The translations under genes were made by a program, and so were the position numbers. From positions 70,023 to 134,022 of the forward strand of contig DJJR01000026.1 of assembly GCA_002434245.1 (NCBI GenBank): DNA of 64,000 nucleotides, written 5' to 3'. The DNA is from Pelosinus fermentans (lineage in GTDB: Bacteria; Bacillota; Negativicutes; DSM-13327). The notes beneath the pieces are model-generated. The model saw only the letters and a list, made by a program, of their open reading frames with translations. It did not search any database and was not told where the DNA came from. This document shows, piece after piece, positions 1-64,000 of the stretch (position 1 is its first letter; each line of letters opens with the position of its first letter).

Positions 1-1
1 T

Positions 2-724
<723 letters not shown>

Positions 725-830
725 ATCATACTAGGCAGCATAAAGCTTCTTGTAGATAATCGTATTTTCCATTCTATCTTGTAGAGGGATAAGAAGCGCA
801 AACCTATTATAGTAGCGATAAAAAGCAACC

Positions 831-918
831 AACCGCGAAGATGCGAAGAATAAAAGAGACACGAAGAGAGCCATAAATGTTCCTTCGTGTCCTTTGTGTT
901 CTTCGCATCTTCGCGGTT
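831..918. repeat. Family A palindromic element, copy 1
   Basis: Imperfect inverted repeat with outer arms AACCGCGAAG and CTTCGCGGTT and inner arms ACACGAAG / CTTCGTGT. It lies between the convergent serS and the proline-rich gene. It is followed by CAAAAGG, as are several other copies. Read as protein it gives the false NREDAKNTKDTK-type peptide. Confidence 0.9.
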
Positions 919-955
919 CAAAAGGTTTTTATTATATATTTTTTTAAAAAAAGAT

Positions 956-1531
956 TTAAATTCGTACTTCGAAGTTGCCTTTTATTTTCGATGATGATTT
1001 GTTCTTTGCCTGTACAATTTTCTGAGGAGAAGGAGAAGGAGAAGCGGTTGCTGAGGAATTGATTAAATTCAGAAGATCCTGTTGACTGTCTGCAGAATAA
1101 TTAAGAATGGTTCGCTGCTTTTGCTGCATGCTCTTCCATAAGCGAAAGCAGACAAGAGAAATGGCAATGAATAATACAAGCGAAAAGAAGAAGCCGAAAC
1201 CAAAAGGAGAAGGTTTATTCTTAGCTGTGGATACAGTGGGGGCGGAGGTGGTTTGGGATGAAGTTTCCTGATACGTTCCTAAAAAAGGTTGTCCAGGGAC
1301 AGGAGTGTTATCGGCAGAGGAGGGAGAGGCTGCCTTCTTTGTAGCTGCAGGAGGAGGACTAGTCGTTTTGCTTTCCGCTGGTGTCTTTACAGTTGCTGAT
1401 TTGCCGGTGTTAATCGAATTGGATGCGGGTGGTGATGAAGGTACATCGGCAGCACTATTATCAGAAGATTTAGGATTCACAGTGGGAGGCGTAGGAGGCG
1501 TTGGTCTCGTTGGCGGGGTTGGAGTTTGCAT
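956..1531 (-). CDS. Proline/serine/threonine-rich single-pass membrane protein, function unknown
   Basis: I do not recognise this 191-residue protein. Residues 1-110 are a low-complexity stretch rich in Pro, Thr, Ser and Ala (it begins MQTPTPPTRPTPPTPP). One strong membrane segment follows around residues 112-132 (FGFFFSLVLFIAISLVCF). A polar tail of about 60 residues ends with basic residues. There is no typical N-terminal signal peptide. An AAAGGAG ribosome-binding site 10 bases before the ATG supports it as real. The proline-rich part could span the envelope, as in TonB-like or sporulation proteins, but no TonB C-terminal motif is visible. It converges on serS. The plus-strand frames over it are shadows of its repetitive codons. 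Confidence 0.7.
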   Translation of the reverse strand: MQTPTPPTRPTPPTPPTVNPKSSDNSAADVPSSPPASNSINTGKSATVKTPAESKTTSPPPAATKKAASPSSADNTPVPGQPFLGTYQETSSQTTSAPTVSTAKNKPSPFGFGFFFSLVLFIAISLVCFRLWKSMQQKQRTILNYSADSQQDLLNLINSSATASPSPSPQKIVQAKNKSSSKIKGNFEVRI

Positions 1532-1877
1532 AGCAAAGAAGCTCCTTTCTCATTCATATCTTTCTCTATTGTATCAAATATCACCGAAGCTTGTACATCA
1601 TTAAAGTGCATTGCCGATTAGGAAAATTCCTTGGTTCAATGTGTTCTATGCAGTTTAAAGAACGCGCTCAGAGTAATTTAGCTATTTTGATCAATCTGCT
1701 TTTTATAATTTTCGCTTCTTCGCCTTTCAAAAGGTTTTTATTTTTAGCCCCACAATCATAGGTTTTATTATAGGAATTATGTGGTATCTTGTCGAAGTAT
1801 AAGACTAATCCTTTAGAATCGAGCTGCAGTGCTCCTATATAGAAATACAGAGAGTTAAAGAGCGGAGGTAAAGTGTT
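1532..1877. other. Intergenic region with a half family A element
   Basis: No gene is supported in these 346 bases. A single family A arm remnant lies at about 1710-1741 (TTCGCTTCTTCGCCTTTC followed by AAAAGGTTTTTA). It matches the right arm and right flank of copy 1 at 901-930, so it looks like a decayed element that has lost its left half. The region must also hold the divergent start signals of the genes on both sides. Confidence 0.6.
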
Positions 1878-4253
1878 TTGAAAGTAGAGTCGGGCACGTC
1901 TATTGCTCAAGAGATTGTTGCTTTAATTTATAATATAAGTGGGTACCCTGTTATGATTTTGGATCAAACGGGGGTACTTCTTGCTGAGTCTGCTGCTTTG
2001 GGATTTGGAGAAAAGTGCAGGCTTTCTGGTGATGAGCATACTAGAAGTTTACAGATGAACACATCTTGTGATTATATAGAAGAATCTATTTTTTTGGAGG
2101 ATACCAGAAGGGGTAAAATTGTGATTTGCAGTACTACTGATACTGCAAAAATATTGATTGTGCTGGCGACGGAATTGGCTGTTCTTTTATGGCGGAAAAA
2201 TAAGGCTTATCAAAAGTTGAATCATCAAATGGGAGAATATGAGGAATTATTTAATTTGATCCCTGTACAAATTTGGTATAAAGATACAAATAATAAAATT
2301 ATTCGTGTAAATAAGCAGGTGGAAAAAGATATCGGTATTCCCATTCAAGAGTTTGTGGGCAAATCTGCACAGGACTTATTTCCGGCCTATTCGGCAAAGT
2401 ATTATGAGGATGATTTGGCAGTTATACGTTCGGCTGAAGCTAAACTAGGAATTTTGGAACAAATCAATCATGCTAATGGTGAGAATCGCTGGATCTATAC
2501 AAGCAAGATCCCAACTAAAAATTGTGATGGCATTGTAACAGGACTTGTTGCCTTGGTAGTTGACATTACAGAAAGTAAGATGATTGAAAAACAAATGCCG
2601 ATCTGGGCTAAGATATTTGAAAGCAGCGGTGAGGCGATTTCAGTTACGGATAAAGAGAATCGCTTTGTTGCCGTAAATCGCGCCTTTTCTTTAGCTACAG
2701 GCTACTCCTCTGATGAAGTCATTGGAAAAGAGCCGAGCCTTTTGAAGTCTGGCTGCCATGATAAGATCTTTTATCAAAATATGTGGGCGGCAATTATTCA
2801 AACAGGTTCTTGGGAAGGAGAGATCTGGGAGAAGCGAAAAGATGGTGTAATTTATTTAAAATGGCTGCGCATTGATCAGATTAAAGATGAAGAAGGCAAT
2901 TTGATTAATTATTTGGCACGATTTACCGATATGAGTGAAAAAAAGGCCGCCGAAGAGCGGATTCATTATTTGGCAAGGCATGATGCGTTAACGGGGCTAG
3001 CCAATCGGGAAGTCTTAGGTAAACAATTAGCAAAAGACATAGAAAGGGCTCGTCATAGCGGCAGCGGCGTAGGAGTTATTTCGCTTAATTTGGATCGGTT
3101 TAAAAATATTAATGATTCTTTAGGGCATAAAGTGGGGGATGAAGTCTTAAAGGAGCTTGCTGATCGGCTGGAGACCTGCTCTAAGAGAACAAGTCTAACA
3201 GCGCGTTTCGGCGGCGATACCTTTAACTTTATTGTACCAAAGATTTCTCAGAAGGAAGAGATTATAAAAGTAATTCATGAAGTCATGAGTGCTTTGGAAA
3301 GACCTCTCTTGCATGGTGGATTGGAGTTAATCATTACTGCAAGTATTGGCGTCAGTGTATATCCCGATGATGGAGATACGGCAGAAGTGCTGATTCGCAA
3401 TGCTGATACAGCCATGCATAAGGTGAAGGATAACGGACGTAATTTTTATGAGTTCTTTGAAGCCAATATGAATGAATATGCATCGGAACGTCTTATGCTT
3501 GAAAATAATTTACGGCGTGCATTGGCAAGAGAAGAATTTGTTTTATTTTATCAACCTCAGGTGGACAGTAAAACAGAAGCCCTCATTGGAGTGGAGGCTT
3601 TGATCCGTTGGATGCGCCCTGATTCTGAAATCATACCGCCGGGAGATTTTATTCCAATTTTAGAAGAGACAGGCCTTATTATTCCCATTGGGCAGTGGGT
3701 TTTGGCAGAGGCATGTCGGCAGCATAAGGAGTGGATTCAAAAGGGCTTACCGCCAATTCCTATCTCCGTGAACATTTCTGCCATTCAATTTCAGGAAAAG
3801 GAATTCTTGCCGATGCTTTCTGACATTATAAAAGAAAGTGGTATTGAACCAGGATATCTAGATTTGGAGCTAACAGAGAGCGTTGTCATGCGACAGCCGG
3901 AATTTGTTATCAAGCAGCTGGAGTTTATTAAAGAGATGGGAATCAATTTATCTTTAGATGATTTTGGAACCGGGTTTTCCAGTCTGAGTTATTTGCGCTA
4001 TTTCCCTCTGGACCGATTGAAAATTGACCAATCTTTTGTACGTGGTTTGTCGACGGATTCGGTGAATGAAGCGATCATTGAGGCGGTAGTGGCTTTAGGA
4101 AAGAGTCTAAAGATAAAAACCATAGCAGAGGGCGTTGAAACGAAACAAGAATTGGACTTTCTGCGAAAGCTTGAATGCGATGAGATACAGGGATATTATT
4201 TTTCGAAACCCTTACCCAGTGATGATTTTATAAAATGGTTTACCAATCGGTAA
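1878..4253 (+). CDS. Diacid_rec-like/PAS/PAS/GGDEF/EAL protein, probable c-di-GMP phosphodiesterase
   Basis: This 791-residue signalling protein probably hydrolyses cyclic di-GMP. Residues 1-115 resemble the sugar-diacid-recognition (CdaR N-terminal) fold (IAQEIVALIYNISGYPVMILD). Two PAS domains cover about 118-233 and 240-362, a GGDEF domain about 363-525 and an EAL domain about 535-790. The cyclase motif reads GGDTF at about 445-449 instead of GGDEF, so cyclase activity is doubtful and the domain may be regulatory. The EAL domain keeps EAL at about 573 and the DDFGTG loop near 693, so it should be active. There is no membrane segment, suggesting a cytoplasmic sensor. The start is TTG, 9 bases after GGAGG. 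Confidence 0.9.
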   Translation: MKVESGTSIAQEIVALIYNISGYPVMILDQTGVLLAESAALGFGEKCRLSGDEHTRSLQMNTSCDYIEESIFLEDTRRGKIVICSTTDTAKILIVLATELAVLLWRKNKAYQKLNHQMGEYEELFNLIPVQIWYKDTNNKIIRVNKQVEKDIGIPIQEFVGKSAQDLFPAYSAKYYEDDLAVIRSAEAKLGILEQINHANGENRWIYTSKIPTKNCDGIVTGLVALVVDITESKMIEKQMPIWAKIFESSGEAISVTDKENRFVAVNRAFSLATGYSSDEVIGKEPSLLKSGCHDKIFYQNMWAAIIQTGSWEGEIWEKRKDGVIYLKWLRIDQIKDEEGNLINYLARFTDMSEKKAAEERIHYLARHDALTGLANREVLGKQLAKDIERARHSGSGVGVISLNLDRFKNINDSLGHKVGDEVLKELADRLETCSKRTSLTARFGGDTFNFIVPKISQKEEIIKVIHEVMSALERPLLHGGLELIITASIGVSVYPDDGDTAEVLIRNADTAMHKVKDNGRNFYEFFEANMNEYASERLMLENNLRRALAREEFVLFYQPQVDSKTEALIGVEALIRWMRPDSEIIPPGDFIPILEETGLIIPIGQWVLAEACRQHKEWIQKGLPPIPISVNISAIQFQEKEFLPMLSDIIKESGIEPGYLDLELTESVVMRQPEFVIKQLEFIKEMGINLSLDDFGTGFSSLSYLRYFPLDRLKIDQSFVRGLSTDSVNEAIIEAVVALGKSLKIKTIAEGVETKQELDFLRKLECDEIQGYYFSKPLPSDDFIKWFTNR

Positions 4254-4321
4254 AGAAAAGTCTTCAAAAGAGAAGACGTCTCGGAGAGGATGAAAGCATA
4301 AGTTTTAGAGGGAAAAATATT

Positions 4322-4414
4322 GAACACAGAGTGCGCAGAGTATGCAGAGGACACAGAGGGGGATTCTCTCTATCCTTTCTATTTTTTCTCTGTGTTCTCT
4401 GTGCCTCTGCGGTT
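4322..4414. repeat. Family B palindromic element, copy 1
   Basis: Left arm AACACAGAGTGCGCAGAG is diverged; right arm CTCTGTGTTCTCTGTGCCTCTGCGGTT is close to the consensus. It sits just after the GGDEF/EAL gene and before the tRNA-Gln terminator. Confidence 0.85.
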
Positions 4415-4439
4415 AAAAACGTCTATGTTTTTTCTTTTC

Positions 4440-4472
4440 AAAATAATAAAAACCCTGCAATGAATGCAGGGT
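4440..4472 (-). terminator. Intrinsic terminator of tRNA-Gln
   Basis: On the minus strand an 8-bp stem (ACCCTGCA / TGCAGGGT) is followed by a T-rich tail (TTTTTATTATT). It lies directly downstream of the tRNA gene on the same strand. Confidence 0.85.
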
Positions 4473-4508
4473 GAATTTACATAATAATGTATTGCTTTTG
4501 AAATTACA

Positions 4509-4584
4509 TGGCTAGGGCGGCAGGACTCGAACCTGCGGATGCGGGAATCAGAATCCCGTGCCTTACCAGCTTGGCGACGCCCCA
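4509..4584 (-). tRNA. tRNA-Gln, anticodon CTG
   Basis: The minus strand folds as a complete 76-base cloverleaf. The acceptor stem is TGGGGCG pairing with CGCCCTA (one G-T pair). The anticodon stem is CGGGA/TCCCG around the loop TTCTGAT, giving CTG for the glutamine codon CAG. The T loop is GGTTCGAGTCC. The 3' CCA is encoded. It has its own promoter and terminator, so it is a monocistronic tRNA gene. Confidence 0.95.
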
Positions 4585-4602
4585 ATGAAATTTCCTATAT
4601 GC

Positions 4603-4631
4603 ATTATATACTATTTTCTTCAGAATAGCAA
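4603..4631 (-). promoter_or_regulatory. Sigma-A type promoter for tRNA-Gln
   Basis: On the minus strand TTGCTA (4626-4631) and TATAAT (4603-4608) are separated by 17 bases. The -10 box lies 18 bases before the mature tRNA 5' end. Confidence 0.75.
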
Positions 4632-4833
4632 ATCGTTTTACCCTAGCAGACTGTTCTTTTTTATAATTATGTAGTGTAGCTGTTGATATCTTAGCAATGT
4701 TCTTTCTTCTTGGCAGAAAATCATTGCGGTAATTAGAAAGAATCGTGTAAAATAAAGGTTCAGGACAGTATAATCTGGAGCAAGATCAAATTAACTTAAT
4801 CATAGATTTAAAATAGATGACAGGGAGAGTCGC

Positions 4834-6813
4834 ATGAAATTATTTATTGCAGAGAAACCGAGTATGGCAGCAGAACTTGCAAAATGCCTGCCTGGCCCTC
4901 TCGTTCGCAAAGATGGATATATTGAAACCGGCGGCGGGGTGGTGACTTGGGTATTTGGTCACATTCTTCGTCAAGCGGAACCGGGAGAATATGATGAAAA
5001 ATATAAAAAATGGCGGGCTGCAGATTTACCCATTATTCCTGCGGAGTGGAAGCTGTTAGTAGCTGATTCCTGCATGAAGCAGTTTAATATTATTAAGACT
5101 CTCATTGGTAAAGCCGCAGAAATTATTCATGCAGGTGATCCCGACCGTGAGGGTCAATTGCTGGTGGATGAAGTATTAGGATATACTCATAATGAAAAAC
5201 CAGTTATGCGTATTCTTGTAAATGCACTGGATGAAAAAAGTATAAAAAAAGCACTTGCAAATTTGCGCAGTAATCAAGATTTCTTTAATTTAAATCAATC
5301 GGCTTTAGCTCGTTCACGGGCTGATTGGCTTGTTGGAATGAACCTGTCTCGTGCGTTTACATTAGCCGCCCAAAGCGCTGGTCACGAGATTACATTACCC
5401 ATCGGTCGGGTTAAGACTCCTACTCTTGCGTTGGTAGTGAGACGGGAGCGGGAAATAAAAAACTTTAAAGCAGCAGATTACTTTCTAATTAAAGCAGACA
5501 TAAAACATGAGAATGGACCATTTAAAGCATCGTGGAAAGCAAAAGACGAACAGCCAGGCAGGGATTCAGAAGGACGTTTAGTTGATCCTGTTATTGCACA
5601 AGCATTGATTGAGAAACTGGAAAAAGCAAAAGAAGACGTTTCTATCGTATCTTGTGATACCAATGAAAAAAAAGAACCCCAGCGCCTCCCCTTTTCGTTG
5701 TCGGCCCTACAGGTTCTGGCAGGAAAAAAGTACGGATATGATCCTCAGGCTGTTTTGACTGGAGTTCAGAATTTATATGAAAAGAAACTTACCTCCTATC
5801 CCCGTTCGGATTGTGATTTTTTGCCAGAGTCTCAAAAAGCAGATGCCACTGTCATCCTGGCTAATTTACGCAATAGTCATCAGGAAGAGCTGGCAGTCTG
5901 GTCAGGGAAGGCTGATCTAAAAATTAAGAGCCGTGCCTGGAATGATAAAAAGATTACGGCCCATCATGCGATCATTCCTACGGAAGTACCCTGTAAAATG
6001 AACACATTGCCAGAAATCGAAAGAAATTTATACTTCTTAATTGCTCAGGCTTATGTAGCGCAGTTTTATCCTGTTCACGTGTATAATCAGACTCGCGCAG
6101 AGCTTAAATATGCAGGTGAAGATTTTGTTGCTAATGGCAGAGTCATCGTGACAATGGGCTGGAAAGAACTGTATGGCGGTGAAGTCAAAGAAGAAGAGGA
6201 TGAAGATAGTAAGACTCTGCCTACTATGCAAAAAGGTGATAAGGCTGATTTTATCAGTGCTTCGTTAGAAAAAAAGACAACAAAGCCACCAGTACGTTTT
6301 ACTTCTAGTACGTTGCTGCAGGCTATGAAGGAAATACATAAATATGTTAAGAATCCTGAATTGAAAAAACATCTCAAAGATGTTTCTGGAATAGGCACAG
6401 AGGCCACTCGGGCTTCTATTATCAAAGAACTCACAGTACGGTGTTTTTTAGAAGAAAAGAAAAAATACCTGTATCCTACGGAATCGGCTTATCTCCTCAT
6501 TGATGCATTGCCGGAAGAATTAACCTATCCTGATTCAACAGCCATATGGGAGATTATCTTTAATCGTATGGTAGAGGGAAAAGCTGAGCTCAATAGCTTT
6601 ATTGGTCAGCAGACAGAATTTATTACGAGCTTATGTTTAAAGGCCAAAGAAGTTCAGATTGAAAATAAAGATGCAAATGTAGTGAAGTGTCCGAAATGTA
6701 AGCAGGGGGTATTAAAACTGCGCAATGGCAAGAATGGGGCCTTTTGGGGATGCTCCCGTTTCCCGGAGTGCCGGGGTACTTGTAATGACAAAGATGGACA
6801 GCCTCAGCTATAA
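4834..6813 (+). CDS. topB: DNA topoisomerase III (type IA)
   Basis: This enzyme relaxes and decatenates DNA through a 5'-phosphotyrosine intermediate. The 659 residues fit the family. The N-terminal Toprim domain has IAEKPSMA and the acidic metal site HAGDPDREGQ. The catalytic tyrosine is about Y322 in LTSYPRSD. The C-terminal zinc finger starts at about C619 (CPKCKQG...CSRFPECRGTC). The ATG follows an AGGGAG site. It appears monocistronic, with the tRNA-Gln gene upstream in the opposite direction. The larger topA is not in this window. Nothing is unusual about it. Confidence 0.96.
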   Translation: MKLFIAEKPSMAAELAKCLPGPLVRKDGYIETGGGVVTWVFGHILRQAEPGEYDEKYKKWRAADLPIIPAEWKLLVADSCMKQFNIIKTLIGKAAEIIHAGDPDREGQLLVDEVLGYTHNEKPVMRILVNALDEKSIKKALANLRSNQDFFNLNQSALARSRADWLVGMNLSRAFTLAAQSAGHEITLPIGRVKTPTLALVVRREREIKNFKAADYFLIKADIKHENGPFKASWKAKDEQPGRDSEGRLVDPVIAQALIEKLEKAKEDVSIVSCDTNEKKEPQRLPFSLSALQVLAGKKYGYDPQAVLTGVQNLYEKKLTSYPRSDCDFLPESQKADATVILANLRNSHQEELAVWSGKADLKIKSRAWNDKKITAHHAIIPTEVPCKMNTLPEIERNLYFLIAQAYVAQFYPVHVYNQTRAELKYAGEDFVANGRVIVTMGWKELYGGEVKEEEDEDSKTLPTMQKGDKADFISASLEKKTTKPPVRFTSSTLLQAMKEIHKYVKNPELKKHLKDVSGIGTEATRASIIKELTVRCFLEEKKKYLYPTESAYLLIDALPEELTYPDSTAIWEIIFNRMVEGKAELNSFIGQQTEFITSLCLKAKEVQIENKDANVVKCPKCKQGVLKLRNGKNGAFWGCSRFPECRGTCNDKDGQPQL

Positions 6814-6924
6814 AAAGACTCGATTCGAGAATATAATAGTCGAATACAAACGATTTTCAAAGAATACTACCATTTTTGATCCTTTTATGGTATTATTTTC
6901 TTATTGGCATAAGGAGGTAAACAG

Positions 6925-7374
6925 ATGAAGTGGTTTCAGAAAAAGGCTGTTGTACTGATGATATCCTTCTTGGGTTTAGGGATAGGGCTGTCTGTTGTTC
7001 AGGCTGCACCTATACAAAATAGTGACCTCATAAAGGTAACCGTAAATATAACCATTGAGAATCCGGATTATTTCTGGAAGTACCCTTTTTTAGGAAACGA
7101 AATTGATGGCATTCGAATTTCTGGCATGGGACAAAGTTTTTTTATACAGCCAGCTTCAAGCGGTGAAAGAGTTGAATTTGATGTACCTAAAAACTACCGA
7201 TTAAAGATTGCTCTTGAATTGCAAAATAATAATGAGACTGTAAAAGAAACTCGTTACTCTACAAAACGAGGCGTTGATGACAAGAAAAATACGCTGGAAA
7301 TCCTTTTAAAAGCACCAGAACCTCAATCGATTATTCTTACTACAGCAGATTTCGAAGAAATACGAGGTAAGTAA
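6925..7374 (+). CDS. Exported protein of unknown function
   Basis: I do not recognise this 149-residue protein. It has a clear Sec signal peptide: KK, then a hydrophobic stretch AVVLMISFLGLGIGLSVV, with likely cleavage after VQAA. The mature part of about 120 residues is predicted to be rich in beta strands (VTVNITIENPDYF, GERVEFDVP, LKIALEL) with no cysteines, suggesting a small periplasmic or surface beta-sandwich. AAGGAGG lies 7 bases before the ATG. It lies between topB and a response regulator but is separated from both, so no role follows from context. Confidence 0.8.
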   Translation: MKWFQKKAVVLMISFLGLGIGLSVVQAAPIQNSDLIKVTVNITIENPDYFWKYPFLGNEIDGIRISGMGQSFFIQPASSGERVEFDVPKNYRLKIALELQNNNETVKETRYSTKRGVDDKKNTLEILLKAPEPQSIILTTADFEEIRGK

Positions 7375-7472
7375 CAAGGGTTAAGAAGCAATGATTTGAT
7401 TCATAGATTTCCAAAAATCTTTTTTACTATATAGCGGGATTCGTACATCTAGTTATATAGGGAGGTTCACGT

Positions 7473-8081
7473 ATGAGAAAAGAAAGAGTACTATTGGTTG
7501 ATGATGATGGTATAGCTCTATTAGTGCACAGTAAAATGCTGGAACAGCATGCTGAAATTGTTACTGCGGCAAATGCAAATGAAGCTTTGGAAATTATAAA
7601 AAAGGATAAGGCATTTGCTGTCATTATATCAGATCAATATATGCCGGATATGAATGGGGCCGAACTGCTGCAAATTGTAGGTGTCATGGTACCGAATATG
7701 GTTCGGATCATGATTACTGGTTTTGCAGATTTAGACGTTGCCATGCAAGCGGTGAACTTAGGAAATGTATTTCGTTTCCTGGTTAAGCCTTGCTGCCAGG
7801 AAGACTTAGTGCTGGCCCTTGCTGCTGGACTTGATAAATATCGACAATCTGTAGGCGAAATATCTCAAGAGGCTGCATTAACAGAACCATTAACAGAAAG
7901 AGAAAGAGAGGTTCTGCGTTTATTAGGTATTGGTTTTACCAGTGGAGAAATTGCCTTAGCTATGGGAATTACCATTGGTACTGTTAAAACTCATGTGCAT
8001 CACATTTTTGGCAAATTAGCAGTAAATAATCGGATTAAGGCAGTGGCGAAAGCAAAAAATATGGGACTTATATCCAGGTAA
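7473..8081 (+). CDS. NarL/FixJ-type response regulator (REC-LuxR HTH)
   Basis: This is a two-component transcription regulator of 202 residues. The receiver domain covers about 1-120: the acidic pair is DDD in LLVDDDG, the phosphoacceptor is about D54 in SDQYMP, and the switch lysine is in LVKPC. The C-terminal LuxR-type helix-turn-helix covers about 138-198 (LTEREREVLRLL, TVKTHVHHIFGKL). The receiver resembles the RpfG/CheY-like group (FRFLVKPC). No kinase shares its operon; the hybrid kinase 170 bases downstream has its own receiver and HPt domains and is a possible phosphodonor. GGGAGG lies 7 bases before the ATG. A weak terminator follows. Confidence 0.9.
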   Translation: MRKERVLLVDDDGIALLVHSKMLEQHAEIVTAANANEALEIIKKDKAFAVIISDQYMPDMNGAELLQIVGVMVPNMVRIMITGFADLDVAMQAVNLGNVFRFLVKPCCQEDLVLALAAGLDKYRQSVGEISQEAALTEPLTEREREVLRLLGIGFTSGEIALAMGITIGTVKTHVHHIFGKLAVNNRIKAVAKAKNMGLISR

Positions 8082-8088
8082 CATAAGG

Positions 8089-8120
8089 GGAATATCTAAG
8101 AAAGATATTCCTATTTTATT
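8089..8120 (+). terminator. Probable terminator after the response regulator
   Basis: A 9-bp stem GGAATATCT / AGATATTCC is followed by TATTTTATTT. The U-tract is interrupted, so termination may be partial. Confidence 0.6.
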
Positions 8121-8258
8121 TCGCCTTCCTATAATTTTGTGAAAGATGAAATAATATCTTTAAGTTATTGCAAAACTATATCTTTTGGCAGATGTGGTTT
8201 AGAGGTAAATCATCTATATTATGAATAAGTAGTAATCGTATTTGAGAAGGTGATTTTC

Positions 8259-10826
8259 ATGGAACATATAAATGTGTCATTAATACTACTGCTAATTATA
8301 GTGGGCATGTCATATGCGATGTCCTTTTATTCTTGGCGATATCGCTTTATATATGGATTATGGCTTTTTTGGAGTGTAGCTTTTATTGGTATCACATTAC
8401 AAATTGTCGCGTTCTTATTGTATGAAGGTTTAGATATTGCAATGATAAGTGCTGGTATCGCCCTTTTATGTATTCTAGTTAGTCTTATTGCGTTTAAGTT
8501 CTTTGAGATTGTTCCAGCGGCAAAAAGCTTAGCTGTTGAGAATATGGAGGATGGTATTCTCGTACTTGATACAAAGGACCGAATATTGGACATGAATGCC
8601 CAGTTGGAGAAAATCTTAGGCATTAAGAAAGTCAATGTTGTAGGGGCCGTTGTGGAAAGAATTGCAGCAACGTGGCTAGTGGAAGCGATACAAGGCGAAA
8701 AGTTTCAAAAATACACGACGATGCTTCAGCAAGGCGAAAGCTATTATGAAGTCAACTCTACGCCTTTGCAGCATCGGGGAAAAAATTTTGGCAGAGTGAT
8801 TGTGCTCTGTGATGTTACCAGCCGTATGCTGGCGGAACAACGCTTTCAGCAATTATTGCAGTCAGAAGAAAAATTACTGCAAACGGAAGCCTTAGCTCAT
8901 ATGATGTTTAACCACCATCAAGCCATGATGATGATTATTGAGAGTAAGACGGGTCATATATTAGAAGCCAATGCAGCAGCAGAAAATTTCTATGAATCAC
9001 CCTTAATTGGCTGTCTGATACAAGAATTTATTGAATACCCCTCTGATGAACATGGAGAAAAGAACAGCAGTCAATACGCAAATGTCGGAGAGTATCAGTT
9101 TATGGCAAGGCATGCCTTAGCTTCAGGAGAAGTAAAAGATTTATCTGTGAATCTTACAACGAAAGTGATCGGTGAGATGGTATTATCTTTTTTAATTTTA
9201 GAAGATTTTACCGAAAAAATGCAGTTGGAAAAAGCGCTGCGGGAAGCAAAAGAGAAAGCTGAAAAAGCAAATCAGGCAAAGGATGATTTTTTAGCAATTA
9301 TTAGCCATGAGCTTCGCACACCGATGAATGGTATTTTAGGAATGGCGAAACTGGTGCTAGGGACAAAATTGCAGCCCGATCAGCGGGAGTGCTTAGAATT
9401 GGTACAGGTTTCAGGAGAAAAACTGCTGGTTTTATTAAATGACTTACTTGATTTTTCAAAAGTTCGGGATGGAAAACTGGAATTAGAAAATATTTGTTTT
9501 TCTCTGCGGGATGTAATGAGTGAATTTCATCGTATCTTAAGAATGAAGGCAAAGAAAAAGGGATTACAGTGTGTGATTCATATTGCTCAGGATGTACCCG
9601 ATGGATTGTATGGTGATCCTCGGCGCCTGCAGCAAATTGTAATGAATTTAGCAGATAATGCGGTAAAGTTTACGAAGACCGGCTTAGTTTCGATTGCAGT
9701 GAATGTTAAGCAGCATCTTGATAATCAGGTGAATTTATTATTTGTTGTACGGGATACGGGAATCGGGATTCCCCCAGAAAAAATTAATATTATTTTCCAT
9801 AAATTTACCCAGGTTGACTCTTCCACCACGAGAAAATATGGTGGCACGGGCTTAGGACTTAGTATTGTGAAGCACTTGGTTGAAATCATGGGTGGCAGAG
9901 TATGGGTTGAAAGCAGCATAGACAAAGGCAGTTCTTTTTATTTTACCGTTGCCTTTGAGGTTTGCCAAATGACTTTGGGCAATCATACATTAGAGCAGCT
10001 TAAACAGCCCGAAAGCAGCAAGGAATTGCAACGTATTGAGAAGCTGCAGGTTTTATTAGTCGAGGATGAATTTATCAATCAAAAGGTAGCTGTTAAAATG
10101 CTGACCAATCAAGGTCACAATGTTACATTAGCCTCCAATGGACAGCAGGCGATAGAATTTTTTAACAAAGAACAATTTGATATTATTTTTATGGACATAC
10201 AAATGCCTGAAATGGATGGGGTACAAACGACGGCTGCCATTCGTGATCTAGAAGAACAATGGGCGGATGAGCGGCATATTCCGATTGTGGCTATGACAGC
10301 TTATGCGATGAAGGGGGACCGTGAACGTTTGATGTCTTGCGGGATGGATGAATATATTAGTAAACCTCTGGATGCTGAGGTATTAAATAATGTAGTCAGA
10401 AAACTATTTTATGGGCGGTATGCAAAGTCTAAGGGGCAGGGGGAAATGGACAAAGAGCCGAGTCAAGTGGCAGCTAATCCCTACTTGGATCAGCTTTTGA
10501 GCATTTGTCAGGGTGATGTGGATACAGTGAAAGCTGTTATTAGCTGCTTTTTGGACAATGGTACGCAATATATGCGACATATAGAGCAGGCTGTAAGCGA
10601 AAAAGATGCCAACCACTTGAAGCTCAGTGCTCATCGCTTAAAAGGTGCAGCAACATATTTCGGAAATCAGACAGTTGTGGAATACGCAGCTCACCTGGAG
10701 CAGATGGGAGATGCAGGTCAGCTAATTGATATTGAGCAGGTCTTTGCCAAGTTGCAAGCAGCTGTTAAAGAATTAGAAGATGGCCTGCAGCAGGCATGGC
10801 GAGAATTACCCAATAGGAAAGAATAA
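8259..10826 (+). CDS. Membrane hybrid histidine kinase with receiver and HPt domains
   Basis: This protein is a complete phosphorelay in one chain of about 855 residues. Three hydrophobic segments lie in residues 1-85. Two PAS-like domains follow (about 90-190 and 205-315). The HisKA domain has about H350 in ISHELRTPMNG. The ATPase domain has NLADNAVKFT, DTGIGIPPEK and GGTGLGLSI. The receiver has about D646 in FMDIQMPEMDG. The C-terminal HPt domain has about H792 in AHRLKGAA. I chose the ATG at 8259 over the upstream GTG at 8250 because the GTG overlaps the AGAAGG ribosome-binding site. The domain order resembles ArcB/BarA-type kinases. The final output regulator is unknown; the NarL-type regulator just upstream is a candidate. 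Confidence 0.93.
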   Translation: MEHINVSLILLLIIVGMSYAMSFYSWRYRFIYGLWLFWSVAFIGITLQIVAFLLYEGLDIAMISAGIALLCILVSLIAFKFFEIVPAAKSLAVENMEDGILVLDTKDRILDMNAQLEKILGIKKVNVVGAVVERIAATWLVEAIQGEKFQKYTTMLQQGESYYEVNSTPLQHRGKNFGRVIVLCDVTSRMLAEQRFQQLLQSEEKLLQTEALAHMMFNHHQAMMMIIESKTGHILEANAAAENFYESPLIGCLIQEFIEYPSDEHGEKNSSQYANVGEYQFMARHALASGEVKDLSVNLTTKVIGEMVLSFLILEDFTEKMQLEKALREAKEKAEKANQAKDDFLAIISHELRTPMNGILGMAKLVLGTKLQPDQRECLELVQVSGEKLLVLLNDLLDFSKVRDGKLELENICFSLRDVMSEFHRILRMKAKKKGLQCVIHIAQDVPDGLYGDPRRLQQIVMNLADNAVKFTKTGLVSIAVNVKQHLDNQVNLLFVVRDTGIGIPPEKINIIFHKFTQVDSSTTRKYGGTGLGLSIVKHLVEIMGGRVWVESSIDKGSSFYFTVAFEVCQMTLGNHTLEQLKQPESSKELQRIEKLQVLLVEDEFINQKVAVKMLTNQGHNVTLASNGQQAIEFFNKEQFDIIFMDIQMPEMDGVQTTAAIRDLEEQWADERHIPIVAMTAYAMKGDRERLMSCGMDEYISKPLDAEVLNNVVRKLFYGRYAKSKGQGEMDKEPSQVAANPYLDQLLSICQGDVDTVKAVISCFLDNGTQYMRHIEQAVSEKDANHLKLSAHRLKGAATYFGNQTVVEYAAHLEQMGDAGQLIDIEQVFAKLQAAVKELEDGLQQAWRELPNRKE

Positions 10827-10857
10827 AAAAATACACGGCAGGAGCCGTGTATTTTTT
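10825..10857. terminator. Bidirectional intrinsic terminator
   Basis: A 9-bp stem ATACACGGC / GCCGTGTAT with an AGGA loop is flanked by A-runs on one side and T-runs on the other. It can serve both the hybrid kinase (+) and the minus-strand coiled-coil gene. Confidence 0.9.
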
Positions 10858-10865
10858 CATTGCTT

Positions 10866-11120
10866 TTAGTGATGTACGGAATCATTTGAAAAAACTTTAA
10901 GAATTTCAAAGTTAAGTCTTTGTGTTTCTAATATAGCAGTAATTTTGGCATCCATTCGATATAAGGTGTTGACAATATCATCTTGCTGATCCTCTGATAA
11001 TAAATCAATGTTTGCGTGCAACTTTTGCAATTCCCCTGAAGTTAATTCTTCTAAGCTGTCAAGACGTTTAGTAATATTCTCCATCGAAACTAATATTTTG
11101 TTTAGTATTTCTTCGTTCAT
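10866..11120 (-). CDS. Small coiled-coil protein, function unknown
   Basis: This 84-residue protein has no recognised family. It is almost entirely charged amphipathic helix (ILNKILVSMENITKRLDSLE, then LYRMDAKITAILETQRLNFE) with heptad-like spacing, suggesting a coiled-coil oligomer. It has no signal peptide or membrane segment. CAGGGG lies about 6 bases before the ATG, which supports expression. It is the last gene of the minus-strand group after the second P-II gene, 88 bases downstream of it, so it may be cotranscribed with the nitrogen genes, but a functional link is only a guess. Confidence 0.7.
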   Translation of the reverse strand: MNEEILNKILVSMENITKRLDSLEELTSGELQKLHANIDLLSEDQQDDIVNTLYRMDAKITAILETQRLNFEILKVFSNDSVHH

Positions 11121-11208
11121 ATAATTCCCCTGTCTTTATCAATGATATAAATATATGTAATTTTTGGTTGACTTATTATACATTTTCCACTGCTGCTGCG
11201 TCAAGGCG

Positions 11209-11577
11209 TTATGGGATATCTTTAGGAGCAAGGATAGCGCCAGGCCCTTCTTCTCCTGTACGAATTCGCACTGCGTTTTCAATAGGATAAATAAAAATCT
11301 TACCGTCGCCGATTTTCCCCGTAGAGCAGACTTTCTTTGCAGCTGCCACTACTTTTTCTACGGGAACTTCACATACAACAATTTCTATTTTGATTCCGGC
11401 TAAAAGATTGATGTTATATTCTCTACCACGGTATATTTCAGTATGACCTTTTTGCAGTCCGCAGCCAAAGACTTGACTTACAGTCATACCTGTAACTCCG
11501 ATTGCATTTAATGCTTCTTTCAATTCCTCCAGCTTGCCAGGACGGGTGATAATATCGATTTTGGTCATGATCGACAT
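11209..11577 (-). CDS. glnB: Nitrogen regulatory protein P-II (second copy)
   Basis: P-II proteins are trimeric sensors of 2-oxoglutarate, ATP/ADP and nitrogen status that bind targets such as AmtB through the T-loop. This 122-residue copy has the T-loop segment GHTEIYRGREYNINL with the conserved tyrosine, the B-loop TGKIGDGKIF and the C-loop signature NAVRIRTGEEG. It is very similar in sequence to the P-II gene 380 bases upstream and differs mainly at the C-terminus (GPGAILAPKDIP). AAAGGCGG lies 8 bases before the first ATG. A family A element and a terminator hairpin separate it from the first copy, so it probably has its own promoter. GlnB versus GlnK cannot be decided from sequence. Confidence 0.93.
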   Translation of the reverse strand: MSIMTKIDIITRPGKLEELKEALNAIGVTGMTVSQVFGCGLQKGHTEIYRGREYNINLLAGIKIEIVVCEVPVEKVVAAAKKVCSTGKIGDGKIFIYPIENAVRIRTGEEGPGAILAPKDIP

Positions 11578-11770
11578 GGTGGCTACCGCCTTTCATCATA
11601 ATGTAAGAAGCAACGAAGTGAAGATGCTATATATACTGATAATTAGCTATTTGCGGTTAGATTCCTCCTGACCATTGATAATAAAGTGAGGAAAAATTCA
11701 ATTATAATGCATAAAATGAGGGATATTCAGGCAAGACTCTAATAGATAAAATGTGTAAAAAAATATTTTG
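11578..11770 (-). other. Upstream region of the second P-II gene
   Basis: No ORF is supported here. A TATAAT-like box occurs on the minus strand near 11702, but I see no -35 box at a proper distance. An AGGAGG motif near 11664 has no start codon behind it. No hexaloop hairpin like those in the amtB leader was found. Confidence 0.4.
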
Positions 11771-11857
11771 AAACGCGAAGATGCGAAGAACATGAAGAGC
11801 TTATCGTAACCAGATTATTTCTTCGTGTCTTTTAGATTCTTCGCGATCTTCGCGTTT
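11771..11857. repeat. Family A palindromic element, copy 2
   Basis: Outer arms AAACGCGAAG / CTTCGCGTTT, a variant in which the usual AACCGC is AAACGC on both sides. The compensating change keeps the palindrome. It lies between the two P-II genes. Confidence 0.88.
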
Positions 11858-11881
11858 AATTGCTTTTACTTTAGTATAGCA

Positions 11882-11912
11882 AGAAAGAACCTGACAGTCG
11901 AAACTGTCAGGT
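11882..11912 (-). terminator. Probable terminator of amtB-glnK
   Basis: An 11-bp stem AACCTGACAGT / ACTGTCAGGTT with a 4-base loop is followed on the minus strand by CTTTCTTGC. The U-tract is weak. It lies 46 bases after the first P-II gene. Confidence 0.65.
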
Positions 11913-11957
11913 TCAAAAGGAGGATTATCGAAAAGAGGAATGTTATTAATCAATGTA

Positions 11958-12329
11958 TTAGGAGTTATCTTCTTGGCGATCCATAATGGCAATGTCGCCT
12001 TCTTCGCCAGTGCGAATTCTAACGGCATTTTCAATAGGATAAACAAATATTTTACCATCGCCGATTTTACCGGTGCGACATACTTTTTTGACAGTTTCAA
12101 TTACGGTTGTGACAGGAACTTCGCATACTACGATTTCCACTTTTATGCCGGCTAAAAGATTAATATTATATTCTTTGCCACGGTATACTTCAGTATGACC
12201 TTTTTGCAAGCCGCAGCCAAATACCTGGCTTACTGTCATGCCTGTTACACCAATGTCAGCTAAGGCTTCTTTTAATTCTTCTAATTTACCAGGGCGAGTC
12301 ACTACATCAATTTTGGTTATTTTTCGCAT
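11958..12329 (-). CDS. glnK: Nitrogen regulatory protein P-II adjacent to amtB
   Basis: This 123-residue P-II protein lies 22 bases downstream of amtB, the classical amtB-glnK pairing in reversed order. GlnK blocks the ammonium channel by inserting its T-loop when nitrogen is sufficient. The T-loop is GHTEVYRGKEYNINL with the uridylylatable tyrosine position kept, followed by GIKVEIVVCEVP, TGKIGDGKIF and NAVRIRTGEEG. The tail is short and acidic (MDRQEDNS). GAAAGGTGG precedes the ATG. Expression presumably depends on the amtB leader. Whether the tyrosine is modified in this organism is unknown. Confidence 0.95.
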   Translation of the reverse strand: MRKITKIDVVTRPGKLEELKEALADIGVTGMTVSQVFGCGLQKGHTEVYRGKEYNINLLAGIKVEIVVCEVPVTTVIETVKKVCRTGKIGDGKIFVYPIENAVRIRTGEEGDIAIMDRQEDNS

Positions 12330-12351
12330 GAAGGATTACCACCTTTCTGAT

Positions 12352-13782
12352 TTAGTGAGATTTAGTATGTGAGGCTTGTAAAATTGAACTATTGACTGGC
12401 TCTGATTGAGGGGCAGCATGAGAAAAGGCTAGAGGAGAGCCAGCAGTCACATCTTGGTAAGTATAACCGCGTTCACCGTGTTCCGCAATATCCAGACCAA
12501 TGTCTTCATGGCTTTCATCAGAACGTACTTGCATGAATATGCTGATGACTTTTAATATCACAAAGGTCATAACAGCTGCAAAAACCCAGGTAACTGCAAC
12601 TCCGAATAATTGAGTCCAAACAAGACCAGGATTGCCAAAAAATAATCCATCAGCACCAGCTGGATTTACGGCTGTAGAAGCGAATAGACCAGTGGCAATT
12701 GCGCCCCAAGTACCTCCAATTCCGTGAACGCCAAAGGCATCAAGAGCATCATCATAACCAAGTTTTGTTTTTAGAATACTAACAGCAAAGAAACAAATTG
12801 CACCGCCAGCTAAACCGATCACAATAGCAGGTATTACACTAACAAAACCGGCAGCAGGAGTGATGGCCACAAGACCGGCCACACAACCGCTTGCTGCGCC
12901 TAGTATAGTGGGTTTGCCATGATAGAGCCATTCGGTTAAAACCCAAGCGAGTGTAGCAGCGGCTGCAGCTACGTGAGTAACAACAAAAGCGCTGACTGCT
13001 AAGCCACTTGCAGACAATGCACTTCCGGCATTAAATCCGAACCAGCCGAACCAGAGAAGAGAAGCACCGATAAGGGTCATAGGCAAATGGTGAGGCAGCA
13101 TAATTTCCGTACCGTATCCCTTGCGTTTGCCTATAAACAAAGCAACTACTAAACCCGAAATACCAGAGGAAATATGAACAACCGTTCCGCCGGCGAAATC
13201 CAAGATGCCCATTTCCCGCATCCAGCCACCGACGCCCCATACCCAGTGTGCAAGAGGGTCATACACAACGGTAGCCCAAATGACAATAAATACAGCGAAA
13301 GCAGAAAATCTCATACGCTCAGCAAAAGATCCTGTAATTAAAGCAGCAGTAATAATAGCGAACATACATTGAAAAACCATAAAAAGCAGATGAGGTATCG
13401 TTGCAGCATAGTCAGGATTTGGCAATTGACCAACATCGTTTAAGCCGAACCAGGCTAAGCTGCCAATGATATGATTGATATCAGGCCCAAAAGCGAGGGA
13501 ATAGCCCCATAGTACCCATTGTACAGTAATAAGTCCGATGATAAAAAAACTTTGCATAAGAGTGCTCAGTACGTTTTTAGTTCTAACCATACCACCATAA
13601 AATAAGGCTAAGCCAGGTGTCATAAGCATTACTAGTGCAGCACTTAGCAGAATGAAAGTAGTATCACCTGTGTCGATGGCAGCAACCTCGGCGGCGGCTT
13701 CTGCGCCATCTGCAAAGGCTGTTCCGAGACTAAGCAGCATCATAAGGACAGAAGTGCTCATAATAGTCAGTAGCTTTTTCAT
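12352..13782 (-). CDS. amtB: Ammonium transporter AmtB
   Basis: This inner-membrane ammonium channel has 476 residues from the chosen start. A signal peptide covers residues 1-24 (MKKLLTIMSTSVLMMLLSLG...AFA), followed by about 11 membrane helices. Family motifs include FYGGMVRTKNVLST, the segment DFAGGTVVHISSG with a pore histidine region, LLWFGWFGFNAGSAL and DALDAFGVHGIGGTWG with the second histidine. The start is at 13782 because GGGAGG lies 7 bases before it and the signal peptide begins there; the upstream ATG-initiated extension would read through the leader. The cytoplasmic tail contains HEDIGLDIAEHGERGY, the region that contacts GlnK. Transcription starts from a strong promoter and passes an attenuator. 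Confidence 0.96.
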   Translation of the reverse strand: MKKLLTIMSTSVLMMLLSLGTAFADGAEAAAEVAAIDTGDTTFILLSAALVMLMTPGLALFYGGMVRTKNVLSTLMQSFFIIGLITVQWVLWGYSLAFGPDINHIIGSLAWFGLNDVGQLPNPDYAATIPHLLFMVFQCMFAIITAALITGSFAERMRFSAFAVFIVIWATVVYDPLAHWVWGVGGWMREMGILDFAGGTVVHISSGISGLVVALFIGKRKGYGTEIMLPHHLPMTLIGASLLWFGWFGFNAGSALSASGLAVSAFVVTHVAAAAATLAWVLTEWLYHGKPTILGAASGCVAGLVAITPAAGFVSVIPAIVIGLAGGAICFFAVSILKTKLGYDDALDAFGVHGIGGTWGAIATGLFASTAVNPAGADGLFFGNPGLVWTQLFGVAVTWVFAAVMTFVILKVISIFMQVRSDESHEDIGLDIAEHGERGYTYQDVTAGSPLAFSHAAPQSEPVNSSILQASHTKSH

Positions 13783-13957
13783 GTTAAAACCTCCCATGAT
13801 TAAATTGGATCGTAAGATATAGTATTTTATACTTTTAGGCAAACAAAAAGGCGCCTAAAGGTGGTAAGACCTTTAGGACGCCATTGTCCCTAATAGACAG
13901 TAAAGGCCTCCGCGAGTATTTTGCGAAGGCATCATTGCCTATTTCGTATAAAATTTA
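13783..13957 (-). promoter_or_regulatory. amtB leader with attenuator; candidate ANTAR dual-hairpin target
   Basis: The leader runs about 175 bases from the predicted start site to the amtB ATG. A short hairpin at 13927-13940 (AGGC-AAUGAU-GCCU) and a longer one at 13873-13893 (7 bp with a bulged G, loop AAUGGC) both present six-base loops with A at position 1 and G at position 4, the signature of ANTAR-protein targets. The second hairpin overlaps the 5' half of the terminator at 13845-13882, so only one can form. An 8-bp stem at 13906-13930 competes with the first hairpin. The folds are by eye; the first stem is short, so the ANTAR assignment is tentative, but attenuation itself is well supported. 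Confidence 0.6.
13845..13882 (-). terminator. Intrinsic terminator in the amtB leader (attenuator)
   Basis: On the minus strand GGCG-U-CCUAAAGGU pairs with ACCUUUAGG-CGCC (13 bp with one bulge, loop CUUACC), followed by UUUUUGUUU. It lies between the promoter and amtB and so must be regulated for amtB to be expressed. Confidence 0.9.
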
Positions 13958-13964
13958 TAAATGA

Positions 13965-13993
13965 ATTATATCAATGTTTTATAGCCATGTCAA
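13965..13993 (-). promoter_or_regulatory. Consensus sigma-A promoter of amtB
   Basis: On the minus strand a perfect TTGACA (13988-13993) and a perfect TATAAT (13965-13970) are separated by 17 bases. Such a strong promoter fits control by attenuation rather than by activation. Confidence 0.9.
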
Positions 13994-14211
13994 TAAAGAA
14001 ACGCAAAATAAAAATCCGAACAAAAAACGTATATTGCTATATAAAATTCGATAAAAATAGGTTATAATAGTTTCTGGATTTGTAAAAGAGTAAAATACAA
14101 GTCTATTTTTACTGTTATATTATAATGGAAGCTTAATCATAAAGATTCTATTTCGTCAAGCTTGGCGCCAGCGTTTTTTTACGTAAATTATGGATGAGAA
14201 GGAGCAAGGTA

Positions 14212-15603
14212 ATGCAAAGCAAATATGATGTAGTGATTATTGGCGGAGGTCCGTCAGCAATTTTTGCCGCCTATGAACTAGTGTCCAGCAATCCGGATAT
14301 TTCTTTAGCTATGATTGAAGAAGGCCATGATATTTATCATAGAACATGTCCCATAGCAGAAAAGAAAGTGAAACATTGCATAAACTGTAAACCATGCAGT
14401 ATTATGCGTGGCTTTGGCGGGGCAGGAGCCTTCTCTGATGGTAAGTATAATTTTACCAGTGAATTTGGAGGCTGGCTAAATGAGTATCTTACAGATGCGC
14501 AAGTGGAAGAGTTAATTGATTATGTAGATTCGATTAATATAAAATATGGAGCGCCTAAAGAATTCTTCACGACTAAGAACAGCAGTATTCGCAAGAGTGC
14601 AATTGCTCATGATTTGCATTTGCTGCAAGCAAAGGTTCGCCATTTAGGTACGGAAAATAATTTACATATTTTAAAGTGTCTTTACGAATTTTTAAAAGAA
14701 AAAATTACGATCATGTTTAATAAGCACGTAGAAGATTTCCAAAAGCAAGAAGAAGGTTTTATTGTAAAAATAAAAAATAGTCAGGAAGAGATTTGCTGTG
14801 ACTATTTAATTGCAGCTCCTGGCCGTGCCGGCTCAGAATGGTTTTCTGAAAAATGCCTAAAGATGGGACTGAAGATTTCCAGTAATCAAGTGGATGTTGG
14901 TGTGCGTGTGGAAATTCCCGCAGAAGTGTTTCAGCATATTACAGATGAAGTATACGAAGCGAAGTTAGTGTATCGCACAAAGCAGTATGGTGATTTGGTC
15001 CGTACATTTTGCATGAATCCCAAAGGATACGTGGTTGCAGAAAATACAGATGGTATTATTACAGTGAATGGGCACAGCTATCGTGATGAAAAACTTCATA
15101 GTAAAAATACGAACTTTGCTTTATTAGTCAGTAATCGCTTCACAGAGCCTTTTAACGAACCTCAGCAATATGGCAAGCGAATTGCTTCTTTTTCCAATAT
15201 GCTGGGTGGCGGAGTGCTAGTTCAACGTTTTGGTGATTTGATAAAAGGGCGCAGAACCAATGAACATCGATTAGACCAAAGCTTTACCAAGCCAACTCTT
15301 GCTGCGACCCCAGGAGATTTGAGTTTGGTTTTGCCAAAACGTCATCTGGATAATTTAATTGAAATGATTTATGCCTTGGATAAAATTGCACCTGGGATGG
15401 CAAATGATGATACCCTGCTATATGGTGTAGAAGTAAAGTTTTATAGCTCCCGCTTAAAGCTGACAGAGCAGCTAGAGACTGAGATTCCGAATATGTTTGG
15501 TATTGGAGATGGAGCAGGTATCACCCGCGGTCTATCTCAGGCCAGTGCCAGCGGCATACATGTTGCTAGAGTGATTCACCAGAGAATGCAAAAAGATATG
15601 TAA
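14212..15603 (+). CDS. FAD-dependent dehydrogenase of the COG2509 type
   Basis: This is a cytoplasmic flavoprotein of about 463 residues with an N-terminal dinucleotide-binding motif (VVIIGGGPSAIFAAYEL). The family hallmark MRGFGGAGAFSDGKYN is preceded by a cysteine-rich stretch (CPIAEKKVKHCINCKPC) that could bind a metal or cluster. The C-terminal FAD motif is MFGIGDGAGITRGLSQASASG. The substrate is unknown for this family. The ATG at 14212 is chosen because AAGGAG lies about 8 bases before it, whereas the ATG at 14194 has no such site. It appears monocistronic and is followed by a family A element. Confidence 0.85.
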   Translation: MQSKYDVVIIGGGPSAIFAAYELVSSNPDISLAMIEEGHDIYHRTCPIAEKKVKHCINCKPCSIMRGFGGAGAFSDGKYNFTSEFGGWLNEYLTDAQVEELIDYVDSINIKYGAPKEFFTTKNSSIRKSAIAHDLHLLQAKVRHLGTENNLHILKCLYEFLKEKITIMFNKHVEDFQKQEEGFIVKIKNSQEEICCDYLIAAPGRAGSEWFSEKCLKMGLKISSNQVDVGVRVEIPAEVFQHITDEVYEAKLVYRTKQYGDLVRTFCMNPKGYVVAENTDGIITVNGHSYRDEKLHSKNTNFALLVSNRFTEPFNEPQQYGKRIASFSNMLGGGVLVQRFGDLIKGRRTNEHRLDQSFTKPTLAATPGDLSLVLPKRHLDNLIEMIYALDKIAPGMANDDTLLYGVEVKFYSSRLKLTEQLETEIPNMFGIGDGAGITRGLSQASASGIHVARVIHQRMQKDM

Positions 15604-15621
15604 TAATATAAAAAAACAATG

Positions 15622-15713
15622 AACCGCGAAGGCGCGAAGAAATGTAAGGACACGAAGGAATAATATGATATTTATTCTTCCTGTTCTTTAGTATTCTTCG
15701 CATCTTCGCGGTT
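15622..15713. repeat. Family A palindromic element, copy 3
   Basis: Arms AACCGCGAAGGCGCGAAGAA and TTCTTCGCATCTTCGCGGTT with inner ACACGAAGGAA / TTCTTCCTGT. It lies 20 bases after the flavoprotein gene and is followed by CAAAATG. Confidence 0.9.
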
Positions 15714-15887
15714 CAAAATGTTTTATGCTTTAAAAAACGCATAAATAGAAAGCACTTTCCTTCCCGTTATGGATTTGATTCACAAGCTGAACCCCAGCCT
15801 TGCAAGGTTACGTGAAAAAATAGACAGAATTCATTGAAAAAAGCTATAAGCTAGATAGCCTTTTGTTATAGTGAAAGAGGGAGAAAA

Positions 15888-16034
15888 ATGATGATTGGTG
15901 AAGATTTAAGCAGTAAAAATAGATTACATCGCCTGTCAGCGGGAGTGAATGTTATTTATGAATATGTTATTGTTATAGAGAAGAGAGAGGAAGAGACGGA
16001 GGAACATAAAAAATGCAAAATGAAACAGCGTTAA
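15888..16034 (+). CDS. Possible 48-residue small protein overlapping the ndh start
   Basis: An ATG with GAGGGAG five bases upstream opens a 48-codon frame (MMIGEDLSSKNRLHRLS...). It ends 22 bases inside the NDH-2 gene in another frame. The peptide is polar, with a very charged second half (EKREEETEEHKKCKMKQR) and no membrane segment. I recognise no family. It could be a leader peptide coupling translation to ndh, or chance. Only the ribosome-binding site and the overlap speak for it. Confidence 0.3.
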   Translation: MMIGEDLSSKNRLHRLSAGVNVIYEYVIVIEKREEETEEHKKCKMKQR

Positions 16035-17275
16035 AACCACCTCATATTGTAATCATTGGGGCTGGTTTTGGCGGAATTCGTACAGCTCGTGCATTAGCGA
16101 AGCATGAAGTGAAAATTACCCTTATTGATAAGTATAATTATCATTTATTTCAACCGTTACTATATCAAGTAGCAACAGCCGGATTATCTGTAGATGATAT
16201 TGCGTATCCTGTTCGTGCTATATTTAGAGATCAGAAAAATGTAGACTTTCGTTTAGCAGAAGTATCGGATGTGGATTTTGATAATAAAGTCGTTACCATG
16301 AATACTGGCGAAATTGATTATGACTATCTGGTCATCGCAGCTGGTGGTTCGACAAATTATTTTGGTATGGAGTCTATGGAGAAAAACGGGTTCGGCATGA
16401 AAACCTTAGATGAATCCGTTATGATTCGTAATCATGTACTGCGCATGTTTGAATTGGCAGCTCATGAGAAAGACGCCGATAAGCGTCGAGCATTATTAAC
16501 TTTTGTGATTGTAGGCGGTGGTCCTACTGGTGTGGAATCGGCGGGTGCTTTATCAGAATTGATTTACCATGTTATGGTGAAGGAATACCATACCCTAAAT
16601 TTTAAAGAAGTACGCATTATGTTAGTCGAGGCTTCGGACAAATTATTTGCAACCATGCCAAAAGAGTTGCGTGATGCTACTGTAGAAACGTTAATCCGCA
16701 AACATGTAGAAGTACGTTTGTGTGTTCAGGTTACAGACTATAATGGGGAAAAAATGAGTCTAAAGGGCGGCGAAGTGATTCCAACCTATACTGTAGTTTG
16801 GGCAGCAGGAGTAAAAGCCAATTCCTTGATCGATACATTAAAGGTTGAGCAGGCCAGTATGAGGCGGGCGATTGTAAATGAATTTTTGCAGCTCCCTAAC
16901 CGTCCCGAAGTATTTGTGATTGGTGATTCGGCTCAATTTATGCAAGGGGAAAGGCCTTTGCCGATGGTTGCACCTGTAGCAATACAGCAGGCTGAAGTCA
17001 CGGCAAAGAATATACGCAGCTTAATACGGGGCAAGGAACTTAAAAAATTCACATACAAAGATGTAGGAAACATGGCAACCATCGGACGTAATGCAGCGGT
17101 TGTGCACATGGGAAGCTTTAAAACTCATGGATTTATCGCCTGGGCTATCTGGTCCTTCGTGCATATTTTACGATTGATTGATTTCCGTAATCGTGCTGTT
17201 GTATTTGTAAAATGGATGTGGGACTATCTTGTATATGAACGAGTCGTGCGTATTATTACTAGGCAGAGACAATAA
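16013..17275 (+). CDS. ndh: Type II NADH:quinone oxidoreductase (NDH-2)
   Basis: This 420-residue flavoenzyme passes electrons from NADH to quinone without pumping protons, on the cytoplasmic face of the inner membrane. The FAD motif is IVIIGAGFGGIRTARAL near residue 13, and the NADH motif is FVIVGGGPTGVESAGAL near residue 165. NYHLFQPLLYQVAT and the C-terminal FAD segment VFVIGDSAQF are typical, as is VAIQQAEVTAKNI. A C-terminal amphipathic/hydrophobic region (FIAWAIWSFVHILRLI) fits membrane anchoring. GGAGG lies 10 bases before the ATG. Its presence in a probable anaerobe suggests NADH recycling or oxygen defence. A family A element follows. Confidence 0.92.
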   Translation: MQNETALKPPHIVIIGAGFGGIRTARALAKHEVKITLIDKYNYHLFQPLLYQVATAGLSVDDIAYPVRAIFRDQKNVDFRLAEVSDVDFDNKVVTMNTGEIDYDYLVIAAGGSTNYFGMESMEKNGFGMKTLDESVMIRNHVLRMFELAAHEKDADKRRALLTFVIVGGGPTGVESAGALSELIYHVMVKEYHTLNFKEVRIMLVEASDKLFATMPKELRDATVETLIRKHVEVRLCVQVTDYNGEKMSLKGGEVIPTYTVVWAAGVKANSLIDTLKVEQASMRRAIVNEFLQLPNRPEVFVIGDSAQFMQGERPLPMVAPVAIQQAEVTAKNIRSLIRGKELKKFTYKDVGNMATIGRNAAVVHMGSFKTHGFIAWAIWSFVHILRLIDFRNRAVVFVKWMWDYLVYERVVRIITRQRQ

Positions 17276-17312
17276 GAAAATCTAAGTTTCTTTAAAGAAA
17301 ATAAAACATTTT

Positions 17313-17402
17313 GAAACGCGAAGACGCGAAGAGTAGGAAGGACACGAAGGGAATTATACAATATTCCTTAGCGTTCTTCACACCTTCGTGCCTTCGCGTT
17401 TC
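17313..17402. repeat. Family A palindromic element, copy 4
   Basis: Arms GAAACGCGAAGACGCGAAGA / CACCTTCGTGCCTTCGCGTTTC. Like copy 2 it uses the AAACGC/GCGTTT variant. It lies between ndh and cstA in a 330-base gap with no other recognised content besides the cstA start region. Confidence 0.88.
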
Positions 17403-17605
17403 AATTGTTTTTTTCTTTTTTAATTTCATGCATAAATCACAGAGAATAAGAGGGCAAAATAGCTATTTCCAATGAACCCTGATTCCTTTCTGATTATCGA
17501 CTAATTTATTCCATTGAACCATTTTTTGTTTCCCGTTAGTAGTACTTGAGGTATGGTATAAGTGGAATCTTAAAGAGTATTCAAAAAATAAGGAGGAGGT
17601 TTATT

Positions 17606-19408
17606 GTGAACGGTATTTATCTTGTTATTATTGCCGCGCTTTGGTTAACTCTTGCGTATCGTATTTATGGTTCCTTTATAGCTGCTAAAGTGCTTACGCT
17701 GAATTCAGAACGGGTTACTCCTGCGGTAAGTATGGACGATGGGCGGGATTACGTTCCCACAAACAAATGGGTTACCTTTGGTCATCATTTTGCAGCCATA
17801 GCTGGTGCTGGCCCGTTGGTAGGTCCGGTTATTGCAGCTCAGTTTGGTTATCTCCCAGGAACGCTGTGGTTATTAATTGGTGCTGTTTTTGCTGGGGCTG
17901 TCCATGATATGGTAATCCTATTTGCCTCAGTTCGCCACAATGGTTTATCTGTGGCACAGATCGCAAAGAAGGAAGTCAGTAATATATCTGGTTTTTGCAC
18001 TTCGATTGCGGTATTATTTTTGCTGGTCATTACCTTGGCTGGTATGGCTGTGGTAGTAGCAAATGCTTTGTACAATAGTCCTTGGGGTACGTTCACGGTT
18101 GCTGCCACTATTCCGATTGCTATTTTTATTGGTATTTACCTGCGCTGGCTGCGCCCTGGGAAAATCCAGGAAGCTTCTATCATTGGTGTGCTGTTGGTTT
18201 TGGCTGCTGTTTTTGTCGGTCCATGGATTCAGCATTCTTTCTTGGCACCATATTTTACATTTGATGTAAAGCAATTATCAATTATGTTAGCTTTTTACGG
18301 TTTTTTTGCCGCTGCATTGCCAGTGTGGCTGCTGCTGGCACCACGGGATTACTTGAGTACTTATATGAAAATTGGTACCATTGCTGCATTGACTATCGGC
18401 ATTATTGTAGTTAGACCTGAAATCCAAATGCCTGCATTCAGTCAATTTGTGAATGGGGGCGGACCCGTTATTGGAGGTCCAGCCTGGCCGTTTGTCTTCA
18501 TTACCATTGCCTGTGGTGCATTATCTGGGTTTCACTCCTTAATCAGTACAGGTACGACACCTAAAATGATCATGAATGAAAAAGAGATTCTTCCTATCGG
18601 CTACGGTGCTATGTTAGTCGAAAGTTTTGTTGCCTTAATGGCATTGATTGCTGCTACCAGTTTGAATCCGGCTGATTATTTTGCCATCAACTCTACTCCG
18701 GCGGCATTTGCCAAATTAGGATTAGTCGTAGACCAATTACCCCATCTGTCTGAAATGGTTGGCGAAAATATTACCGGACGTCCCGGCGGTGCCGTTTCAT
18801 TGGCTGTCGGTATGGCTCATATTTTTTCCAAAATACCGGGAATGGAATCACTCATGTCCTTTTGGTACCATTTTTGTATCATGTTTGAAGCCTTATTCAT
18901 TTTGACATTAATTGATGCTGGTACTCGTGTTGGCCGTTATCTATTGCAAGAAATGGGTGGCGTAATCTATAAGCCACTCAAAGATACTCACTGGTGGCCT
19001 GGTATCGTCTTTACTAGTGCTTTAATTTGTTTTGCTTGGGGTTATCTGGTACTTCAGGGGAATATTTCTACAATTTGGCCTTTATTTGGTGTTTCAAATC
19101 AGCTGTTAGGCACCTTGACGTTAGCAATCGGTACTACCATGCTCTTCCGTATGGGACGGGGACGCTATGCCTGGATTACCATTATACCCATGATGTTTTT
19201 AGCAACCGTTACATTTACCGCTGATTACATGAATATTTTCAATACCTATTTACCAGCAAAAAATTACCTGCTGGCTGGTGTCAGCGGTGTCATGTTTATA
19301 CTGGTAGTCGTTGTTCTCATTGACTCTATCATTCGCTGGGTGCATCTGTCACGAACGGTTCCACCTGATTACAGCGAAGCACCTGCACCCAAATCCATAA
19401 TCAATTAA
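17606..19408 (+). CDS. cstA: CstA-family carbon-starvation transporter
   Basis: This inner-membrane protein has 600 residues and about 16 hydrophobic helices. CstA/BtsT proteins import pyruvate or, as first proposed, peptides. Family motifs include YVPTNKWVTFGHHFAAIAGAGPLVGPV and, later, FHSLISTGTTPKMI and GAGTRVGRYLLQE-like DAGTRVGRYLLQEMGG. The GTG at 17606 is preceded by AGGAGGAGG and by a clear membrane helix right after it; the upstream extension (MRYGISGILK...) would put the ribosome-binding site inside the gene. It is shorter than E. coli CstA (about 700 residues), as in many Firmicutes. A strong terminator follows. No BtsSR-like LytTR system is adjacent. Confidence 0.88.
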   Translation: MNGIYLVIIAALWLTLAYRIYGSFIAAKVLTLNSERVTPAVSMDDGRDYVPTNKWVTFGHHFAAIAGAGPLVGPVIAAQFGYLPGTLWLLIGAVFAGAVHDMVILFASVRHNGLSVAQIAKKEVSNISGFCTSIAVLFLLVITLAGMAVVVANALYNSPWGTFTVAATIPIAIFIGIYLRWLRPGKIQEASIIGVLLVLAAVFVGPWIQHSFLAPYFTFDVKQLSIMLAFYGFFAAALPVWLLLAPRDYLSTYMKIGTIAALTIGIIVVRPEIQMPAFSQFVNGGGPVIGGPAWPFVFITIACGALSGFHSLISTGTTPKMIMNEKEILPIGYGAMLVESFVALMALIAATSLNPADYFAINSTPAAFAKLGLVVDQLPHLSEMVGENITGRPGGAVSLAVGMAHIFSKIPGMESLMSFWYHFCIMFEALFILTLIDAGTRVGRYLLQEMGGVIYKPLKDTHWWPGIVFTSALICFAWGYLVLQGNISTIWPLFGVSNQLLGTLTLAIGTTMLFRMGRGRYAWITIIPMMFLATVTFTADYMNIFNTYLPAKNYLLAGVSGVMFILVVVVLIDSIIRWVHLSRTVPPDYSEAPAPKSIIN

Positions 19409-19426
19409 AGAGAATATAAAAAGGTA

Positions 19427-19460
19427 AATAAGCTCCGCTGGTTCGGGGCTTATTTTTTTT
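19427..19460 (+). terminator. Intrinsic terminator of cstA
   Basis: An 11-base stem AATAAGCTCCG / CGGGGCTTATT (with one G-T) is followed by eight T. Confidence 0.92.
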
Positions 19461-19494
19461 GCTAGAATTTATAAAGTTATATAAAAAAACAGCG

Positions 19495-19575
19495 AACCGC
19501 GAAGGGCGCGAAGAATGCAAAGAACACGAAGGAATTTTATGGATATATTCTTCAAATCTTCGTATCTTCGCGGTT
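19495..19575. repeat. Family A palindromic element, copy 5
   Basis: Arms AACCGCGAAGGGCGCGAAGAA and TTCGTATCTTCGCGGTT. The central part is shortened compared with other copies. It lies just after the cstA terminator. Confidence 0.88.
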
Positions 19576-19600
19576 CAAAAAAAAATTTCCATCGTTATCT

Positions 19601-19631
19601 TTTCTCTGTGCGCTCTGCGCCTCTGCGGTTC
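19601..19631. repeat. Half family B element
   Basis: Only the right arm is present (TTTCTCTGTGCGCTCTGCGC followed by CTCTGCGGTT). It lies 26 bases after family A copy 5, so two families meet here and one arm is missing. Confidence 0.8.
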
Positions 19632-19728
19632 CTTTTCTGTTTTGGCTTTTCGCATATTGCATAGCCGATGTGATTTATATATAATAAGTTGGATAAAGGA
19701 TGGTCGGTTCTAAGGGGGAATAGGCAAA

Positions 19729-20406
19729 ATGATGGATATGCCGGTTGTTATTTCAGATCATGTAATGGATAGCGTGAAGGGATGGAGCATCGAAAAGTCG
19801 ATACCGAATTTTTCCCGTGTTATTGGGGTGTTAAAAGAAACTTGGGATTTACAGACATTTAAAAATTTGGAACGAGGGAAAGTAGCGGTTCCTGATGATG
19901 TGATGAATGAGTACTTAGCTTCAACGATAGAAGATAGTGAAGAAATAAAAGAGTTATCCATCACGTCCTTAGAGGATCATAAGCTGAAAATTACTGCTTT
20001 AACAAAAAAAGCCGGGCGTATGGTTTTTATCTGCCATGTAAAGCAGTTTGAACATAATAAAGATAGTTCTGTTATGAAATTAAAAATCGTAGATAAAAAA
20101 TTGCCTGATAAACCGGTTGTTTCATGGATTTTTTCTAAAGTCAGTTTGGCTATGGTTACAAAATTTGTAGGTCATGTTGACCCTGGTTATGGCTTTGGAG
20201 TTAAAATCGTGGGGAATGAGGTAACCATTGATTTCCATCAGGCGTTATATAACTCTAATATAGGCACGATTGATGTATTAGGGTATAAACCGTTGGATGC
20301 CGTGATCATTAAAGAGGCTGTACCGGAAAAGGGATTTGTCAACTTCACAACGGCTGTGGATTTACCGGATGAAATTAAAGACAGGATTAAGAATGTACTG
20401 CCCTAA
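19729..20406 (+). CDS. Conserved-looking cytoplasmic protein of unknown function
   Basis: I do not recognise this 225-residue protein. It has no signal peptide, membrane helix or cysteine cluster apart from one Cys in FICHVKQFEHNK. The second half (KLKIVDKKLPDKPVVSWIFSKVSLAM, then GVKIVGNEVTIDFHQAL) looks like alternating beta strands and helices around a hydrophobic core. AAGGGGGA lies about 9 bases before the ATG. A second ATG follows immediately. It stands alone between cstA and the convergent HD-GYP gene, with which it shares a bidirectional terminator. Confidence 0.75.
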   Translation: MMDMPVVISDHVMDSVKGWSIEKSIPNFSRVIGVLKETWDLQTFKNLERGKVAVPDDVMNEYLASTIEDSEEIKELSITSLEDHKLKITALTKKAGRMVFICHVKQFEHNKDSSVMKLKIVDKKLPDKPVVSWIFSKVSLAMVTKFVGHVDPGYGFGVKIVGNEVTIDFHQALYNSNIGTIDVLGYKPLDAVIIKEAVPEKGFVNFTTAVDLPDEIKDRIKNVLP

Positions 20407-20440
20407 GAAGGGTATAGATAAAGGGAAAAACCAAAAAGAT

Positions 20441-20493
20441 CCTAATAATAAAAGCAGGCTTTGTAGAAACAAAGCCTGTTTTTATTATTAGGA
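20441..20493. terminator. Bidirectional terminator
   Basis: A long, almost perfect inverted repeat CCTAATAATAAAAGCAGGCT... / ...AGCCTGTTTTTATTATTAGG has T-rich and A-rich flanks on both strands. It serves the convergent genes on both sides and overlaps the stop of the HD-GYP gene. Confidence 0.88.
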
Positions 20494-21546
20494 TAAAGGA
20501 TAATCAGGAGTGCACATTCGATTGATACTGCGGGTTTTATCGGCAGATAGATCAATCAGCTTTTGATCGAGAGTTTTAACAATTGGATCATTTGAGTTAG
20601 GCGAAAAGAAAATAATCGTTGCTTCTTGTCCATCGCTTAAGATGACATTACTATTTAATAAAGAATCACGAACCTGTTTCGTAAACATTTGACAGATGGT
20701 AGGGTCAAGTTTGCCAAACATATCCTTTGTTAATACATTAAGAGCATTAAAAGGATTGCAATAGTCTTCTATATAGGAATGGTAATGAAATATATCGGCA
20801 ATGGTAATAATTTTAGCATAAGGATGAATTCTTGGACCAGAAATACCCATGGGGAAACCGGTACCGTCCAAATATTCATGATGCTGTAAAACGCTTAAAG
20901 TTACTTCGTCAGAAATGCCTTTAACATTCTTAATCAGCTGGGCGCCATTTATAACATGCGTTTTTTCCGAAGTGGAACTGTTTTCATGACTAATAACCAT
21001 TTTTCCAATGTCATGGAGCAATCCGGCTAAAGTGAGTGCTTTAAGCTCTGTTTCATTATAATGGAGCTGTCTGCCGATTAATCCACAGATATAGGCTACC
21101 ATGGCAGTGTGGCGTGCGATCTTGCTGGCTAGTTGATAATCGCTAATCAGCAGGTAGTCCATAAGTGCAGGTCCTGTTGTCAGTATCGAAGAATAGATAG
21201 CAAACGAAGTGCTCTTAAGGGCTAGAACAGGAACCTTATTTTGATTGCGCACAAATTCAAAAGAACTGTCTGTAGAGGTTAAGACTGAATCATATTCCTG
21301 AAAGAACTGCTTACATTCAGCAGATATATCAAATGAAGAGGATGGAGACGGCAATATAGCTTGGCTTTCCACTGGCTCGTGGTCATCCTCCCCATTTATA
21401 TAAACATAATTGACACCCCACATGCTAAGGAGTGAGATGGCTCGCTGACTTAAAACTCCCCCTGCATTTAACAGCGTTTTTCCAGCGGGAGTGATGACAG
21501 CATCACTGAGTACCAAACCTGGGCTTAGATTTTTTACGGCGACCAT
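20488..21546 (-). CDS. HD-GYP domain protein, probable c-di-GMP phosphodiesterase
   Basis: This is a cytoplasmic protein of about 350 residues. HD-GYP domains hydrolyse cyclic di-GMP at a metal centre. The N-terminal part (VKNLSPGLVLSDAVITPAGK) is the small domain often found before HD-GYP in Firmicutes. The HD motif is LLHDIGKMVISHE, and the second motif is HHEYLDGTGFP, where the usual GYP is GFP. The start is uncertain: the frame opens at a TTG at 21567 that abuts AAGGAG with no spacing, while the ATG at 21546 fits the family N-terminus but lies 21 bases from the site. It forms, with the two GGDEF-containing genes, the c-di-GMP set of this window. Confidence 0.85.
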   Translation of the reverse strand: MVAVKNLSPGLVLSDAVITPAGKTLLNAGGVLSQRAISLLSMWGVNYVYINGEDDHEPVESQAILPSPSSSFDISAECKQFFQEYDSVLTSTDSSFEFVRNQNKVPVLALKSTSFAIYSSILTTGPALMDYLLISDYQLASKIARHTAMVAYICGLIGRQLHYNETELKALTLAGLLHDIGKMVISHENSSTSEKTHVINGAQLIKNVKGISDEVTLSVLQHHEYLDGTGFPMGISGPRIHPYAKIITIADIFHYHSYIEDYCNPFNALNVLTKDMFGKLDPTICQMFTKQVRDSLLNSNVILSDGQEATIIFFSPNSNDPIVKTLDQKLIDLSADKTRSINRMCTPDYPLS

Positions 21547-21787
21547 TTTAGTAGCGATAAGAACCAACTCCTTTTTAAAAGACTATATAAGTAAGATCGA
21601 ATCATATGCAAAAAAAAATAAGTACTATATAGTAAGATTATACATGTTATAGTGAATATCTCAAAGATATTTTCGAGAAAATACTGAATAGTAAAAATAC
21701 GCTTTTTTTTGCATAATGCAAGAGGGCGAGTTATAATGAGGCTAAACGAGTCTAGAATGTCATTTACCGAGCATGGAGGAGAAAATA

Positions 21788-22540
21788 TTGGTATATTTTA
21801 TTAAGTTTATATATAGCACCTTTTTGTTCCCTCCGGGAATTATTTTAGTAGGCCTATTTTTTTTATGTTTGTATGCATTCCAAAAACATCGTCAATTGGC
21901 AAAAATAATAGGGATATTTACAGTACTGTTTTATTTATGTACGATTTCCTTGGTAAGTGATCGATTAATAGGATATTTGGAAAAGGAGTATCCAGTTCCC
22001 GGTTCAGTAGAAGGAGATGTTATTGTCATGCTGGGAGGAGGATCAACCCTTGATACACCCAATGTCAATGGATTAGGTCATTTGTCAGGCTTCGCTGCCA
22101 ATCGTCTTTTAACTTCGGCTCAATTGTACCAAAAGCTGCATATTCCTATTATCTTATCAGGCGGAAAGGTCTTAGAGACTACGGGGTGTGAGGCTGAGAT
22201 CAGCAAGCTTATTTTGCTTGGGTTAGGAGTTCCAGAAGAGAAAATTATTATTGAAGATAAAAGTTTAAATACTACGGAAAATGCGATGTATACGAAAGTA
22301 TTACTGGAAAAGCATGGATTTAAGCAGCCTGTTTTAGTGACCTCGGCTTTTCATATGAAACGGTCTGTATTGCAATTTGAGAAATCGCAGGTAACTGTTC
22401 TGCCTTATCCAACGGATTATCAAAGTAATATAAAAAATCAATTTGAGTTACATCAATTATGGCCTTCGGCAGGTGCTCTGCTGAATATAAGTTTGGCATT
22501 GAAAGAATACGTAGGTATTTTAGCAGTTGATTGGTATTAG
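21788..22540 (+). CDS. DUF218 / SanA-YdcF-like membrane protein
   Basis: This protein of about 250 residues has two N-terminal membrane helices (FLFPPGIILVGLFFLCLYAF and IIGIFTVLFYLCTISLV). A DUF218 domain follows with VIVMLGGGS, IILSGGK, NTTENAMYTKVLL and VLVTSAFHMKRSV. Members such as ElyC/SanA are linked to envelope polysaccharide or peptidoglycan homeostasis; the biochemical activity is not settled. I prefer the TTG at 21788, since GGAGGAG lies 6 bases upstream of it; the ATG at 21773 precedes that site and has none of its own. It is a single gene with no clear terminator. Confidence 0.85.
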   Translation: MVYFIKFIYSTFLFPPGIILVGLFFLCLYAFQKHRQLAKIIGIFTVLFYLCTISLVSDRLIGYLEKEYPVPGSVEGDVIVMLGGGSTLDTPNVNGLGHLSGFAANRLLTSAQLYQKLHIPIILSGGKVLETTGCEAEISKLILLGLGVPEEKIIIEDKSLNTTENAMYTKVLLEKHGFKQPVLVTSAFHMKRSVLQFEKSQVTVLPYPTDYQSNIKNQFELHQLWPSAGALLNISLALKEYVGILAVDWY

Positions 22541-22576
22541 TACCTTATCAGCCCTAAATCAGTGGATACTGACAGT

Positions 22577-22657
22577 CTATTCTCCGCACCCTTCGTTGTC
22601 GTCGGTCGGCATACTCCCGGTATGCTTCCCTCCTTCGCCTTGTGCTGCGAAAAATAG
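22577..22657. repeat. Nested imperfect palindrome, possible further repeat family
   Basis: Between CTATT and AATAG lie matching CCGCAC/GTGCTGCG arms and, in the centre, a hairpin GCATAC-TCCCG-GTATGC at 22609-22625. It is richer in G+C than its surroundings and ends no gene with a U-tract. Only one copy occurs here, so repeat status is an inference. Confidence 0.4.
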
Positions 22658-22822
22658 CCTTGCCATTATCCTACCGTTAGTACAAAAAAAGGATATAATT
22701 TAAAAAGGACTAAGTATAGACATCTCCTATATAAGACTGTTACAATATGCTAAGAACGTATACGTTGGCAGATTGTTTTCGCGATGCTGCTAATGAAAAA
22801 TATTGAGAAAAGAGTGAAAAAT

Positions 22823-23992
22823 ATGATTGGTGTAAGCAAATTGCTTTGCGATACGGAAAATTTCGGGGATTCATTGCGTTATGCTCCCGGTGTCCATGGA
22901 CAGCGTCATGGTGCTGCCCAAGGTATGGGGCCGGTACTTTCTTGGAATATTACCCGAACCTGTAATTTGAGATGTGTACATTGCTACTCTGATTCCGATG
23001 GGAAAAAATATGATGGTGAGCTGACAACGAAAGAGGCTAAAAAATTTATTGATGACTGTGCTGCCTTTAAGGTCCCTGTTTTGTTGCTGTCAGGAGGAGA
23101 ACCACTCATTCGTCCTGATGTTTTTGAATTGGTGGAACACGCCAAGAAATATGGCATACGTTCTACTTTTTCTACCAATGGCACATTGATTGACAAACAA
23201 TTAGCAAAAGATATTAAGGCACTAAATGTAGGTTATGTGGGTATTAGCCTTGATGGTCTGGGTGAAGCCAATGATAAATTTCGTGGTAAGCAAGGGGCCT
23301 TTGAAAAAGCCCTGGAAGGCATCCGCAACTGTCTGGATGTGGGACAACGCGTTGGTTTGCGTTTTACCATTAACCGCTATAATTTTCATGATTTAGAAAA
23401 TATCTTTCGCCTGATAAAAGAGGAAAGAATTCCGCGGGTCTGTTTTTATCATTTGGTGTATTCAGGAAGAGCTTCTCAGATGATGGAGCATGATGTTACT
23501 CATGAGGAGTCCCGTCAGGCTATGGATCTTATTATGGCTAAGGCGCAAGAACTTGATAAAACCTGTGAAATACTTACTGTTGATAACCATGCGGATATTG
23601 TATATTTATATTTGCAGGCTCTTAAGAAGGATCCTGTGCGGGCCGAGAAGGTATGGAATCTGATGATGCGCAATGGCGGCAATCGTTCAGGCATCGCTTT
23701 TGGCAATGTAGATCCTTTAGGAAATGTTCATTCGGATCAATTTACCCAGAATTATACCTTTGGAAATGTTCGTGATCGAGCAATTGGCGACATCTGGACA
23801 GATGAGTCCAATCCCATTCTTGCAGGCTTAAAGGATCGCAAAGCATTATTAAAGGGCCGCTGTGGTATCTGTAAATGGCTAAATGTCTGTAATGGCAATT
23901 TCCGTGCCCGGGCAGAAGCTGCCACCGGTGATTTCTGGGAATCAGATCCAGCCTGTTATTTGACAGACGAAGAGATCGGTATCGTAAAATAG
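22823..23992 (+). CDS. Radical SAM protein of the AhbC/NirJ1 type
   Basis: This is a cytoplasmic radical SAM enzyme of about 389 residues. The 4Fe-4S SAM motif is C47-x3-C51-x2-C54 in RTCNLRCVHCYSDS, followed by LLSGGEPLIRPD and FSTNGTLID. The C-terminal cysteine group (CGICKWLNVCNGNFRARAEA...DPACYL) is of the SPASM-like kind. The N-terminus MIGVSKLLCDTENFGDSLRY is characteristic of AhbC and NirJ1, which remove acetate side chains from didecarboxysiroheme in the siroheme-dependent heme or heme d1 route. No other heme gene is adjacent. The start is placed at the ATG at 22823 by similarity; an in-frame ATG upstream at 22784 is less likely. A terminator follows. Confidence 0.8.
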   Translation: MIGVSKLLCDTENFGDSLRYAPGVHGQRHGAAQGMGPVLSWNITRTCNLRCVHCYSDSDGKKYDGELTTKEAKKFIDDCAAFKVPVLLLSGGEPLIRPDVFELVEHAKKYGIRSTFSTNGTLIDKQLAKDIKALNVGYVGISLDGLGEANDKFRGKQGAFEKALEGIRNCLDVGQRVGLRFTINRYNFHDLENIFRLIKEERIPRVCFYHLVYSGRASQMMEHDVTHEESRQAMDLIMAKAQELDKTCEILTVDNHADIVYLYLQALKKDPVRAEKVWNLMMRNGGNRSGIAFGNVDPLGNVHSDQFTQNYTFGNVRDRAIGDIWTDESNPILAGLKDRKALLKGRCGICKWLNVCNGNFRARAEAATGDFWESDPACYLTDEEIGIVK

Positions 23993-24023
23993 CGAGACAT
24001 CGCTCTATAAATTTGGATTTTTC

Positions 24024-24050
24024 GCTGTCACTATAAAGTGGCAGCTTTTT
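24024..24050 (+). terminator. Intrinsic terminator of the radical SAM gene
   Basis: A 9-bp stem GCTGTCACT / AGTGGCAGC (one G-T) with loop ATAA is followed by TTTTT. It insulates this gene from the iron-uptake locus. Confidence 0.85.
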
Positions 24051-24080
24051 ATATGGTGAGACCAAATGAGGGGAGCTTAG

Positions 24081-24121
24081 TTGACAAACTGATAAAAACC
24101 GCTATAATGAGAATTGTTATC
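24081..24121 (+). promoter_or_regulatory. Promoter with overlapping Fur box upstream of the AraC gene
   Basis: TTGACA (24081-24086) and TATAAT (24103-24108) are 16 bases apart. The 19 bases from 24103 to 24121 match the Fur consensus GATAATGATAATCATTATC at 15 positions and cover the -10 box, so iron-bound Fur should block this promoter. Confidence 0.8.
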
Positions 24122-24172
24122 AATTATTATGAGCTTTCTCGGCATCGAAGAGTCTGAAATGGAGGTGATAAT

Positions 24173-25132
24173 TTGCTTAATGAACATTTGGTGGGACTGG
24201 AAGTTGGCCGTTTATTGAATCAGCCGTCATTAGAGACCAAATACGTTCTTCCTGCAGAAACTGGCAGTGGTTATTGCCGACAGATTAGACCTGATAAGAC
24301 GTTGCAGGTCGTTCAGTGTGAAGCTTATTTTCATCAACCTCTTCAGATTCCACTGACTCTGCAGCGTCAAGTCTTTCAGATTTCTTTTTGTTTTGAAGGT
24401 CCGCTTACTTGGCAGACTACAGGCGGCGCTAGTGAATCAGTACTTAATCATAACGAGAGCTATTTGTGTTATGGTGAAAATATGAGTGGCATCAATTATT
24501 ATGCAAGGGAAACTCAATATAGTGGGATTGTAATCAATATGCAGTATGACCGTTTTCATTCCATTCTTAAAGCTCTTAAGCCTGACTGGAGGATTTATCA
24601 GTATGGAGAGCCTGTATCGGCAGTCAGAAGAATGCCTGTTACTGCAACAGTTAGAAGACTGCTAGGGGATATTATTGGCAGCTCTTGTGATGATTCACTC
24701 AAAAGACTGTATCTTGAGGCGAAAGTCCTTGAGCTTATTGCAGTCTATATGAATGAAATGGTGGAGGAAAAACAAGTTGGATGTGGTGCTGTCCAAATTT
24801 CAGCACGGGACATAGAGGGGCTTCGTGAGATTAAAAGGATTTTAGATCAGAGTATCGATGCTGCACCGACGATTAAGACGCTGGCGAGGATGACTTGTTT
24901 GAATGAGTTTAAAATAAAAACGGGCTTTAAACAGATGTTTGGTATGCCGGTTCATGCCTATGTGGTGGATAAAAGAATGGAGGCGGCTCGTGATTTATTG
25001 GAGGGAAAAAAAATAAAAGTGGGTGAGGTTGCCAGTTTGGTTGGTTATACGAATACTAGCCATTTCATTGCCGCATTCCGCAAAAGATTTGATATGACTC
25101 CTGGTGAATACTGCAATAGTGATAAACGATAA
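24173..25132 (+). CDS. AraC-family transcription regulator of an iron-uptake locus (YbtA/PchR-like)
   Basis: This is a DNA-binding regulator of 319 residues. The C-terminal part (about 215-315) carries two helix-turn-helix units, with IKTLARMTCLNEFKIKTGFK and VGEVASLVGYTNTSHFIAAFRKRF before the family end MTPGEYC. The N-terminal 200 residues are of the PchR/YbtA kind that senses a siderophore complex; the ligand here is unknown. The start is TTG, six bases after GGAGGT. A Fur box overlaps its promoter. It lies directly upstream of the TonB-dependent receptor in the same direction but with its own terminator, as expected for a local activator of the receptor promoter. Confidence 0.88.
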   Translation: MLNEHLVGLEVGRLLNQPSLETKYVLPAETGSGYCRQIRPDKTLQVVQCEAYFHQPLQIPLTLQRQVFQISFCFEGPLTWQTTGGASESVLNHNESYLCYGENMSGINYYARETQYSGIVINMQYDRFHSILKALKPDWRIYQYGEPVSAVRRMPVTATVRRLLGDIIGSSCDDSLKRLYLEAKVLELIAVYMNEMVEEKQVGCGAVQISARDIEGLREIKRILDQSIDAAPTIKTLARMTCLNEFKIKTGFKQMFGMPVHAYVVDKRMEAARDLLEGKKIKVGEVASLVGYTNTSHFIAAFRKRFDMTPGEYCNSDKR

Positions 25133-25155
25133 AATAAATAAAGATATAATGATAC

Positions 25156-25209
25156 AAGATCTCATCTGCTTGCTTATTATGATAAGCGGCAGATGGGATC
25201 TTTTTTAGC
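25156..25209 (+). terminator. Intrinsic terminator of the AraC gene
   Basis: A long stem AGATCTCATCTGC...TTAT / ATAAGC...GCAGATGGGATCT ends in six T. It separates regulator and receptor transcripts. Confidence 0.88.
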
Positions 25210-25301
25210 ATCGAAAAATACAATCGCTGGAGTGTAGTCAAAAATACCTTTTTGAGTATGATAAAATATCGTTTCGGGTAACATTATTTTGCTAATTTAT
25301 C

Positions 25302-25320
25302 TATAATGAGAATCGATCGC
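25302..25320 (+). promoter_or_regulatory. Probable Fur box at the TonB-receptor promoter
   Basis: TATAATGAGAATCGATCGC matches the 19-base Fur consensus at 13 positions and shares its first 12 bases with the box upstream of the AraC gene. Its TATAAT could be a -10 box. I see no good -35 box, which would fit dependence on the AraC activator. Confidence 0.6.
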
Positions 25321-25395
25321 AGCTTAAATGTTGTTTGGGTAGAAAAAATGCCTCATGAATAACGGTGATAATCTATAGCAAAAGGAGGGCAAACA

Positions 25396-27336
25396 GTGGG
25401 GAGAACAACGAAAAATTTGCTGGCAAAAAAGATGATAGGTTCACTGATAAGCAGTACGTTGCTGCTTGCTATTCCAGGTGGAGTAATGGCTGAAGAAGCT
25501 GGAGAGACTTATGACCTGGAAGAAGTGGTGGTGACTGCTAGCCGTATGCCGACAAAACGAGTTGAGACAGCGGCCAACGTAACGGTGGTGAGTCGGAGAG
25601 AAATTGAGGAGAAAAGCCTGACGACAATTGCTGAGGCATTAATCCAGGCTGGCGTCAAAGTCGAATCAGAGGGTGGCAGCGCCGTGGATAGTGCCAAAAT
25701 TATGCTCAATGGCAGTGAGCAGGTTGTCGTACTGGTCGATGGACGCAGGGTCAATTGGGAACAACAGGTTGTTAGTGGACGGGCTGGCTATAGTCTGGAT
25801 ATGCTGCCTAATTTAGACAGTGTAGAGAAAATTGAAGTAGTGCGGGGGGCAGCTTCATCTCTTTACGGCAGTTCCGCCGTTGGCGGTGTAGTCAATATTA
25901 TTACCCGTAAAGGCACAGAGAGAAATACGACCGCAGCAACGGAATTTGGCAGTTGGGGGTCGCGTCGGTATCGGCTGCAGACTGGAAATAAGATCGGTGA
26001 TACTGGCTATCTGGTGACTGCTGAACGATGGAAGCAGGGCAATTATGAATATAAAGACCCACAAAATGGAAAAGTCGTAACAATGCCTAACAGTGATTTC
26101 GAACGGGAGACGGCTTCTGTACGGCTTGACAAGGATTTGGGAGAGGGCAAGATCCTGACCTTTTATTTCGATCATTTAAATGAAGATGCCGGCTATCCAG
26201 TCGCTAAACCGGATAATCCAATGTACAGTCCGAATGCTTCCCGTCATATTGTGTCCAATAACGTGTCGCTGGCCTATCGCTGGCAGCAGGGTGATAAAGT
26301 GACTAACAATTTTCAAGTTTACCGCAATCATTATAGTGCTCTTTGGCATCGTTACCGTTATAATTCTGGCAGCAGCAGTTATGAAAATCAGGCTGACGGT
26401 ATTGAGTGGAACCAAAGCCGGAGGCTGAATGAGCAGCATACCTTGCTCAGTGGAGTAGATTGGCGAAATGTGAGTGTTGGTGTAGCACAAATGGGAACTG
26501 CCGATTCAAAGATGCGTAATCTGGGAGTGTTCCTGGAAGATCGGTGGACGCTGAATCCGGCATGGACATTGAGCAGCGGTCTGCGTTGGGATGATCACAG
26601 CATTTACGGCAGTGAATCAACTGCTCGGTTTAGTGTCAATCGAAAAGTAAATGACAAGACCAATATGTATCTCTCTTGGGGCCAAGTTTATCGTGGACCT
26701 GATGCGGACGATCTGTTCATGCCCGATATGGGGTATTACAAAGGGAATCCTAACTTGAAACCGGAGAAAGGTCATACAACCATGCTAGGGATGAATAGCA
26801 AACTGTCCTCGGGGACAACGATCCAAACCAGCTTATTCAGCACTTATCTAAAGGATGCAATCGACTGGGATCGAAGTGAAACACCGTGGAAGCCAACGAA
26901 TGTTGCTAAGCAAAAGAAACGAGGGTTAGATATTGAAGTCATTCATCCGTTAACTCCGGCCTGGGACTTAACAGCAGGGTATTCTTACCTGCAAGTTAAG
27001 GAGGATAATAAGAATGGAAAGGGCTATCAATTGTCCAGCAATAATAGCCAGCCTAATGCATATCGGCTGGGTGTCCGTTACCATCAAGATGCGTGGAATG
27101 TCAGCGTTTTGGGGCGGGGAGCTACTGGACGCAGTCTGACAAGCTTCACCTCCGAGCAGTACTGGGTACTTGATGTGGCAGCCAGTTATCAAATCCGGCC
27201 AGATATGAAGCTATACGCCAAAGTGAATAATCTGACCAATCGAGCCTATGAAACCAATTATGTTTCAGGCTGGGGAATTGGGGCTTTTCCAATGGCAGCA
27301 AGACAAATAATGGTAGGATTGGAAGGTCGTTTGTAA
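25396..27336 (+). CDS. TonB-dependent outer-membrane receptor (siderophore/heme/cobalamin class)
   Basis: This 646-residue outer-membrane gate imports a metal chelate using TonB energy. A signal peptide covers residues 1-32 (ISSTLLLAIPGGVMA). A TonB-box-like EEVVVTASR follows, then the plug domain to about 175 (VVVLVDGRRVNWEQQ, VEKIEVVRGAASSLYGSSA, GGVVNIITRKG) and a beta barrel with alternating strands to the end. The GTG follows AAAGGAGG by 7 bases. The last residue is Leu rather than the common Phe or Tyr. It is the strongest proof that the host is a diderm. No TonB, ExbB or ExbD gene is in the window. The ligand cannot be told from sequence alone. Confidence 0.93.
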   Translation: MGRTTKNLLAKKMIGSLISSTLLLAIPGGVMAEEAGETYDLEEVVVTASRMPTKRVETAANVTVVSRREIEEKSLTTIAEALIQAGVKVESEGGSAVDSAKIMLNGSEQVVVLVDGRRVNWEQQVVSGRAGYSLDMLPNLDSVEKIEVVRGAASSLYGSSAVGGVVNIITRKGTERNTTAATEFGSWGSRRYRLQTGNKIGDTGYLVTAERWKQGNYEYKDPQNGKVVTMPNSDFERETASVRLDKDLGEGKILTFYFDHLNEDAGYPVAKPDNPMYSPNASRHIVSNNVSLAYRWQQGDKVTNNFQVYRNHYSALWHRYRYNSGSSSYENQADGIEWNQSRRLNEQHTLLSGVDWRNVSVGVAQMGTADSKMRNLGVFLEDRWTLNPAWTLSSGLRWDDHSIYGSESTARFSVNRKVNDKTNMYLSWGQVYRGPDADDLFMPDMGYYKGNPNLKPEKGHTTMLGMNSKLSSGTTIQTSLFSTYLKDAIDWDRSETPWKPTNVAKQKKRGLDIEVIHPLTPAWDLTAGYSYLQVKEDNKNGKGYQLSSNNSQPNAYRLGVRYHQDAWNVSVLGRGATGRSLTSFTSEQYWVLDVAASYQIRPDMKLYAKVNNLTNRAYETNYVSGWGIGAFPMAARQIMVGLEGRL

Positions 27337-27344
27337 TAAATGAA

Positions 27345-27374
27345 GAAAGGGTTATCGCCAGCGATAACCCTTTC
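27345..27374 (+). terminator. Hairpin between receptor and ecfT genes
   Basis: A perfect 14-bp stem GAAAGGGTTATCGC / GCGATAACCCTTTC with a two-base spacer lies 9 bases after the receptor stop. It lacks a T-tract (CTTTCACG follows). It is more likely an mRNA-stability or partial-termination element that lowers expression of the downstream transporter genes. Confidence 0.55.
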
Positions 27375-27403
27375 ACGTTAGGGATCAGGAAAGGGGAACA
27401 ATC

Positions 27404-28156
27404 ATGAACTCGCGCATAACGTTTAAAGCAGCGGCACCTGACCCTAGGGTATTGCTGCTAGTATCTTCAGTAACTTGTACGCTATGCTTTGTGCTGAATC
27501 ATCGATTCAGTCTCATGGTGGTATTTATTCTTATGGCGGTCAGTATGGTTTTATTAAAAATGACTAAGCCAGCCCTTCGGTTCATTTTGGCATATGGTGT
27601 GTTGGTCAGCTTGGAACAGTTGACGTTACTGATTGGGGTTAAAGAAATTCAAGTAGCAGCAGCAGTAGTAGTAGTGTTTTTATGGCGATTTTTACCCGTT
27701 ATGATGGCAGGGTTGATGGTTGTGACGAGAATCAGGATTAATGAATTAATTATTGCCCTGGAACATATGCATGTACCCAATCAAATAAATATTCCACTTA
27801 CTATTGCTTTTCGATATTTGCCAACTGTTTATCAGGAACTGGGGTGTATCCGGGATAATTTAAAGCTGAGAAACTTGCCGGTAACTCCTTGGCAAATCTT
27901 ATGTCAGCCGATAACGGCTGTTGAGCAGTTGCTAGTACCATTATTAATGCGCAGTGTTCATCTGGCGGATGAATTGGCGGCCACAGCTTTATGCAAGGGT
28001 CTTACTGCATATAATAAGCGGACTTCGGCTTCAGATGTACATTTTAGAAGGCGTGACTGGGCATTGTGTACAGTATGTATATTAGTTGCTGCAATATTGC
28101 TTGCAGGTGAGGAATCCCTTAAGCAAAATCGCAATTGGGGGTGGTATTTTGGTTAA
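27404..28156 (+). CDS. ecfT: ECF transporter transmembrane component EcfT (CbiQ family)
   Basis: This 250-residue inner-membrane protein is the coupling subunit that links a substrate-binding S component to two ATPases. About five hydrophobic helices occupy residues 15-125. The cytoplasmic coupling region follows, with RINELIIALEHMHVP, IPLTIAFRYLPTVYQELG and the ATPase-contact motif AATALCKGLT, a variant of the usual Ala-Arg-Gly motif. AAAGGGGAA precedes the ATG. It is followed, with overlap, by two half-size ABC transporters, an unusual neighbour for EcfT. Its ATPase partner is most likely the double EcfA gene 3.5 kb downstream. Confidence 0.87.
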   Translation: MNSRITFKAAAPDPRVLLLVSSVTCTLCFVLNHRFSLMVVFILMAVSMVLLKMTKPALRFILAYGVLVSLEQLTLLIGVKEIQVAAAVVVVFLWRFLPVMMAGLMVVTRIRINELIIALEHMHVPNQINIPLTIAFRYLPTVYQELGCIRDNLKLRNLPVTPWQILCQPITAVEQLLVPLLMRSVHLADELAATALCKGLTAYNKRTSASDVHFRRRDWALCTVCILVAAILLAGEESLKQNRNWGWYFG

Positions 28157-29963
28157 GTATGAATCGGGGGCTGGCAGGCTGTTGGAGATTGCCGCTGAAA
28201 AATCAGCATTGCTCATTTGGGCAGGAATATTTTCAATTTGCAGCGCTATTTTTCTACAGGTACCCTATCTGGCGGTATATTTCATTTTAGCCGAATTGCT
28301 GCGTAACATGGCTCAGCCTGAAATGGCTGACAAAATTGTAATGTTGCATTGGGGCATGATTGCCATGCTAAGTTTAATCGGTGGGATTATAGCCATGTAT
28401 CTGGGGGGGTTATGTTCACACATTGCTGCCTTTCATATCTTATATAAACTGCGGCTTCGCCTGACTGAGCATATCGGCAGGTTATCTTTAGGATATTTAA
28501 CACAAACTTCCATCGGGATTGTACGAAAGACACTAGAACAAAATGTAGAAAAAATTGAGAAGTTTATCGCTCATCAACTGCCGGATATCATTAGTGTTAT
28601 GGGAGCGATGCTGGTTATGCTGGCCGCCATGTTTTATTTACATCCCTGGCTAACAGTGGTATGTCTGATACCTCTGTTTTTGTGCCTTGCGCTTCAATTG
28701 GGCATGATGCTCAATCAGCAGGCGAAGCAGCGCGTAAGGGCCTATTATGATGCACTTGAGCAGATTAATGCTTCAACAGTGCAATATATCCGGGGCATGG
28801 CCGCCGTAAAAGTATTTGGGCAGACCGTACATTCCTTTCGGCAGCTTTATCACGATATTATCCGTTATCGGGATTTGTCTGTCAGATATTCCGATCAGTT
28901 TCAAAATGGCTTTAGTATGTTTAAGGTGGTGCTTGGTTCGATCCTGACTTTCGTTTTACCTGGCGGTATTTATCTTTTAAGCCGTGACCCTGGTAATATA
29001 GATTTGGTCTTGGTTTTATTGTTTTTTCTTATTATGGCTCCTGGTCTGGCAGTGCCTATTTACAAACTGATGCATTTTGCCGGTGCATTTCGTGATATTA
29101 CGGAAGGAGTTGCACGGATTGATAGTATTCTGCAAGAAAAGCCCCTGCCCCAAGTGGAAATTTCCAGCCTGCCACAATCTTTTGATGTTGAATTTGATGA
29201 GGTAACTTTTTCGTATAATGGTTATGGGGCAGAAGGTAGTCTGCCAGTGCTTAACAATGTAAGTTTCAAGGCACTGCCCGGTCGTATTACTGCATTGGTG
29301 GGACCTTCCGGCTCAGGAAAGTCGACCGCAGCCAATCTAATTCCGCGTTTTTGGGATGTTGATCGGGGGGCAGTCAAGATCGGCGGCATAGATATTCGTA
29401 ATATTCAAAGCAAAGACCTGATGAATACGGTGTCCTTCGTTTTTCAGGATACATTTTTATTTTATGATACTTTATATGCTAATATTGCCGCAGGTCGGCC
29501 AAGTGCTACTAGGGAGGAAGTCTATGCGGCAGCTCGTGCAGCCCAATGTCATGGGTTTATTGAGAGGTTGCCCCAAGGTTATGATACTGTGATTGGTGAG
29601 GGAGGTACGTATTTATCAGGTGGGGAGGAACAGCGTGTGGCTGTTGCTAGGGCCATTTTGAAAAATGCACCAATTTTGGTGTTAGATGAAGCTACTGCCT
29701 TTGCAGATGCTGAAAATGAATACAAGCTACAATTAGCACTGAAAGCATTAATGTGTGATAAAACAGTGATTGTCATTGCTCACCGCCTTGCATCCATCAA
29801 AGAAGCCGATAACATCTTGGTTTTTCAGAGAGGTACAATTGTCGAAGAAGGAACTCATCTAGAATTGATTGAGGGCAATGGCTTATATACTGCTATGTGG
29901 ACTGCTTACACGAATACTGATGCATGGAAGTTGGGAACTGTGGCGGGGAAGGGTAACAGATGA
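28149..29963 (+). CDS. ABC transporter, fused membrane and ATPase domains (YbtP/IrtA-like), first of pair
   Basis: This half-transporter has about 604 residues. Six membrane helices (about 1-310) precede an ATPase domain with Walker A GPSGSGKST, signature LSGGEEQRVAVARAIL and Walker B ILVLDEATAFAD. By fold it is of the exporter type, but relatives such as YbtP/YbtQ and IrtA/IrtB import siderophores. The likely start is the TTG at 28149, after GGGGGTGG and overlapping the ecfT stop by 8 bases; the ATPase frame extends further upstream, but that extension lies inside ecfT. It overlaps the next gene by four bases (ATGA), suggesting a heterodimer. Confidence 0.88.
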   Translation: MVKYESGAGRLLEIAAEKSALLIWAGIFSICSAIFLQVPYLAVYFILAELLRNMAQPEMADKIVMLHWGMIAMLSLIGGIIAMYLGGLCSHIAAFHILYKLRLRLTEHIGRLSLGYLTQTSIGIVRKTLEQNVEKIEKFIAHQLPDIISVMGAMLVMLAAMFYLHPWLTVVCLIPLFLCLALQLGMMLNQQAKQRVRAYYDALEQINASTVQYIRGMAAVKVFGQTVHSFRQLYHDIIRYRDLSVRYSDQFQNGFSMFKVVLGSILTFVLPGGIYLLSRDPGNIDLVLVLLFFLIMAPGLAVPIYKLMHFAGAFRDITEGVARIDSILQEKPLPQVEISSLPQSFDVEFDEVTFSYNGYGAEGSLPVLNNVSFKALPGRITALVGPSGSGKSTAANLIPRFWDVDRGAVKIGGIDIRNIQSKDLMNTVSFVFQDTFLFYDTLYANIAAGRPSATREEVYAAARAAQCHGFIERLPQGYDTVIGEGGTYLSGGEEQRVAVARAILKNAPILVLDEATAFADAENEYKLQLALKALMCDKTVIVIAHRLASIKEADNILVFQRGTIVEEGTHLELIEGNGLYTAMWTAYTNTDAWKLGTVAGKGNR

Positions 29964-31693
29964 AGCTATATAATATTACGATTGGAGAACCAAAAAAAAT
30001 TTTTAAGCCTGCTCTGTATGGGGTTTTGTCTAATATCATTAATGTTTTGCCATTTGCATTGGCGATTGAGGCAGTTCGTCTCATTTTTAGTTCTTTTGCC
30101 CAACCAGGAATAACCCTGGATCTAGCCCGGCTATGGCTGGTTTGTGGAAGTATGGTGCTGACCATATTTGTTATGTTCGGTGGTGAAGTGCTGGCTTATC
30201 GGGCAGCATACCGGGGCGCCTACCTACTGGCGGCCACTGGGCGGGTGAAGCTGGCTGAGCACTTGCGGAAATTGCCATTGGGAGCGATAATCAGTCGAGA
30301 TTCGGGAGGTCTTAGTAACATGATGATGGGTGATTTTGCTCTTATAGAGCATTCATTATCTCATTTGGTACCACAATTGATTGGTGCCTTAGTCCTGCCA
30401 TTGCTGGCTTTTTTGTTACTGTTATTCTTGGATTGGAGGATGGCAGTGACGATGTTTGCAGCATTGCCTGTTGTCATTTTACTTACAATGCTTACTGCCA
30501 AACTGCAATTGCGGCTAGGAGGTGGTCATATGAAGGCTAAGATTAGTGCTATTAACCGACTACAGGAATATTTAAATGGTATTCGGGTAATTAAAGCACA
30601 TAATTTGACTGGAGAACGTTTTATCAAATTAGAAGAAGCCTTCCGGAATCTAATGACAGCCAGTATAAAGTTTGAAAGTTTAGTCGTGCCTGCTGTTATG
30701 GCTGCAATTGTTTGTATACGGGCTGGTCTGCCGCTAATGGTATTTATCGGAGTTCATTTGCTGCTCGGAGGTGAGTTGTCGATTGTTGCCTTTGTAACAT
30801 TTTTGCTTATTGGTACCAGGATCTTTGATCCTCTGACTACTGTGCTGATTAATTTTGCGGAACTGAGCTACAATGAGCAAGCTGGCCGCAGAATAGTTGA
30901 GTTATATACAGAACCAATCATGAGGGGGCTGGAGGTGCCGCCAAACAAATATGATATTACACTGGAACAGGTTACCTTTCAATATGGAGATTCTTTTGTA
31001 CTCGCAAATGTTTCGCTGCAGATCCCGGAAGGATCATTAACAGCCTTTGTTGGCCCTTCTGGTGGAGGAAAAAGCACAGTCTTCAAGCTTATAGCTCGCT
31101 TTTATGATCCACAGCAAGGTCGTGTTCTGCTCGGAGGTAAAGACATCAAAACAATTGAGCCTGAATTATTGTTGGAAAAGATTTCAGTTGTATTCCAGGA
31201 TGTCTATTTATTTCAAGATACAATCGGCAATAATATCAGAATGGGCCGCCAGTCGGCCACTCAGCAGGAAGTTGAAGAAGCGGCGCAGCGGGCTTGCTGC
31301 CATACTTTTATCATGCAGTTGCCACAAGGCTATAACACTCCGGTAGGTGAAGGGGGGTGTACGTTATCTGGTGGTGAAAAACAACGAATTTCCATAGCGC
31401 GTGCTATATTGAAAGATGCGCCAGTAGTCTTGCTGGATGAAGCGACAGCTGCACTGGATCCTGAAAATGAGCAGGACATACAAAAGGCGATCAACGAACT
31501 GATTCATGGCAGAACGGTTATTGTTATTGCTCATAAGTTAAAAACGGTATCTACTGCCGATCAGATAGTGGTTTTGGCGGACGGCCAGGTAGTAGAACAA
31601 GGGCAGCACAGAGAACTGCTGGCAGGGAAAGGCCTCTACTCCCAGCTTTGGGATTTGCAGCAAACAATGCAGGGGTGGCGAATATCATCCTAG
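29960..31693 (+). CDS. ABC transporter, fused membrane and ATPase domains (YbtQ/IrtB-like), second of pair
   Basis: This half-transporter has 577 residues. The membrane domain covers about 1-310, and the ATPase domain has Walker A GPSGGGKST, signature LSGGEKQRISIARAIL and Walker B VVLLDEATAALDPENE. Both catalytic sites of the pair look complete. The ATG overlaps the stop of the preceding gene, so translation is coupled and a heterodimer is probable. The pair AraC regulator, TonB receptor and two such ABC genes mirrors ybtA, fyuA and ybtPQ of the yersiniabactin system. The substrate is unknown. Confidence 0.9.
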   Translation: MKLYNITIGEPKKIFKPALYGVLSNIINVLPFALAIEAVRLIFSSFAQPGITLDLARLWLVCGSMVLTIFVMFGGEVLAYRAAYRGAYLLAATGRVKLAEHLRKLPLGAIISRDSGGLSNMMMGDFALIEHSLSHLVPQLIGALVLPLLAFLLLLFLDWRMAVTMFAALPVVILLTMLTAKLQLRLGGGHMKAKISAINRLQEYLNGIRVIKAHNLTGERFIKLEEAFRNLMTASIKFESLVVPAVMAAIVCIRAGLPLMVFIGVHLLLGGELSIVAFVTFLLIGTRIFDPLTTVLINFAELSYNEQAGRRIVELYTEPIMRGLEVPPNKYDITLEQVTFQYGDSFVLANVSLQIPEGSLTAFVGPSGGGKSTVFKLIARFYDPQQGRVLLGGKDIKTIEPELLLEKISVVFQDVYLFQDTIGNNIRMGRQSATQQEVEEAAQRACCHTFIMQLPQGYNTPVGEGGCTLSGGEKQRISIARAILKDAPVVLLDEATAALDPENEQDIQKAINELIHGRTVIVIAHKLKTVSTADQIVVLADGQVVEQGQHRELLAGKGLYSQLWDLQQTMQGWRISS

Positions 31694-31711
31694 GGGAATT
31701 GAGGTACATGT

Positions 31712-33190
31712 ATGTGTAAAATTCAAATTAGTTTCAATGACGTATCGTTCCAATATATGAATGCCGCTGAGTCTGCTTTAGTTAAATTTAATTTACAAGT
31801 AAAAGAGGGAGAGACGGTTTTGTTAACAGGACAAAGTGGTTGCGGCAAAACTACCGTAATTCGCGGTATTAATGGGCTGATTCCTCACTTTTTCGCTGGT
31901 CGATTACAGGGCACGATTCGAGTTGCTGAGATGGACGTTGAAAGTACGCCAATCCAGCAGTTGGCCCGGAAAGTTGGCTCGGTGTTTCAAGACCCACGAT
32001 CCCAGTTCTTCACATTGGACGTTATGACGGAACTTGCCTTTCCTGGTGAAAATTTTGGCTTAAGCGGAGCAGTGATTCGTGATAATATGATGACTGTTAT
32101 CAATGATTTGGAGCTGTATGACATTGTAGATCGCCGACTTTGCAACTTGTCCAACGGTGAAAAACAGAAAGTTGCCATTGCTTCTGTTTATACAGTTGCT
32201 TCGGCAATTTTCGTGCTGGATGAGCCTTCATCCAATCTGGATGGCAAGGGGATAGCTAAGTTACAGAAGGTGCTGGCACAGCTCAAAAGCAAAGGATATA
32301 CGATTATTATTTCCGAGCACCGATTTCATTATCTGGCTGGATTAGCGGATCGAGTTGTTTGCATGGCAGAGGGTAAAGTGCATAGTGAATGGCTGAGCAA
32401 TGCTTTTTTCAGTAAATCCAGCTGCTGGTTTGAACAAATGGGGTTAAGAATGGCTAGTCCCCAGGAACTGTCTCCTTCGCCTGTAAGCAGGAGCAAAGCT
32501 GACGGTAAGCCGGTTGTAATGGCTAGAGATATTTGTTTTAGCTACAATCCTTCGCGGCAGATTTTAACCGATATTTCCCTGACGGCTTGTGCTGGTGAGA
32601 TCATTGGTATTGTAGGACAAAATGGTGTTGGTAAAAGCTCGTTGGTAAAAGTTCTGCTAGGGTTAAAGAAGCAGACGAAAGGTACTGTCTATTTAAATAA
32701 TCGCCGATGCACAGTGGCCCAGCGACTGACACAGTCCTTTTATTGTTTGCAGGAGGCGGACTATCAGTTGTTTGCCGCCAGTGTGGATGAGGAAATGTTG
32801 CTAGGGTTATATCTGGGTGATAGGGTTAGGCAGAAGGCTGCAAATTTACTATGTTTTTTTGGATTGGATAAGTATCGGGACTGCCATCCGGCTACTCTTT
32901 CAGGTGGGCAAAAACAACGACTGACCATTGCTTTGTCTTGTATGAGGAATACAGGTCCACTGTATTTTGATGAACCTACCAGTGGTCTAGATGGCGGTAA
33001 TATGCGTCTGGTCAGTAGTTTGATCCGAAATTTGGCCGATGAAGGTCGTTGTGTTTTTGTTATTTCTCATGATTATGAATTTATGCTGCAGACTGTTAAC
33101 AAAGTTATACATCTTACGGGCAGAGGGCAGACTGAGGTATTTGACCTCAATGAGCAAACCGCAGACAAACTGTGGTCAATCCTGGAATGA
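31712..33190 (+). CDS. ecfA: ECF transporter ATPase with two ABC domains
   Basis: This 492-residue protein carries two ATP-binding domains in one chain, replacing separate EcfA1 and EcfA2. The first has Walker A GQSGCGKTTV, a variant signature LSNGEKQKVAIA and Walker B VLDEPSSNLD. The second has GQNGVGKSSL, a canonical LSGGQKQRLTIA and YFDEPTSGLD. It should power EcfT and the S component. GAGGT lies 6 bases before the ATG. It lies 18 bases after the ABC pair and 3 bases before the stop-to-start gap of the S component, so one operon is likely. The glycine-to-asparagine change in the first signature suggests unequal sites. Confidence 0.88.
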   Translation: MCKIQISFNDVSFQYMNAAESALVKFNLQVKEGETVLLTGQSGCGKTTVIRGINGLIPHFFAGRLQGTIRVAEMDVESTPIQQLARKVGSVFQDPRSQFFTLDVMTELAFPGENFGLSGAVIRDNMMTVINDLELYDIVDRRLCNLSNGEKQKVAIASVYTVASAIFVLDEPSSNLDGKGIAKLQKVLAQLKSKGYTIIISEHRFHYLAGLADRVVCMAEGKVHSEWLSNAFFSKSSCWFEQMGLRMASPQELSPSPVSRSKADGKPVVMARDICFSYNPSRQILTDISLTACAGEIIGIVGQNGVGKSSLVKVLLGLKKQTKGTVYLNNRRCTVAQRLTQSFYCLQEADYQLFAASVDEEMLLGLYLGDRVRQKAANLLCFFGLDKYRDCHPATLSGGQKQRLTIALSCMRNTGPLYFDEPTSGLDGGNMRLVSSLIRNLADEGRCVFVISHDYEFMLQTVNKVIHLTGRGQTEVFDLNEQTADKLWSILE

Positions 33191-33202
33191 GGAGTGTATT
33201 GT

Positions 33203-33817
33203 ATGGTAAATGAAAGTGGTAACAGCAAGGTTGTTAAAGAATTGATCACTATTGGGATTTTCAATGCAATTGCCATTGCGGTTTTTTTTGCCGTAGGATT
33301 AAGCTTGAGCTTTATAACGACCTTAATACCAGTGGTTGCAGTGATCATGCCAGCCATTTTAGCATTGCCGGGAGGAATTATTTATCTTTTAATGATAACG
33401 AAGGCCCCAACTAAAGGCGTTTTTATTATTAGCGGTATATTACTAGGGGTGTTCATGGTGGCTGTCGGCAATATGGTGTTTTTTCTAATTTCTATGACAG
33501 TGGCAGGATTTGCAGCCGAGGCTGTATTTACGGTAATCGGTCGTAAAAAATTTTGGGCAGCGGCCACTGGTTTTGCTGTGTTGATGATTGGCTTTGTGGC
33601 TGGTGGTTATTTTCCGATGATCTTTATGCGCAAAGCATATTTGGATTTTCAACTAGCTCGTGGTCTTGATTCAGCTTATCTGGAAGCGATGATAGCAATA
33701 CTGAATCCAGGGGTATTTGCCGGAATTATAATTATTACGGCGACCGCCGCCTATTTGGGCAGTTTATGGGGACGTAAGGTGCTTCATAAACATTTTGCCA
33801 AAGCCGGAATTTTATAA
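33203..33817 (+). CDS. MptD-like (Trep_Strep family) ECF S component
   Basis: This integral membrane protein of about 204 residues has five or six helices. It resembles the MptD/Trep_Strep family of putative ECF substrate-binding components (LITIGIFNAIAIAVFFAVGL, ILALPGGIIYLLMITKAP, then GRKKFWAAATGF and GGYFPMIFMRKAYLD). Such proteins bind the substrate in the membrane and dock on EcfT. The substrate for this family is not firmly established to my knowledge. The ATG at 33203 is preceded by GAGGAG at 8 bases; the GTG at 33194 overlaps that site. It is the last gene of the uptake operon, followed by a strong terminator. Confidence 0.8.
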   Translation: MVNESGNSKVVKELITIGIFNAIAIAVFFAVGLSLSFITTLIPVVAVIMPAILALPGGIIYLLMITKAPTKGVFIISGILLGVFMVAVGNMVFFLISMTVAGFAAEAVFTVIGRKKFWAAATGFAVLMIGFVAGGYFPMIFMRKAYLDFQLARGLDSAYLEAMIAILNPGVFAGIIIITATAAYLGSLWGRKVLHKHFAKAGIL

Positions 33818-33827
33818 AAAGCCGCTT

Positions 33828-33862
33828 AAATATCCCGCCTGATTTCAGGCGGGATATTTATA
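33828..33862 (+). terminator. Terminator of the iron-uptake/ECF operon
   Basis: A perfect 15-bp stem AAATATCCCGCCTGA / TCAGGCGGGATATTT. The T-tract is short (ATATTTATATG), but the stem is very stable. Confidence 0.85.
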
Positions 33863-33984
33863 TGTAGTGGCATCTGAGCATGTAAGACATAGAGTATTTT
33901 GATATATACTTTGAACTGACAGGAATATTAAAATGTATTATAGAAATTTTCTACGAAGACTAATTTCTTTAAGGAGAGCTGAAT

Positions 33985-34809
33985 ATGATATCCTTACTTA
34001 CTCAAAGAGATAAAACCAGTGTAATAGAATTTTTAAAGCAAGATAGTATAGCAGGTGCTTTTATCATAGGAAATGTGCTGGAATTTGGCTTGGATAATCG
34101 TAAAGATCAGAGAAGATGCGGCGATTATTACGGATATTTTTCAAAGGGTCAATTAGCCGGGATATTGCCTTTTTATAACATGGGCAGTTGTATTCCTTTA
34201 TTTCATGAGGAGGAAGTGATTGAGCCTTTTGCTCAGATTATGGTGCACCGCCCTCTAGAGATGTTAATCGGCATGAAGAAGTTTGTTCAGCCTTTGTATG
34301 AGATCATTTCCGGAGAGAAAAACACGTTAACGTATCAGGAGAGCAGTTATTTTGTAAATAAGAGCTTAACGCCTTTTTCGTTAGGAGACAGCAGTTTTGC
34401 CGAAGCAAATGAGCTTGATCATCATCGTGTAGCAGCTTTTGTAAAGGATGCCTACTGGCACGGTTTTCATCAACAATACAGCCTGGAAGAAGTCGAAGCG
34501 TTTGTGGAGCAGCGTGCCATTGAGGAAGAACTATTATTTCTTATGGCAGAAGGTAAAATGGTTGCCCAGGCGTATATCCAAGCGGCTACGGATGAAATTA
34601 ATCAGATTGGCGGTGTGTATACCGTAGAAGAAGAACGGGGGAAAGGGTATTGCAAAGCCATTGTATCTAAACTATGTCAAAATATTATCAAGCGTGGAAA
34701 GACGCCGACGCTAATCGTACGTAAAAATAATTTTTCCGCAGTACGAGCTTACACCTCTTTAGGATTTACGTACTTTGATGATTATCTTCTGATCAAATTT
34801 CAAGTATAG
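33985..34809 (+). CDS. GNAT-family acetyltransferase
   Basis: This is a cytoplasmic protein of 274 residues. The C-terminal 130 residues carry the acetyl-CoA-binding fold: QIGGVYTVEEERGKGYCKAIV contains the pyrophosphate-binding R-x-x-G-x-G/A-like loop, and FSAVRAYTSLGFTYFDDY is the typical end. The N-terminal 130 residues form a second, more diverged domain, as in tandem-GNAT proteins. AAGGAGAG lies before the ATG. The substrate is unknown. It stands alone between two terminators and has no obvious link to its neighbours. Confidence 0.82.
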   Translation: MISLLTQRDKTSVIEFLKQDSIAGAFIIGNVLEFGLDNRKDQRRCGDYYGYFSKGQLAGILPFYNMGSCIPLFHEEEVIEPFAQIMVHRPLEMLIGMKKFVQPLYEIISGEKNTLTYQESSYFVNKSLTPFSLGDSSFAEANELDHHRVAAFVKDAYWHGFHQQYSLEEVEAFVEQRAIEEELLFLMAEGKMVAQAYIQAATDEINQIGGVYTVEEERGKGYCKAIVSKLCQNIIKRGKTPTLIVRKNNFSAVRAYTSLGFTYFDDYLLIKFQV

Positions 34810-34946
34810 CTGGCATGATGTAAGGTGCTGTTTACGGAATTAGAATAAAAAAAGTATATTTCAGATTGAATCTTAAAAATGAATGAGTTAATATAAGAAC
34901 ATTACGTCATTCATGCAAGTAAGAATCTTAATAAGAGGAGAATTCT

Positions 34947-36620
34947 GTGAAGATCAAAACAAAATTAATTATAGGATATACTGTTTTATCATGTTTAGTT
35001 ATTGCTGTAACCATATCTTCCATTTACGGATTTAAAAATTTACAAACTGCCTATGAGACAATTACCAACCATTCAGACGTTACGGTGATTCATTTGCGGG
35101 AGATACAATTTTATTTTACCGGACAAGCCAATGATGAACGCGGATTCTTGCTAACTGGCAGTCAGGAATTTCGCAAGGAAATCGGCGAAAAATCCGACAA
35201 TATAAAAAAACGTGTCCTATTGCTTCAAGGACTGATTATGACAAAGGAACAACAAGAGCTATTGAGTAAGATTGATGCCGCACACACTCGTTTTACGCAA
35301 AGCAATTATTCTGTAATGGATCTTTATTCAGCTGGACATATAGAAGAAGCGAAGCAAATGTCATTTGGAGATGGTCGAAAAACTCGCAAAGATCTGGAGA
35401 CCGCTTTTAATCAGTTGGTAACATTTACGTTGGAAAAGGCTGCTGATCAAAAACAGCAGGCTCAGGAGCTGGCGAAGAACATTATGATTGGCATACTAAT
35501 CGCTTCAGCTATTGCAATTAGTATCGGTATTCTATTAGGTCTCTACATGGCACGTACCATAACGAAACCGATCATTCAAATGACGGATCATATGGTAAGA
35601 GGTGATTTGAATTTTGCTGCGAATGTTACGTCTGCAGATGAAGTTGGTCATTTAATTCGGGCCTTTGACAAAATGATAACAACTTTGCGTTCTATGGTTA
35701 TGGGTGTACAAGCGAATGCAGAACAAGTTGCTGCTTCGGCGGAAGAATTGACAGCTAGTGCCGAAGAATCTGCCCATGCAGTCAATCAGGTTGCCACCTC
35801 TATTACAGAGGTGGCCCAGGGATCGGATGAGCAAGTCACGATTGTGAATGAAAACATAGCGGGTATTGAGCAGTTAGCTGCCAGCATTGGGCAGGTTGCT
35901 GTTAAAACGAATCAGGTATCTTTCAATGCCCAGCAGGCTGCTATTTCTGCGAAATCAGGGAGCAATGCTATTGAGGCTGCTATGAATCAAATGCTGCAAG
36001 TGGAACAGTCTACGGTCAAATCGGCAGAAGTTATTGCTAAATTAGGAGGGCACTCTCAGGAAATTGGGCAGATTGTCGATGCCATTGCCAGTATTGCGGG
36101 GCAAACCAATCTTCTTGCTCTCAATGCTGCTATTGAAGCCGCAAGGGCAGGGGAACATGGCAGAGGCTTTGCGGTTGTTGCCGAAGAAGTACGAAAACTG
36201 GCAGAACAGTCCCAGCATGCTACCAAAGAGATTGGGGATCTCATTCATGAAATTCAGGGAGATACTGATGAAGCAGTGCAGGCTATGCGGATTGGCTCGC
36301 AAGAAGTGCAAAAAGGCAATACAGTGGTCAATCTAGCAGGACGGTCTTTTAACGAAATTGCTGGTTCAGTGGATCAGGTTTCTTCCCAGATGCAGGACAT
36401 TTCAGCATTCACCCAACAAATTGTTGAAAAGAGCCAGCGGATTGTTGCCTCCATCGGTAACATCGCTGCGATTAGCAAGGAAAATGCCAGTCGAACCCAA
36501 ACTGCATCGGCAGCAACAGAGGAGCAATCCGCATCACTAGAAGAAATTGCTTCTTCCAGCCAAGTATTGGCAAAGTTGGCTGAAGAACTGCAACGTTCTA
36601 TTTCTCACTTTAAAAATTAA
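34947..36620 (+). CDS. Methyl-accepting chemotaxis protein
   Basis: This 557-residue transmembrane chemoreceptor signals to CheA/CheW. The first helix is near residues 7-29. A periplasmic four-helix-bundle (4HB_MCP) domain of about 150 residues follows, including [18 protein letters not shown]. The second helix is near 176-200, then a HAMP domain. The signalling tip [19 protein letters not shown] lies near residue 385, followed by [16 protein letters not shown]. Glutamine/glutamate pairs for methylation are visible on either side. The start is GTG, with AGAGGAG 6 bases upstream. The ligand is unknown. A strong terminator follows. Confidence 0.93.
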
Positions 36621-36647
36621 TGCATCTGTCTTAAGATAAACAGCAAG

Positions 36648-36690
36648 GAGGTCCGTCTCAAATTTTCACTTTGAGACGGACCTCTTATTT
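36648..36690 (+). terminator. Terminator of the chemoreceptor gene
   Basis: A 15-bp stem GAGGTCCGTCTCAAA / TTTGAGACGGACCTC is followed by TTATTTT. Confidence 0.9.
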
Positions 36691-36803
36691 TGTGGTATAA
36701 GAATGTATCTGTTTTATTTTTATGTTTGTTTCAGGGGAAAAATTGATGTACTATAGTTTTTATAGGATCAAAGTAAGATAATTTATAATTAGGGGGAATC
36801 GTT

Positions 36804-37823
36804 GTGGATATGAGAGAAGTAAGAGAAACTGCAAGGAAACAGATGATTGGTAAATGCCGGGTGTGTCCAGTTTGTAATGGACGGGCTTGTGCGGGAGAAG
36901 TTCCCGGCATGGGGGGGACGGGGACAGGTGAAGCCTTTACTGAAAATGTACGGGCTCTTGCCAGGTTGAAGTTGAACATGCGGGTCATACATGATGCCTT
37001 GCATCCTGACACAACAGTTGAAATGTTTGGTCAGCAGCTCAAAACTCCTATCATGGGAGCACCGATTACCGGTGCGGTGATTAATGCAGGGGAGGCATTG
37101 ACAGAACTCAATATGGTTTCAGCTCTTGTAGAAGGCAGTCATTTGGCGGGAAGTATCGGATGGATTGGTGATCCGGCTAATCCTAGTATGTATGAGGATG
37201 GCTTAGCATCCATTCGCAGGGCCGGTCAAGGCATTGCTATCATAAAACCTCGCGTGGATAATCAGGAAATTATTGCGCTTTTTAAATTGGCTGAAAAAGC
37301 TGGTGCCATCGCATTGGGAACAGATCTTGACGGAGCAGGTCTAATTACCATGGCTTTAAAGGGGCAGCCGGTTGGTCCGAAAACTGCAGAACAGCTTAAA
37401 GAGTTGATACAATCTACTGCCCTGCCCTTTATTATCAAAGGAATTATGACGGTGGATGAGGCTGTTACATGTGTAGAAGTAGGAGCAAAGGCGATTGTCA
37501 TCTCGAATCATGGAGGCAGGGTACTGGATCATACTCCTGGTGTGGCAGATGTACTGCCGGAAATTTCCAGGGCAGTAAGGGGGAAAATCACGATATTAGC
37601 TGATGGCGGGGTACGTTCTGGAGCCGATGTATTAAAATTACTGGCATTAGGGGCAGACGGAGTGTTAGTTGGCCGGCCACTCATTATAGGGGCTTATGGC
37701 GGCGATGCAGAAGGTGTAAAAACCATTATTGATAAATATACCAGTGAATTAAAGGCTGCTATGATCTTAACAGGCTGTAAGAGCGTTAAAGAGATCCCTC
37801 CAGAGGTTTTATGGAATAAATAA
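36804..37823 (+). CDS. FMN-dependent alpha-hydroxy-acid dehydrogenase-like protein
   Basis: This is a cytoplasmic TIM-barrel flavoprotein of 339 residues that should oxidise a 2-hydroxy acid such as lactate or glycolate. Family motifs are LKTPIMGAPITG, FIIKGIMTVDEAV, the active-site histidine and FMN segment ISNHGGRVLDHTPG, ILADGGVRSGADVLKLLALGAD and VLVGRPLI. The N-terminus carries four clustered cysteines (C-R-V-C-P-V-C...ACAG, about residues 18-29) that are not part of the classical enzyme and could bind iron-sulfur or zinc. The GTG at 36804 follows AGGGGG by 7 bases; an ATG two codons later is also possible. It is monocistronic, with a terminator. Confidence 0.85.
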   Translation: MDMREVRETARKQMIGKCRVCPVCNGRACAGEVPGMGGTGTGEAFTENVRALARLKLNMRVIHDALHPDTTVEMFGQQLKTPIMGAPITGAVINAGEALTELNMVSALVEGSHLAGSIGWIGDPANPSMYEDGLASIRRAGQGIAIIKPRVDNQEIIALFKLAEKAGAIALGTDLDGAGLITMALKGQPVGPKTAEQLKELIQSTALPFIIKGIMTVDEAVTCVEVGAKAIVISNHGGRVLDHTPGVADVLPEISRAVRGKITILADGGVRSGADVLKLLALGADGVLVGRPLIIGAYGGDAEGVKTIIDKYTSELKAAMILTGCKSVKEIPPEVLWNK

Positions 37824-37915
37824 TGGTTAATAGAGATAAATGTATTGGACGATAAGATTATGATATAAATTTCATAAATCGTAGAAAATGCCAATATATA
37901 AGAGCATGTTGTTGT

Positions 37916-37939
37916 ACCGCCCGTAAGGGCGGTTATTTT
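37916..37939 (+). terminator. Intrinsic terminator before kdp
   Basis: A 7-bp stem ACCGCCC / GGGCGGT with a GTAA loop is followed by TATTTTTC. It ends the alpha-hydroxy-acid dehydrogenase transcript. Confidence 0.85.
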
Positions 37940-38051
37940 TCTGATATTTTTACATTATCTTTACATCCTTGCAGTCTTTCTTGACACCTTCTTTATAGGA
38001 AATGGGGTTACAATGATCCTGTAAGAGGATTTTGATAGGAGGCTGGTAGTT

Positions 38052-38138
38052 GTGATCGATTTATGGATAGCAGGCTTAATATCCCTAGGTCTATTTATGT
38101 ATCTTATATATGCATTATTAAAACCGGAGGAGTTTTAG
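38052..38138 (+). CDS. kdpF: KdpF small subunit of the potassium-transporting ATPase
   Basis: This 28-residue single-helix peptide stabilises the KdpFABC complex in the inner membrane. The frame GTG ATC GAT TTA TGG reads VIDLWIAGLISLGLFMYLIY followed by ALLKPEEF: a hydrophobic helix ending in the KPE(E/R)F tail typical of KdpF. AGGAGGCTGGTAGTT precedes the GTG. It ends 2 bases before the kdpA ATG. It is too short for standard gene finders, and a longer in-frame kdpA extension would hide it. Position and sequence together make the call secure. Confidence 0.92.
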   Translation: MIDLWIAGLISLGLFMYLIYALLKPEEF

Positions 38139-38140
38139 AT

Positions 38141-39844
38141 ATGATTACAGATGTATTACTATTTATTATATTCTTTGTATTGCTGCTTCTCATGGCTTGG
38201 CCTTTAGGGAAGTATATGGCAAAAGTCTATAGCGGTGAGAGAACAATGCTTGATACCATCTTTTTGCCAATCGAAAGGACCTTATATCGTTTAACTGGAA
38301 TTGATGCTGCCCAAGAGATGGATTGGCGGCAGTATGCTGGCGGACTCCTTATTTTCAACATAGTAGGGTTGGCTGCTGTGATGGTTATACAGGAATTACA
38401 GCCTATATTACCATGGAATCCAGAAGGAATGGCTTCAGTGCCTTGGGATTTAGCTTTTAATACAGCAGCTAGCTTTATGACAAATACCAACTGGCAGGCT
38501 TATAGCGGCGAAACGACAATGAGTTATTTCACGCAGATGACAGCACTGACCGTACAAAATTTTTTTTCTGCAGCAACGGGTATGGCTGCTGCAGTTGCCC
38601 TAGTACGAGGTTTGGTTCGCAAGAATACAAAACATATCGGTAATTTCTGGTCTGATATGGTACGAAGTATCATCTGGATTTTGCTGCCCTTATCCATTGT
38701 AGTCAGCATGGTGTTTGTGCAGCAGGGGGTAATACAAAATCTTTCACCTTATATGACAGTAGATACATTAGAAGGGGGGCGGCAGACAATTGCTATGGGG
38801 CCTGCAGCTTCCCAGGAAGCAATTAAATTATTAGGGACCAATGGCGGTGGATATTTCAATGCGAATTCGGCTCATCCTTTTGAGAACCCGACTCCCTTCA
38901 CGAATTTAGTTCAGGCATTGAGCATTTTTCTTATTCCTTCAGCAATGGTATTTATGTTTGGGAATATGGTCAAGGATCGGCGTCAGGGATATGCAATAAT
39001 GGCAGCGATGCTCTTACTATTTTCTGTAAGTCTTGGCGGTCTCTACGCGAGTGAACTCTATGGCAATCCGATAGCGGAGCATATGGGAGTGAGTGAGCCA
39101 GCGAATATGGAAGGGAAAGACATGCGCTTTGGCATAAATGGCTCCGCCTTATTTGCCGCTGTGACAACTGCAGCCTCTTGCGGGGCAGTAAATACTATGC
39201 ACGACAGCCTTACACCTTTAGGCGGTATGATAACGATGCTGCAGATGATGTTAGGGGAAGTCGTAATCGGTGGTGTTGGTGCAGGTCTTTATGGCATGAT
39301 GATGTTTGTTCTGCTGACCGTCTTTGTAGTAGGATTGATGGTTGGTCGTTCACCTGAGTATTTAGGTAAAAAAATTGAAGCAAAGGAAATGAAGATGGCG
39401 ATTATCGCTATTTTGATCCCTGCAGTAACAGTGTTATTTGGCAGCGCTGTTTCTGTGACTGCCGATGCAGGTCTTGCTGGTATTAACAATGTTGGACCTC
39501 ATGGTTTAAGTGAAATATTGTATGCCTTTGCCTCTGGGGCAGGTAATAACGGCAGTGCTTTTGCAGGGCTCAGTGCAAATACCTTATATTACAATCTGAT
39601 GACTGCAGCAGCGATGTTGATAGGACGATTTGGTGTGATTATACCCGTCTTGGTCATTGCTGGCAGCTTGGCAAAAAAAAGAGTATCATCTCCCGGACCT
39701 GGGACTTTTCCAACAACAGGACCATTGTTTGTTTTATTGTTAGCTGGAATTGTGGTCATGGTAGGAGCATTGACCTTTTTGCCAGCATTATCTTTAGGAC
39801 CTATTATTGAACATTTATTAATGCTGCAAGGTGTGACTTTTTAA
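38141..39844 (+). CDS. kdpA: Potassium-transporting ATPase subunit A
   Basis: KdpA is the potassium-selective channel-like subunit of the high-affinity pump (567 residues, about ten helices). Selectivity-loop motifs are visible: [55 protein letters not shown] and [15 protein letters not shown]. The start is the ATG at 38141, just after kdpF and after GGAGG; an upstream in-frame ATG at 38063 lies inside kdpF and is rejected. Operon order is kdpF-A-B-C-D-E without large gaps. Potassium limitation and turgor normally induce it through KdpDE. Confidence 0.97.
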
Positions 39845-39860
39845 CAAGGAGGAAAAAGCT

Positions 39861-41894
39861 ATGAGTACAAATTCAAATGGTTTTAATAAAGAAATTCTGA
39901 TAAAGGCCTGCCGTGAAGCTTTATATAAGTTGAATCCCAAAGTGCAGGTGCGAAATCCAGTCATGTTTATTGTATTGATTGTCTCTTTGTTGACAACTGG
40001 GTTTGTATTGCGTGATTTATTTCAGGGAAGTGCGGGGAAAACATCTTTTGTCTTACAAATAACAGTATGGCTTTGGTTTACTGTATTGTTTGCCAATTTT
40101 GCCGAGGCGATAGCGGAAGGTCGGGGGAAAGCTCAGGCTCAGGCGTTAAGACGGACTCGTACACAAACACAGGCAAAAAAAATAATCCATGACAAACCTC
40201 AGGTGGTTGAGGCCGCCAGCTTAAGAAAAGGCGATATCGTATTGGTGGAGCCTGGTGATCTGATTCCCAGTGATGGAGAGGTTATTGAAGGAATGGCGAC
40301 AGTGGATGAAAGTGCGGTAACTGGTGAATCAGCTCCTGTCATTCGTGAGTCGGGGGGCGATAAATCTTCCGTTACAGGTGGTACTCGGGTATTATCAGAC
40401 TGGATTAAGGTACAAGTGACTGCAAATCCAGGAGAGACCTTTTTGGATCGTATGATTTCCCTGGTTGAAGGGGCAAAACGCCAGAAAACCCCCAATGAAA
40501 TTGCATTAACGATTTTATTGGTTGGCTTAACCATTGTATTCTTAGCAGCCGTGGTGACATTATATCCGTATGTCTGTTACTCAGGAGTCAGCATTTCCAT
40601 TACGGTTCTAGCCGCTTTACTGGTATGTTTGATTCCAACGACAATCGGCGGTTTATTAAGTGCCATTGGTATCGCAGGTATGGATCGGCTATTGAAACGT
40701 AATGTGCTGTCTATGTCTGGAAGAGCGGTAGAAGCGGCTGGAGATGTGGATGTATTAATGCTGGATAAAACAGGTACGATTACCTTGGGTAACCGTATGG
40801 CCACTGATTTTATTCCCGCTGCAGGCGTTTCTATGGAGGATTTAGCTGATGCAGCACAGATGGCATCTTTAGCGGATGAAACACCGGAAGGTCGCAGTAT
40901 TGTAGTATTAGCCAAGCAGAAATATAATTTACGGGAACGAGATTTAACGAAGTTAGAAGCGGAGTTTATTCCTTTTAGCGCTCACACGCGTATGAGCGGG
41001 GTAAATCTAAAAGATAAGGTAATACGCAAAGGTTCTGTGGATGCGATTCAAAAATATGTCAGAGAAAAGGGCAGTGAATTGCCTGAAAATGTTAAGCTTT
41101 CCTGTGAAAGTATTGCTAAAAGCGGTGGCACACCTTTGGTCGTAGCGGAAGATTCTAAGGTGCTTGGAGCGGTTCACCTAAAAGACGTCATTAAAGGCGG
41201 CATTAAAGAGCGATTTAAAGAGCTTAGGCAAATGGGTATTAAGACCGTTATGATTACAGGGGATAATCCATTAACGGCTGCTGCTATTGCTGCAGAGGCT
41301 GGGGTAGATGATTTTATGGCAGAGGCTACTCCGGAAGGGAAGTTGGCTCTGATTCGAGAGTACCAGGAGAAAGGGATGTTAGTAGCCATGACTGGTGATG
41401 GTACCAATGATGCCCCGGCCTTGGCCCAAGCTGATGTAGGAGTTGCGATGAATAGCGGCACACAGGCAGCCAAAGAAGCTGGCAACATGGTAGATCTTGA
41501 TAGTAACCCCACAAAGCTGATTGAAATCGTAGAAATTGGTAAACAACTATTGATGACTAGAGGGTCCTTGACGACATTTAGTATTGCGAATGATGTTGCT
41601 AAATATTTTGCCATCATTCCAGCACTGTTTTCCGCGGCCTATCCAGCATTTGAAGTGTTTAATATTATGGGATTATCCACTCCGGAAAGTGCGATCTTGA
41701 GTGCTGTAATCTTTAATGCTTTGATTATTATCGCTTTGGTGCCTTTAGCGCTGAGAGGCGTAGCGTATCGACCCTTAGGTGCACATGTAATCCTGCAGCG
41801 GAACCTAATTATTTATGGCATTGGTGGTTTGGCAGCACCTTTTCTGGGTATCAAGTTAATTGATATATTGCTGGTTGCTTTGCATTTAGTATAA
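39861..41894 (+). CDS. kdpB: Potassium-transporting ATPase subunit B (P-type ATPase)
   Basis: KdpB is the catalytic P-type ATPase of the Kdp pump (677 residues). The phosphorylated aspartate is about D302 in [12 protein letters not shown]. Other family motifs are [13 protein letters not shown], the ATP-binding [10 protein letters not shown] and the hinge [21 protein letters not shown]. Membrane helices lie at the N-terminus ([15 protein letters not shown]), in the middle and near the C-terminus. AAGGAGG lies about 9 bases before the ATG. Sixteen bases separate it from kdpA. Nothing deviates from the family. Confidence 0.97.
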
Positions 41895-41930
41895 CAATGA
41901 TCGAGTCAAATGCACGAAAGGAAGTTGAAT

Positions 41931-42515
41931 ATGATGTGGAAACAAATAATAAGCGTTTTGCGCTTACTAATCCTATTGACGGTTATTACTGGTATCGTAT
42001 ATCCTTTGGCTGTGACAGGAGCAGCACAGACGCTTTTTTCTGAGCAAGCCAATGGTTCATTGGTTTATATACATGACAAACCAGCTGGCTCCAGCTTGCT
42101 GGGACAGAATTTTACAACAGCAGTGTATTTTCATGGTCGTCCATCTTCAGCAGGTGCAGAGGGATATGATGCCGCTGGATCAGCAGGATCAAACCTGGGA
42201 CCGACAAGTAAAAAGTTAGAGGATGCACTAAAGAGTAATATTGAGAAAATTCGCAATGAAGACCAGATTGCTGAAAGTTTTCCAATACCCTCTGATTTTG
42301 TCATGGCATCCGCTAGTGGTCTTGATCCTGATATATCACCAGAATCAGCCTATTTGCAGATCCAGCGCATTGCCAGTGAGCGAGGAATAGGGGAAAACGA
42401 GATAAGAGAGCTAATAACCAGCCATATACAGAGTAGACAATTTGGTTTCTTAGGTACAGATCGGATAAACGTGCTGGCGCTTAATATGGCACTGGATCGT
42501 TTGGCAGGTAAATAA
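41931..42515 (+). CDS. kdpC: Potassium-transporting ATPase subunit C
   Basis: KdpC is a single-span subunit that helps ATP binding and complex assembly (about 194 residues). The N-terminal helix is VLRLLILLTVITGIVYPLAV, followed by the family motifs SLLGQNFTTAVYFHGRPSSA and GLDPDISPESAYLQIQRIA. The start is the ATG at 41931, 7 bases after AAAGGAAG; a start at 41910 would place the ribosome-binding site inside the gene. Forty bases separate it from kdpD. Confidence 0.95.
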   Translation: MMWKQIISVLRLLILLTVITGIVYPLAVTGAAQTLFSEQANGSLVYIHDKPAGSSLLGQNFTTAVYFHGRPSSAGAEGYDAAGSAGSNLGPTSKKLEDALKSNIEKIRNEDQIAESFPIPSDFVMASASGLDPDISPESAYLQIQRIASERGIGENEIRELITSHIQSRQFGFLGTDRINVLALNMALDRLAGK

Positions 42516-42554
42516 TAAAAAAATCAATTCATTTACTATAATGGAGGCAATGAT

Positions 42555-45242
42555 ATGCCTGAGGAAAGCAAAGAAAAAAAACGTCCGGATCCCGATGTGC
42601 TGCTGGCAAAGTTAAATAAAGCAACCAGAGGCAATTTGACAGTGTTTCTAGGTGCCGCTGCGGGTGTTGGTAAAACGTACACCATGCTTAAGACTGCTCA
42701 TGAGATGCTGGCTTCTGGTGTGGATGTTGTGATTGGCTGGATAGAAACCCATAAACGTCAAGAGACAGAAAAAATGGCAGAGGGTTTACCTCGTTTGCCA
42801 GCAAAGGAAATTGAGTATCGAGGCAGAAGATTACATGAAATGGATATTGATGGAATATTGGAGCGCAAACCGAGAGTTGTGCTAGTTGATGAATTGGCCC
42901 ATACTAATGTGGCTGGTTCTCGCCATGTCCGAAGATTTCAGGATGTTGAAGAAATATTAAATGCCGGTATTGATGTAGCTACAACAATTAATATTCAACA
43001 TCTTGAAAGCCTAAATGATATTGTAGCTCAGATTACAGGGGTAACAGTACGGGAAACGGTGCCTGATAGTATTGTGGAACAGGCTGATCAAGTACAGTTG
43101 ATTGATATTCCACCCAATGAACTCATTAAAAGGCTGAAAGAAGGAAAAATTTATATGCCGCGTCAGGCGAAATTGGCGCTAAATAAATTTTTCCGTCCAG
43201 GGAATATTAATGCCCTGCGGGAATTATCTCTTCGTTTTACAGCCTACCGGGTGGATCAGGAATTAAATGAATACATGCAGGAACATGATATTTCGGGGCC
43301 TTGGCCAGCAGGTGAACGGGTAATGGTTTGTGTGAGTGCCAGCCCTTTTTCAGCTCAATTGATTCGAGCCGCTAGAAGACTGTCTCGTGGTTTGCAGGCA
43401 GAATTATTGGCTGTACATGTTGATACACCAAGACGGTCAGGTGCTAGTGAAAGAGAACGGGATCGAATTTTTCGTAATATGCGCTTAGCTGAAGAATTAG
43501 GAGCAAAGACCATCAGTATTGTGGGTAAAGATCTGACAGAGGAAATTCTAAGGATGACAAGGGAACATAATGTTACCCATTTGGTGGTTGGCAAGCCATT
43601 ACGAGGGCGTCTGTGGGAATGGTTACATGGCGGTGCGGTGGTTGATAAACTCATTCGCTATAGCGGGGGGATTAACATTCATGTTATCCAGGGGAATACC
43701 GAGGTAAAGGATGAGTCTAAAGTTAAAACCATAGCTCCGGCAAAAGTAATTGATTGGTGGCATTATATAGCAGGGCTATTGATGATTATCGTAATGACGG
43801 CGGGGAATTGGTGGGGGCGTCATTATCTTGAACCAGTGCATTTTATGCTGCTGTATTTGTTGCCGGTACTCTTATCTGCAGTATGGTGGGGGAAAGGTCC
43901 ATCCTATGTCACGGCATTATGCAGTGTGCTTTTTTTTGATTTTTTCTTTATTTCGCCAGTTTTTACTTTTAGTATATCTGATCTTCCTTATATGTGGAGT
44001 CTACCTCTTTTTCTCTTAGTTTCCTTTATTATCGGAGGACAGACTGAGAAACTGCGTGTAGAAGCAACGTTAGCCAGGCAGCGAGAAAAAACAACGGGAG
44101 CGTTATACTCTTTTAGCCGTGAAATTGCAGCTGTTGTAGATATTGGTGTAATCGTGGGTATTTTGGCAGAGCAGGTGTGGCAGACTTTAGATAAGTCAGT
44201 AGCTGTATTTTTACCCCAGGATGGAAAATTAGTACTAGCTGCAGAGGCTGGACCTGGAAAAATCGGTGAGGATGCTGGCGAAAAAGCAGTCGCGGTATGG
44301 GCATTTGAGCATTGTGAAATTGCCGGACATTGTACAGATACATTGCCAGGGGCCAGGTATATGTATTTGCCCTTAACAACAAGTCAAAATACGGTTGGTG
44401 TGTTAGGTATTGAAATTCACGAGGAAATACTTACTTCTCCTCAAAAGCGATTAATGGAAGCTTGGGCAGGATTGGCAGCGATTGCCGTTGAAAGAGTAAA
44501 ATTAGCGGAGCAAGCCAGGCAAGCAGCATTACTGGCTGAATCAGATCAGTTGCGTACTGCGTTATTTAATTCCATATCCCATGAATTGCGGACACCTTTG
44601 TCCTCTATTATTGGTGCTATATCTGGTTTAATAGATACAGAGGGTGTTTACTCTGCTAATGATAAAAAAGAATTGTTAGAAACGGTGAAAGAAGGAGCCG
44701 ATCGCATGAACCGTTTGGTCATCAATCTTTTGGATACTGCCAGATTAGAAAGCGGTATGATGCAGCTTAAAAAAGAATGGTGTGATATCGAAGACATTAC
44801 TGGAACCGCTCTTAGACGAGTTGGGGAATGCATGAAGGAAAGGGCATTATTTGTGAATATAGCAGCGGATTTACCGATGATAAAGGCTGATTATGTGCTT
44901 CTGGAACAGGTCATGGTGAATCTGCTGGATAATGCCTGTAAGTATTCTTTGCAAGGTAGTGAGATCGCCATTACTGCCATTAAGGATAAAACTGCCATAC
45001 AGGTATCAATAGCTGATCGAGGAGTCGGCATTCCAGCAGAAAATGTAATGCGGGTTTTTGATAAATTTTATCGGGTAGAGCAGCCTAAGAAGGTTAATGG
45101 AACAGGATTAGGTTTATCGATATGCAGGGGAATTATTGAAGCTCATAGTGGAACCATACAGGCTAAGAATCGGCCAGGAGGCGGTACGGTTATAACTTTT
45201 ACTCTTCCATGGGAAGAGCAGCCGCCAATGTATATGGCATAG
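42555..45242 (+). CDS. kdpD: Sensor kinase KdpD
   Basis: This 895-residue membrane histidine kinase senses potassium and turgor. The N-terminal KdpD domain has a Walker A (GAAAGVGKTYTML) and VDELAHTNVAGSRH. A universal-stress-like domain follows at about 255-370 (VMVCVSASPFSAQLIRAA). Four membrane helices lie around 400-495, then a GAF domain. The kinase core has about H676 in ISHELRTPLSS, NLLDNACKYS, DRGVGIPAENV and GTGLGLSICRG. It is full length, unlike the truncated KdpD seen in some bacteria. It is followed by kdpE at 36 bases. KdpD can also respond to c-di-AMP in some Firmicutes; this cannot be judged here. Confidence 0.97.
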   Translation: MPEESKEKKRPDPDVLLAKLNKATRGNLTVFLGAAAGVGKTYTMLKTAHEMLASGVDVVIGWIETHKRQETEKMAEGLPRLPAKEIEYRGRRLHEMDIDGILERKPRVVLVDELAHTNVAGSRHVRRFQDVEEILNAGIDVATTINIQHLESLNDIVAQITGVTVRETVPDSIVEQADQVQLIDIPPNELIKRLKEGKIYMPRQAKLALNKFFRPGNINALRELSLRFTAYRVDQELNEYMQEHDISGPWPAGERVMVCVSASPFSAQLIRAARRLSRGLQAELLAVHVDTPRRSGASERERDRIFRNMRLAEELGAKTISIVGKDLTEEILRMTREHNVTHLVVGKPLRGRLWEWLHGGAVVDKLIRYSGGINIHVIQGNTEVKDESKVKTIAPAKVIDWWHYIAGLLMIIVMTAGNWWGRHYLEPVHFMLLYLLPVLLSAVWWGKGPSYVTALCSVLFFDFFFISPVFTFSISDLPYMWSLPLFLLVSFIIGGQTEKLRVEATLARQREKTTGALYSFSREIAAVVDIGVIVGILAEQVWQTLDKSVAVFLPQDGKLVLAAEAGPGKIGEDAGEKAVAVWAFEHCEIAGHCTDTLPGARYMYLPLTTSQNTVGVLGIEIHEEILTSPQKRLMEAWAGLAAIAVERVKLAEQARQAALLAESDQLRTALFNSISHELRTPLSSIIGAISGLIDTEGVYSANDKKELLETVKEGADRMNRLVINLLDTARLESGMMQLKKEWCDIEDITGTALRRVGECMKERALFVNIAADLPMIKADYVLLEQVMVNLLDNACKYSLQGSEIAITAIKDKTAIQVSIADRGVGIPAENVMRVFDKFYRVEQPKKVNGTGLGLSICRGIIEAHSGTIQAKNRPGGGTVITFTLPWEEQPPMYMA

Positions 45243-45278
45243 TATTTTCTTAGTTTGCATAAGGCAGGTGATAGAAGG

Positions 45279-45968
45279 ATGGAAAAAGGGATACGAGTTT
45301 TAGTGATTGATGATGAGCCTCCGATTAGGAGGCTGCTCAAAGTATCTCTATCTGCTTATGGCTATGAGATTGATGAATGTCATAATGGAAAAGATGGGAT
45401 CAATCGAACGGCTGTATTTAAACCTGATTTGATTCTCTTGGATTTAGGATTGCCAGATATGGATGGAAAAGCCGTGGTTGAGATCATTCGTGAATGGTCA
45501 AAGGTACCTATTATTATCCTAAGTGCCCGGGATCAGGAAAATGAAAAAATTGCCGCCCTGGATGCAGGGGCAGATGATTATGTCACTAAACCTTTCGGTA
45601 TGGGAGAGTTGCTTGCTCGCTTGCGTGTCGCTCTACGCCATGGGATAACGAATGAAGGTTCTTCCGTAATTATTTGTGGTGATTTAGCAATTGATTTGAT
45701 AGCGCGTAGTGTAACTTGTGGTGGCAAAGAAATAAAACTGACACCTACAGAGTATGAAATATTAAAGGTTTTGGCTCAAAATATTGGCAGGGTACTGACA
45801 CATAAACAATTATTAAAATCAGTTTGGGGTACAGCTTATCATGAGGATACTCATTATATTAGAGTATATATTGGGCAGCTCAGGCGTAAAGTAGAGCCCA
45901 ATCCGTCTCAGCCTAAATACATTATCACAGAATCCGGTGTTGGCTATCGTTTAATGTCTGATAAATAA
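45279..45968 (+). CDS. kdpE: Response regulator KdpE
   Basis: KdpE is an OmpR-type regulator of about 229 residues that activates kdpFABC. The receiver has DDEPPIRRLL, the phosphoacceptor about D55 in LLDLGLPDMDG and the lysine in YVTKPFG. The winged helix covers about 130-227 (LTPTEYEILKVLAQNIGRVLTHKQLL, RVYIGQLRRKVEPNPSQPKYIITESGVGYRL). The ATG at 45279 is preferred; an in-frame TTG at 45255 gives an atypical N-terminus. A terminator follows, ending the kdp operon. Confidence 0.96.
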   Translation: MEKGIRVLVIDDEPPIRRLLKVSLSAYGYEIDECHNGKDGINRTAVFKPDLILLDLGLPDMDGKAVVEIIREWSKVPIIILSARDQENEKIAALDAGADDYVTKPFGMGELLARLRVALRHGITNEGSSVIICGDLAIDLIARSVTCGGKEIKLTPTEYEILKVLAQNIGRVLTHKQLLKSVWGTAYHEDTHYIRVYIGQLRRKVEPNPSQPKYIITESGVGYRLMSDK

Positions 45969-45996
45969 CTTCCACAAAAATGTGGAAGTTTTTTAA
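45967..45996 (+). terminator. Terminator of the kdp operon
   Basis: A 10-bp stem AACTTCCACA / TGTGGAAGTT with an AAAA loop is followed by TTTTAAT. Confidence 0.9.
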
Positions 45997-46287
45997 TAGT
46001 CTAGAAAGTATAAGTTGTTTAAGAGAAGCAGAGGATAGTAAAATACACAAGAATATCAATACATGTCTGCGTAAGGAGCTTTGTATTTTTGTGTTCAACA
46101 TAGCGATGCTTTAAAAGGGCGTAGCAGGTTTTTTGGTTCCTTTGAAGTGATGAATAAGTATTTTGTAAATTTATATATTTTCTTATTGCACTTTTGCTGC
46201 TGTATGGTACAATCATATAGTTACTTTTCTTGCAGCAACCAGCGAAGACAGGTTCCAACGAAATAACAAACAGGATGGGAGAGGGAT
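45997..46287 (+). promoter_or_regulatory. Upstream region of the lysine/ornithine decarboxylase gene with candidate promoter
   Basis: No gene is supported in these 291 bases. TTGCAC (46186-46191) and TACAAT (46208-46213) are 16 bases apart and could be the decarboxylase promoter, leaving a leader of about 65 bases. I looked for a lysine-riboswitch core and did not find one. Confidence 0.5.
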
Positions 46288-47439
46288 ATGAATAGTTATT
46301 TTAAATTATCAAAAGCAGCTGTTGAAAGTTTGGCACAACAATATGATACCCCATTGTTATTGGTGTCAACAGAACAAGTAGAACGTAATTATTCTTTTTT
46401 GGCGAGTTATTTACCGGGAGTGAAAATGCATTACGCGGTAAAAGCCAATCCTCATGAAGCAATTATCCGGAAATTGGCTGAACTGGGTTCGTATTTTGAT
46501 GTAGCATCAGATGGAGAAATGCAATTTTTAACGGAGATGGGTATTCCAGCAGAACGTCTGGTATATGCCAATCCAGTAAAGACGGCAAGCGGACTTAAGG
46601 TAGCCAAGCATATCGGTGTATATAAATTTACCTTTGATAGTGAAAGTGAAATAAGTAAAATGGCCAAGGCAATACCTGGTGGGACAGTGCTGCTCCGGGT
46701 TAGAGTGGACAATCCTAATGCCTTGGTCGATCTAAATAAGAAATTTGGTGCTCATCCTGACGAAGTATTACCCCTTCTTACCTTGGCTCGTGAGCAAGGC
46801 CTTGATGTGGCTGGTCTATGTTTTCATGTGGGCAGTCAATCTTCCAGTGCTGATGCCTATGTAGAGTCGTTAGAAATATTTCGGCGTTTGTATGATCAGG
46901 CTAAAGAAGCAGGTTTTGATTTGCGCATCCTAGACATTGGAGGCGGCTTCCCTATCCCAGTAATTGATGGTAATACGATTGATATTGTTGCTATGCTGCA
47001 AACGATTAATAAAGCCATCACCCACTACTTTCCGGATACGGAAATTTGGGCTGAACCTGGGCGTTTTATCTGCGGAACAGTAGCAAATCTAATTACTCGC
47101 GTAATTGGTACTCAAAAGCGCAATGGGAAACAATGGTATTTCCTGGATGATGGATTATATGGTACTTTTTCAGGAGTTATTTTTGATCATTGGGATTTTG
47201 AATTAGAAACCTTTAAAAGTGGCGAGAAGGTACCTGCTACCTTTGCAGGACCAAGCTGTGATTCCTTGGACATTTTGTTCCAGGATAAATGGATTCCTAG
47301 CTTAGAAATGGATGATCTGATACTAGTGCCAACTTGCGGGGCTTATACCTCAGCGTCGGCTACTGAGTTTAATGGTTTTTCTAAAACCCGGATCCTAGTA
47401 TGGGAAGAAGTAAAGGATAATCTAAAAATGAATATATGA
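46288..47439 (+). CDS. Lysine/ornithine decarboxylase, alanine-racemase fold
   Basis: This is a cytoplasmic PLP enzyme of 383 residues in the eukaryotic-ODC-like (fold III) family. The PLP lysine is about K52 in MHYAVKANPH. HVGSQSSSADAY, LDIGGGFPIP and WAEPGRFICGT bind the cofactor, and the second-subunit cysteine is about C324 in GPSCDSLD. In Selenomonas ruminantium a homologous enzyme makes cadaverine that is attached to peptidoglycan and holds the outer membrane through SLH proteins; a similar role here is an inference. Diaminopimelate decarboxylase (LysA) is unlikely because its longer N-terminus and EPGR-downstream motifs differ. A terminator follows. Confidence 0.85.
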   Translation: MNSYFKLSKAAVESLAQQYDTPLLLVSTEQVERNYSFLASYLPGVKMHYAVKANPHEAIIRKLAELGSYFDVASDGEMQFLTEMGIPAERLVYANPVKTASGLKVAKHIGVYKFTFDSESEISKMAKAIPGGTVLLRVRVDNPNALVDLNKKFGAHPDEVLPLLTLAREQGLDVAGLCFHVGSQSSSADAYVESLEIFRRLYDQAKEAGFDLRILDIGGGFPIPVIDGNTIDIVAMLQTINKAITHYFPDTEIWAEPGRFICGTVANLITRVIGTQKRNGKQWYFLDDGLYGTFSGVIFDHWDFELETFKSGEKVPATFAGPSCDSLDILFQDKWIPSLEMDDLILVPTCGAYTSASATEFNGFSKTRILVWEEVKDNLKMNI

Positions 47440-47440
47440 A

Positions 47441-47482
47441 ACAAAAAGGGCAGAAAACCATAGGTCTTCTGCTCTTTTTGTT
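47441..47482 (+). terminator. Terminator of the decarboxylase gene
   Basis: A stem AACAAAAAGGGCAGAA / TTCTGCTCTTTTTGTT (one mismatch) ends with TTTTTG on the plus strand. Confidence 0.85.
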
Positions 47483-47519
47483 ATTAATAAGTAAAAATGT
47501 ATAGCGTTATTAAAGAGCA

Positions 47520-47556
47520 GCGAAGCCTTTGTATCTTCGCGTCTTCGCGGTTCAAA
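47520..47556. repeat. Half family A element
   Basis: Right arm only: TATCTTCGCGTCTTCGCGG followed by TTCAAAATG. A short CGAAG at 47521 may be all that remains of the left arm. Confidence 0.78.
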
Positions 47557-47688
47557 ATGTTTTTTCTTTTTATTTCATTGCATAAAATTTGAGAAAAGAG
47601 GGAAAGATCCATTTTTTCTCAAATTTGACAAAGTATTATATTCTTAGTAAAATAATATAAATCTATACGTAAAAAAGGGAGGAATTAT

Positions 47689-48549
47689 ATGCCGGGAAAG
47701 AAAATATCAACGAAAGAGTATATCCGAAGGTATGTTTTCATGTTTATTGGTTCCATTTTAGCAGCGGTAGGGTTAGAGGTTTTTTTGGTTCCCAATCAGA
47801 TTATTGATGGTGGAGTAATTGGTATCTCCATTATGGCAAGTCATTTAACTGGATGGCCGTTAGGGTTATTCATCTTCGTATTGAATTTTCCATTCATCTA
47901 TTTAGGGTATATGCAGATTGGAAAAAACTTTGCGATATCAACCTTATTTGCCTTGACTTCTCTGTCGATCTGGGTAAGTGTTTTGCTGCCGATTCCAGGC
48001 TTTACAAATGATGTGTTTTTAGCAGCCATCTTTGGGGGAATTATCCTTGGAATTGGTGTAGGACTCATTATTCGCTATGGCGGTTCTTTAGATGGCACTG
48101 AAATTGTTGCCATTATATTAGATAAACGTACAGGTTTTTCTGTAGGCGAAATTATTATGTTCTTCAATATATTCATTATTGGAAGCGCAGGACTAGTATT
48201 TAGCTGGGATAAAGCTATGTATTCTTTAATTGCCTATTTTGTTGCTTATAAATTAATAGATATTACGATCGAGGGTTTGGATGAGTCAAAGGGTGTCATG
48301 ATTGTTAGTGACCATCCTCATGAAATAGCCGAAGTGCTGATGGCGCGGCTGGGGCGTGGAGTCACTATTTTACATGGTCAGGGTGCCTACACGGGTGAGT
48401 CTAAGCAAGTGCTTTACTCTGTTATTACTCGTCTGGAGATTGCCAAACTGAAAACCATTATTCAAGAGATTGATGAAAATGCTTTTGTAACGATTAATGA
48501 GGTTCATGATGTAATGGGTGGAAAAGTAAAAAAACGCGCAATACATTAG
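47689..48549 (+). CDS. YitT-family membrane protein (DUF161/DUF2179)
   Basis: This 286-residue inner-membrane protein has about five or six helices. The first follows a short basic N-terminus (FMFIGSILAAVGLEVFLVPN). IIDGGVIGISIMASHLTG and LIIRYGGSLDGTEIVAIIL are typical of the YitT family. The C-terminal 80 residues form the DUF2179 cytoplasmic domain (KGVMIVSDHPHEIAEVLMA, LGRGVTILHGQGAYTG). Firmicutes carry several such genes; their substrate is not established. GGGAGG lies 9 bases before the ATG. It is monocistronic with a good terminator. Confidence 0.9.
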   Translation: MPGKKISTKEYIRRYVFMFIGSILAAVGLEVFLVPNQIIDGGVIGISIMASHLTGWPLGLFIFVLNFPFIYLGYMQIGKNFAISTLFALTSLSIWVSVLLPIPGFTNDVFLAAIFGGIILGIGVGLIIRYGGSLDGTEIVAIILDKRTGFSVGEIIMFFNIFIIGSAGLVFSWDKAMYSLIAYFVAYKLIDITIEGLDESKGVMIVSDHPHEIAEVLMARLGRGVTILHGQGAYTGESKQVLYSVITRLEIAKLKTIIQEIDENAFVTINEVHDVMGGKVKKRAIH

Positions 48550-48563
48550 ACTATTTTATACAA

Positions 48564-48588
48564 AACTTGGCGAAAGCCAAGTTTTTTT
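48564..48588 (+). terminator. Terminator of the yitT-like gene
   Basis: An 8-bp stem AACTTGGC / GCCAAGTT with a GAAA tetraloop is followed by TTTTT. Confidence 0.92.
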
Positions 48589-48622
48589 GGTAGAATCAGA
48601 AGTTATAAGTTTTGAGAACGTT

Positions 48623-48710
48623 GAACGCAGAGGACACAGAGTCGCTTAAGAGCACAGAGGTTTTTAACCTTATCTATTTTTTCTCAATGTTCTCTGCGCC
48701 TCTGCGGTTC
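48623..48710. repeat. Family B palindromic element, copy 2
   Basis: Arms GAACGCAGAGGACACAGAG and CTCTGCGCCTCTGCGGTTC, with an A/C mismatch at the outer left arm. It lies between the yitT-like and degS-like genes. Confidence 0.85.
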
Positions 48711-48821
48711 GTTGCTTTAGCACAATTTGATTATTAGGCAATGATTTTTGCAGGTGAAAAAATCTGTATTGGCGAAGTAAATTAATCCATACTATTTTTA
48801 GGAATTGTTAAGGTGGGTTGT

Positions 48822-49952
48822 ATGAAAAATATTGATATTAGTGACCTTGATAGGATTGTCAAAACCACAATCGATGCAGTAGAGCAAGGAAAGACACAAA
48901 TTTTTGATATTTATGAGGCGGCTCGTAATGAAGTTGAAAATATAAAAAAGGATGTAGAACGTACGAAGCAGGAGACCGTTGCTATCATCTTTACAGTGGA
49001 TGATTTAGAAAAAAAGGAGCGGCGTTCCAGGATCAAGTTAATGGAAGTCAGCCGTAATTTCAGCATATATTCAGAAGATGATATTAAAGCAGTATATGAC
49101 GATGCGAGGAACTTACAAGTTGAATTAGCGGTAGCTCGCGCTCAGGAACAAAGCTTACGTCAGCAGCGTGATGAGTTAGAGCTTCGTTTACGCTCTTTAA
49201 AAAATACAGTGTCTAAGGCAGAAGGATTAACAACCCAGGTAGGTGCAGTTCTAGGGTATTTAGGCGACGAAATGGGCAATGTAGTAGTAAAAATTGAATC
49301 CTTGCAGCAGAGTCAAGTGTTTGGTGCCAAAATTATCAAAGCCCAGGAAGAAGAACGCCGCAGAGTGTCACGGGAAATTCATGATGGACCAGCTCAAGCT
49401 ATGGCAAATATTGTGTTTCGGGCGGAAGTTTGTGAGCGATTGATTGATATCGATGTGCTGCGTGCAAAAAAAGAACTGGCAGATCTTCGTGCACAAGTAC
49501 GTCTTTGCCTGAAAGAAACGAGAAAAATTATTTTTGATTTACGTCCAATGACATTAGATGATTTGGGCTTAGTACCTACGGTGAAACGGTTTTTGGATAC
49601 GGTAAAAGAGCGCAGCGGTATGATTTATGACATTAGGATATTAGGTGAAGAACGGCGTTTAGATTCTTATGTGGAAATTGGTGTCTTTAGAATTTTTCAA
49701 GAAGCAATTACAAATATTGAGAAACATGCCCAGGCCCAGACGATATCCATTGCTATGGAATTTCGCAGGGATACATTCTTAGCTACCATTGCTGATGATG
49801 GTAAGGGTTTTAATACAGCAGATAATTTTGGTAACGAAAGTTTTGGTTTACTGGGGATGCGGGAGCGAATTCATCTGCTGAATGGTGAACTGACAATAAA
49901 GTCCGAAATTGGGGTAGGCACAAAAGTCATTATTAAAGTAGTATTTAAATAA
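48822..49952 (+). CDS. degS: DegS-like cytoplasmic sensor histidine kinase
   Basis: This is a soluble histidine kinase of about 376 residues. The N-terminal sensor half is mostly coiled coil (about 20-165), as in Bacillus DegS. The HisKA_3 dimerisation motif is RRVSREIHDGPAQAMANI with about H187. KIIFDLRPMTLDDLGL is the family hallmark, and the ATPase domain has AITNIEKHAQA, IADDGKGF and GLLGMRERIHLLNGELTI. The ATG at 48822 follows AAGGTGGG; a GTG at 48813 overlaps that site. DegU normally lies next to DegS, but here the next gene is a GGDEF protein on the same strand, so this kinase is an orphan in this window. Confidence 0.88.
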   Translation: MKNIDISDLDRIVKTTIDAVEQGKTQIFDIYEAARNEVENIKKDVERTKQETVAIIFTVDDLEKKERRSRIKLMEVSRNFSIYSEDDIKAVYDDARNLQVELAVARAQEQSLRQQRDELELRLRSLKNTVSKAEGLTTQVGAVLGYLGDEMGNVVVKIESLQQSQVFGAKIIKAQEEERRRVSREIHDGPAQAMANIVFRAEVCERLIDIDVLRAKKELADLRAQVRLCLKETRKIIFDLRPMTLDDLGLVPTVKRFLDTVKERSGMIYDIRILGEERRLDSYVEIGVFRIFQEAITNIEKHAQAQTISIAMEFRRDTFLATIADDGKGFNTADNFGNESFGLLGMRERIHLLNGELTIKSEIGVGTKVIIKVVFK

Positions 49953-50017
49953 TAGAGGATATACCTGAATCTTCCGAGCAAAGAAATGGAATTTTCTTGG
50001 GTATATCTCTATTATTT
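49946..50017 (+). terminator. Possible weak terminator after degS-like gene
   Basis: AATAATAGAGGATATACC and GGGTATATCTCTATTATTTT form a long-armed imperfect stem with a 33-base loop and a T-rich end. The large loop makes it uncertain. Confidence 0.45.
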
Positions 50018-50248
50018 TAGCAATATAGAAGATTTGATGCTGAGGAAAAATGGGCATTTGGATTTTATTTTTCAAAGAATTTTCAAAGAGATTAATTTAT
50101 CCCTATTGTTGAAGGATTATAGTGGATTTATATAGAGATTTGTTATATTATAGCAATTAAAAGCTGTGTATACTGAGTTATTGCATGATAGGAGCGGGGA
50201 GTCAATAAATATCCGCAGAGGAGTATATTATCACAAGGGATGGATGCA

Positions 50249-52033
50249 ATGAATCAACAATTTAAAATTCTTATTGCCGAGGATAGCAAATTAGAACGCC
50301 GCATGCTGCGCAATAACCTTGCGTCTTGGGGCTATCAGGTTTATGAAGCCGTGAATGGCAAAGAGGCAATTGTGATGTTTGATGAGGTGAATCCTGACTT
50401 AGTCATTTTGGATGGTATCATGCCGGAAATGGATGGCTATGCTGTGTGTGAGTATTTACAGGAGCAGAAAAGAAGAAGTAAGACTCCGATTATCCTCATT
50501 ACTGCCTACGACAATGAAGAGGCGGTGGAACGAGCCTTTGCAGCAGGTGCTGGTGAGTATTTAACTAAGCCTGTGTATTGGAATGTTTTGAAATATCGCA
50601 TTAAAAGAATTCTGCAAGCAAGGCAGGCGGAAATTGCCTTAGGCAAAAGTGAAGAAAAGCTGAAGGGCATTTTAAATAATGCGGTAGTCGGTATTGGGAT
50701 TCTTGATGAATATGGTAATTGCATTTATGGAAATCAGAGGTTGGTGGATATGCTCGGCTATTCTTTGGACGAATTACATACAATTGGTTTAAAGCAGGTA
50801 ACGCACCCTGAAGATTGGCCAAGAAGTGCAGAAGGACTGCGGAAAATGGTCAATAAAGAAAAGCTGGAATATCATGTGGAAAGACGTTGTATTCGTAAAG
50901 ACCGGACTGTCTTTTGGGCCAGATTGTCTGCGGCGGTTGTATATGATGAAGATCATGAAGTCAATTCGATTCTTGGCATCATGATTGATATTACAGATCG
51001 CAAGGCAATGGATGTGCAAATTAGTTTGCAAAATCAATATTTATTGGCTTTAAACGAAGTATCGCTGCAGTTGTTGAATCGTTTAGATTTGGATGATGTA
51101 TTGGCCATGATTGTGACCCATGCGGTAAGTTTATTTCCTAATGCCAGTGGCAGCCTGTTTCTTTTAAAAGAAAATAATTCCCAAGTCGAACTGAAATTTG
51201 CTATCGGGCTTGATGAAAATAGCATCGGCACAGTTCAGAACAAAGACGAAGGAATTATTGGGGAAGTATTTCGCACGGGTGAGACCGTGATAGTGAATGA
51301 TTATCAAAATTGGGCAAAGGGCATCAATAGTCATGGTATGGTACACTATGGAGTATTTATTGGAATGCCTTTGTTCTCTGACAAAAAAGTGGTTGGTGTC
51401 GTTTATATTTATTTTGATGATTCTGCCTGGGGATGTACCGAAGAACAAAAGTTCTTATTAGAGCGTTTTATTGGTCTGGCTTCTATTGCTTATGATAATG
51501 CGATTTTATATAAACGCGCTCAGGAAGAAATTGGCGAACGTAAGTTGGCAGAGGAAAAGCTCAGATATGTAAGTATGCATGATTCCCTGACTGGTCTTTA
51601 CAATCGTACCTATTTTGAAGAAGAATTTCAAAGAATTTCGAGTGGAGCATACCCATCTGTCGGGATTATTGTGTGTGATGTTGATGAATTAAAAGTTGTC
51701 AATGACACATTAGGACATGCTTTTGGAGATGCATTGATTGTCGCTGCAGCAACGGCGCTAAAACAGGCTTGCCGCCCAGGCGATACGGTTGCTCGGATTG
51801 GGGGCGATGAATTCGTAGTCTTACTGCCTGGTGCGGACCAAAAAATTATGCAAGACGTATGTCATCAAATTAACGAAAAGGTACAGCGCTGCAGGAAGAA
51901 CTTAAATGGCACCATTGTACGCTTATCCATAGGCTGGGCTCTGCATACTGGACCAGATGTAAATCGCAAAGAGCTGTTCAAAGAGGCTGATAAAAAGATG
52001 TACCAAGATAAAATGCTTCATAGAATCGGGTAA
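50249..52033 (+). CDS. REC-PAS-GAF-GGDEF diguanylate cyclase
   Basis: This is a cytoplasmic response-regulator cyclase of about 594 residues. The receiver has AEDSKLERRML and about D55 in VILDGIMPEMDG. A PAS domain covers about 130-255 and a GAF domain about 270-415 (RLDLDDVLAMIVTHAVSLFP). The C-terminal GGDEF domain keeps the canonical IGGDEFVVLLPG near residue 515 and should make cyclic di-GMP. The ATG at 50249 lies 9 bases after AAGGG; an in-frame ATG at 50240 overlaps that site. No kinase partner is certain; the DegS-like kinase upstream is the nearest. Its product is balanced by the EAL and HD-GYP proteins elsewhere in the window. Confidence 0.9.
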   Translation: MNQQFKILIAEDSKLERRMLRNNLASWGYQVYEAVNGKEAIVMFDEVNPDLVILDGIMPEMDGYAVCEYLQEQKRRSKTPIILITAYDNEEAVERAFAAGAGEYLTKPVYWNVLKYRIKRILQARQAEIALGKSEEKLKGILNNAVVGIGILDEYGNCIYGNQRLVDMLGYSLDELHTIGLKQVTHPEDWPRSAEGLRKMVNKEKLEYHVERRCIRKDRTVFWARLSAAVVYDEDHEVNSILGIMIDITDRKAMDVQISLQNQYLLALNEVSLQLLNRLDLDDVLAMIVTHAVSLFPNASGSLFLLKENNSQVELKFAIGLDENSIGTVQNKDEGIIGEVFRTGETVIVNDYQNWAKGINSHGMVHYGVFIGMPLFSDKKVVGVVYIYFDDSAWGCTEEQKFLLERFIGLASIAYDNAILYKRAQEEIGERKLAEEKLRYVSMHDSLTGLYNRTYFEEEFQRISSGAYPSVGIIVCDVDELKVVNDTLGHAFGDALIVAAATALKQACRPGDTVARIGGDEFVVLLPGADQKIMQDVCHQINEKVQRCRKNLNGTIVRLSIGWALHTGPDVNRKELFKEADKKMYQDKMLHRIG

Positions 52034-52076
52034 AACACATAGTAGTATTGGTATTATGATTCCCTTTAATTAGGGC

Positions 52077-52111
52077 ATAATAGGTAAAGAGCGGCAAGTT
52101 TTACCTATTAT
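52077..52111 (+). promoter_or_regulatory. Perfect inverted repeat just upstream of the decarboxylase-tmk ribosome-binding site
   Basis: ATAATAGGTAAA and TTTACCTATTAT are a perfect 12-base inverted repeat around an 11-base spacer. It ends one base before AAAAGGAGG and has no T-tract, so it is probably an operator or an mRNA structure controlling the next gene rather than a terminator. Confidence 0.5.
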
Positions 52112-52128
52112 AAAAGGAGGCGTTAGGG

Positions 52129-53598
52129 TTGCGTTTGAGGCAAGCAGACACCCCTTTACTGACTGCAATGCAGCATTATGTAGAAGAGGAAGTTATTCCT
52201 TTTCATACTCCAGGGCATAAGCAAGGTAAAGGAATGCATCATACATTGGAAAGAATAATAGGTAGAGGTACCCTAGCCTTGGATTTGGCTTTAATGGAAG
52301 AACTAGATGATTTTCACGAACCCTATGGCTGCATAAAGGATGCTCAGGAGCTGGCTGCACAGCTTTATGGCGCGGATCATAGTTTTTTTGTTATCAATGG
52401 TACAACGGGCGGAATTTATGCAATGATATTAGCTGTTGCCGGTCCTGGAGAAAAAATTATTGTGCCCCGTAATGCTCACCGCTCTATTATTGGCGGGATT
52501 ATCTTAAGTGGGGCGATTCCAATCTTCATGCAGCCGGAAGTTGATAATGACTTAGGGCTGGCTATGGGAGTTACGCCAGAAACGGTAGAGAATACAGTGC
52601 GCCAGCATCCAGATGCTAAAGGAGTACTCATTATTAACCCTAATTATTATGGGGTTGCTGTAGATTTAAAAAAGATTGTACATCTTGTTCATGAACATAA
52701 CATGGTGGTGCTGGTAGATGAAGCTCATGGTCCTCACCTGCGTTTTAGCAATCGTCTGCCGATACAAGCTTTGGATGCCGGGGCTGATATTTGTGCCCAA
52801 AGTACTCATAAGATTATTGGTGCATTGACTCAATGCTCCTTAGTTCATTGCAGGGAGGGACGTATTCGTGTACCTCATCTGAAAGCAATGCTGCAGTTGA
52901 CTCAGTCTACCAGCCCTAATTATATTATGTTGGTATCCTTAGATGTAGCTCGTATGCAAATGGCTTTAGAAGGTACAAAACTCATTGAACGATCCATTGC
53001 CTTAGCCAATTGGACAAGGCAGGAAATTAATAAAATACCTGGTTTATACTGTTTTGGTTCGGAGAAAAAGGGGAATCCGGGAATATATGATTTAGATCCA
53101 ACGAAGGTTACTGTTACGGTTAAGGGACTGGGATTAACAGGTCCTGAGGCAGAGCGGATTTTACGTCATCAGTATAAAATACAAGTTGAGCTTTCGGATT
53201 TATATAATCTTCTTTTTTTAATTACCTTAGGGGATCGGGAAGAAGAAGTACATCTGTTAGTGGCAGCTCTTCGGGACATGGCAGAAAAATATGCAAAGGC
53301 TTATGACTTTTCCTTATTAGAACGCTGCATTCATGCTCCATATCCAGTAGCGCCTCAAGGTATTTTATCTCCTCGTGAAGCTTTATTCGGCAACACCTGC
53401 ATGGTACCTTTTGCTCATTCTGCGGGAATGATTTGTGCTGAAATTGTCACCTTCTATCCTCCCGGTATCCCTGTGGTATGCCCAGGAGAGAGGATAACCC
53501 AGGAAATTATCGATTATTGTCAACTGCTTCAGCAAAGTGGTATGCATGTGTCTGGACCAGAAGACTATACATTAAAAACAATTAAAGTGGTGGATTAA
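52129..53598 (+). CDS. Orn/Lys/Arg decarboxylase of the YaaO/short SpeA type
   Basis: This is a cytoplasmic fold-I PLP decarboxylase of 489 residues, the short form without the large N-terminal wing domain. TPGHKQGKGMH, FFVINGTTGGIYAMI, NAHRSIIGGIILSGA and the PLP lysine about K228 in QSTHKIIGALTQ are typical, as is the C-terminal domain PLEREALFG-like SPREALFGNTCMVPFAHSAG. Relatives decarboxylate arginine, lysine or ornithine; specificity cannot be read here. It occupies the position of yaaO upstream of tmk in Bacillus. The start is TTG, 8 bases after AAAGGAGG. Its stop codon directly abuts the tmk ATG. Confidence 0.88.
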   Translation: MRLRQADTPLLTAMQHYVEEEVIPFHTPGHKQGKGMHHTLERIIGRGTLALDLALMEELDDFHEPYGCIKDAQELAAQLYGADHSFFVINGTTGGIYAMILAVAGPGEKIIVPRNAHRSIIGGIILSGAIPIFMQPEVDNDLGLAMGVTPETVENTVRQHPDAKGVLIINPNYYGVAVDLKKIVHLVHEHNMVVLVDEAHGPHLRFSNRLPIQALDAGADICAQSTHKIIGALTQCSLVHCREGRIRVPHLKAMLQLTQSTSPNYIMLVSLDVARMQMALEGTKLIERSIALANWTRQEINKIPGLYCFGSEKKGNPGIYDLDPTKVTVTVKGLGLTGPEAERILRHQYKIQVELSDLYNLLFLITLGDREEEVHLLVAALRDMAEKYAKAYDFSLLERCIHAPYPVAPQGILSPREALFGNTCMVPFAHSAGMICAEIVTFYPPGIPVVCPGERITQEIIDYCQLLQQSGMHVSGPEDYTLKTIKVVD

Positions 53599-54282
53599 AT
53601 GAATGGTAAATTAATTATTATTGAAGCCGGAGATGGCAGCGGCAAAGCAACGCAGACCGAAAAACTATATCATCGTTTGAAAGAAGAAAAAAGAACAGTA
53701 CGCAAAGTGAGCTTTCCGGACTATAAAAGTAGTTCTTCAGCACTCATAAAAATGTATCTCAATGGTGATTTCGGCAATCGTCCCGATTCGGTAAACCCTT
53801 ATGCTGCTTCCAGTTTCTATGCAGTAGACCGTTATGCATCCTACAAGCAGGATTGGGGCGATTTTTATAAACAGGGCGGTATTATCATTGCCGATCGTTA
53901 TACTACGTCCAATATGGTGCATCAAGCTGTAAAAATTCATGTACAGGAAGAAAAGGATGCTTTTTTAGATTGGCTCTGGGACTTAGAATTTGTGAAATTC
54001 GGTTTACCGATTCCAGACGGTGTGATTTTTCTCGATATGCCGCCACTGTATAGCAAAATTCTTAGAGAAGAGCGTGCTAAACATAACGGAGAGCGAACTC
54101 CTGATATCCATGAACGAGATGAGCAGTATTTAGAGGACTGCTACAGTAACTACTGTGCCATCGCCGATAAGTATCATTGGCATAAGATTTCCTGCATTCA
54201 TCATACACAATTAAAGACAGTGGACGAAATTCACGAAGACGTCTATCAATCGGTGCAAAATATACTGGCAAGGAACAAGTAA
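53599..54282 (+). CDS. tmk: Thymidylate kinase
   Basis: This enzyme phosphorylates dTMP to dTDP in the cytoplasm (227 residues). The P-loop reads EAGDGSGKATQT, where the usual Ser/Thr after GK is Ala, a variation also seen in clostridial-type thymidylate kinases that have GKxTQ. FYAVDRYASYKQDW, IIIADRYTTSN with the DR(Y/H) motif and the lid-like RTPDIHERDEQYLE are present. It starts immediately after the stop of the decarboxylase gene, so translation is coupled. In Bacillus the next genes are yaaQ and yaaR; yaaQ is missing here. Confidence 0.9.
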   Translation: MNGKLIIIEAGDGSGKATQTEKLYHRLKEEKRTVRKVSFPDYKSSSSALIKMYLNGDFGNRPDSVNPYAASSFYAVDRYASYKQDWGDFYKQGGIIIADRYTTSNMVHQAVKIHVQEEKDAFLDWLWDLEFVKFGLPIPDGVIFLDMPPLYSKILREERAKHNGERTPDIHERDEQYLEDCYSNYCAIADKYHWHKISCIHHTQLKTVDEIHEDVYQSVQNILARNK

Positions 54283-54315
54283 AGTCTCAGCTTATTGAAA
54301 ATATAAATTTTATAA

Positions 54316-54341
54316 ACCACAAAGGCATAATGCCGCAAAGA
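54316..54341. repeat. Half family C element
   Basis: AACCACAAAGGCATAATGCCGCAAAG resembles the left arm of the family C element at 59978, next to a family B copy. Confidence 0.5.
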
Positions 54342-54347
54342 ATGATT

Positions 54348-54432
54348 GAAACGCAGAGATGCAGAGTGCGCTGAGGGGTATTCTCTAACCCTATTAATTA
54401 TCTTTTCTCTGTGTTCTCTGCGCCTCTGCGGT
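54348..54432. repeat. Family B palindromic element, copy 3
   Basis: Arms GAAACGCAGAGATGCAGAG and CTCTGCGCCTCTGCGGTGC. It fills the middle of the 305-base gap between tmk and the guanylate-kinase-like gene. Confidence 0.85.
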
Positions 54433-54587
54433 GCGGTGATGTTAAAGGATATGTAGTTTTTTATTATCTAATTATCTAAAAATTGCGTTTATTAATGAAA
54501 ACAAGCAGGATTATCGATAATATATGTACAATGTAATATTATACGATACATTTAGATAATAATGGAATTTGCATGGGGGGAATGAGT

Positions 54588-55112
54588 ATGCTGATTGTTC
54601 TGCTTGGTCCGACTGGATCGGGAAAAAGCACAATTGAAAAGAAAATAGGACAGAGTGGAATACATAGGCTGAGGTCCCACACTACTCGTCTGAGGAAACC
54701 CGGAGAGTCTGAAGATGCCTATTATTTCGTCAAAAAAGAAGAATTTAAAAAAGTGGATTTAGTAGAAAGTGTATTGTATAAAAATAGCTTTTTTGGACTG
54801 AGTCGGGAAGAAGTACAAATTGCAGAAACCAAGGATTGTGTAGTTACTCTTGACTGGAATGGAGCTCAGCAAATTAAACATCGCATTCCATTTGCAGTTA
54901 CCATATTTATTGATTGTCCAATGTACCAGCTGGAAAAACGCTTGCCAATTGAGATAGATACTGAAAAACGCAAAAAGATTATGGAACAGGTAGTGCTGGA
55001 TTCAAAGTGTGCTGCTAACTGTGATTATATTGTGAGAAATTATGATGGGCAGTTGGATGAAGCTTGTGCTCAAATATTAGAAATTTGTCGTAAAAGTAAA
55101 AAAAGCGACTAA
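54588..55112 (+). CDS. Guanylate-kinase-like P-loop protein
   Basis: This cytoplasmic protein of about 174 residues has the P-loop LLGPTGSGKSTIEKK, then HTTRLRKPGESEDAYYFV matching the GMP-binding Thr-R-x-x-R-x-G-E region of guanylate kinase. The later GMP-binding and lid parts are more diverged. It may be a divergent guanylate kinase or a paralog with another role; the standard gmk lies usually near rpoZ, which is not here. I chose the ATG at 54588, 7 bases after GGGGGGAA; earlier ATGs at 54573 and 54582 overlap that site. It is inserted in the tmk-yaaR segment and has its own terminator. Confidence 0.8.
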   Translation: MLIVLLGPTGSGKSTIEKKIGQSGIHRLRSHTTRLRKPGESEDAYYFVKKEEFKKVDLVESVLYKNSFFGLSREEVQIAETKDCVVTLDWNGAQQIKHRIPFAVTIFIDCPMYQLEKRLPIEIDTEKRKKIMEQVVLDSKCAANCDYIVRNYDGQLDEACAQILEICRKSKKSD

Positions 55113-55135
55113 TTCAGGTAACGGATGGTTACTAT

Positions 55136-55177
55136 AAAAGGTAGAAACTATTAAATTATATAGTTTCTACCTTTTTT
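55136..55177 (+). terminator. Terminator of the guanylate-kinase-like gene
   Basis: A 15-bp stem AAAAGGTAGAAACTA / TAGTTTCTACCTTTT with an AT-rich loop is followed by TT. Confidence 0.88.
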
Positions 55178-55210
55178 ACGAAGAATAGAAAGTATGCTTT
55201 CTTATCTATT

Positions 55211-55243
55211 CTTTCTCTGTACTCTCTGCATCTCTGCGGTTAG
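55211..55243. repeat. Half family B element
   Basis: Right arm only: CTTTCTCTGTACTCTCTGCA followed by TCTCTGCGGTTAG. Confidence 0.75.
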
Positions 55244-55340
55244 AAAAAGGTAGAAATTCTTAAAAATCGAGACCATTATTTTATAATAGGGAAAGCTAGT
55301 GTTATAATAAAAAGGATGAATGACAGAAGCTGGAGGTACC

Positions 55341-56678
55341 ATGGATCGCTCACATTCTCTCGGGGAAGAAAAGATATCAACTCTATTGTGGAGATTTTCG
55401 CTGCCAGCAATTATCGGGATGGTAGTTAATGCTTTTTATAATGTTATCGATAGTATATTTGTAGGGCGTGGCGTAGGTGAAATTGGTCTTACTGCAGTTA
55501 CGATAGCCTTTCCCATTATGATTGTATTAATGGGTTTTGGGATGTTGGTAGGAGTAGGGGCCGCTGCAGTTGTTTCTTTGAGAATGGGGGAGAAGCAGCA
55601 AGAGCAAGCGGAAAAAATATTAGGGAACGCCTTTACTCTTTCCATGATATTATCGGCAGCATTTACGGGATCGGTCTTGCTGTTTCTAGATCCGATCTTA
55701 ATAATGTTAGGTGCAGAGCAGGACGTGCTGCCTTATGCCAGAGAGTTTACAAGAATTATTGTTCTTGGCAGTCCATTTATGTATATTGGTTTTGGTTTGA
55801 ATAATATAGTACGTGCTGAGGGCAATCCTCAAATGGCCATGTCCACTACACTCATCTCTGCAGGATTAAATATTGTGTTAAATCCTTTATTCATATTTAC
55901 GTTCCATTTAGGAATTGGTGGCTCGGCCTTAGCAACTGTGATATCCCAAGGAGTATCAGCCATATGGGTATTAGTCTATTTTTTGCGGGGCAAAAGTGTA
56001 TTAAGGCTGCGAAAAAAGAATTTTTCCTTAGATAAAAAGATTGTTCGCAGTATTTTCGAGATTGGAATGTCGCCCTTTTTAATGCAGATTGCTTCAAGTT
56101 TGACCACGGTTTTGTTCAATTATACGTTATTACGGTATAGTGGAGAATTGGCAGTCGCTTCCATTGGAATTATCAATCGAATGGGCATGCTCATGTTAAT
56201 GCCTATTTTTGGAATTAGCCAGGGGCTTCAGCCAATCATTGGCTATAATTATGGAGCCGGGAATTATAATCGGGTTAAGAAAGCTTTAAAAATAGCAATC
56301 GGTGCTGCAACTTTATTTTCGACAGTCGGCTTCTTAGTCATTCAGATTTTTGATAAGCAGATTATTATGCTGTTCAATGATAACCCTGAGCTGATTTTAT
56401 TAGGGTCTGAGGCGATGCGGATTAATTTGTGTATGCTTCCGGTCATTGGTTTTCAAATTATTGGTGCTAATTATTTTCAGGCAGTGGGTAAGGCTGGTTA
56501 TGCCATTGTACTTAGTATGTCGCGGCAATTACTTCTATTAATCCCTTTAGTCTTGCTATTGCCAAGGCTGCTGGGCTTACAGGGGGTTTGGCTGGCAAGT
56601 CCGATAGCAGATTTCTCGTCCGCTTTGTTAACTGGCATATTCTTATTTCGCGAGCTTCGTAAGTTGAGTCAAAAGTAA
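55341..56678 (+). CDS. MATE-family efflux transporter
   Basis: This is a 12-helix inner-membrane cation antiporter of about 445 residues that exports drugs or metabolites. LLWRFSLPAIIGMVVNAFYNVIDSIFVGR, GMLVGVGAAAVVSLRMGE and, in the second half, MQIASSLTTVLFNY, ISQGLQPIIGYNYGAGN and GANYFQAVGKAGYAIVLS are family hallmarks. The ATG at 55341 follows CTGGAGG with short spacing; a second in-frame ATG at 55320, behind AAAGGA, is also possible and would add seven residues. It is a single gene inserted between tmk and yaaR. No regulator of the TetR or MarR type is adjacent. Confidence 0.93.
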   Translation: MDRSHSLGEEKISTLLWRFSLPAIIGMVVNAFYNVIDSIFVGRGVGEIGLTAVTIAFPIMIVLMGFGMLVGVGAAAVVSLRMGEKQQEQAEKILGNAFTLSMILSAAFTGSVLLFLDPILIMLGAEQDVLPYAREFTRIIVLGSPFMYIGFGLNNIVRAEGNPQMAMSTTLISAGLNIVLNPLFIFTFHLGIGGSALATVISQGVSAIWVLVYFLRGKSVLRLRKKNFSLDKKIVRSIFEIGMSPFLMQIASSLTTVLFNYTLLRYSGELAVASIGIINRMGMLMLMPIFGISQGLQPIIGYNYGAGNYNRVKKALKIAIGAATLFSTVGFLVIQIFDKQIIMLFNDNPELILLGSEAMRINLCMLPVIGFQIIGANYFQAVGKAGYAIVLSMSRQLLLLIPLVLLLPRLLGLQGVWLASPIADFSSALLTGIFLFRELRKLSQK

Positions 56679-56936
56679 TGGATAGTTGGCACCGAAGTAA
56701 GATGAGTCCTGTAAATATGACAAAGATATTTTGCAAGTTAAAAGCATAAATTGATTATTTGCTGGAAAACAATTATAATTTAGATGCAATCCTATGTTTG
56801 TCTAATGATGAAGTTCATAAGCTCGGATGGTGCTTGCTCAAATAGAGTTAGCACTCCAGCAAAGAGCAGATCTTTTCTTTATGAAAGTATTATAGTAAAG
56901 CTAGTGTATATTATAGCTTGAAAGGCAGTGACCTAC

Positions 56937-57383
56937 ATGAAAATAAATAATCTAGGAGCTACCCAAATACCTTCACTGGTGGAACGGGATAGTGGGAGCA
57001 AGGCGGAAAGATCCTTAAGTCATTTTTCCTCTGATCTACTTAAAAGCCAAGATGGGCAATCTCGTGAGAGGTTAAATCAATTATTGGCGGAAATAGATAA
57101 ACGCGGCAAGCGTTTAGGGGAAGTGCCAACCTATGCTGAACTCAAGAAATATCGGGAAGTCATAAGGCAATTTGTCGGTGAGGCTGTAGGACGTATGTAT
57201 ACATTGCAATCGCAGCAAGGGTGGGATCGCCATGGGAGGCAGAAGGTGTATACAATCATCAAAAAGGTAGATGCTACCTTAGATAGTCTAACAGAAGATG
57301 TACGCCTGGGAGAAGAACGTCAATTGGATATTCTGTCGAAACAAGATGCGATTCGTGGCATGCTAGTCGATCTGTATACATAG
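56937..57383 (+). CDS. yaaR: YaaR-like DUF327 protein
   Basis: This is a cytoplasmic protein of about 148 residues. The DUF327 core covers about 20-145 (LNQLLAEIDKRGKRLGEVPTYAELKKYREVIRQF, GWDRHGRQKVYTIIKKVDATLDSL) and is almost all helix. Its function is unknown, but it sits next to holB in many Firmicutes. The ATG at 56937 lies behind AAAGG at 11 bases. It is separated by 10 bases from holB, so both form an operon continuing to trmN6. Confidence 0.88.
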   Translation: MKINNLGATQIPSLVERDSGSKAERSLSHFSSDLLKSQDGQSRERLNQLLAEIDKRGKRLGEVPTYAELKKYREVIRQFVGEAVGRMYTLQSQQGWDRHGRQKVYTIIKKVDATLDSLTEDVRLGEERQLDILSKQDAIRGMLVDLYT

Positions 57384-57393
57384 AGGTGCAACG

Positions 57394-58383
57394 ATGAAGT
57401 GGACCGATATCATTGGGCATAAAGAGCAGGTAACCATGCTGCGTCATATGGAGAGCAGCAGACGTATGCCTCATGCTGTTTTATTTGCAGGACCTAAAGG
57501 CATTGGCAAAAACCTGGTGGCGAATGTTACTGCGGCAGCTTTATTATGCAGTGATCAAGAAGAGCGCCCTTGTGGCCGCTGCCATTCTTGTCAGCAAATA
57601 TCCTATGGCAGTCATCCCGATTTTCTCCTTATTGTCCCTGATGGGACCAATATTAAGATTGAACAAATTCGAATGCTGCAGCAGGAATTGTCAATGGCAT
57701 CTTTTAGTGGAAAGCGACGCGTCTGCATCATTGATGGTGCTGAGCTCATGACGACTCAAGCTGCCAATAGTCTGCTAAAAGTTCTAGAAGATCCTCCTGG
57801 GGAGATTATCTTTCTTTTGTTAGCAGCCAATAAGCAAATGCTGCTGACTACGATACTATCTCGATGCATGGTGATTGCTTTTCAGCCTTTAGCAGACGAG
57901 CTATTGGCTCAGGATTTAATGGCTAAAGGTTATTTACCAGAAACATCGGAAGTGGCCGCCCGCTTAAGCGGCGGTCGAATGGGAATTGCACTTGCTCTTT
58001 TGGAACCTGAAGGTCTTGCCCTGCGTAATCAGGCTCTGGAAATGATCCAAAATTTAATGGATTCCAAACTGGAAACGGTCTGGCACTCAGCTGGAGTATT
58101 GGAAAAAATGGAACGTAATGATATTTTGGAATTTATAAAGTATGTAACTTATATCTTGCGTGATATACTATTGCTTGTTACTGGACAGGGCAAGCAATTG
58201 TTATTTAATATAGATGCTAAAGAGGATTTGTGTGAAGTAGCGGATATGTGGAGCGAAAGGCGGCTAGTAACAGCCATTAGGGCAGTGGAGTCAGCTAGGC
58301 GGGCTTTACTGGCCAATGCAAATACAAGGCTTACAAGTGAAGCGTTATTGATAAGAATTTATGACTTAGCAAGGGAGGTTTGA
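57394..58383 (+). CDS. holB: DNA polymerase III delta' subunit
   Basis: This 329-residue AAA+ protein is part of the clamp loader. DIIGHKEQVTMLRHM and GPKGIGKNLVA (a P-loop with Asn instead of Ser/Thr, common in delta', which does not hydrolyse ATP) are followed by a zinc-binding cysteine module (CSDQEERPCGRCHSC). RRVCIIDGAELMTTQAANSLLKVLEDPP and ILSRCMVIAFQPL (SRC motif) are hallmarks. AGAGGTG lies before the ATG. Its last codons overlap the ribosome-binding site of ricT. Confidence 0.93.
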   Translation: MKWTDIIGHKEQVTMLRHMESSRRMPHAVLFAGPKGIGKNLVANVTAAALLCSDQEERPCGRCHSCQQISYGSHPDFLLIVPDGTNIKIEQIRMLQQELSMASFSGKRRVCIIDGAELMTTQAANSLLKVLEDPPGEIIFLLLAANKQMLLTTILSRCMVIAFQPLADELLAQDLMAKGYLPETSEVAARLSGGRMGIALALLEPEGLALRNQALEMIQNLMDSKLETVWHSAGVLEKMERNDILEFIKYVTYILRDILLLVTGQGKQLLFNIDAKEDLCEVADMWSERRLVTAIRAVESARRALLANANTRLTSEALLIRIYDLAREV

Positions 58384-58385
58384 AG

Positions 58386-59201
58386 GTGGAGACAGTAGTC
58401 GGAGTACGTTTTAAAAAAGCTGGCAAGGTATATTATTTTGCACCTGGTGAAATTGCCCTGGTGGCAGGAGATTTTGTAATTGTTGAAACTGCCAGAGGGT
58501 TAGAATACGGAGAAGTTGTTATTGGACCGCGTCAGGTAGGAGAGGATGCTATTGTAGCACCATTAAAAACCGTACAGCGTAAAGCCACTGCCGAAGATGG
58601 CGCTAAAGTGGAAGAGAATAGAGAAAAGCAAAAAGAAGCCTTCTCTACTTGTGAGCAGAAGATCAAGGCTCATAACTTAAATATGAAGTTAGTGGATGTA
58701 GAGTATACCTTTGATGTCAATAAAATCATTTTTTATTTCACGGCAGAAGGACGTATTGATTTTAGGGATCTAGTAAAAGATTTGGCAGCTGTATTTCGTA
58801 CTAGAATAGAACTTAGGCAAATTGGAGTTCGGGATGAAGCAAAAATGATGGGGGGAATTGGTTGCTGCGGCAGACCTTTGTGCTGCTCAACGTTTCTCGG
58901 AGATTTTGAACCAGTGTCTATTAGAATGGCTAAGGATCAGAAGCTTTCTTTGAATCCAACCAAAATTTCTGGCATATGCGGGCGATTGATGTGCTGCTTA
59001 AAATATGAGAATGATTCCTATGCACCTTGCTGCAAGAAAATTCCTGCGCCGGTGGTCGGGCGGGAAGTCATAACTGTAGATGGAGAAGGAAAAGTTACAT
59101 TTGTAAATCAAGGGAAGAAGAATGCAACGATTCTGCTGACAAATGGTAATACTGTTATTATTCCATGGGAAGAAGTAGTGGAAAAGGATCTAAATGTGTA
59201 A
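58386..59201 (+). CDS. ricT: RicT (YaaT), PSP1-domain protein of the Y-complex
   Basis: This is a cytoplasmic protein of about 271 residues. In Bacillus RicT, with RicA and RicF, helps mRNA processing by RNase Y and affects sporulation; the complex carries iron-sulfur clusters. The PSP1 domain includes GLEYGEVVIGP and LRQIGVRDEAKMMGGIGCCG. The cysteine-rich motif GCCGRPLCCSTF...GRLMCCLKYE lies near residues 155-205. The start is placed at GTG 58386, 7 bases after GGGAGG; the TTG at 58380 is too close to it. RicA and RicF genes are not in the window. Confidence 0.92.
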   Translation: METVVGVRFKKAGKVYYFAPGEIALVAGDFVIVETARGLEYGEVVIGPRQVGEDAIVAPLKTVQRKATAEDGAKVEENREKQKEAFSTCEQKIKAHNLNMKLVDVEYTFDVNKIIFYFTAEGRIDFRDLVKDLAAVFRTRIELRQIGVRDEAKMMGGIGCCGRPLCCSTFLGDFEPVSIRMAKDQKLSLNPTKISGICGRLMCCLKYENDSYAPCCKKIPAPVVGREVITVDGEGKVTFVNQGKKNATILLTNGNTVIIPWEEVVEKDLNV

Positions 59202-59943
59202 TCCAATGGTGATTGGGGTGGAAGAGCGTATCGATGATTTGCTGATCGGTCAGTTGAAAGTGATTCAGCATGAAAAAGAATTTTGTTTTTCCTTAGATGC
59301 AATACTGTTATCGCATTTTGCCACTGTGAGACCGGGGGCTAAGGCCGTGGATTTGGGAACAGGAACAGGTGTGATCGCCCTTCTTCTAACGGCAAGGGGT
59401 GCGGCTCATGTAACCGGCTTAGAATTAAGCCAGGCTATGGCGGATATGGCGGCACGCAGTGTTCTTTTGAATCAGTTGGATGAGAAAGTAAAGATTATAC
59501 AAGGAGACTTGTGTAAGATAAAAGATATATTGCCCTCAGAAGGGTATGATTTGGTAGTGTCGAACCCTCCCTATCGTCCGGTGGGTGGTGGTTATGTGAG
59601 TCCTAATGACAATGTGGCTAGGGCTAAGCATGAGGTTACAGCGACTCTAAAAGATGTGGTGGGCGCTGCACGGTATTTGCTGAAGTATCGTCGTGGGCGC
59701 TTTGCAATGGTTCACTTACCGGAACGTATGGCTGAGATTTTAACTGCGATGAGTCAAGCTGGCATTGAACCTAAATTATTGCAGTTAGTATACAGCAGTA
59801 TCGATAAAAAGCCTACCATGTTATTGGTAGAAGGGGTTAAAGGGGCAAGTCCGGGGCTTACAATCTTGCCGCCTCTTGTAGTTTATAAGCCTGATGGCAG
59901 TTATAGTGATGAAATTGCGAAATATTACAAAGAATATCGATAA
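59194..59943 (+). CDS. trmN6: tRNA1(Val) adenine-37 N6-methyltransferase (YabB/TrmN6 family)
   Basis: This is a SAM-dependent methyltransferase of 249 residues. SAM motif I is KAVDLGTGTGVIALLL, and the catalytic N6-adenine motif is VVSNPPYRPVGGG. In E. coli the homolog modifies A37 of tRNA-Val. AAAAGGATCT precedes the ATG, which overlaps the end of ricT by 8 bases, so the genes are coupled. In Bacillus yabA (replication control) and yazA come between these genes; both are absent here. Confidence 0.9.
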   Translation: MCNPMVIGVEERIDDLLIGQLKVIQHEKEFCFSLDAILLSHFATVRPGAKAVDLGTGTGVIALLLTARGAAHVTGLELSQAMADMAARSVLLNQLDEKVKIIQGDLCKIKDILPSEGYDLVVSNPPYRPVGGGYVSPNDNVARAKHEVTATLKDVVGAARYLLKYRRGRFAMVHLPERMAEILTAMSQAGIEPKLLQLVYSSIDKKPTMLLVEGVKGASPGLTILPPLVVYKPDGSYSDEIAKYYKEYR

Positions 59944-59977
59944 TAAAGTTATTGGCTTTAGGAATTATAAAAGGAAG

Positions 59978-60030
59978 CACAAAGGTCACAAAGAATTTTT
60001 ATGATCATCTCTCTTTGTTTCCTTTGTGTT
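59978..60030. repeat. Family C short palindromic element
   Basis: Arms CACAAAGGTCACAAAGAA and CTTTGTTTCCTTTGTG. It is shorter than families A and B and lies 55 bases before a family A copy. Confidence 0.75.
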
Positions 60031-60085
60031 TTAATTTTTTTATAATACATATTAGAATTTATAAGTTCTTAGGAGCAAAACACGT

Positions 60086-60170
60086 AATCGCGAAGGCGCG
60101 AAGAAGCAAAGTTAATAGGTCGAGTATGTTTGCTTCGTGTTCTTCCTAATTCTTCGCATCTTCGCGGTTC
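60086..60170. repeat. Family A palindromic element, copy 6
   Basis: Arms AATCGCGAAGGCGCGAAGAA and TTCTTCGCATCTTCGCGGTT. Its right arm reaches to 31 bases before the rsmI start and gives a false N-terminal extension in the rsmI frame. Confidence 0.9.
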
Positions 60171-60201
60171 AAAGGTCTTATTTTTAAAGGAAGTGAGTAT
60201 A

Positions 60202-61056
60202 TTGCTGGAGAATGCTGGTGTCTTATATTTGTGTGCAACACCCATTGGAAATTTGGAAGATATGACGTATCGAGCGGTGCGCATATTAAATGAAGTGGAA
60301 GTGATTGCTGCAGAAGATACGCGTCACACAAGGAAACTGCTTAGTCATTTTGACATCCATACTCGGCTGATCAGTTATCATGAACATAATAAAGTGACGA
60401 GAGGACCGGAAATCATTGAGCGATTAATCACAGGAGAGAATGTAGCGGTAGTGAGTGATGCTGGATTACCGGGAATTTCTGACCCAGGATCTGATTTGGT
60501 TGAATTGGCGGTACAAGCAGGTATTCGGGTAGTGCCTTTGCCTGGTGCCAATGCAGCGTTGTCTGCGCTTGTATCTTCTGGTCTAGATACAGCCTTATTT
60601 TCTTTTCTTGGTTTTTTGCCCAAAAATAAAAAAAAACGGCGTGAATTATTAGCTAGTTTTGCAAACTCGCCTTATACAATGGTTTTTTACGAGTCACCCC
60701 ATCGCATAAAACAGACCTTGGCGGAACTAAAGAGTGCTTTTGGGGATCGCCCGGCGGTGGCAGCTAGGGAATTGACTAAAAAATTCGAAGAGTTTATTCG
60801 TGGTACGATAGAAAGTTTAGTAACTCATTTCGCTGAAAATGATCCCAGAGGGGAGTTTACTCTTATTGTGGGAGGGTACAAGACCGACCAAAGTCTTGAA
60901 ACAGATACGGATGAACAGGAACAGCTCTCTATTGAAGATGCTGTCATTGAACTAATGGAAACTGGTGTGGCTAAAAAAGATGCTATTAAAACCATTGCCC
61001 TACAAAGAGGCCTACCCAAAAGGGAAGTCTATCAGGCGACCTTGGAAATAGAGTAA
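60202..61056 (+). CDS. rsmI: 16S rRNA (cytidine-1402-2'-O)-methyltransferase
   Basis: This enzyme of about 284 residues methylates C1402 in the decoding centre. LYLCATPIGNLEDMTYRAVRIL is the family start, followed by AAEDTRHTRKLL, VAVVSDAGLPGISDPGSDLV and PLPGANAALSALVSSGL. MVFYESPHRIKQTL and ARELTKKFEEF follow. The start is TTG at 60202, 8-10 bases after AAAGGAAG; the frame is open further upstream only through the family A repeat (from 60130), which is not coding. It follows trmN6 as yabC follows yabB in Bacillus, but the two are split by repeats. Confidence 0.94.
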   Translation: MLENAGVLYLCATPIGNLEDMTYRAVRILNEVEVIAAEDTRHTRKLLSHFDIHTRLISYHEHNKVTRGPEIIERLITGENVAVVSDAGLPGISDPGSDLVELAVQAGIRVVPLPGANAALSALVSSGLDTALFSFLGFLPKNKKKRRELLASFANSPYTMVFYESPHRIKQTLAELKSAFGDRPAVAARELTKKFEEFIRGTIESLVTHFAENDPRGEFTLIVGGYKTDQSLETDTDEQEQLSIEDAVIELMETGVAKKDAIKTIALQRGLPKREVYQATLEIE

Positions 61057-61082
61057 AAGTTTTGAAGAGAAGAAAGAGTGAT

Positions 61083-61169
61083 TTAACCGCAGAGGCGCAG
61101 AGCGCGCTGAGAGGAACTTTTTTACTTTATCTATTTTTTTCTCTGTGTCCTCTGCGTCTCTGCGGTTAA
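61083..61169. repeat. Family B palindromic element, copy 4
   Basis: Arms TTAACCGCAGAGGCGCAGAG and CTCTGCGTCTCTGCGGTTAA are perfect at the outer 17 bases except for one position. It is the best preserved family B copy and lies between the convergent rsmI and abrB genes. Confidence 0.92.
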
Positions 61170-61194
61170 AAAAGATAGAAAACCCTTTCTGGGC

Positions 61195-61225
61195 AAAAAA
61201 AAGAAGAGGTTATTTATAACCTCTT
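61195..61225 (-). terminator. Terminator of abrB
   Basis: On the minus strand AAGAGGTTA / TAACCTCTT with a TAAA-type loop is followed by CTTTTTTTT. Confidence 0.92.
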
Positions 61226-61233
61226 TAAAATTC

Positions 61234-61488
61234 TTAAACAGCTTTTGTTACCATTGCATCCAGGCATTCTTTGCAGATATTTTTATTTTTAAAGACAGTC
61301 ACTTCATCCGCATTGCCACAGAAAACGCATGAACAAGCTGGTTCATATTTGCGTAAGATGATACGGTCGCTGTCTACATATATTTCTAGAGCGTCTTTTT
61401 CTTCAATGGAGAGTGTGCGGCGCAATTCAATTGGAATAACGACCCTGCCAAGCTCGTCCACTTTTCTTACAATACCAGTTGATTTCAT
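61234..61488 (-). CDS. abrB: AbrB-family transition-state regulator with C-terminal zinc-ribbon-like motif
   Basis: This is a DNA-binding protein of about 84 residues that represses post-exponential genes. The N-terminal swapped-hairpin domain is MKSTGIVRKVDELGRVVIPI...ALEIYVDSDRIIL, nearly identical to Bacillus AbrB. The C-terminal half differs: four cysteines in CSCVFCGNADE...NICKECLDAM suggest a zinc ribbon instead of the Bacillus oligomerisation domain. The start is placed at 61488, the family start, with GAGGAG upstream; 13 further in-frame codons exist. It is opposite to rsmI and metG, exactly as abrB lies between yabC and metS in Bacillus. Its presence fits a spore former. Confidence 0.93.
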   Translation of the reverse strand: MKSTGIVRKVDELGRVVIPIELRRTLSIEEKDALEIYVDSDRIILRKYEPACSCVFCGNADEVTVFKNKNICKECLDAMVTKAV

Positions 61489-61542
61489 TATAATTAATTC
61501 TCCTCTCATTTCAACAACATTCGACAAAATATGTCCAACTAA

Positions 61543-61571
61543 ATAATACCAAATTCTGATGGGCTTGTCAA
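61543..61571 (-). promoter_or_regulatory. Sigma-A promoter of abrB
   Basis: On the minus strand TTGACA (61566-61571) and TATTAT (61543-61548) are 17 bases apart. A GACA-N5-TGTC palindrome lies just downstream at about 61522-61534 and could be an autoregulatory site. Confidence 0.8.
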
Positions 61572-61833
61572 CCTATTTTTACCATATCAGTAAATATGTT
61601 GTACGGTATTACAATAATTATTGTCAGAAAAAGACGAATGGTGCAAAGTCTCTAGAATAGTTCGACATAAGTGTATATTCTTGGTAAAATAAGGACAATA
61701 ATAAAAAAGTATGATATTTTTATTTTTGTCGAATTATGACATGGGTTTTTGTCATTTTAGTTATGGAAGGTACAATTATAAAAAGAGCATCTTTGGTTAC
61801 TAATTTAACATTATGGGGAGGCTTATTACTACC
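61572..61833 (+). other. metG upstream region with TTCGACA/TGTCGAA motifs
   Basis: No gene is supported in this stretch. TTCGACA (about 61656) and TTTTGTCGAATTATGACA (about 61722-61739) repeat the TTCGACA/TGTCGAA words also present at the abrB start region (61520). A TAAAAT box near 61686 could be the metG -10. I see no T-box leader. Confidence 0.45.
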
Positions 61834-63765
61834 GTGGAAAAGAAACCATTTTATATTACAACGCCTATTTATTATCCGAGTGATCGCTTACATATTGGTC
61901 ATGCTTATACAACGACCATTGCTGATGCGGCTGCCAGGTATAAAAGGCTGGCGGGATCAGAAGTACTCTTTCTCACTGGATCAGATGAACATGGTCAAAA
62001 AATTCAGCGCAAAGCGGCAGAACAAAATGTGACACCGATTGCTTATGTTGATAAAATTGTTGATTCTTTTCAGCAGTTATGGGAGAAATTGAATATTTCT
62101 CATGATGATTTTATTCGTACAACAGAGCAGCGTCACCATGATGTTGTGCAAGCTATTTTCCAAAAAATCTATGATAAAGGTGATATTTACAAAGCTGCTT
62201 ATGAAGGCTGGTATTGTACGCCTTGCGAGACCTTCTGGATGGAGCGGCAGGTTGAAGAAGGGAAATGTCCTGACTGCGGACGACCAGTAGAAATCGTGCA
62301 GGAGGAAAGTTATTTCTTCCGCATGTCTAAATATCAAGATCGATTGCTTGCCTATATTGAAAGCAATCCTGATTTCATTCAGCCTGTATCTCGCCGTAAT
62401 GAGATGTTGAATTTTATTAAGGGGGGGTTAGAGGATCTTTGTGTTTCTCGCACAACCTTTGACTGGGGTATTCCTGTACCCTTTGATACTAAGCATGTCG
62501 TATATGTATGGTTTGATGCATTAACCAATTATATTACTGCTGCAGGTTATCTGGATGATCGGGAGAAATTTGCTAAGTTCTGGCCGGCTGACATTCATTT
62601 AGTCGGAAAGGAAATTGTACGTTTTCATAGTATTATCTGGCCGATTATCTTAATGGCTTTGGATCTTGAAATACCCGCAAAGGTATATGGACATGGCTGG
62701 CTAATCATGGAAGGTGACAAAATGTCCAAATCCAAAGGCAATGTAATTGATCCGGTTACTTTAATTGAAGAGTTCGGCCCAGATGCAATACGTTATTTCC
62801 TGTTGAGAGAGATCAATTTAGGAATGGATGGAAATTTCTCCAGAGAAGCTCTTATTAATCGAATTAATGCTGATTTGGCAAATGACTTAGGAAACTTATT
62901 ACATAGAACGTTAAACATGATTGGACGTTTTAATAATGGTGTGATTAAAGCAGCTGGTGATGTAGAAGAGCTAGACCATCAGTTGGCACAATTGGCACAG
63001 AATACCGTTATTCAATATGAAAAATTTATGGATGTTATGGATATTAATGCAGCAATCAAAGTCGTTTGGGCATTAATCAGCCGCACCAATAAATATATTG
63101 ATGAAACGGCTCCTTGGGCATTGGCTAAGGATGAGGCCAAGCATTCCCGCCTAAATACCGTGCTGTACAATTTGGCAGAGACGCTGCGAATTATAGCAAT
63201 TTTGATTACTCCTTTCATGCCGGTTACAGGACCAAAGATTTGGGGGCAGTTGGGGTTAACCACTGATTTTAAGGCTGTTACCTTAGAGGATGTTAAGGGT
63301 TGGGGAAAACTATCCCCAGGTATTGTTGTATCCAAACCTGAACCGATCTTCCCGCGAATTGAAGATAAGGTTGTTGAAGCTGCAGCAGAAGTGAAGGAGG
63401 CAGATCAAGGAAAGCAGCCAGCGGCGGCACCTGATGTGAATAGCCCTGAAGTTAGCATTGATGAATTTGCAAAAATGGATCTTAGAGTCGTCACCGTACT
63501 AGCAGCCGAAAAAGTGGAAAAGGCTGATAAGCTCTTGAAATTGACGGTGGATTTGGGCACACAGCAGCGCACTATTGTTTCAGGGATTGCCAAGCACTAC
63601 ACACCAGAAGAACTAGTAGGTCAGAATGTAGTTATGATTATTAACTTAAAGCCAGCGAAAATTCGCGGTATCGAATCTCGTGGCATGGTTTTAGCGGCTT
63701 CTTGTGATGATCAATTAAAAGTAGTCACCGTCCCCGGAATGCCCGCCGGCAGCAAGGTGAAATAA
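61834..63765 (+). CDS. metG: Methionyl-tRNA synthetase with C-terminal tRNA-binding domain
   Basis: This is the class I enzyme that charges tRNA-Met (about 643 residues). The HIGH motif is in SDRLHIGHAYTT, and the KMSKS motif is in GDKMSKSKGNVIDP. A zinc-binding knuckle CTPCETFWM...CPDCGRPV lies in the connective domain. The C-terminal 110 residues are the EMAPII-like tRNA-binding domain (FAKMDLRVVTVLAAEKVEKA), after an alanine-rich linker. The likely start is GTG 61834, since GGGGAGG lies upstream (spacing 12, rather long); ATG 61813 precedes that site. In Bacillus metS also follows abrB. A strong terminator follows. Confidence 0.95.
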   Translation: MEKKPFYITTPIYYPSDRLHIGHAYTTTIADAAARYKRLAGSEVLFLTGSDEHGQKIQRKAAEQNVTPIAYVDKIVDSFQQLWEKLNISHDDFIRTTEQRHHDVVQAIFQKIYDKGDIYKAAYEGWYCTPCETFWMERQVEEGKCPDCGRPVEIVQEESYFFRMSKYQDRLLAYIESNPDFIQPVSRRNEMLNFIKGGLEDLCVSRTTFDWGIPVPFDTKHVVYVWFDALTNYITAAGYLDDREKFAKFWPADIHLVGKEIVRFHSIIWPIILMALDLEIPAKVYGHGWLIMEGDKMSKSKGNVIDPVTLIEEFGPDAIRYFLLREINLGMDGNFSREALINRINADLANDLGNLLHRTLNMIGRFNNGVIKAAGDVEELDHQLAQLAQNTVIQYEKFMDVMDINAAIKVVWALISRTNKYIDETAPWALAKDEAKHSRLNTVLYNLAETLRIIAILITPFMPVTGPKIWGQLGLTTDFKAVTLEDVKGWGKLSPGIVVSKPEPIFPRIEDKVVEAAAEVKEADQGKQPAAAPDVNSPEVSIDEFAKMDLRVVTVLAAEKVEKADKLLKLTVDLGTQQRTIVSGIAKHYTPEELVGQNVVMIINLKPAKIRGIESRGMVLAASCDDQLKVVTVPGMPAGSKVK

Positions 63766-63767
63766 GA

Positions 63768-63809
63768 TTACATAAGAAAGCGCCTGCTACAGGCGCTTTC
63801 TTATGTAAT
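63768..63809 (+). terminator. Terminator of metG
   Basis: A perfect 19-bp stem TTACATAAGAAAGCGCCTG / CAGGCGCTTTCTTATGTAA with a three-base loop. The T-tract is within the stem arm. Confidence 0.85.
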
Positions 63810-63856
63810 GGGATAAAAGGATATGTTTTCGTGGAAGAGACAGGAAAGAATAATTG

Positions 63857-63942
63857 AACCGCAGAGATGCAGAGCGCGCTGAGGGAGGGATTTGCTAACT
63901 CTATTATTCTTTTTTCTCTGTGTTCTCTGTGCCTCTGCGGTT
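63857..63942. repeat. Family B palindromic element, copy 5
   Basis: Arms AACCGCAGAGATGCAGAG and CTCTGTGCCTCTGCGGTT. It follows the metG terminator; the last 58 bases of the window show nothing recognisable. Confidence 0.9.
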
Positions 63943-64000
63943 AATAAGCGGCCATGTTGTATTTTTTCTTAACATAACAAGTAAGTCCAGCGGTAATATG

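Follow-up and report, generated by a model that had tools for sequence, protein, structure and literature searches.

A TonB receptor, an ECF module and a YbtPQ-like ABC pair in one locus of Pelosinus fermentans: a candidate two-membrane uptake route for thiazoline-type metallophores

Introduction

Siderophores usually cross the inner membrane by way of binding-protein-dependent or YbtPQ-type ABC importers. The yersiniabactin uptake set consists of YbtA, FyuA and YbtP/YbtQ, and we know of no ECF module in the Ybt system. The iron-regulated equibactin locus eqbA-N of S. equi encodes a thiazoline NRPS (PMC3672683). In the deletion mutants described there, equibactin-dependent iron import relied on eqbHIJ and not on the YbtPQ-like eqbKL, as the iron-toxicity phenotype persisted when eqbKL was deleted and was stopped by deletion of eqbHIJ. 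Medium conditioned by the eqbKL mutant also showed a twofold loss of potency, which the authors discuss as possible efflux (PMC3672683). EqbHIJ may be an ECF transporter of the MptD type, and no S. equi S component was found by name among the 120 listed of 709 matches. Heme ECF importers under Fur regulation have been described as well, with spectra of LhaS that suggest histidine ligation (PMC7299338), and in GAS the ECF genes siaFGH adjoin the ABC genes siaDE (PMC6593403). Here we describe a locus in which an ECF module and a YbtPQ-like pair are encoded behind an outer-membrane receptor.

Results

The window analysed is a 64,000-nucleotide stretch of DNA from Pelosinus fermentans, a two-membraned relative of the Clostridia. 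It holds seven plus-strand genes (24173-33817) encoding, in this order, an AraC regulator, a TonB receptor, EcfT, a YbtPQ-like pair of half-size ABC transporters, a double EcfA ATPase (EcfAA) and an S component of the MptD family (Table 1). This set, its order and its strand, all proposed in a first-pass annotation, were confirmed by the ORFs together with Pfam and NCBIfam matches, as were the ATGA overlap of the ABC pair (29960-29963), the strong closing terminator and the lack of a binding-protein gene among the seven. EcfT and ABC1 overlap too, if ABC1 starts at TTG 28149. Because araC has its own terminator, araC and the genes from receptor to S look like two transcription units, the second of which is apparently one operon here. 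The closing hairpin is missing from the list of a consensus terminator scanner. Directly 5' of the locus lies a NirJ1-like tetrapyrrole gene with its own terminator 3' of it.

Table 1. Features of the locus, in coordinates of the window
Feature	Position	Strand	Evidence or remark
araC promoter with overlapping Fur-like operator	24081..24121	+	promoter match 12/12; Fur-like 15/19
AraC-family regulator, TTG start, 319 aa	24173..25132	+	HTH_18/AraC (Pfam/NCBIfam)
Intrinsic terminator 3' of araC, hairpin and T run	about 25156-25202	+	-28.9 kcal/mol, z -8.0
Receptor promoter (10/12) with weak Fur-like site (13/19)	25278..25320	+	site at 25302
TonB-dependent receptor, 646 aa, plug and barrel, BtuB/CirA-like	25396..27336	+	Pfam/NCBIfam
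Stem-loop, 13-bp, between receptor and EcfT	27345-27374	+	T tract absent on + strand
EcfT (CbiQ family), 250 aa	27404..28156	+	CbiQ 47.3 bits, cut-off 25
Half-size ABC transporter 1 (ABC1), TTG start	28149..29963	+	ABC_membrane and ABC_tran
Half-size ABC transporter 2 (ABC2)	29960..31693	+	ABC_membrane and ABC_tran
EcfAA double ATPase, 492 aa, two ABC_tran domains	31712..33190	+	Pfam/NCBIfam
MptD/Trep_Strep S component, about 204 aa	33203..33817	+	PF09605, TIGR02185
Closing terminator hairpin	about 33827-33860	+	-25 kcal/mol, z -5.4

Upstream of araC, a perfect sigma-70 promoter (TTGACA-16-TATAAT, 24081-24108) is overlapped by a putative Fur operator at 24103, which scores 12/14 when read as a 7-1-7 box; two Fur-like 15/19 sites were found in the 64 kb, where 0.45 are expected. 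The Fur box previously assigned to araC therefore stands above expectation, whereas that assigned to the receptor, with about 20 such 13/19 sites expected per 64 kb, is at chance level when taken alone, and the E. coli 19-mer consensus was rejected as sole proof there. The two sites have a 12-base core in common. Among relatives, predicted Fur-type boxes of at least 12/14 numbered 22 (21 distinct) in 96 regions, against 0.45 expected. They were present in 13 of the 22 Negativicute sources in the scan, from which L106, L110 and L116 were left out, and absent in L111, L114, L119 and the six scanned loci of family f20. Fur-type boxes thus recur at these loci. With putative operators at operon heads that recur among relatives, as in a Fur regulon, the operon is probably induced by iron shortage.

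The inner-membrane genes include a dedicated ECF module, with an S component of recognised family and likely fold, an EcfT and ECF-type ATPases. The S component scored above cut-off for PF09605 (152 bits) and TIGR02185 MptD (98 bits), and its probable start is ATG 33203, not GTG 33194, given the view of the ribosome-binding site and a 204-aa database copy. From this start it has no Cys, and its only two His (198 and 200) lie in the C-terminal tail, leaving the membrane part without His. Sequence comparison of the S component with solved structures gave a single weak row (E 6), and Foldseek alone returned nothing below E 0.001 for its model. EcfT had no NCBIfam match and resembles solved EcfT weakly in sequence (E 0.00017); its second coupling motif reads KG in place of RG. 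For EcfAA, the best NCBIfam models, ECF_ATPase_1/2, gave 261.5/258.6 bits, below their cut-offs of 315/330, and the cbiO model gave 229.5 bits, above its cut-off of 211.8; no solved structure matched at E 1e-40, a threshold that was perhaps too strict.

The two half-size ABC subunits have the exporter fold and, among half-size solved structures, are nearest to YbtP and YbtQ. ABC1 matched best the chain that pairs with YbtQ in 6p6i/8vsi, that is YbtP (313 bits), and ABC2 matched best YbtQ itself (329 bits), with lower scores for Sav1866 (244 and 270 bits, respectively). The pair may import a siderophore, the sequence itself being silent on direction.

Both domains of a TonB-dependent receptor were found above cut-off in the receptor (PF07715, 66.8 bits; PF00593, 141.8 bits), which scored 103 bits with BtuB, 98.6 with the colicin I receptor and 27.3 with the pesticin receptor FyuA. 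Identity with the vitamin B12 receptor BtuB was rejected, as TIGR01779 gave 209.8 against a cut-off of 599.7 and NF007926 gave 152.6 against 836. Trees were built from 37 EcfAA and 15 receptor rows picked by locus and length, with giants excluded from the receptor tree. The two trees disagree, and receptors have therefore been swapped. The window's receptor clusters with the second Sporomusa type, apart from the receptors directly beside the EcfAA sister clade, and its ligand may therefore differ.

We then considered how often these modules occur together. PF09605 above cut-off was counted at 26 loci in 19 Negativicute genomes, leaving out matches below cut-off in G032, G034, G043, G056 and one stretch of G003. 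A TonB receptor lies within about 10 kb at 21 of the 26, against about 11% expected if receptors are assumed to be evenly spread and kinship is ignored, and is directly adjacent at 11; for L103, the fourth locus of G303, the receptor is 4.4 kb off, in the adjoining stretch L102, and was added by hand. The five loci without one are G377, G079:C1, G078, G122 and G129, the last near a contig end. ECF genes and the ABC pair accompany this S component at 39 of 61 named loci, where anything within the fetched stretch was counted and short contigs (e.g. L030, L040, L053 and L056) were scored as lacking. The locus is not a chance hybrid, given this recurrent linkage, which together with the identical gene order in L108 rules out chance assembly or an annotation artefact. 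The linkage also contradicts the condition under which the first-pass annotation would have dropped its reading, namely that relatives never have the ECF genes linked to a receptor or an ABC pair.

The first-pass annotation had also argued, from the position of the pair between EcfT and EcfAA, that ECF and ABC genes work as one system. This is unsupported, as the interleaved order was seen only in the window and L108 among the fetched loci, and the modules occur separately. At eight Negativicute loci the fetched stretch contains ECF genes and a receptor but no pair. For L068 and L069 that stretch covered just 2.8-3.1 kb on one side; L009, the same place as L069, has no pair within 10 kb. Among these eight, L068 and L069 adjoin thiazoline NRPS/reductase genes and L119 adjoins NRPS genes. 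Conversely, the stretches fetched for L123 and L124 show the pair and a receptor but no ECF tag.

Several relatives lie inside thiazoline NRPS clusters, so that the earlier pointer to yersiniabactin was right in kind. Thiazolinyl imide reductase (TIGR01761) was found above cut-off in 9 of 380 Negativicute genomes, five further genomes with matches below cut-off being excluded, and all nine also carry this S component, at most 41 kb away. The remaining 10 of the 19 S-component genomes (the window's, G009, G377 and seven of family f20) lack TIGR01761, and PF09605 alone is therefore no proof of a thiazoline substrate. NRPS or thiazoline/reductase tags were present at 9 of the 61 named loci, the fetched stretches of most relatives showing no link to thiazoline, and NRPS or reductase tags at 7 of 25 Negativicute loci (window excluded). 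In the window, 11 NRPS, reductase and thioesterase queries gave zero matches, and TIGR01761 was not found in its genome (83.5% complete). This absence suggests scavenging, and the locus probably takes up metallophores made by neighbours.

Discussion

The proposal of a two-membrane import locus for iron chelates is supported by these data, and we consider it fairly likely that the locus is a Fur-controlled uptake system, functionally of the equibactin/yersiniabactin type, in which a scavenged thiazoline metallophore passes through the receptor and then the ECF module, with the pair as a separable part. Through the TonB receptor, a metallophore of the thiazoline type, in its ferric form or with another metal, would reach the periplasm. 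There the S component would bind it directly, without the help of a periplasmic binding protein, and EcfT with the double ATPase would power its entry into the cytoplasm. The YbtPQ-like pair would be a second transporter in the inner membrane for ligands of that family, acting as a parallel importer or in recycling or efflux of the emptied ligand. AraC could serve as a ligand-responsive activator and Fur as repressor. More tentatively, we suggest that the S component replaces a binding protein by taking ferric metallophore from the periplasmic output of the receptor, within a stand-alone scavenging operon.

The pair might instead be the metallophore importer, as are YbtPQ in Yersinia and IrtAB in Mycobacterium, with the ECF module carrying a different substrate or one derived from the metallophore, for example freed metal, a precursor or a breakdown product. 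Its resemblance to YbtP and YbtQ ahead of Sav1866, and its presence beside receptors at L123 and L124, argue for such a role, but in S. equi it was loss of eqbHIJ, not eqbKL, that ended the iron-toxicity phenotype (PMC3672683), and the eight loci without a pair include L068, L069 and L119 beside their biosynthetic genes; we find this reading unlikely. A recycling loop, in which the pair exports metallophore or emptied ligand and the receptor and ECF module import the loaded form, would suit the exporter fold and the weaker medium of the eqbKL mutant (PMC3672683). It seems rather improbable given the close match to YbtPQ, an importer, and given that no thiazoline product to export was detected in this genome. 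This loop overlaps one of the options for the pair given above.

Import of heme, by a LhaSTA/Sia-like system to which a receptor in the outer membrane has been added, would be in keeping with the Fur-regulated heme ECF importers (PMC7299338), with siaFGH next to siaDE (PMC6593403) and with the NirJ1-like gene directly upstream. That gene is, however, closed by its own terminator, and the synthesis pathways linked in Negativicutes, in a search that did not extend to heme genes, are those for thiazoline. In addition, the His content of the S component, set beside the ligation suggested for LhaS, speaks against heme, if against His ligation only, and we think heme import very improbable. That receptor and ECF module are unrelated neighbours in a loose iron or metal island could account for the swapped receptors and for the five loci with none nearby, yet it is hard to reconcile with the frequent linkage and adjacency, the unchanged gene order of L108 and the apparent single operon here, and we give it hardly any credence.

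Returning to scavenging through receptor and ECF module, an ECF transporter working behind a TonB receptor would extend the cargo of such transporters in diderms to large metal chelates. The long-unassigned MptD/Trep_Strep family of S components would gain a ligand class, the fitting of a monoderm cassette to the outer membrane would become testable, and the route would be the first TonB-to-ECF siderophore path. No report of a TonB receptor with an ECF transporter for a siderophore was found in the open-licence PMC literature (titles and abstract starts), and a literature search for Trep_Strep together with siderophore found nothing.

Comparison with known systems

The gene set is not new as such, since ECF and ABC genes beside thiazoline NRPS genes have been published for monoderms (PMC3672683, PMC12709192). 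The equibactin locus likewise combines a permease/ATPase trio (eqbHIJ) with a YbtPQ-like pair (eqbKL) but belongs to a monoderm without an outer-membrane receptor and has a DtxR-like regulator and its own NRPS (PMC3672683). The equibactin-like cluster of S. lugdunensis (L022), in the order S-EcfT-EcfAA-ABC1-ABC2, contains the same families in a monoderm, with adjacent NRPS genes and no receptor (PMC12709192). Its S component matched five plasmid records, every one at less than 60% identity. LhaSTA of S. lugdunensis and SiaFGH of S. pyogenes are also iron-regulated ECF importers, but transport heme and belong to monoderms.

Yersiniabactin uptake shares with the window the AraC regulator, the TonB receptor and the half-size ABC pair, although FyuA is more distant from the window's receptor than are BtuB and the colicin I receptor. 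The thiazoline NRPS clusters of Sporomusa and Pelosinus (L068, L069, L109, L115 and L119) have the same ECF, S and receptor families, and a TonB receptor is noted in the published account of the S. termitida cluster (PMC12971057). Unlike these clusters, which carry NRPS genes, the window has none and places the pair between EcfT and EcfAA. Transporters joined to a thiazoline NRPS or thiazolinyl imide reductase, as in equibactin, occur in nine other Negativicute genomes and not here; the locus is therefore best described as working like the uptake arm of an equibactin-type system rather than as a complete member of that type.

Gene content and layout of the window locus

The first-pass annotation had described seven genes, encoding an AraC regulator, a TonB receptor, EcfT, two half-size, YbtPQ-like ABC transporters (ABC1 and ABC2, the ABC pair), a double ATPase (EcfAA) and an MptD-like S component (PF09605). 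All seven were found as stated, their families were confirmed and, again as claimed, none encodes a binding protein. The araC gene has a 12/12 promoter, an overlapping Fur-like site and its own terminator. The six genes from the receptor to the S component, which overlap or are separated by short gaps, look like a second, putative transcription unit; EcfT and ABC1 would overlap by 8 bases with the putative ABC1 start listed below, and ABC1 and ABC2 overlap by 4 bases. The sole break in this unit is a stem-loop 3' of the receptor, perhaps involved in RNA processing or attenuation.

Features of the window locus and its borders
Feature	Position	Remark
NirJ1-like radical SAM gene	22784-23992	immediately 5' of locus, separately terminated; TIGR04054, 694.7 bits (cut-off 650)
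Terminator after NirJ1-like gene	24024-24045	upstream bound of seven-gene unit
Stem-loop between receptor and EcfT	27345-27374	perfect 13-bp stem; no T tract on + strand
Putative ABC1 start	28149	TTG
Strong hairpin	~33827-33860	downstream bound of seven-gene unit

Distribution and receptor linkage in Negativicutes

PF09605 was found above cut-off in 19 of 380 Negativicute genomes, at 26 loci; the surroundings of the 25 outside the window were fetched and tagged. EcfT and EcfA were both tagged in 22 of the 26, and a TonB receptor lay within ~10 kb of the S gene in 21 (within 300 bp in 11), compared with a chance expectation of ~11%, kinship ignored, from 372 Plug matches in the 19 genomes (~5 per Mb). 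The proposed search for the same gene set in other Negativicutes recovered the exact window order in L108, a locus from another family whose receptor is 77% identical.

In the Sporomusa-type genome G303, four S genes within 33 kb lead into NRPS genes. Two belong to complete sets (EcfT, EcfA, AraC, ABC pair, receptor). Neither of the other two has an EcfA tag, as though they shared an ATPase, and one of them has no EcfT tag either. The NRPS cluster entered is large and of thiazoline type, and further ABC pair and receptor sets are present (G303:C1:850000-941800; L101-L103, L122, L123). Genome G079 has three S loci: an NRPS-linked set, a stand-alone window-type set, and an S gene with the pair and no receptor. 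At L119, ExbB, ExbD and TonB genes lie immediately upstream.

In family f20, MptD-type ECF trios adjoin giant TonB receptors of ~1,575-1,650 aa (L112, L113, L117, L120, L121), with neither ABC pair nor thiazoline NRPS tag. In the L117 receptor, the sole one scanned, plug and barrel are confined to the first 850 residues. Two further f20 genomes (G122, G129) have the trio genes with no giant receptor nearby.

Regulation

The 13/19 Fur box noted earlier at the receptor is, on its own, not evidence. A scan of 96 upstream regions, drawn from 22 Negativicute sources, for a 7-1-7 Fur box matching at least 12 of 14 positions gave 22 sites versus 0.45 in Markov-shuffled regions; 21 of the 22 are distinct, the divergent L067 site being scored from both sides, and sisters G003 and G004 enter the same site twice. 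Fur-type sites were present in 13 of the 22 sources, and none at this threshold in L111, L114, L119 or six f20 loci.

Linkage to thiazoline synthesis and receptor exchange

NRPS or reductase tags occurred in 7 of the 25 fetched Negativicute stretches. Nine of the 380 genomes have thiazolinyl imide reductase (TIGR01761) above cut-off; every one of them is among the 19 with an S component, and each of the 12 reductase genes shares a contig with an S gene no more than 41 kb away. The reductase was not found in the other 10 S genomes, namely the window genome (83.5% complete), G009 (85%), G377 and seven f20 genomes. The window genome carries a catechol-type, bacillibactin-like siderophore cluster (L129, G000:C71) with an isochorismatase-carrier protein and a two-module NRPS. 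Elsewhere in it (L126, G000:C17), a second related receptor (44%) has the ordinary neighbours, namely a periplasmic binding protein and a FecCD permease.

In the EcfAA tree (37 rows), the window and L108 group together, their sister comprising ten Negativicute and Clostridial rows, six with NRPS tags in the stretch. In the receptor tree (15 rows), the window receptor falls into a group with the L102, L104 and L107 receptors; the genomes of these loci also have the reductase, but in a second type of set. Since the two trees place the window differently, receptors were exchanged. Seven other receptors share 53% identity or more with the window receptor; five of them are no farther than 10 kb from an S gene, and two are on the same contig as one at a distance of 31-46 kb.

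Separability and roles of the transport modules

Within the fetched stretches, eight Negativicute loci have ECF and receptor without the pair, and L123 and L124 have pair and receptor without an ECF tag, showing that the ECF and pair modules can occur apart.

A KG motif in EcfT, which we take to be the coupling motif, is found in the window, L008-L011, L068, L069, L101 (first copy), L105, L108, L109, L115 and L119, and is common to Clostridium/Vallitalea/Tissierella relatives; other EcfT matching the motif pattern have RG, and several EcfT did not match it.

At the Streptococcus equi equibactin locus, deletion of the eqbHIJ trio abolished most equibactin-dependent iron accumulation, whereas iron toxicity still appeared after deletion of the YbtPQ-like pair eqbKL; eqbKL mutant medium was twofold weaker, and the authors of the study raise possible efflux (PMC3672683). 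Because of these results, the ECF module of the window locus would by analogy be the importer, and the ABC pair a second transporter.

Comparison with known systems

Taken together, the window locus is real and functionally coherent; its substrate and stand-alone scavenging we infer. The open-licence literature searched gave no description of a diderm form with its own receptor. A 2026 genome-mining paper places a TonB receptor in a Sporomusa termitida thiazoline cluster, and "ECF" and "energy-coupling" are absent from its main text (PMC12971057).

A profile of S homologues collected 61 named loci from Clostridia, staphylococci, coriobacteria, bifidobacteria, Treponema, one myxobacterium and three Negativicutes. 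With similarity tags counted over the whole of each fetched stretch, 59 have EcfT and EcfA, 39 these plus the ABC pair, and 17, some on short contigs, ECF only (no pair, receptor or NRPS tag); nine have NRPS or reductase tags, six of them the reductase. The myxobacterium Citreicoccus inhibens (L062), a diderm outside Negativicutes, has S, EcfAA and EcfT of the window kind, with no receptor tag within the locus. In Staphylococcus lugdunensis (L022), an NRPS cluster encloses the order S-EcfT-EcfAA-ABC1-ABC2 and also encodes a protein resembling thiazolinyl imide reductase (184.6 bits, slightly short of the cut-off of 188.8).

The adjoining of ECF and ABC to thiazoline NRPS genes in monoderms is already known: PMC12709192 reports equibactin likeness and an ECF import system for the S. 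lugdunensis cluster, and PMC6814731 lists a C. difficile clade 3 island carrying genes for AraC, ABC, Ecf and thiazolinyl imide reductase.
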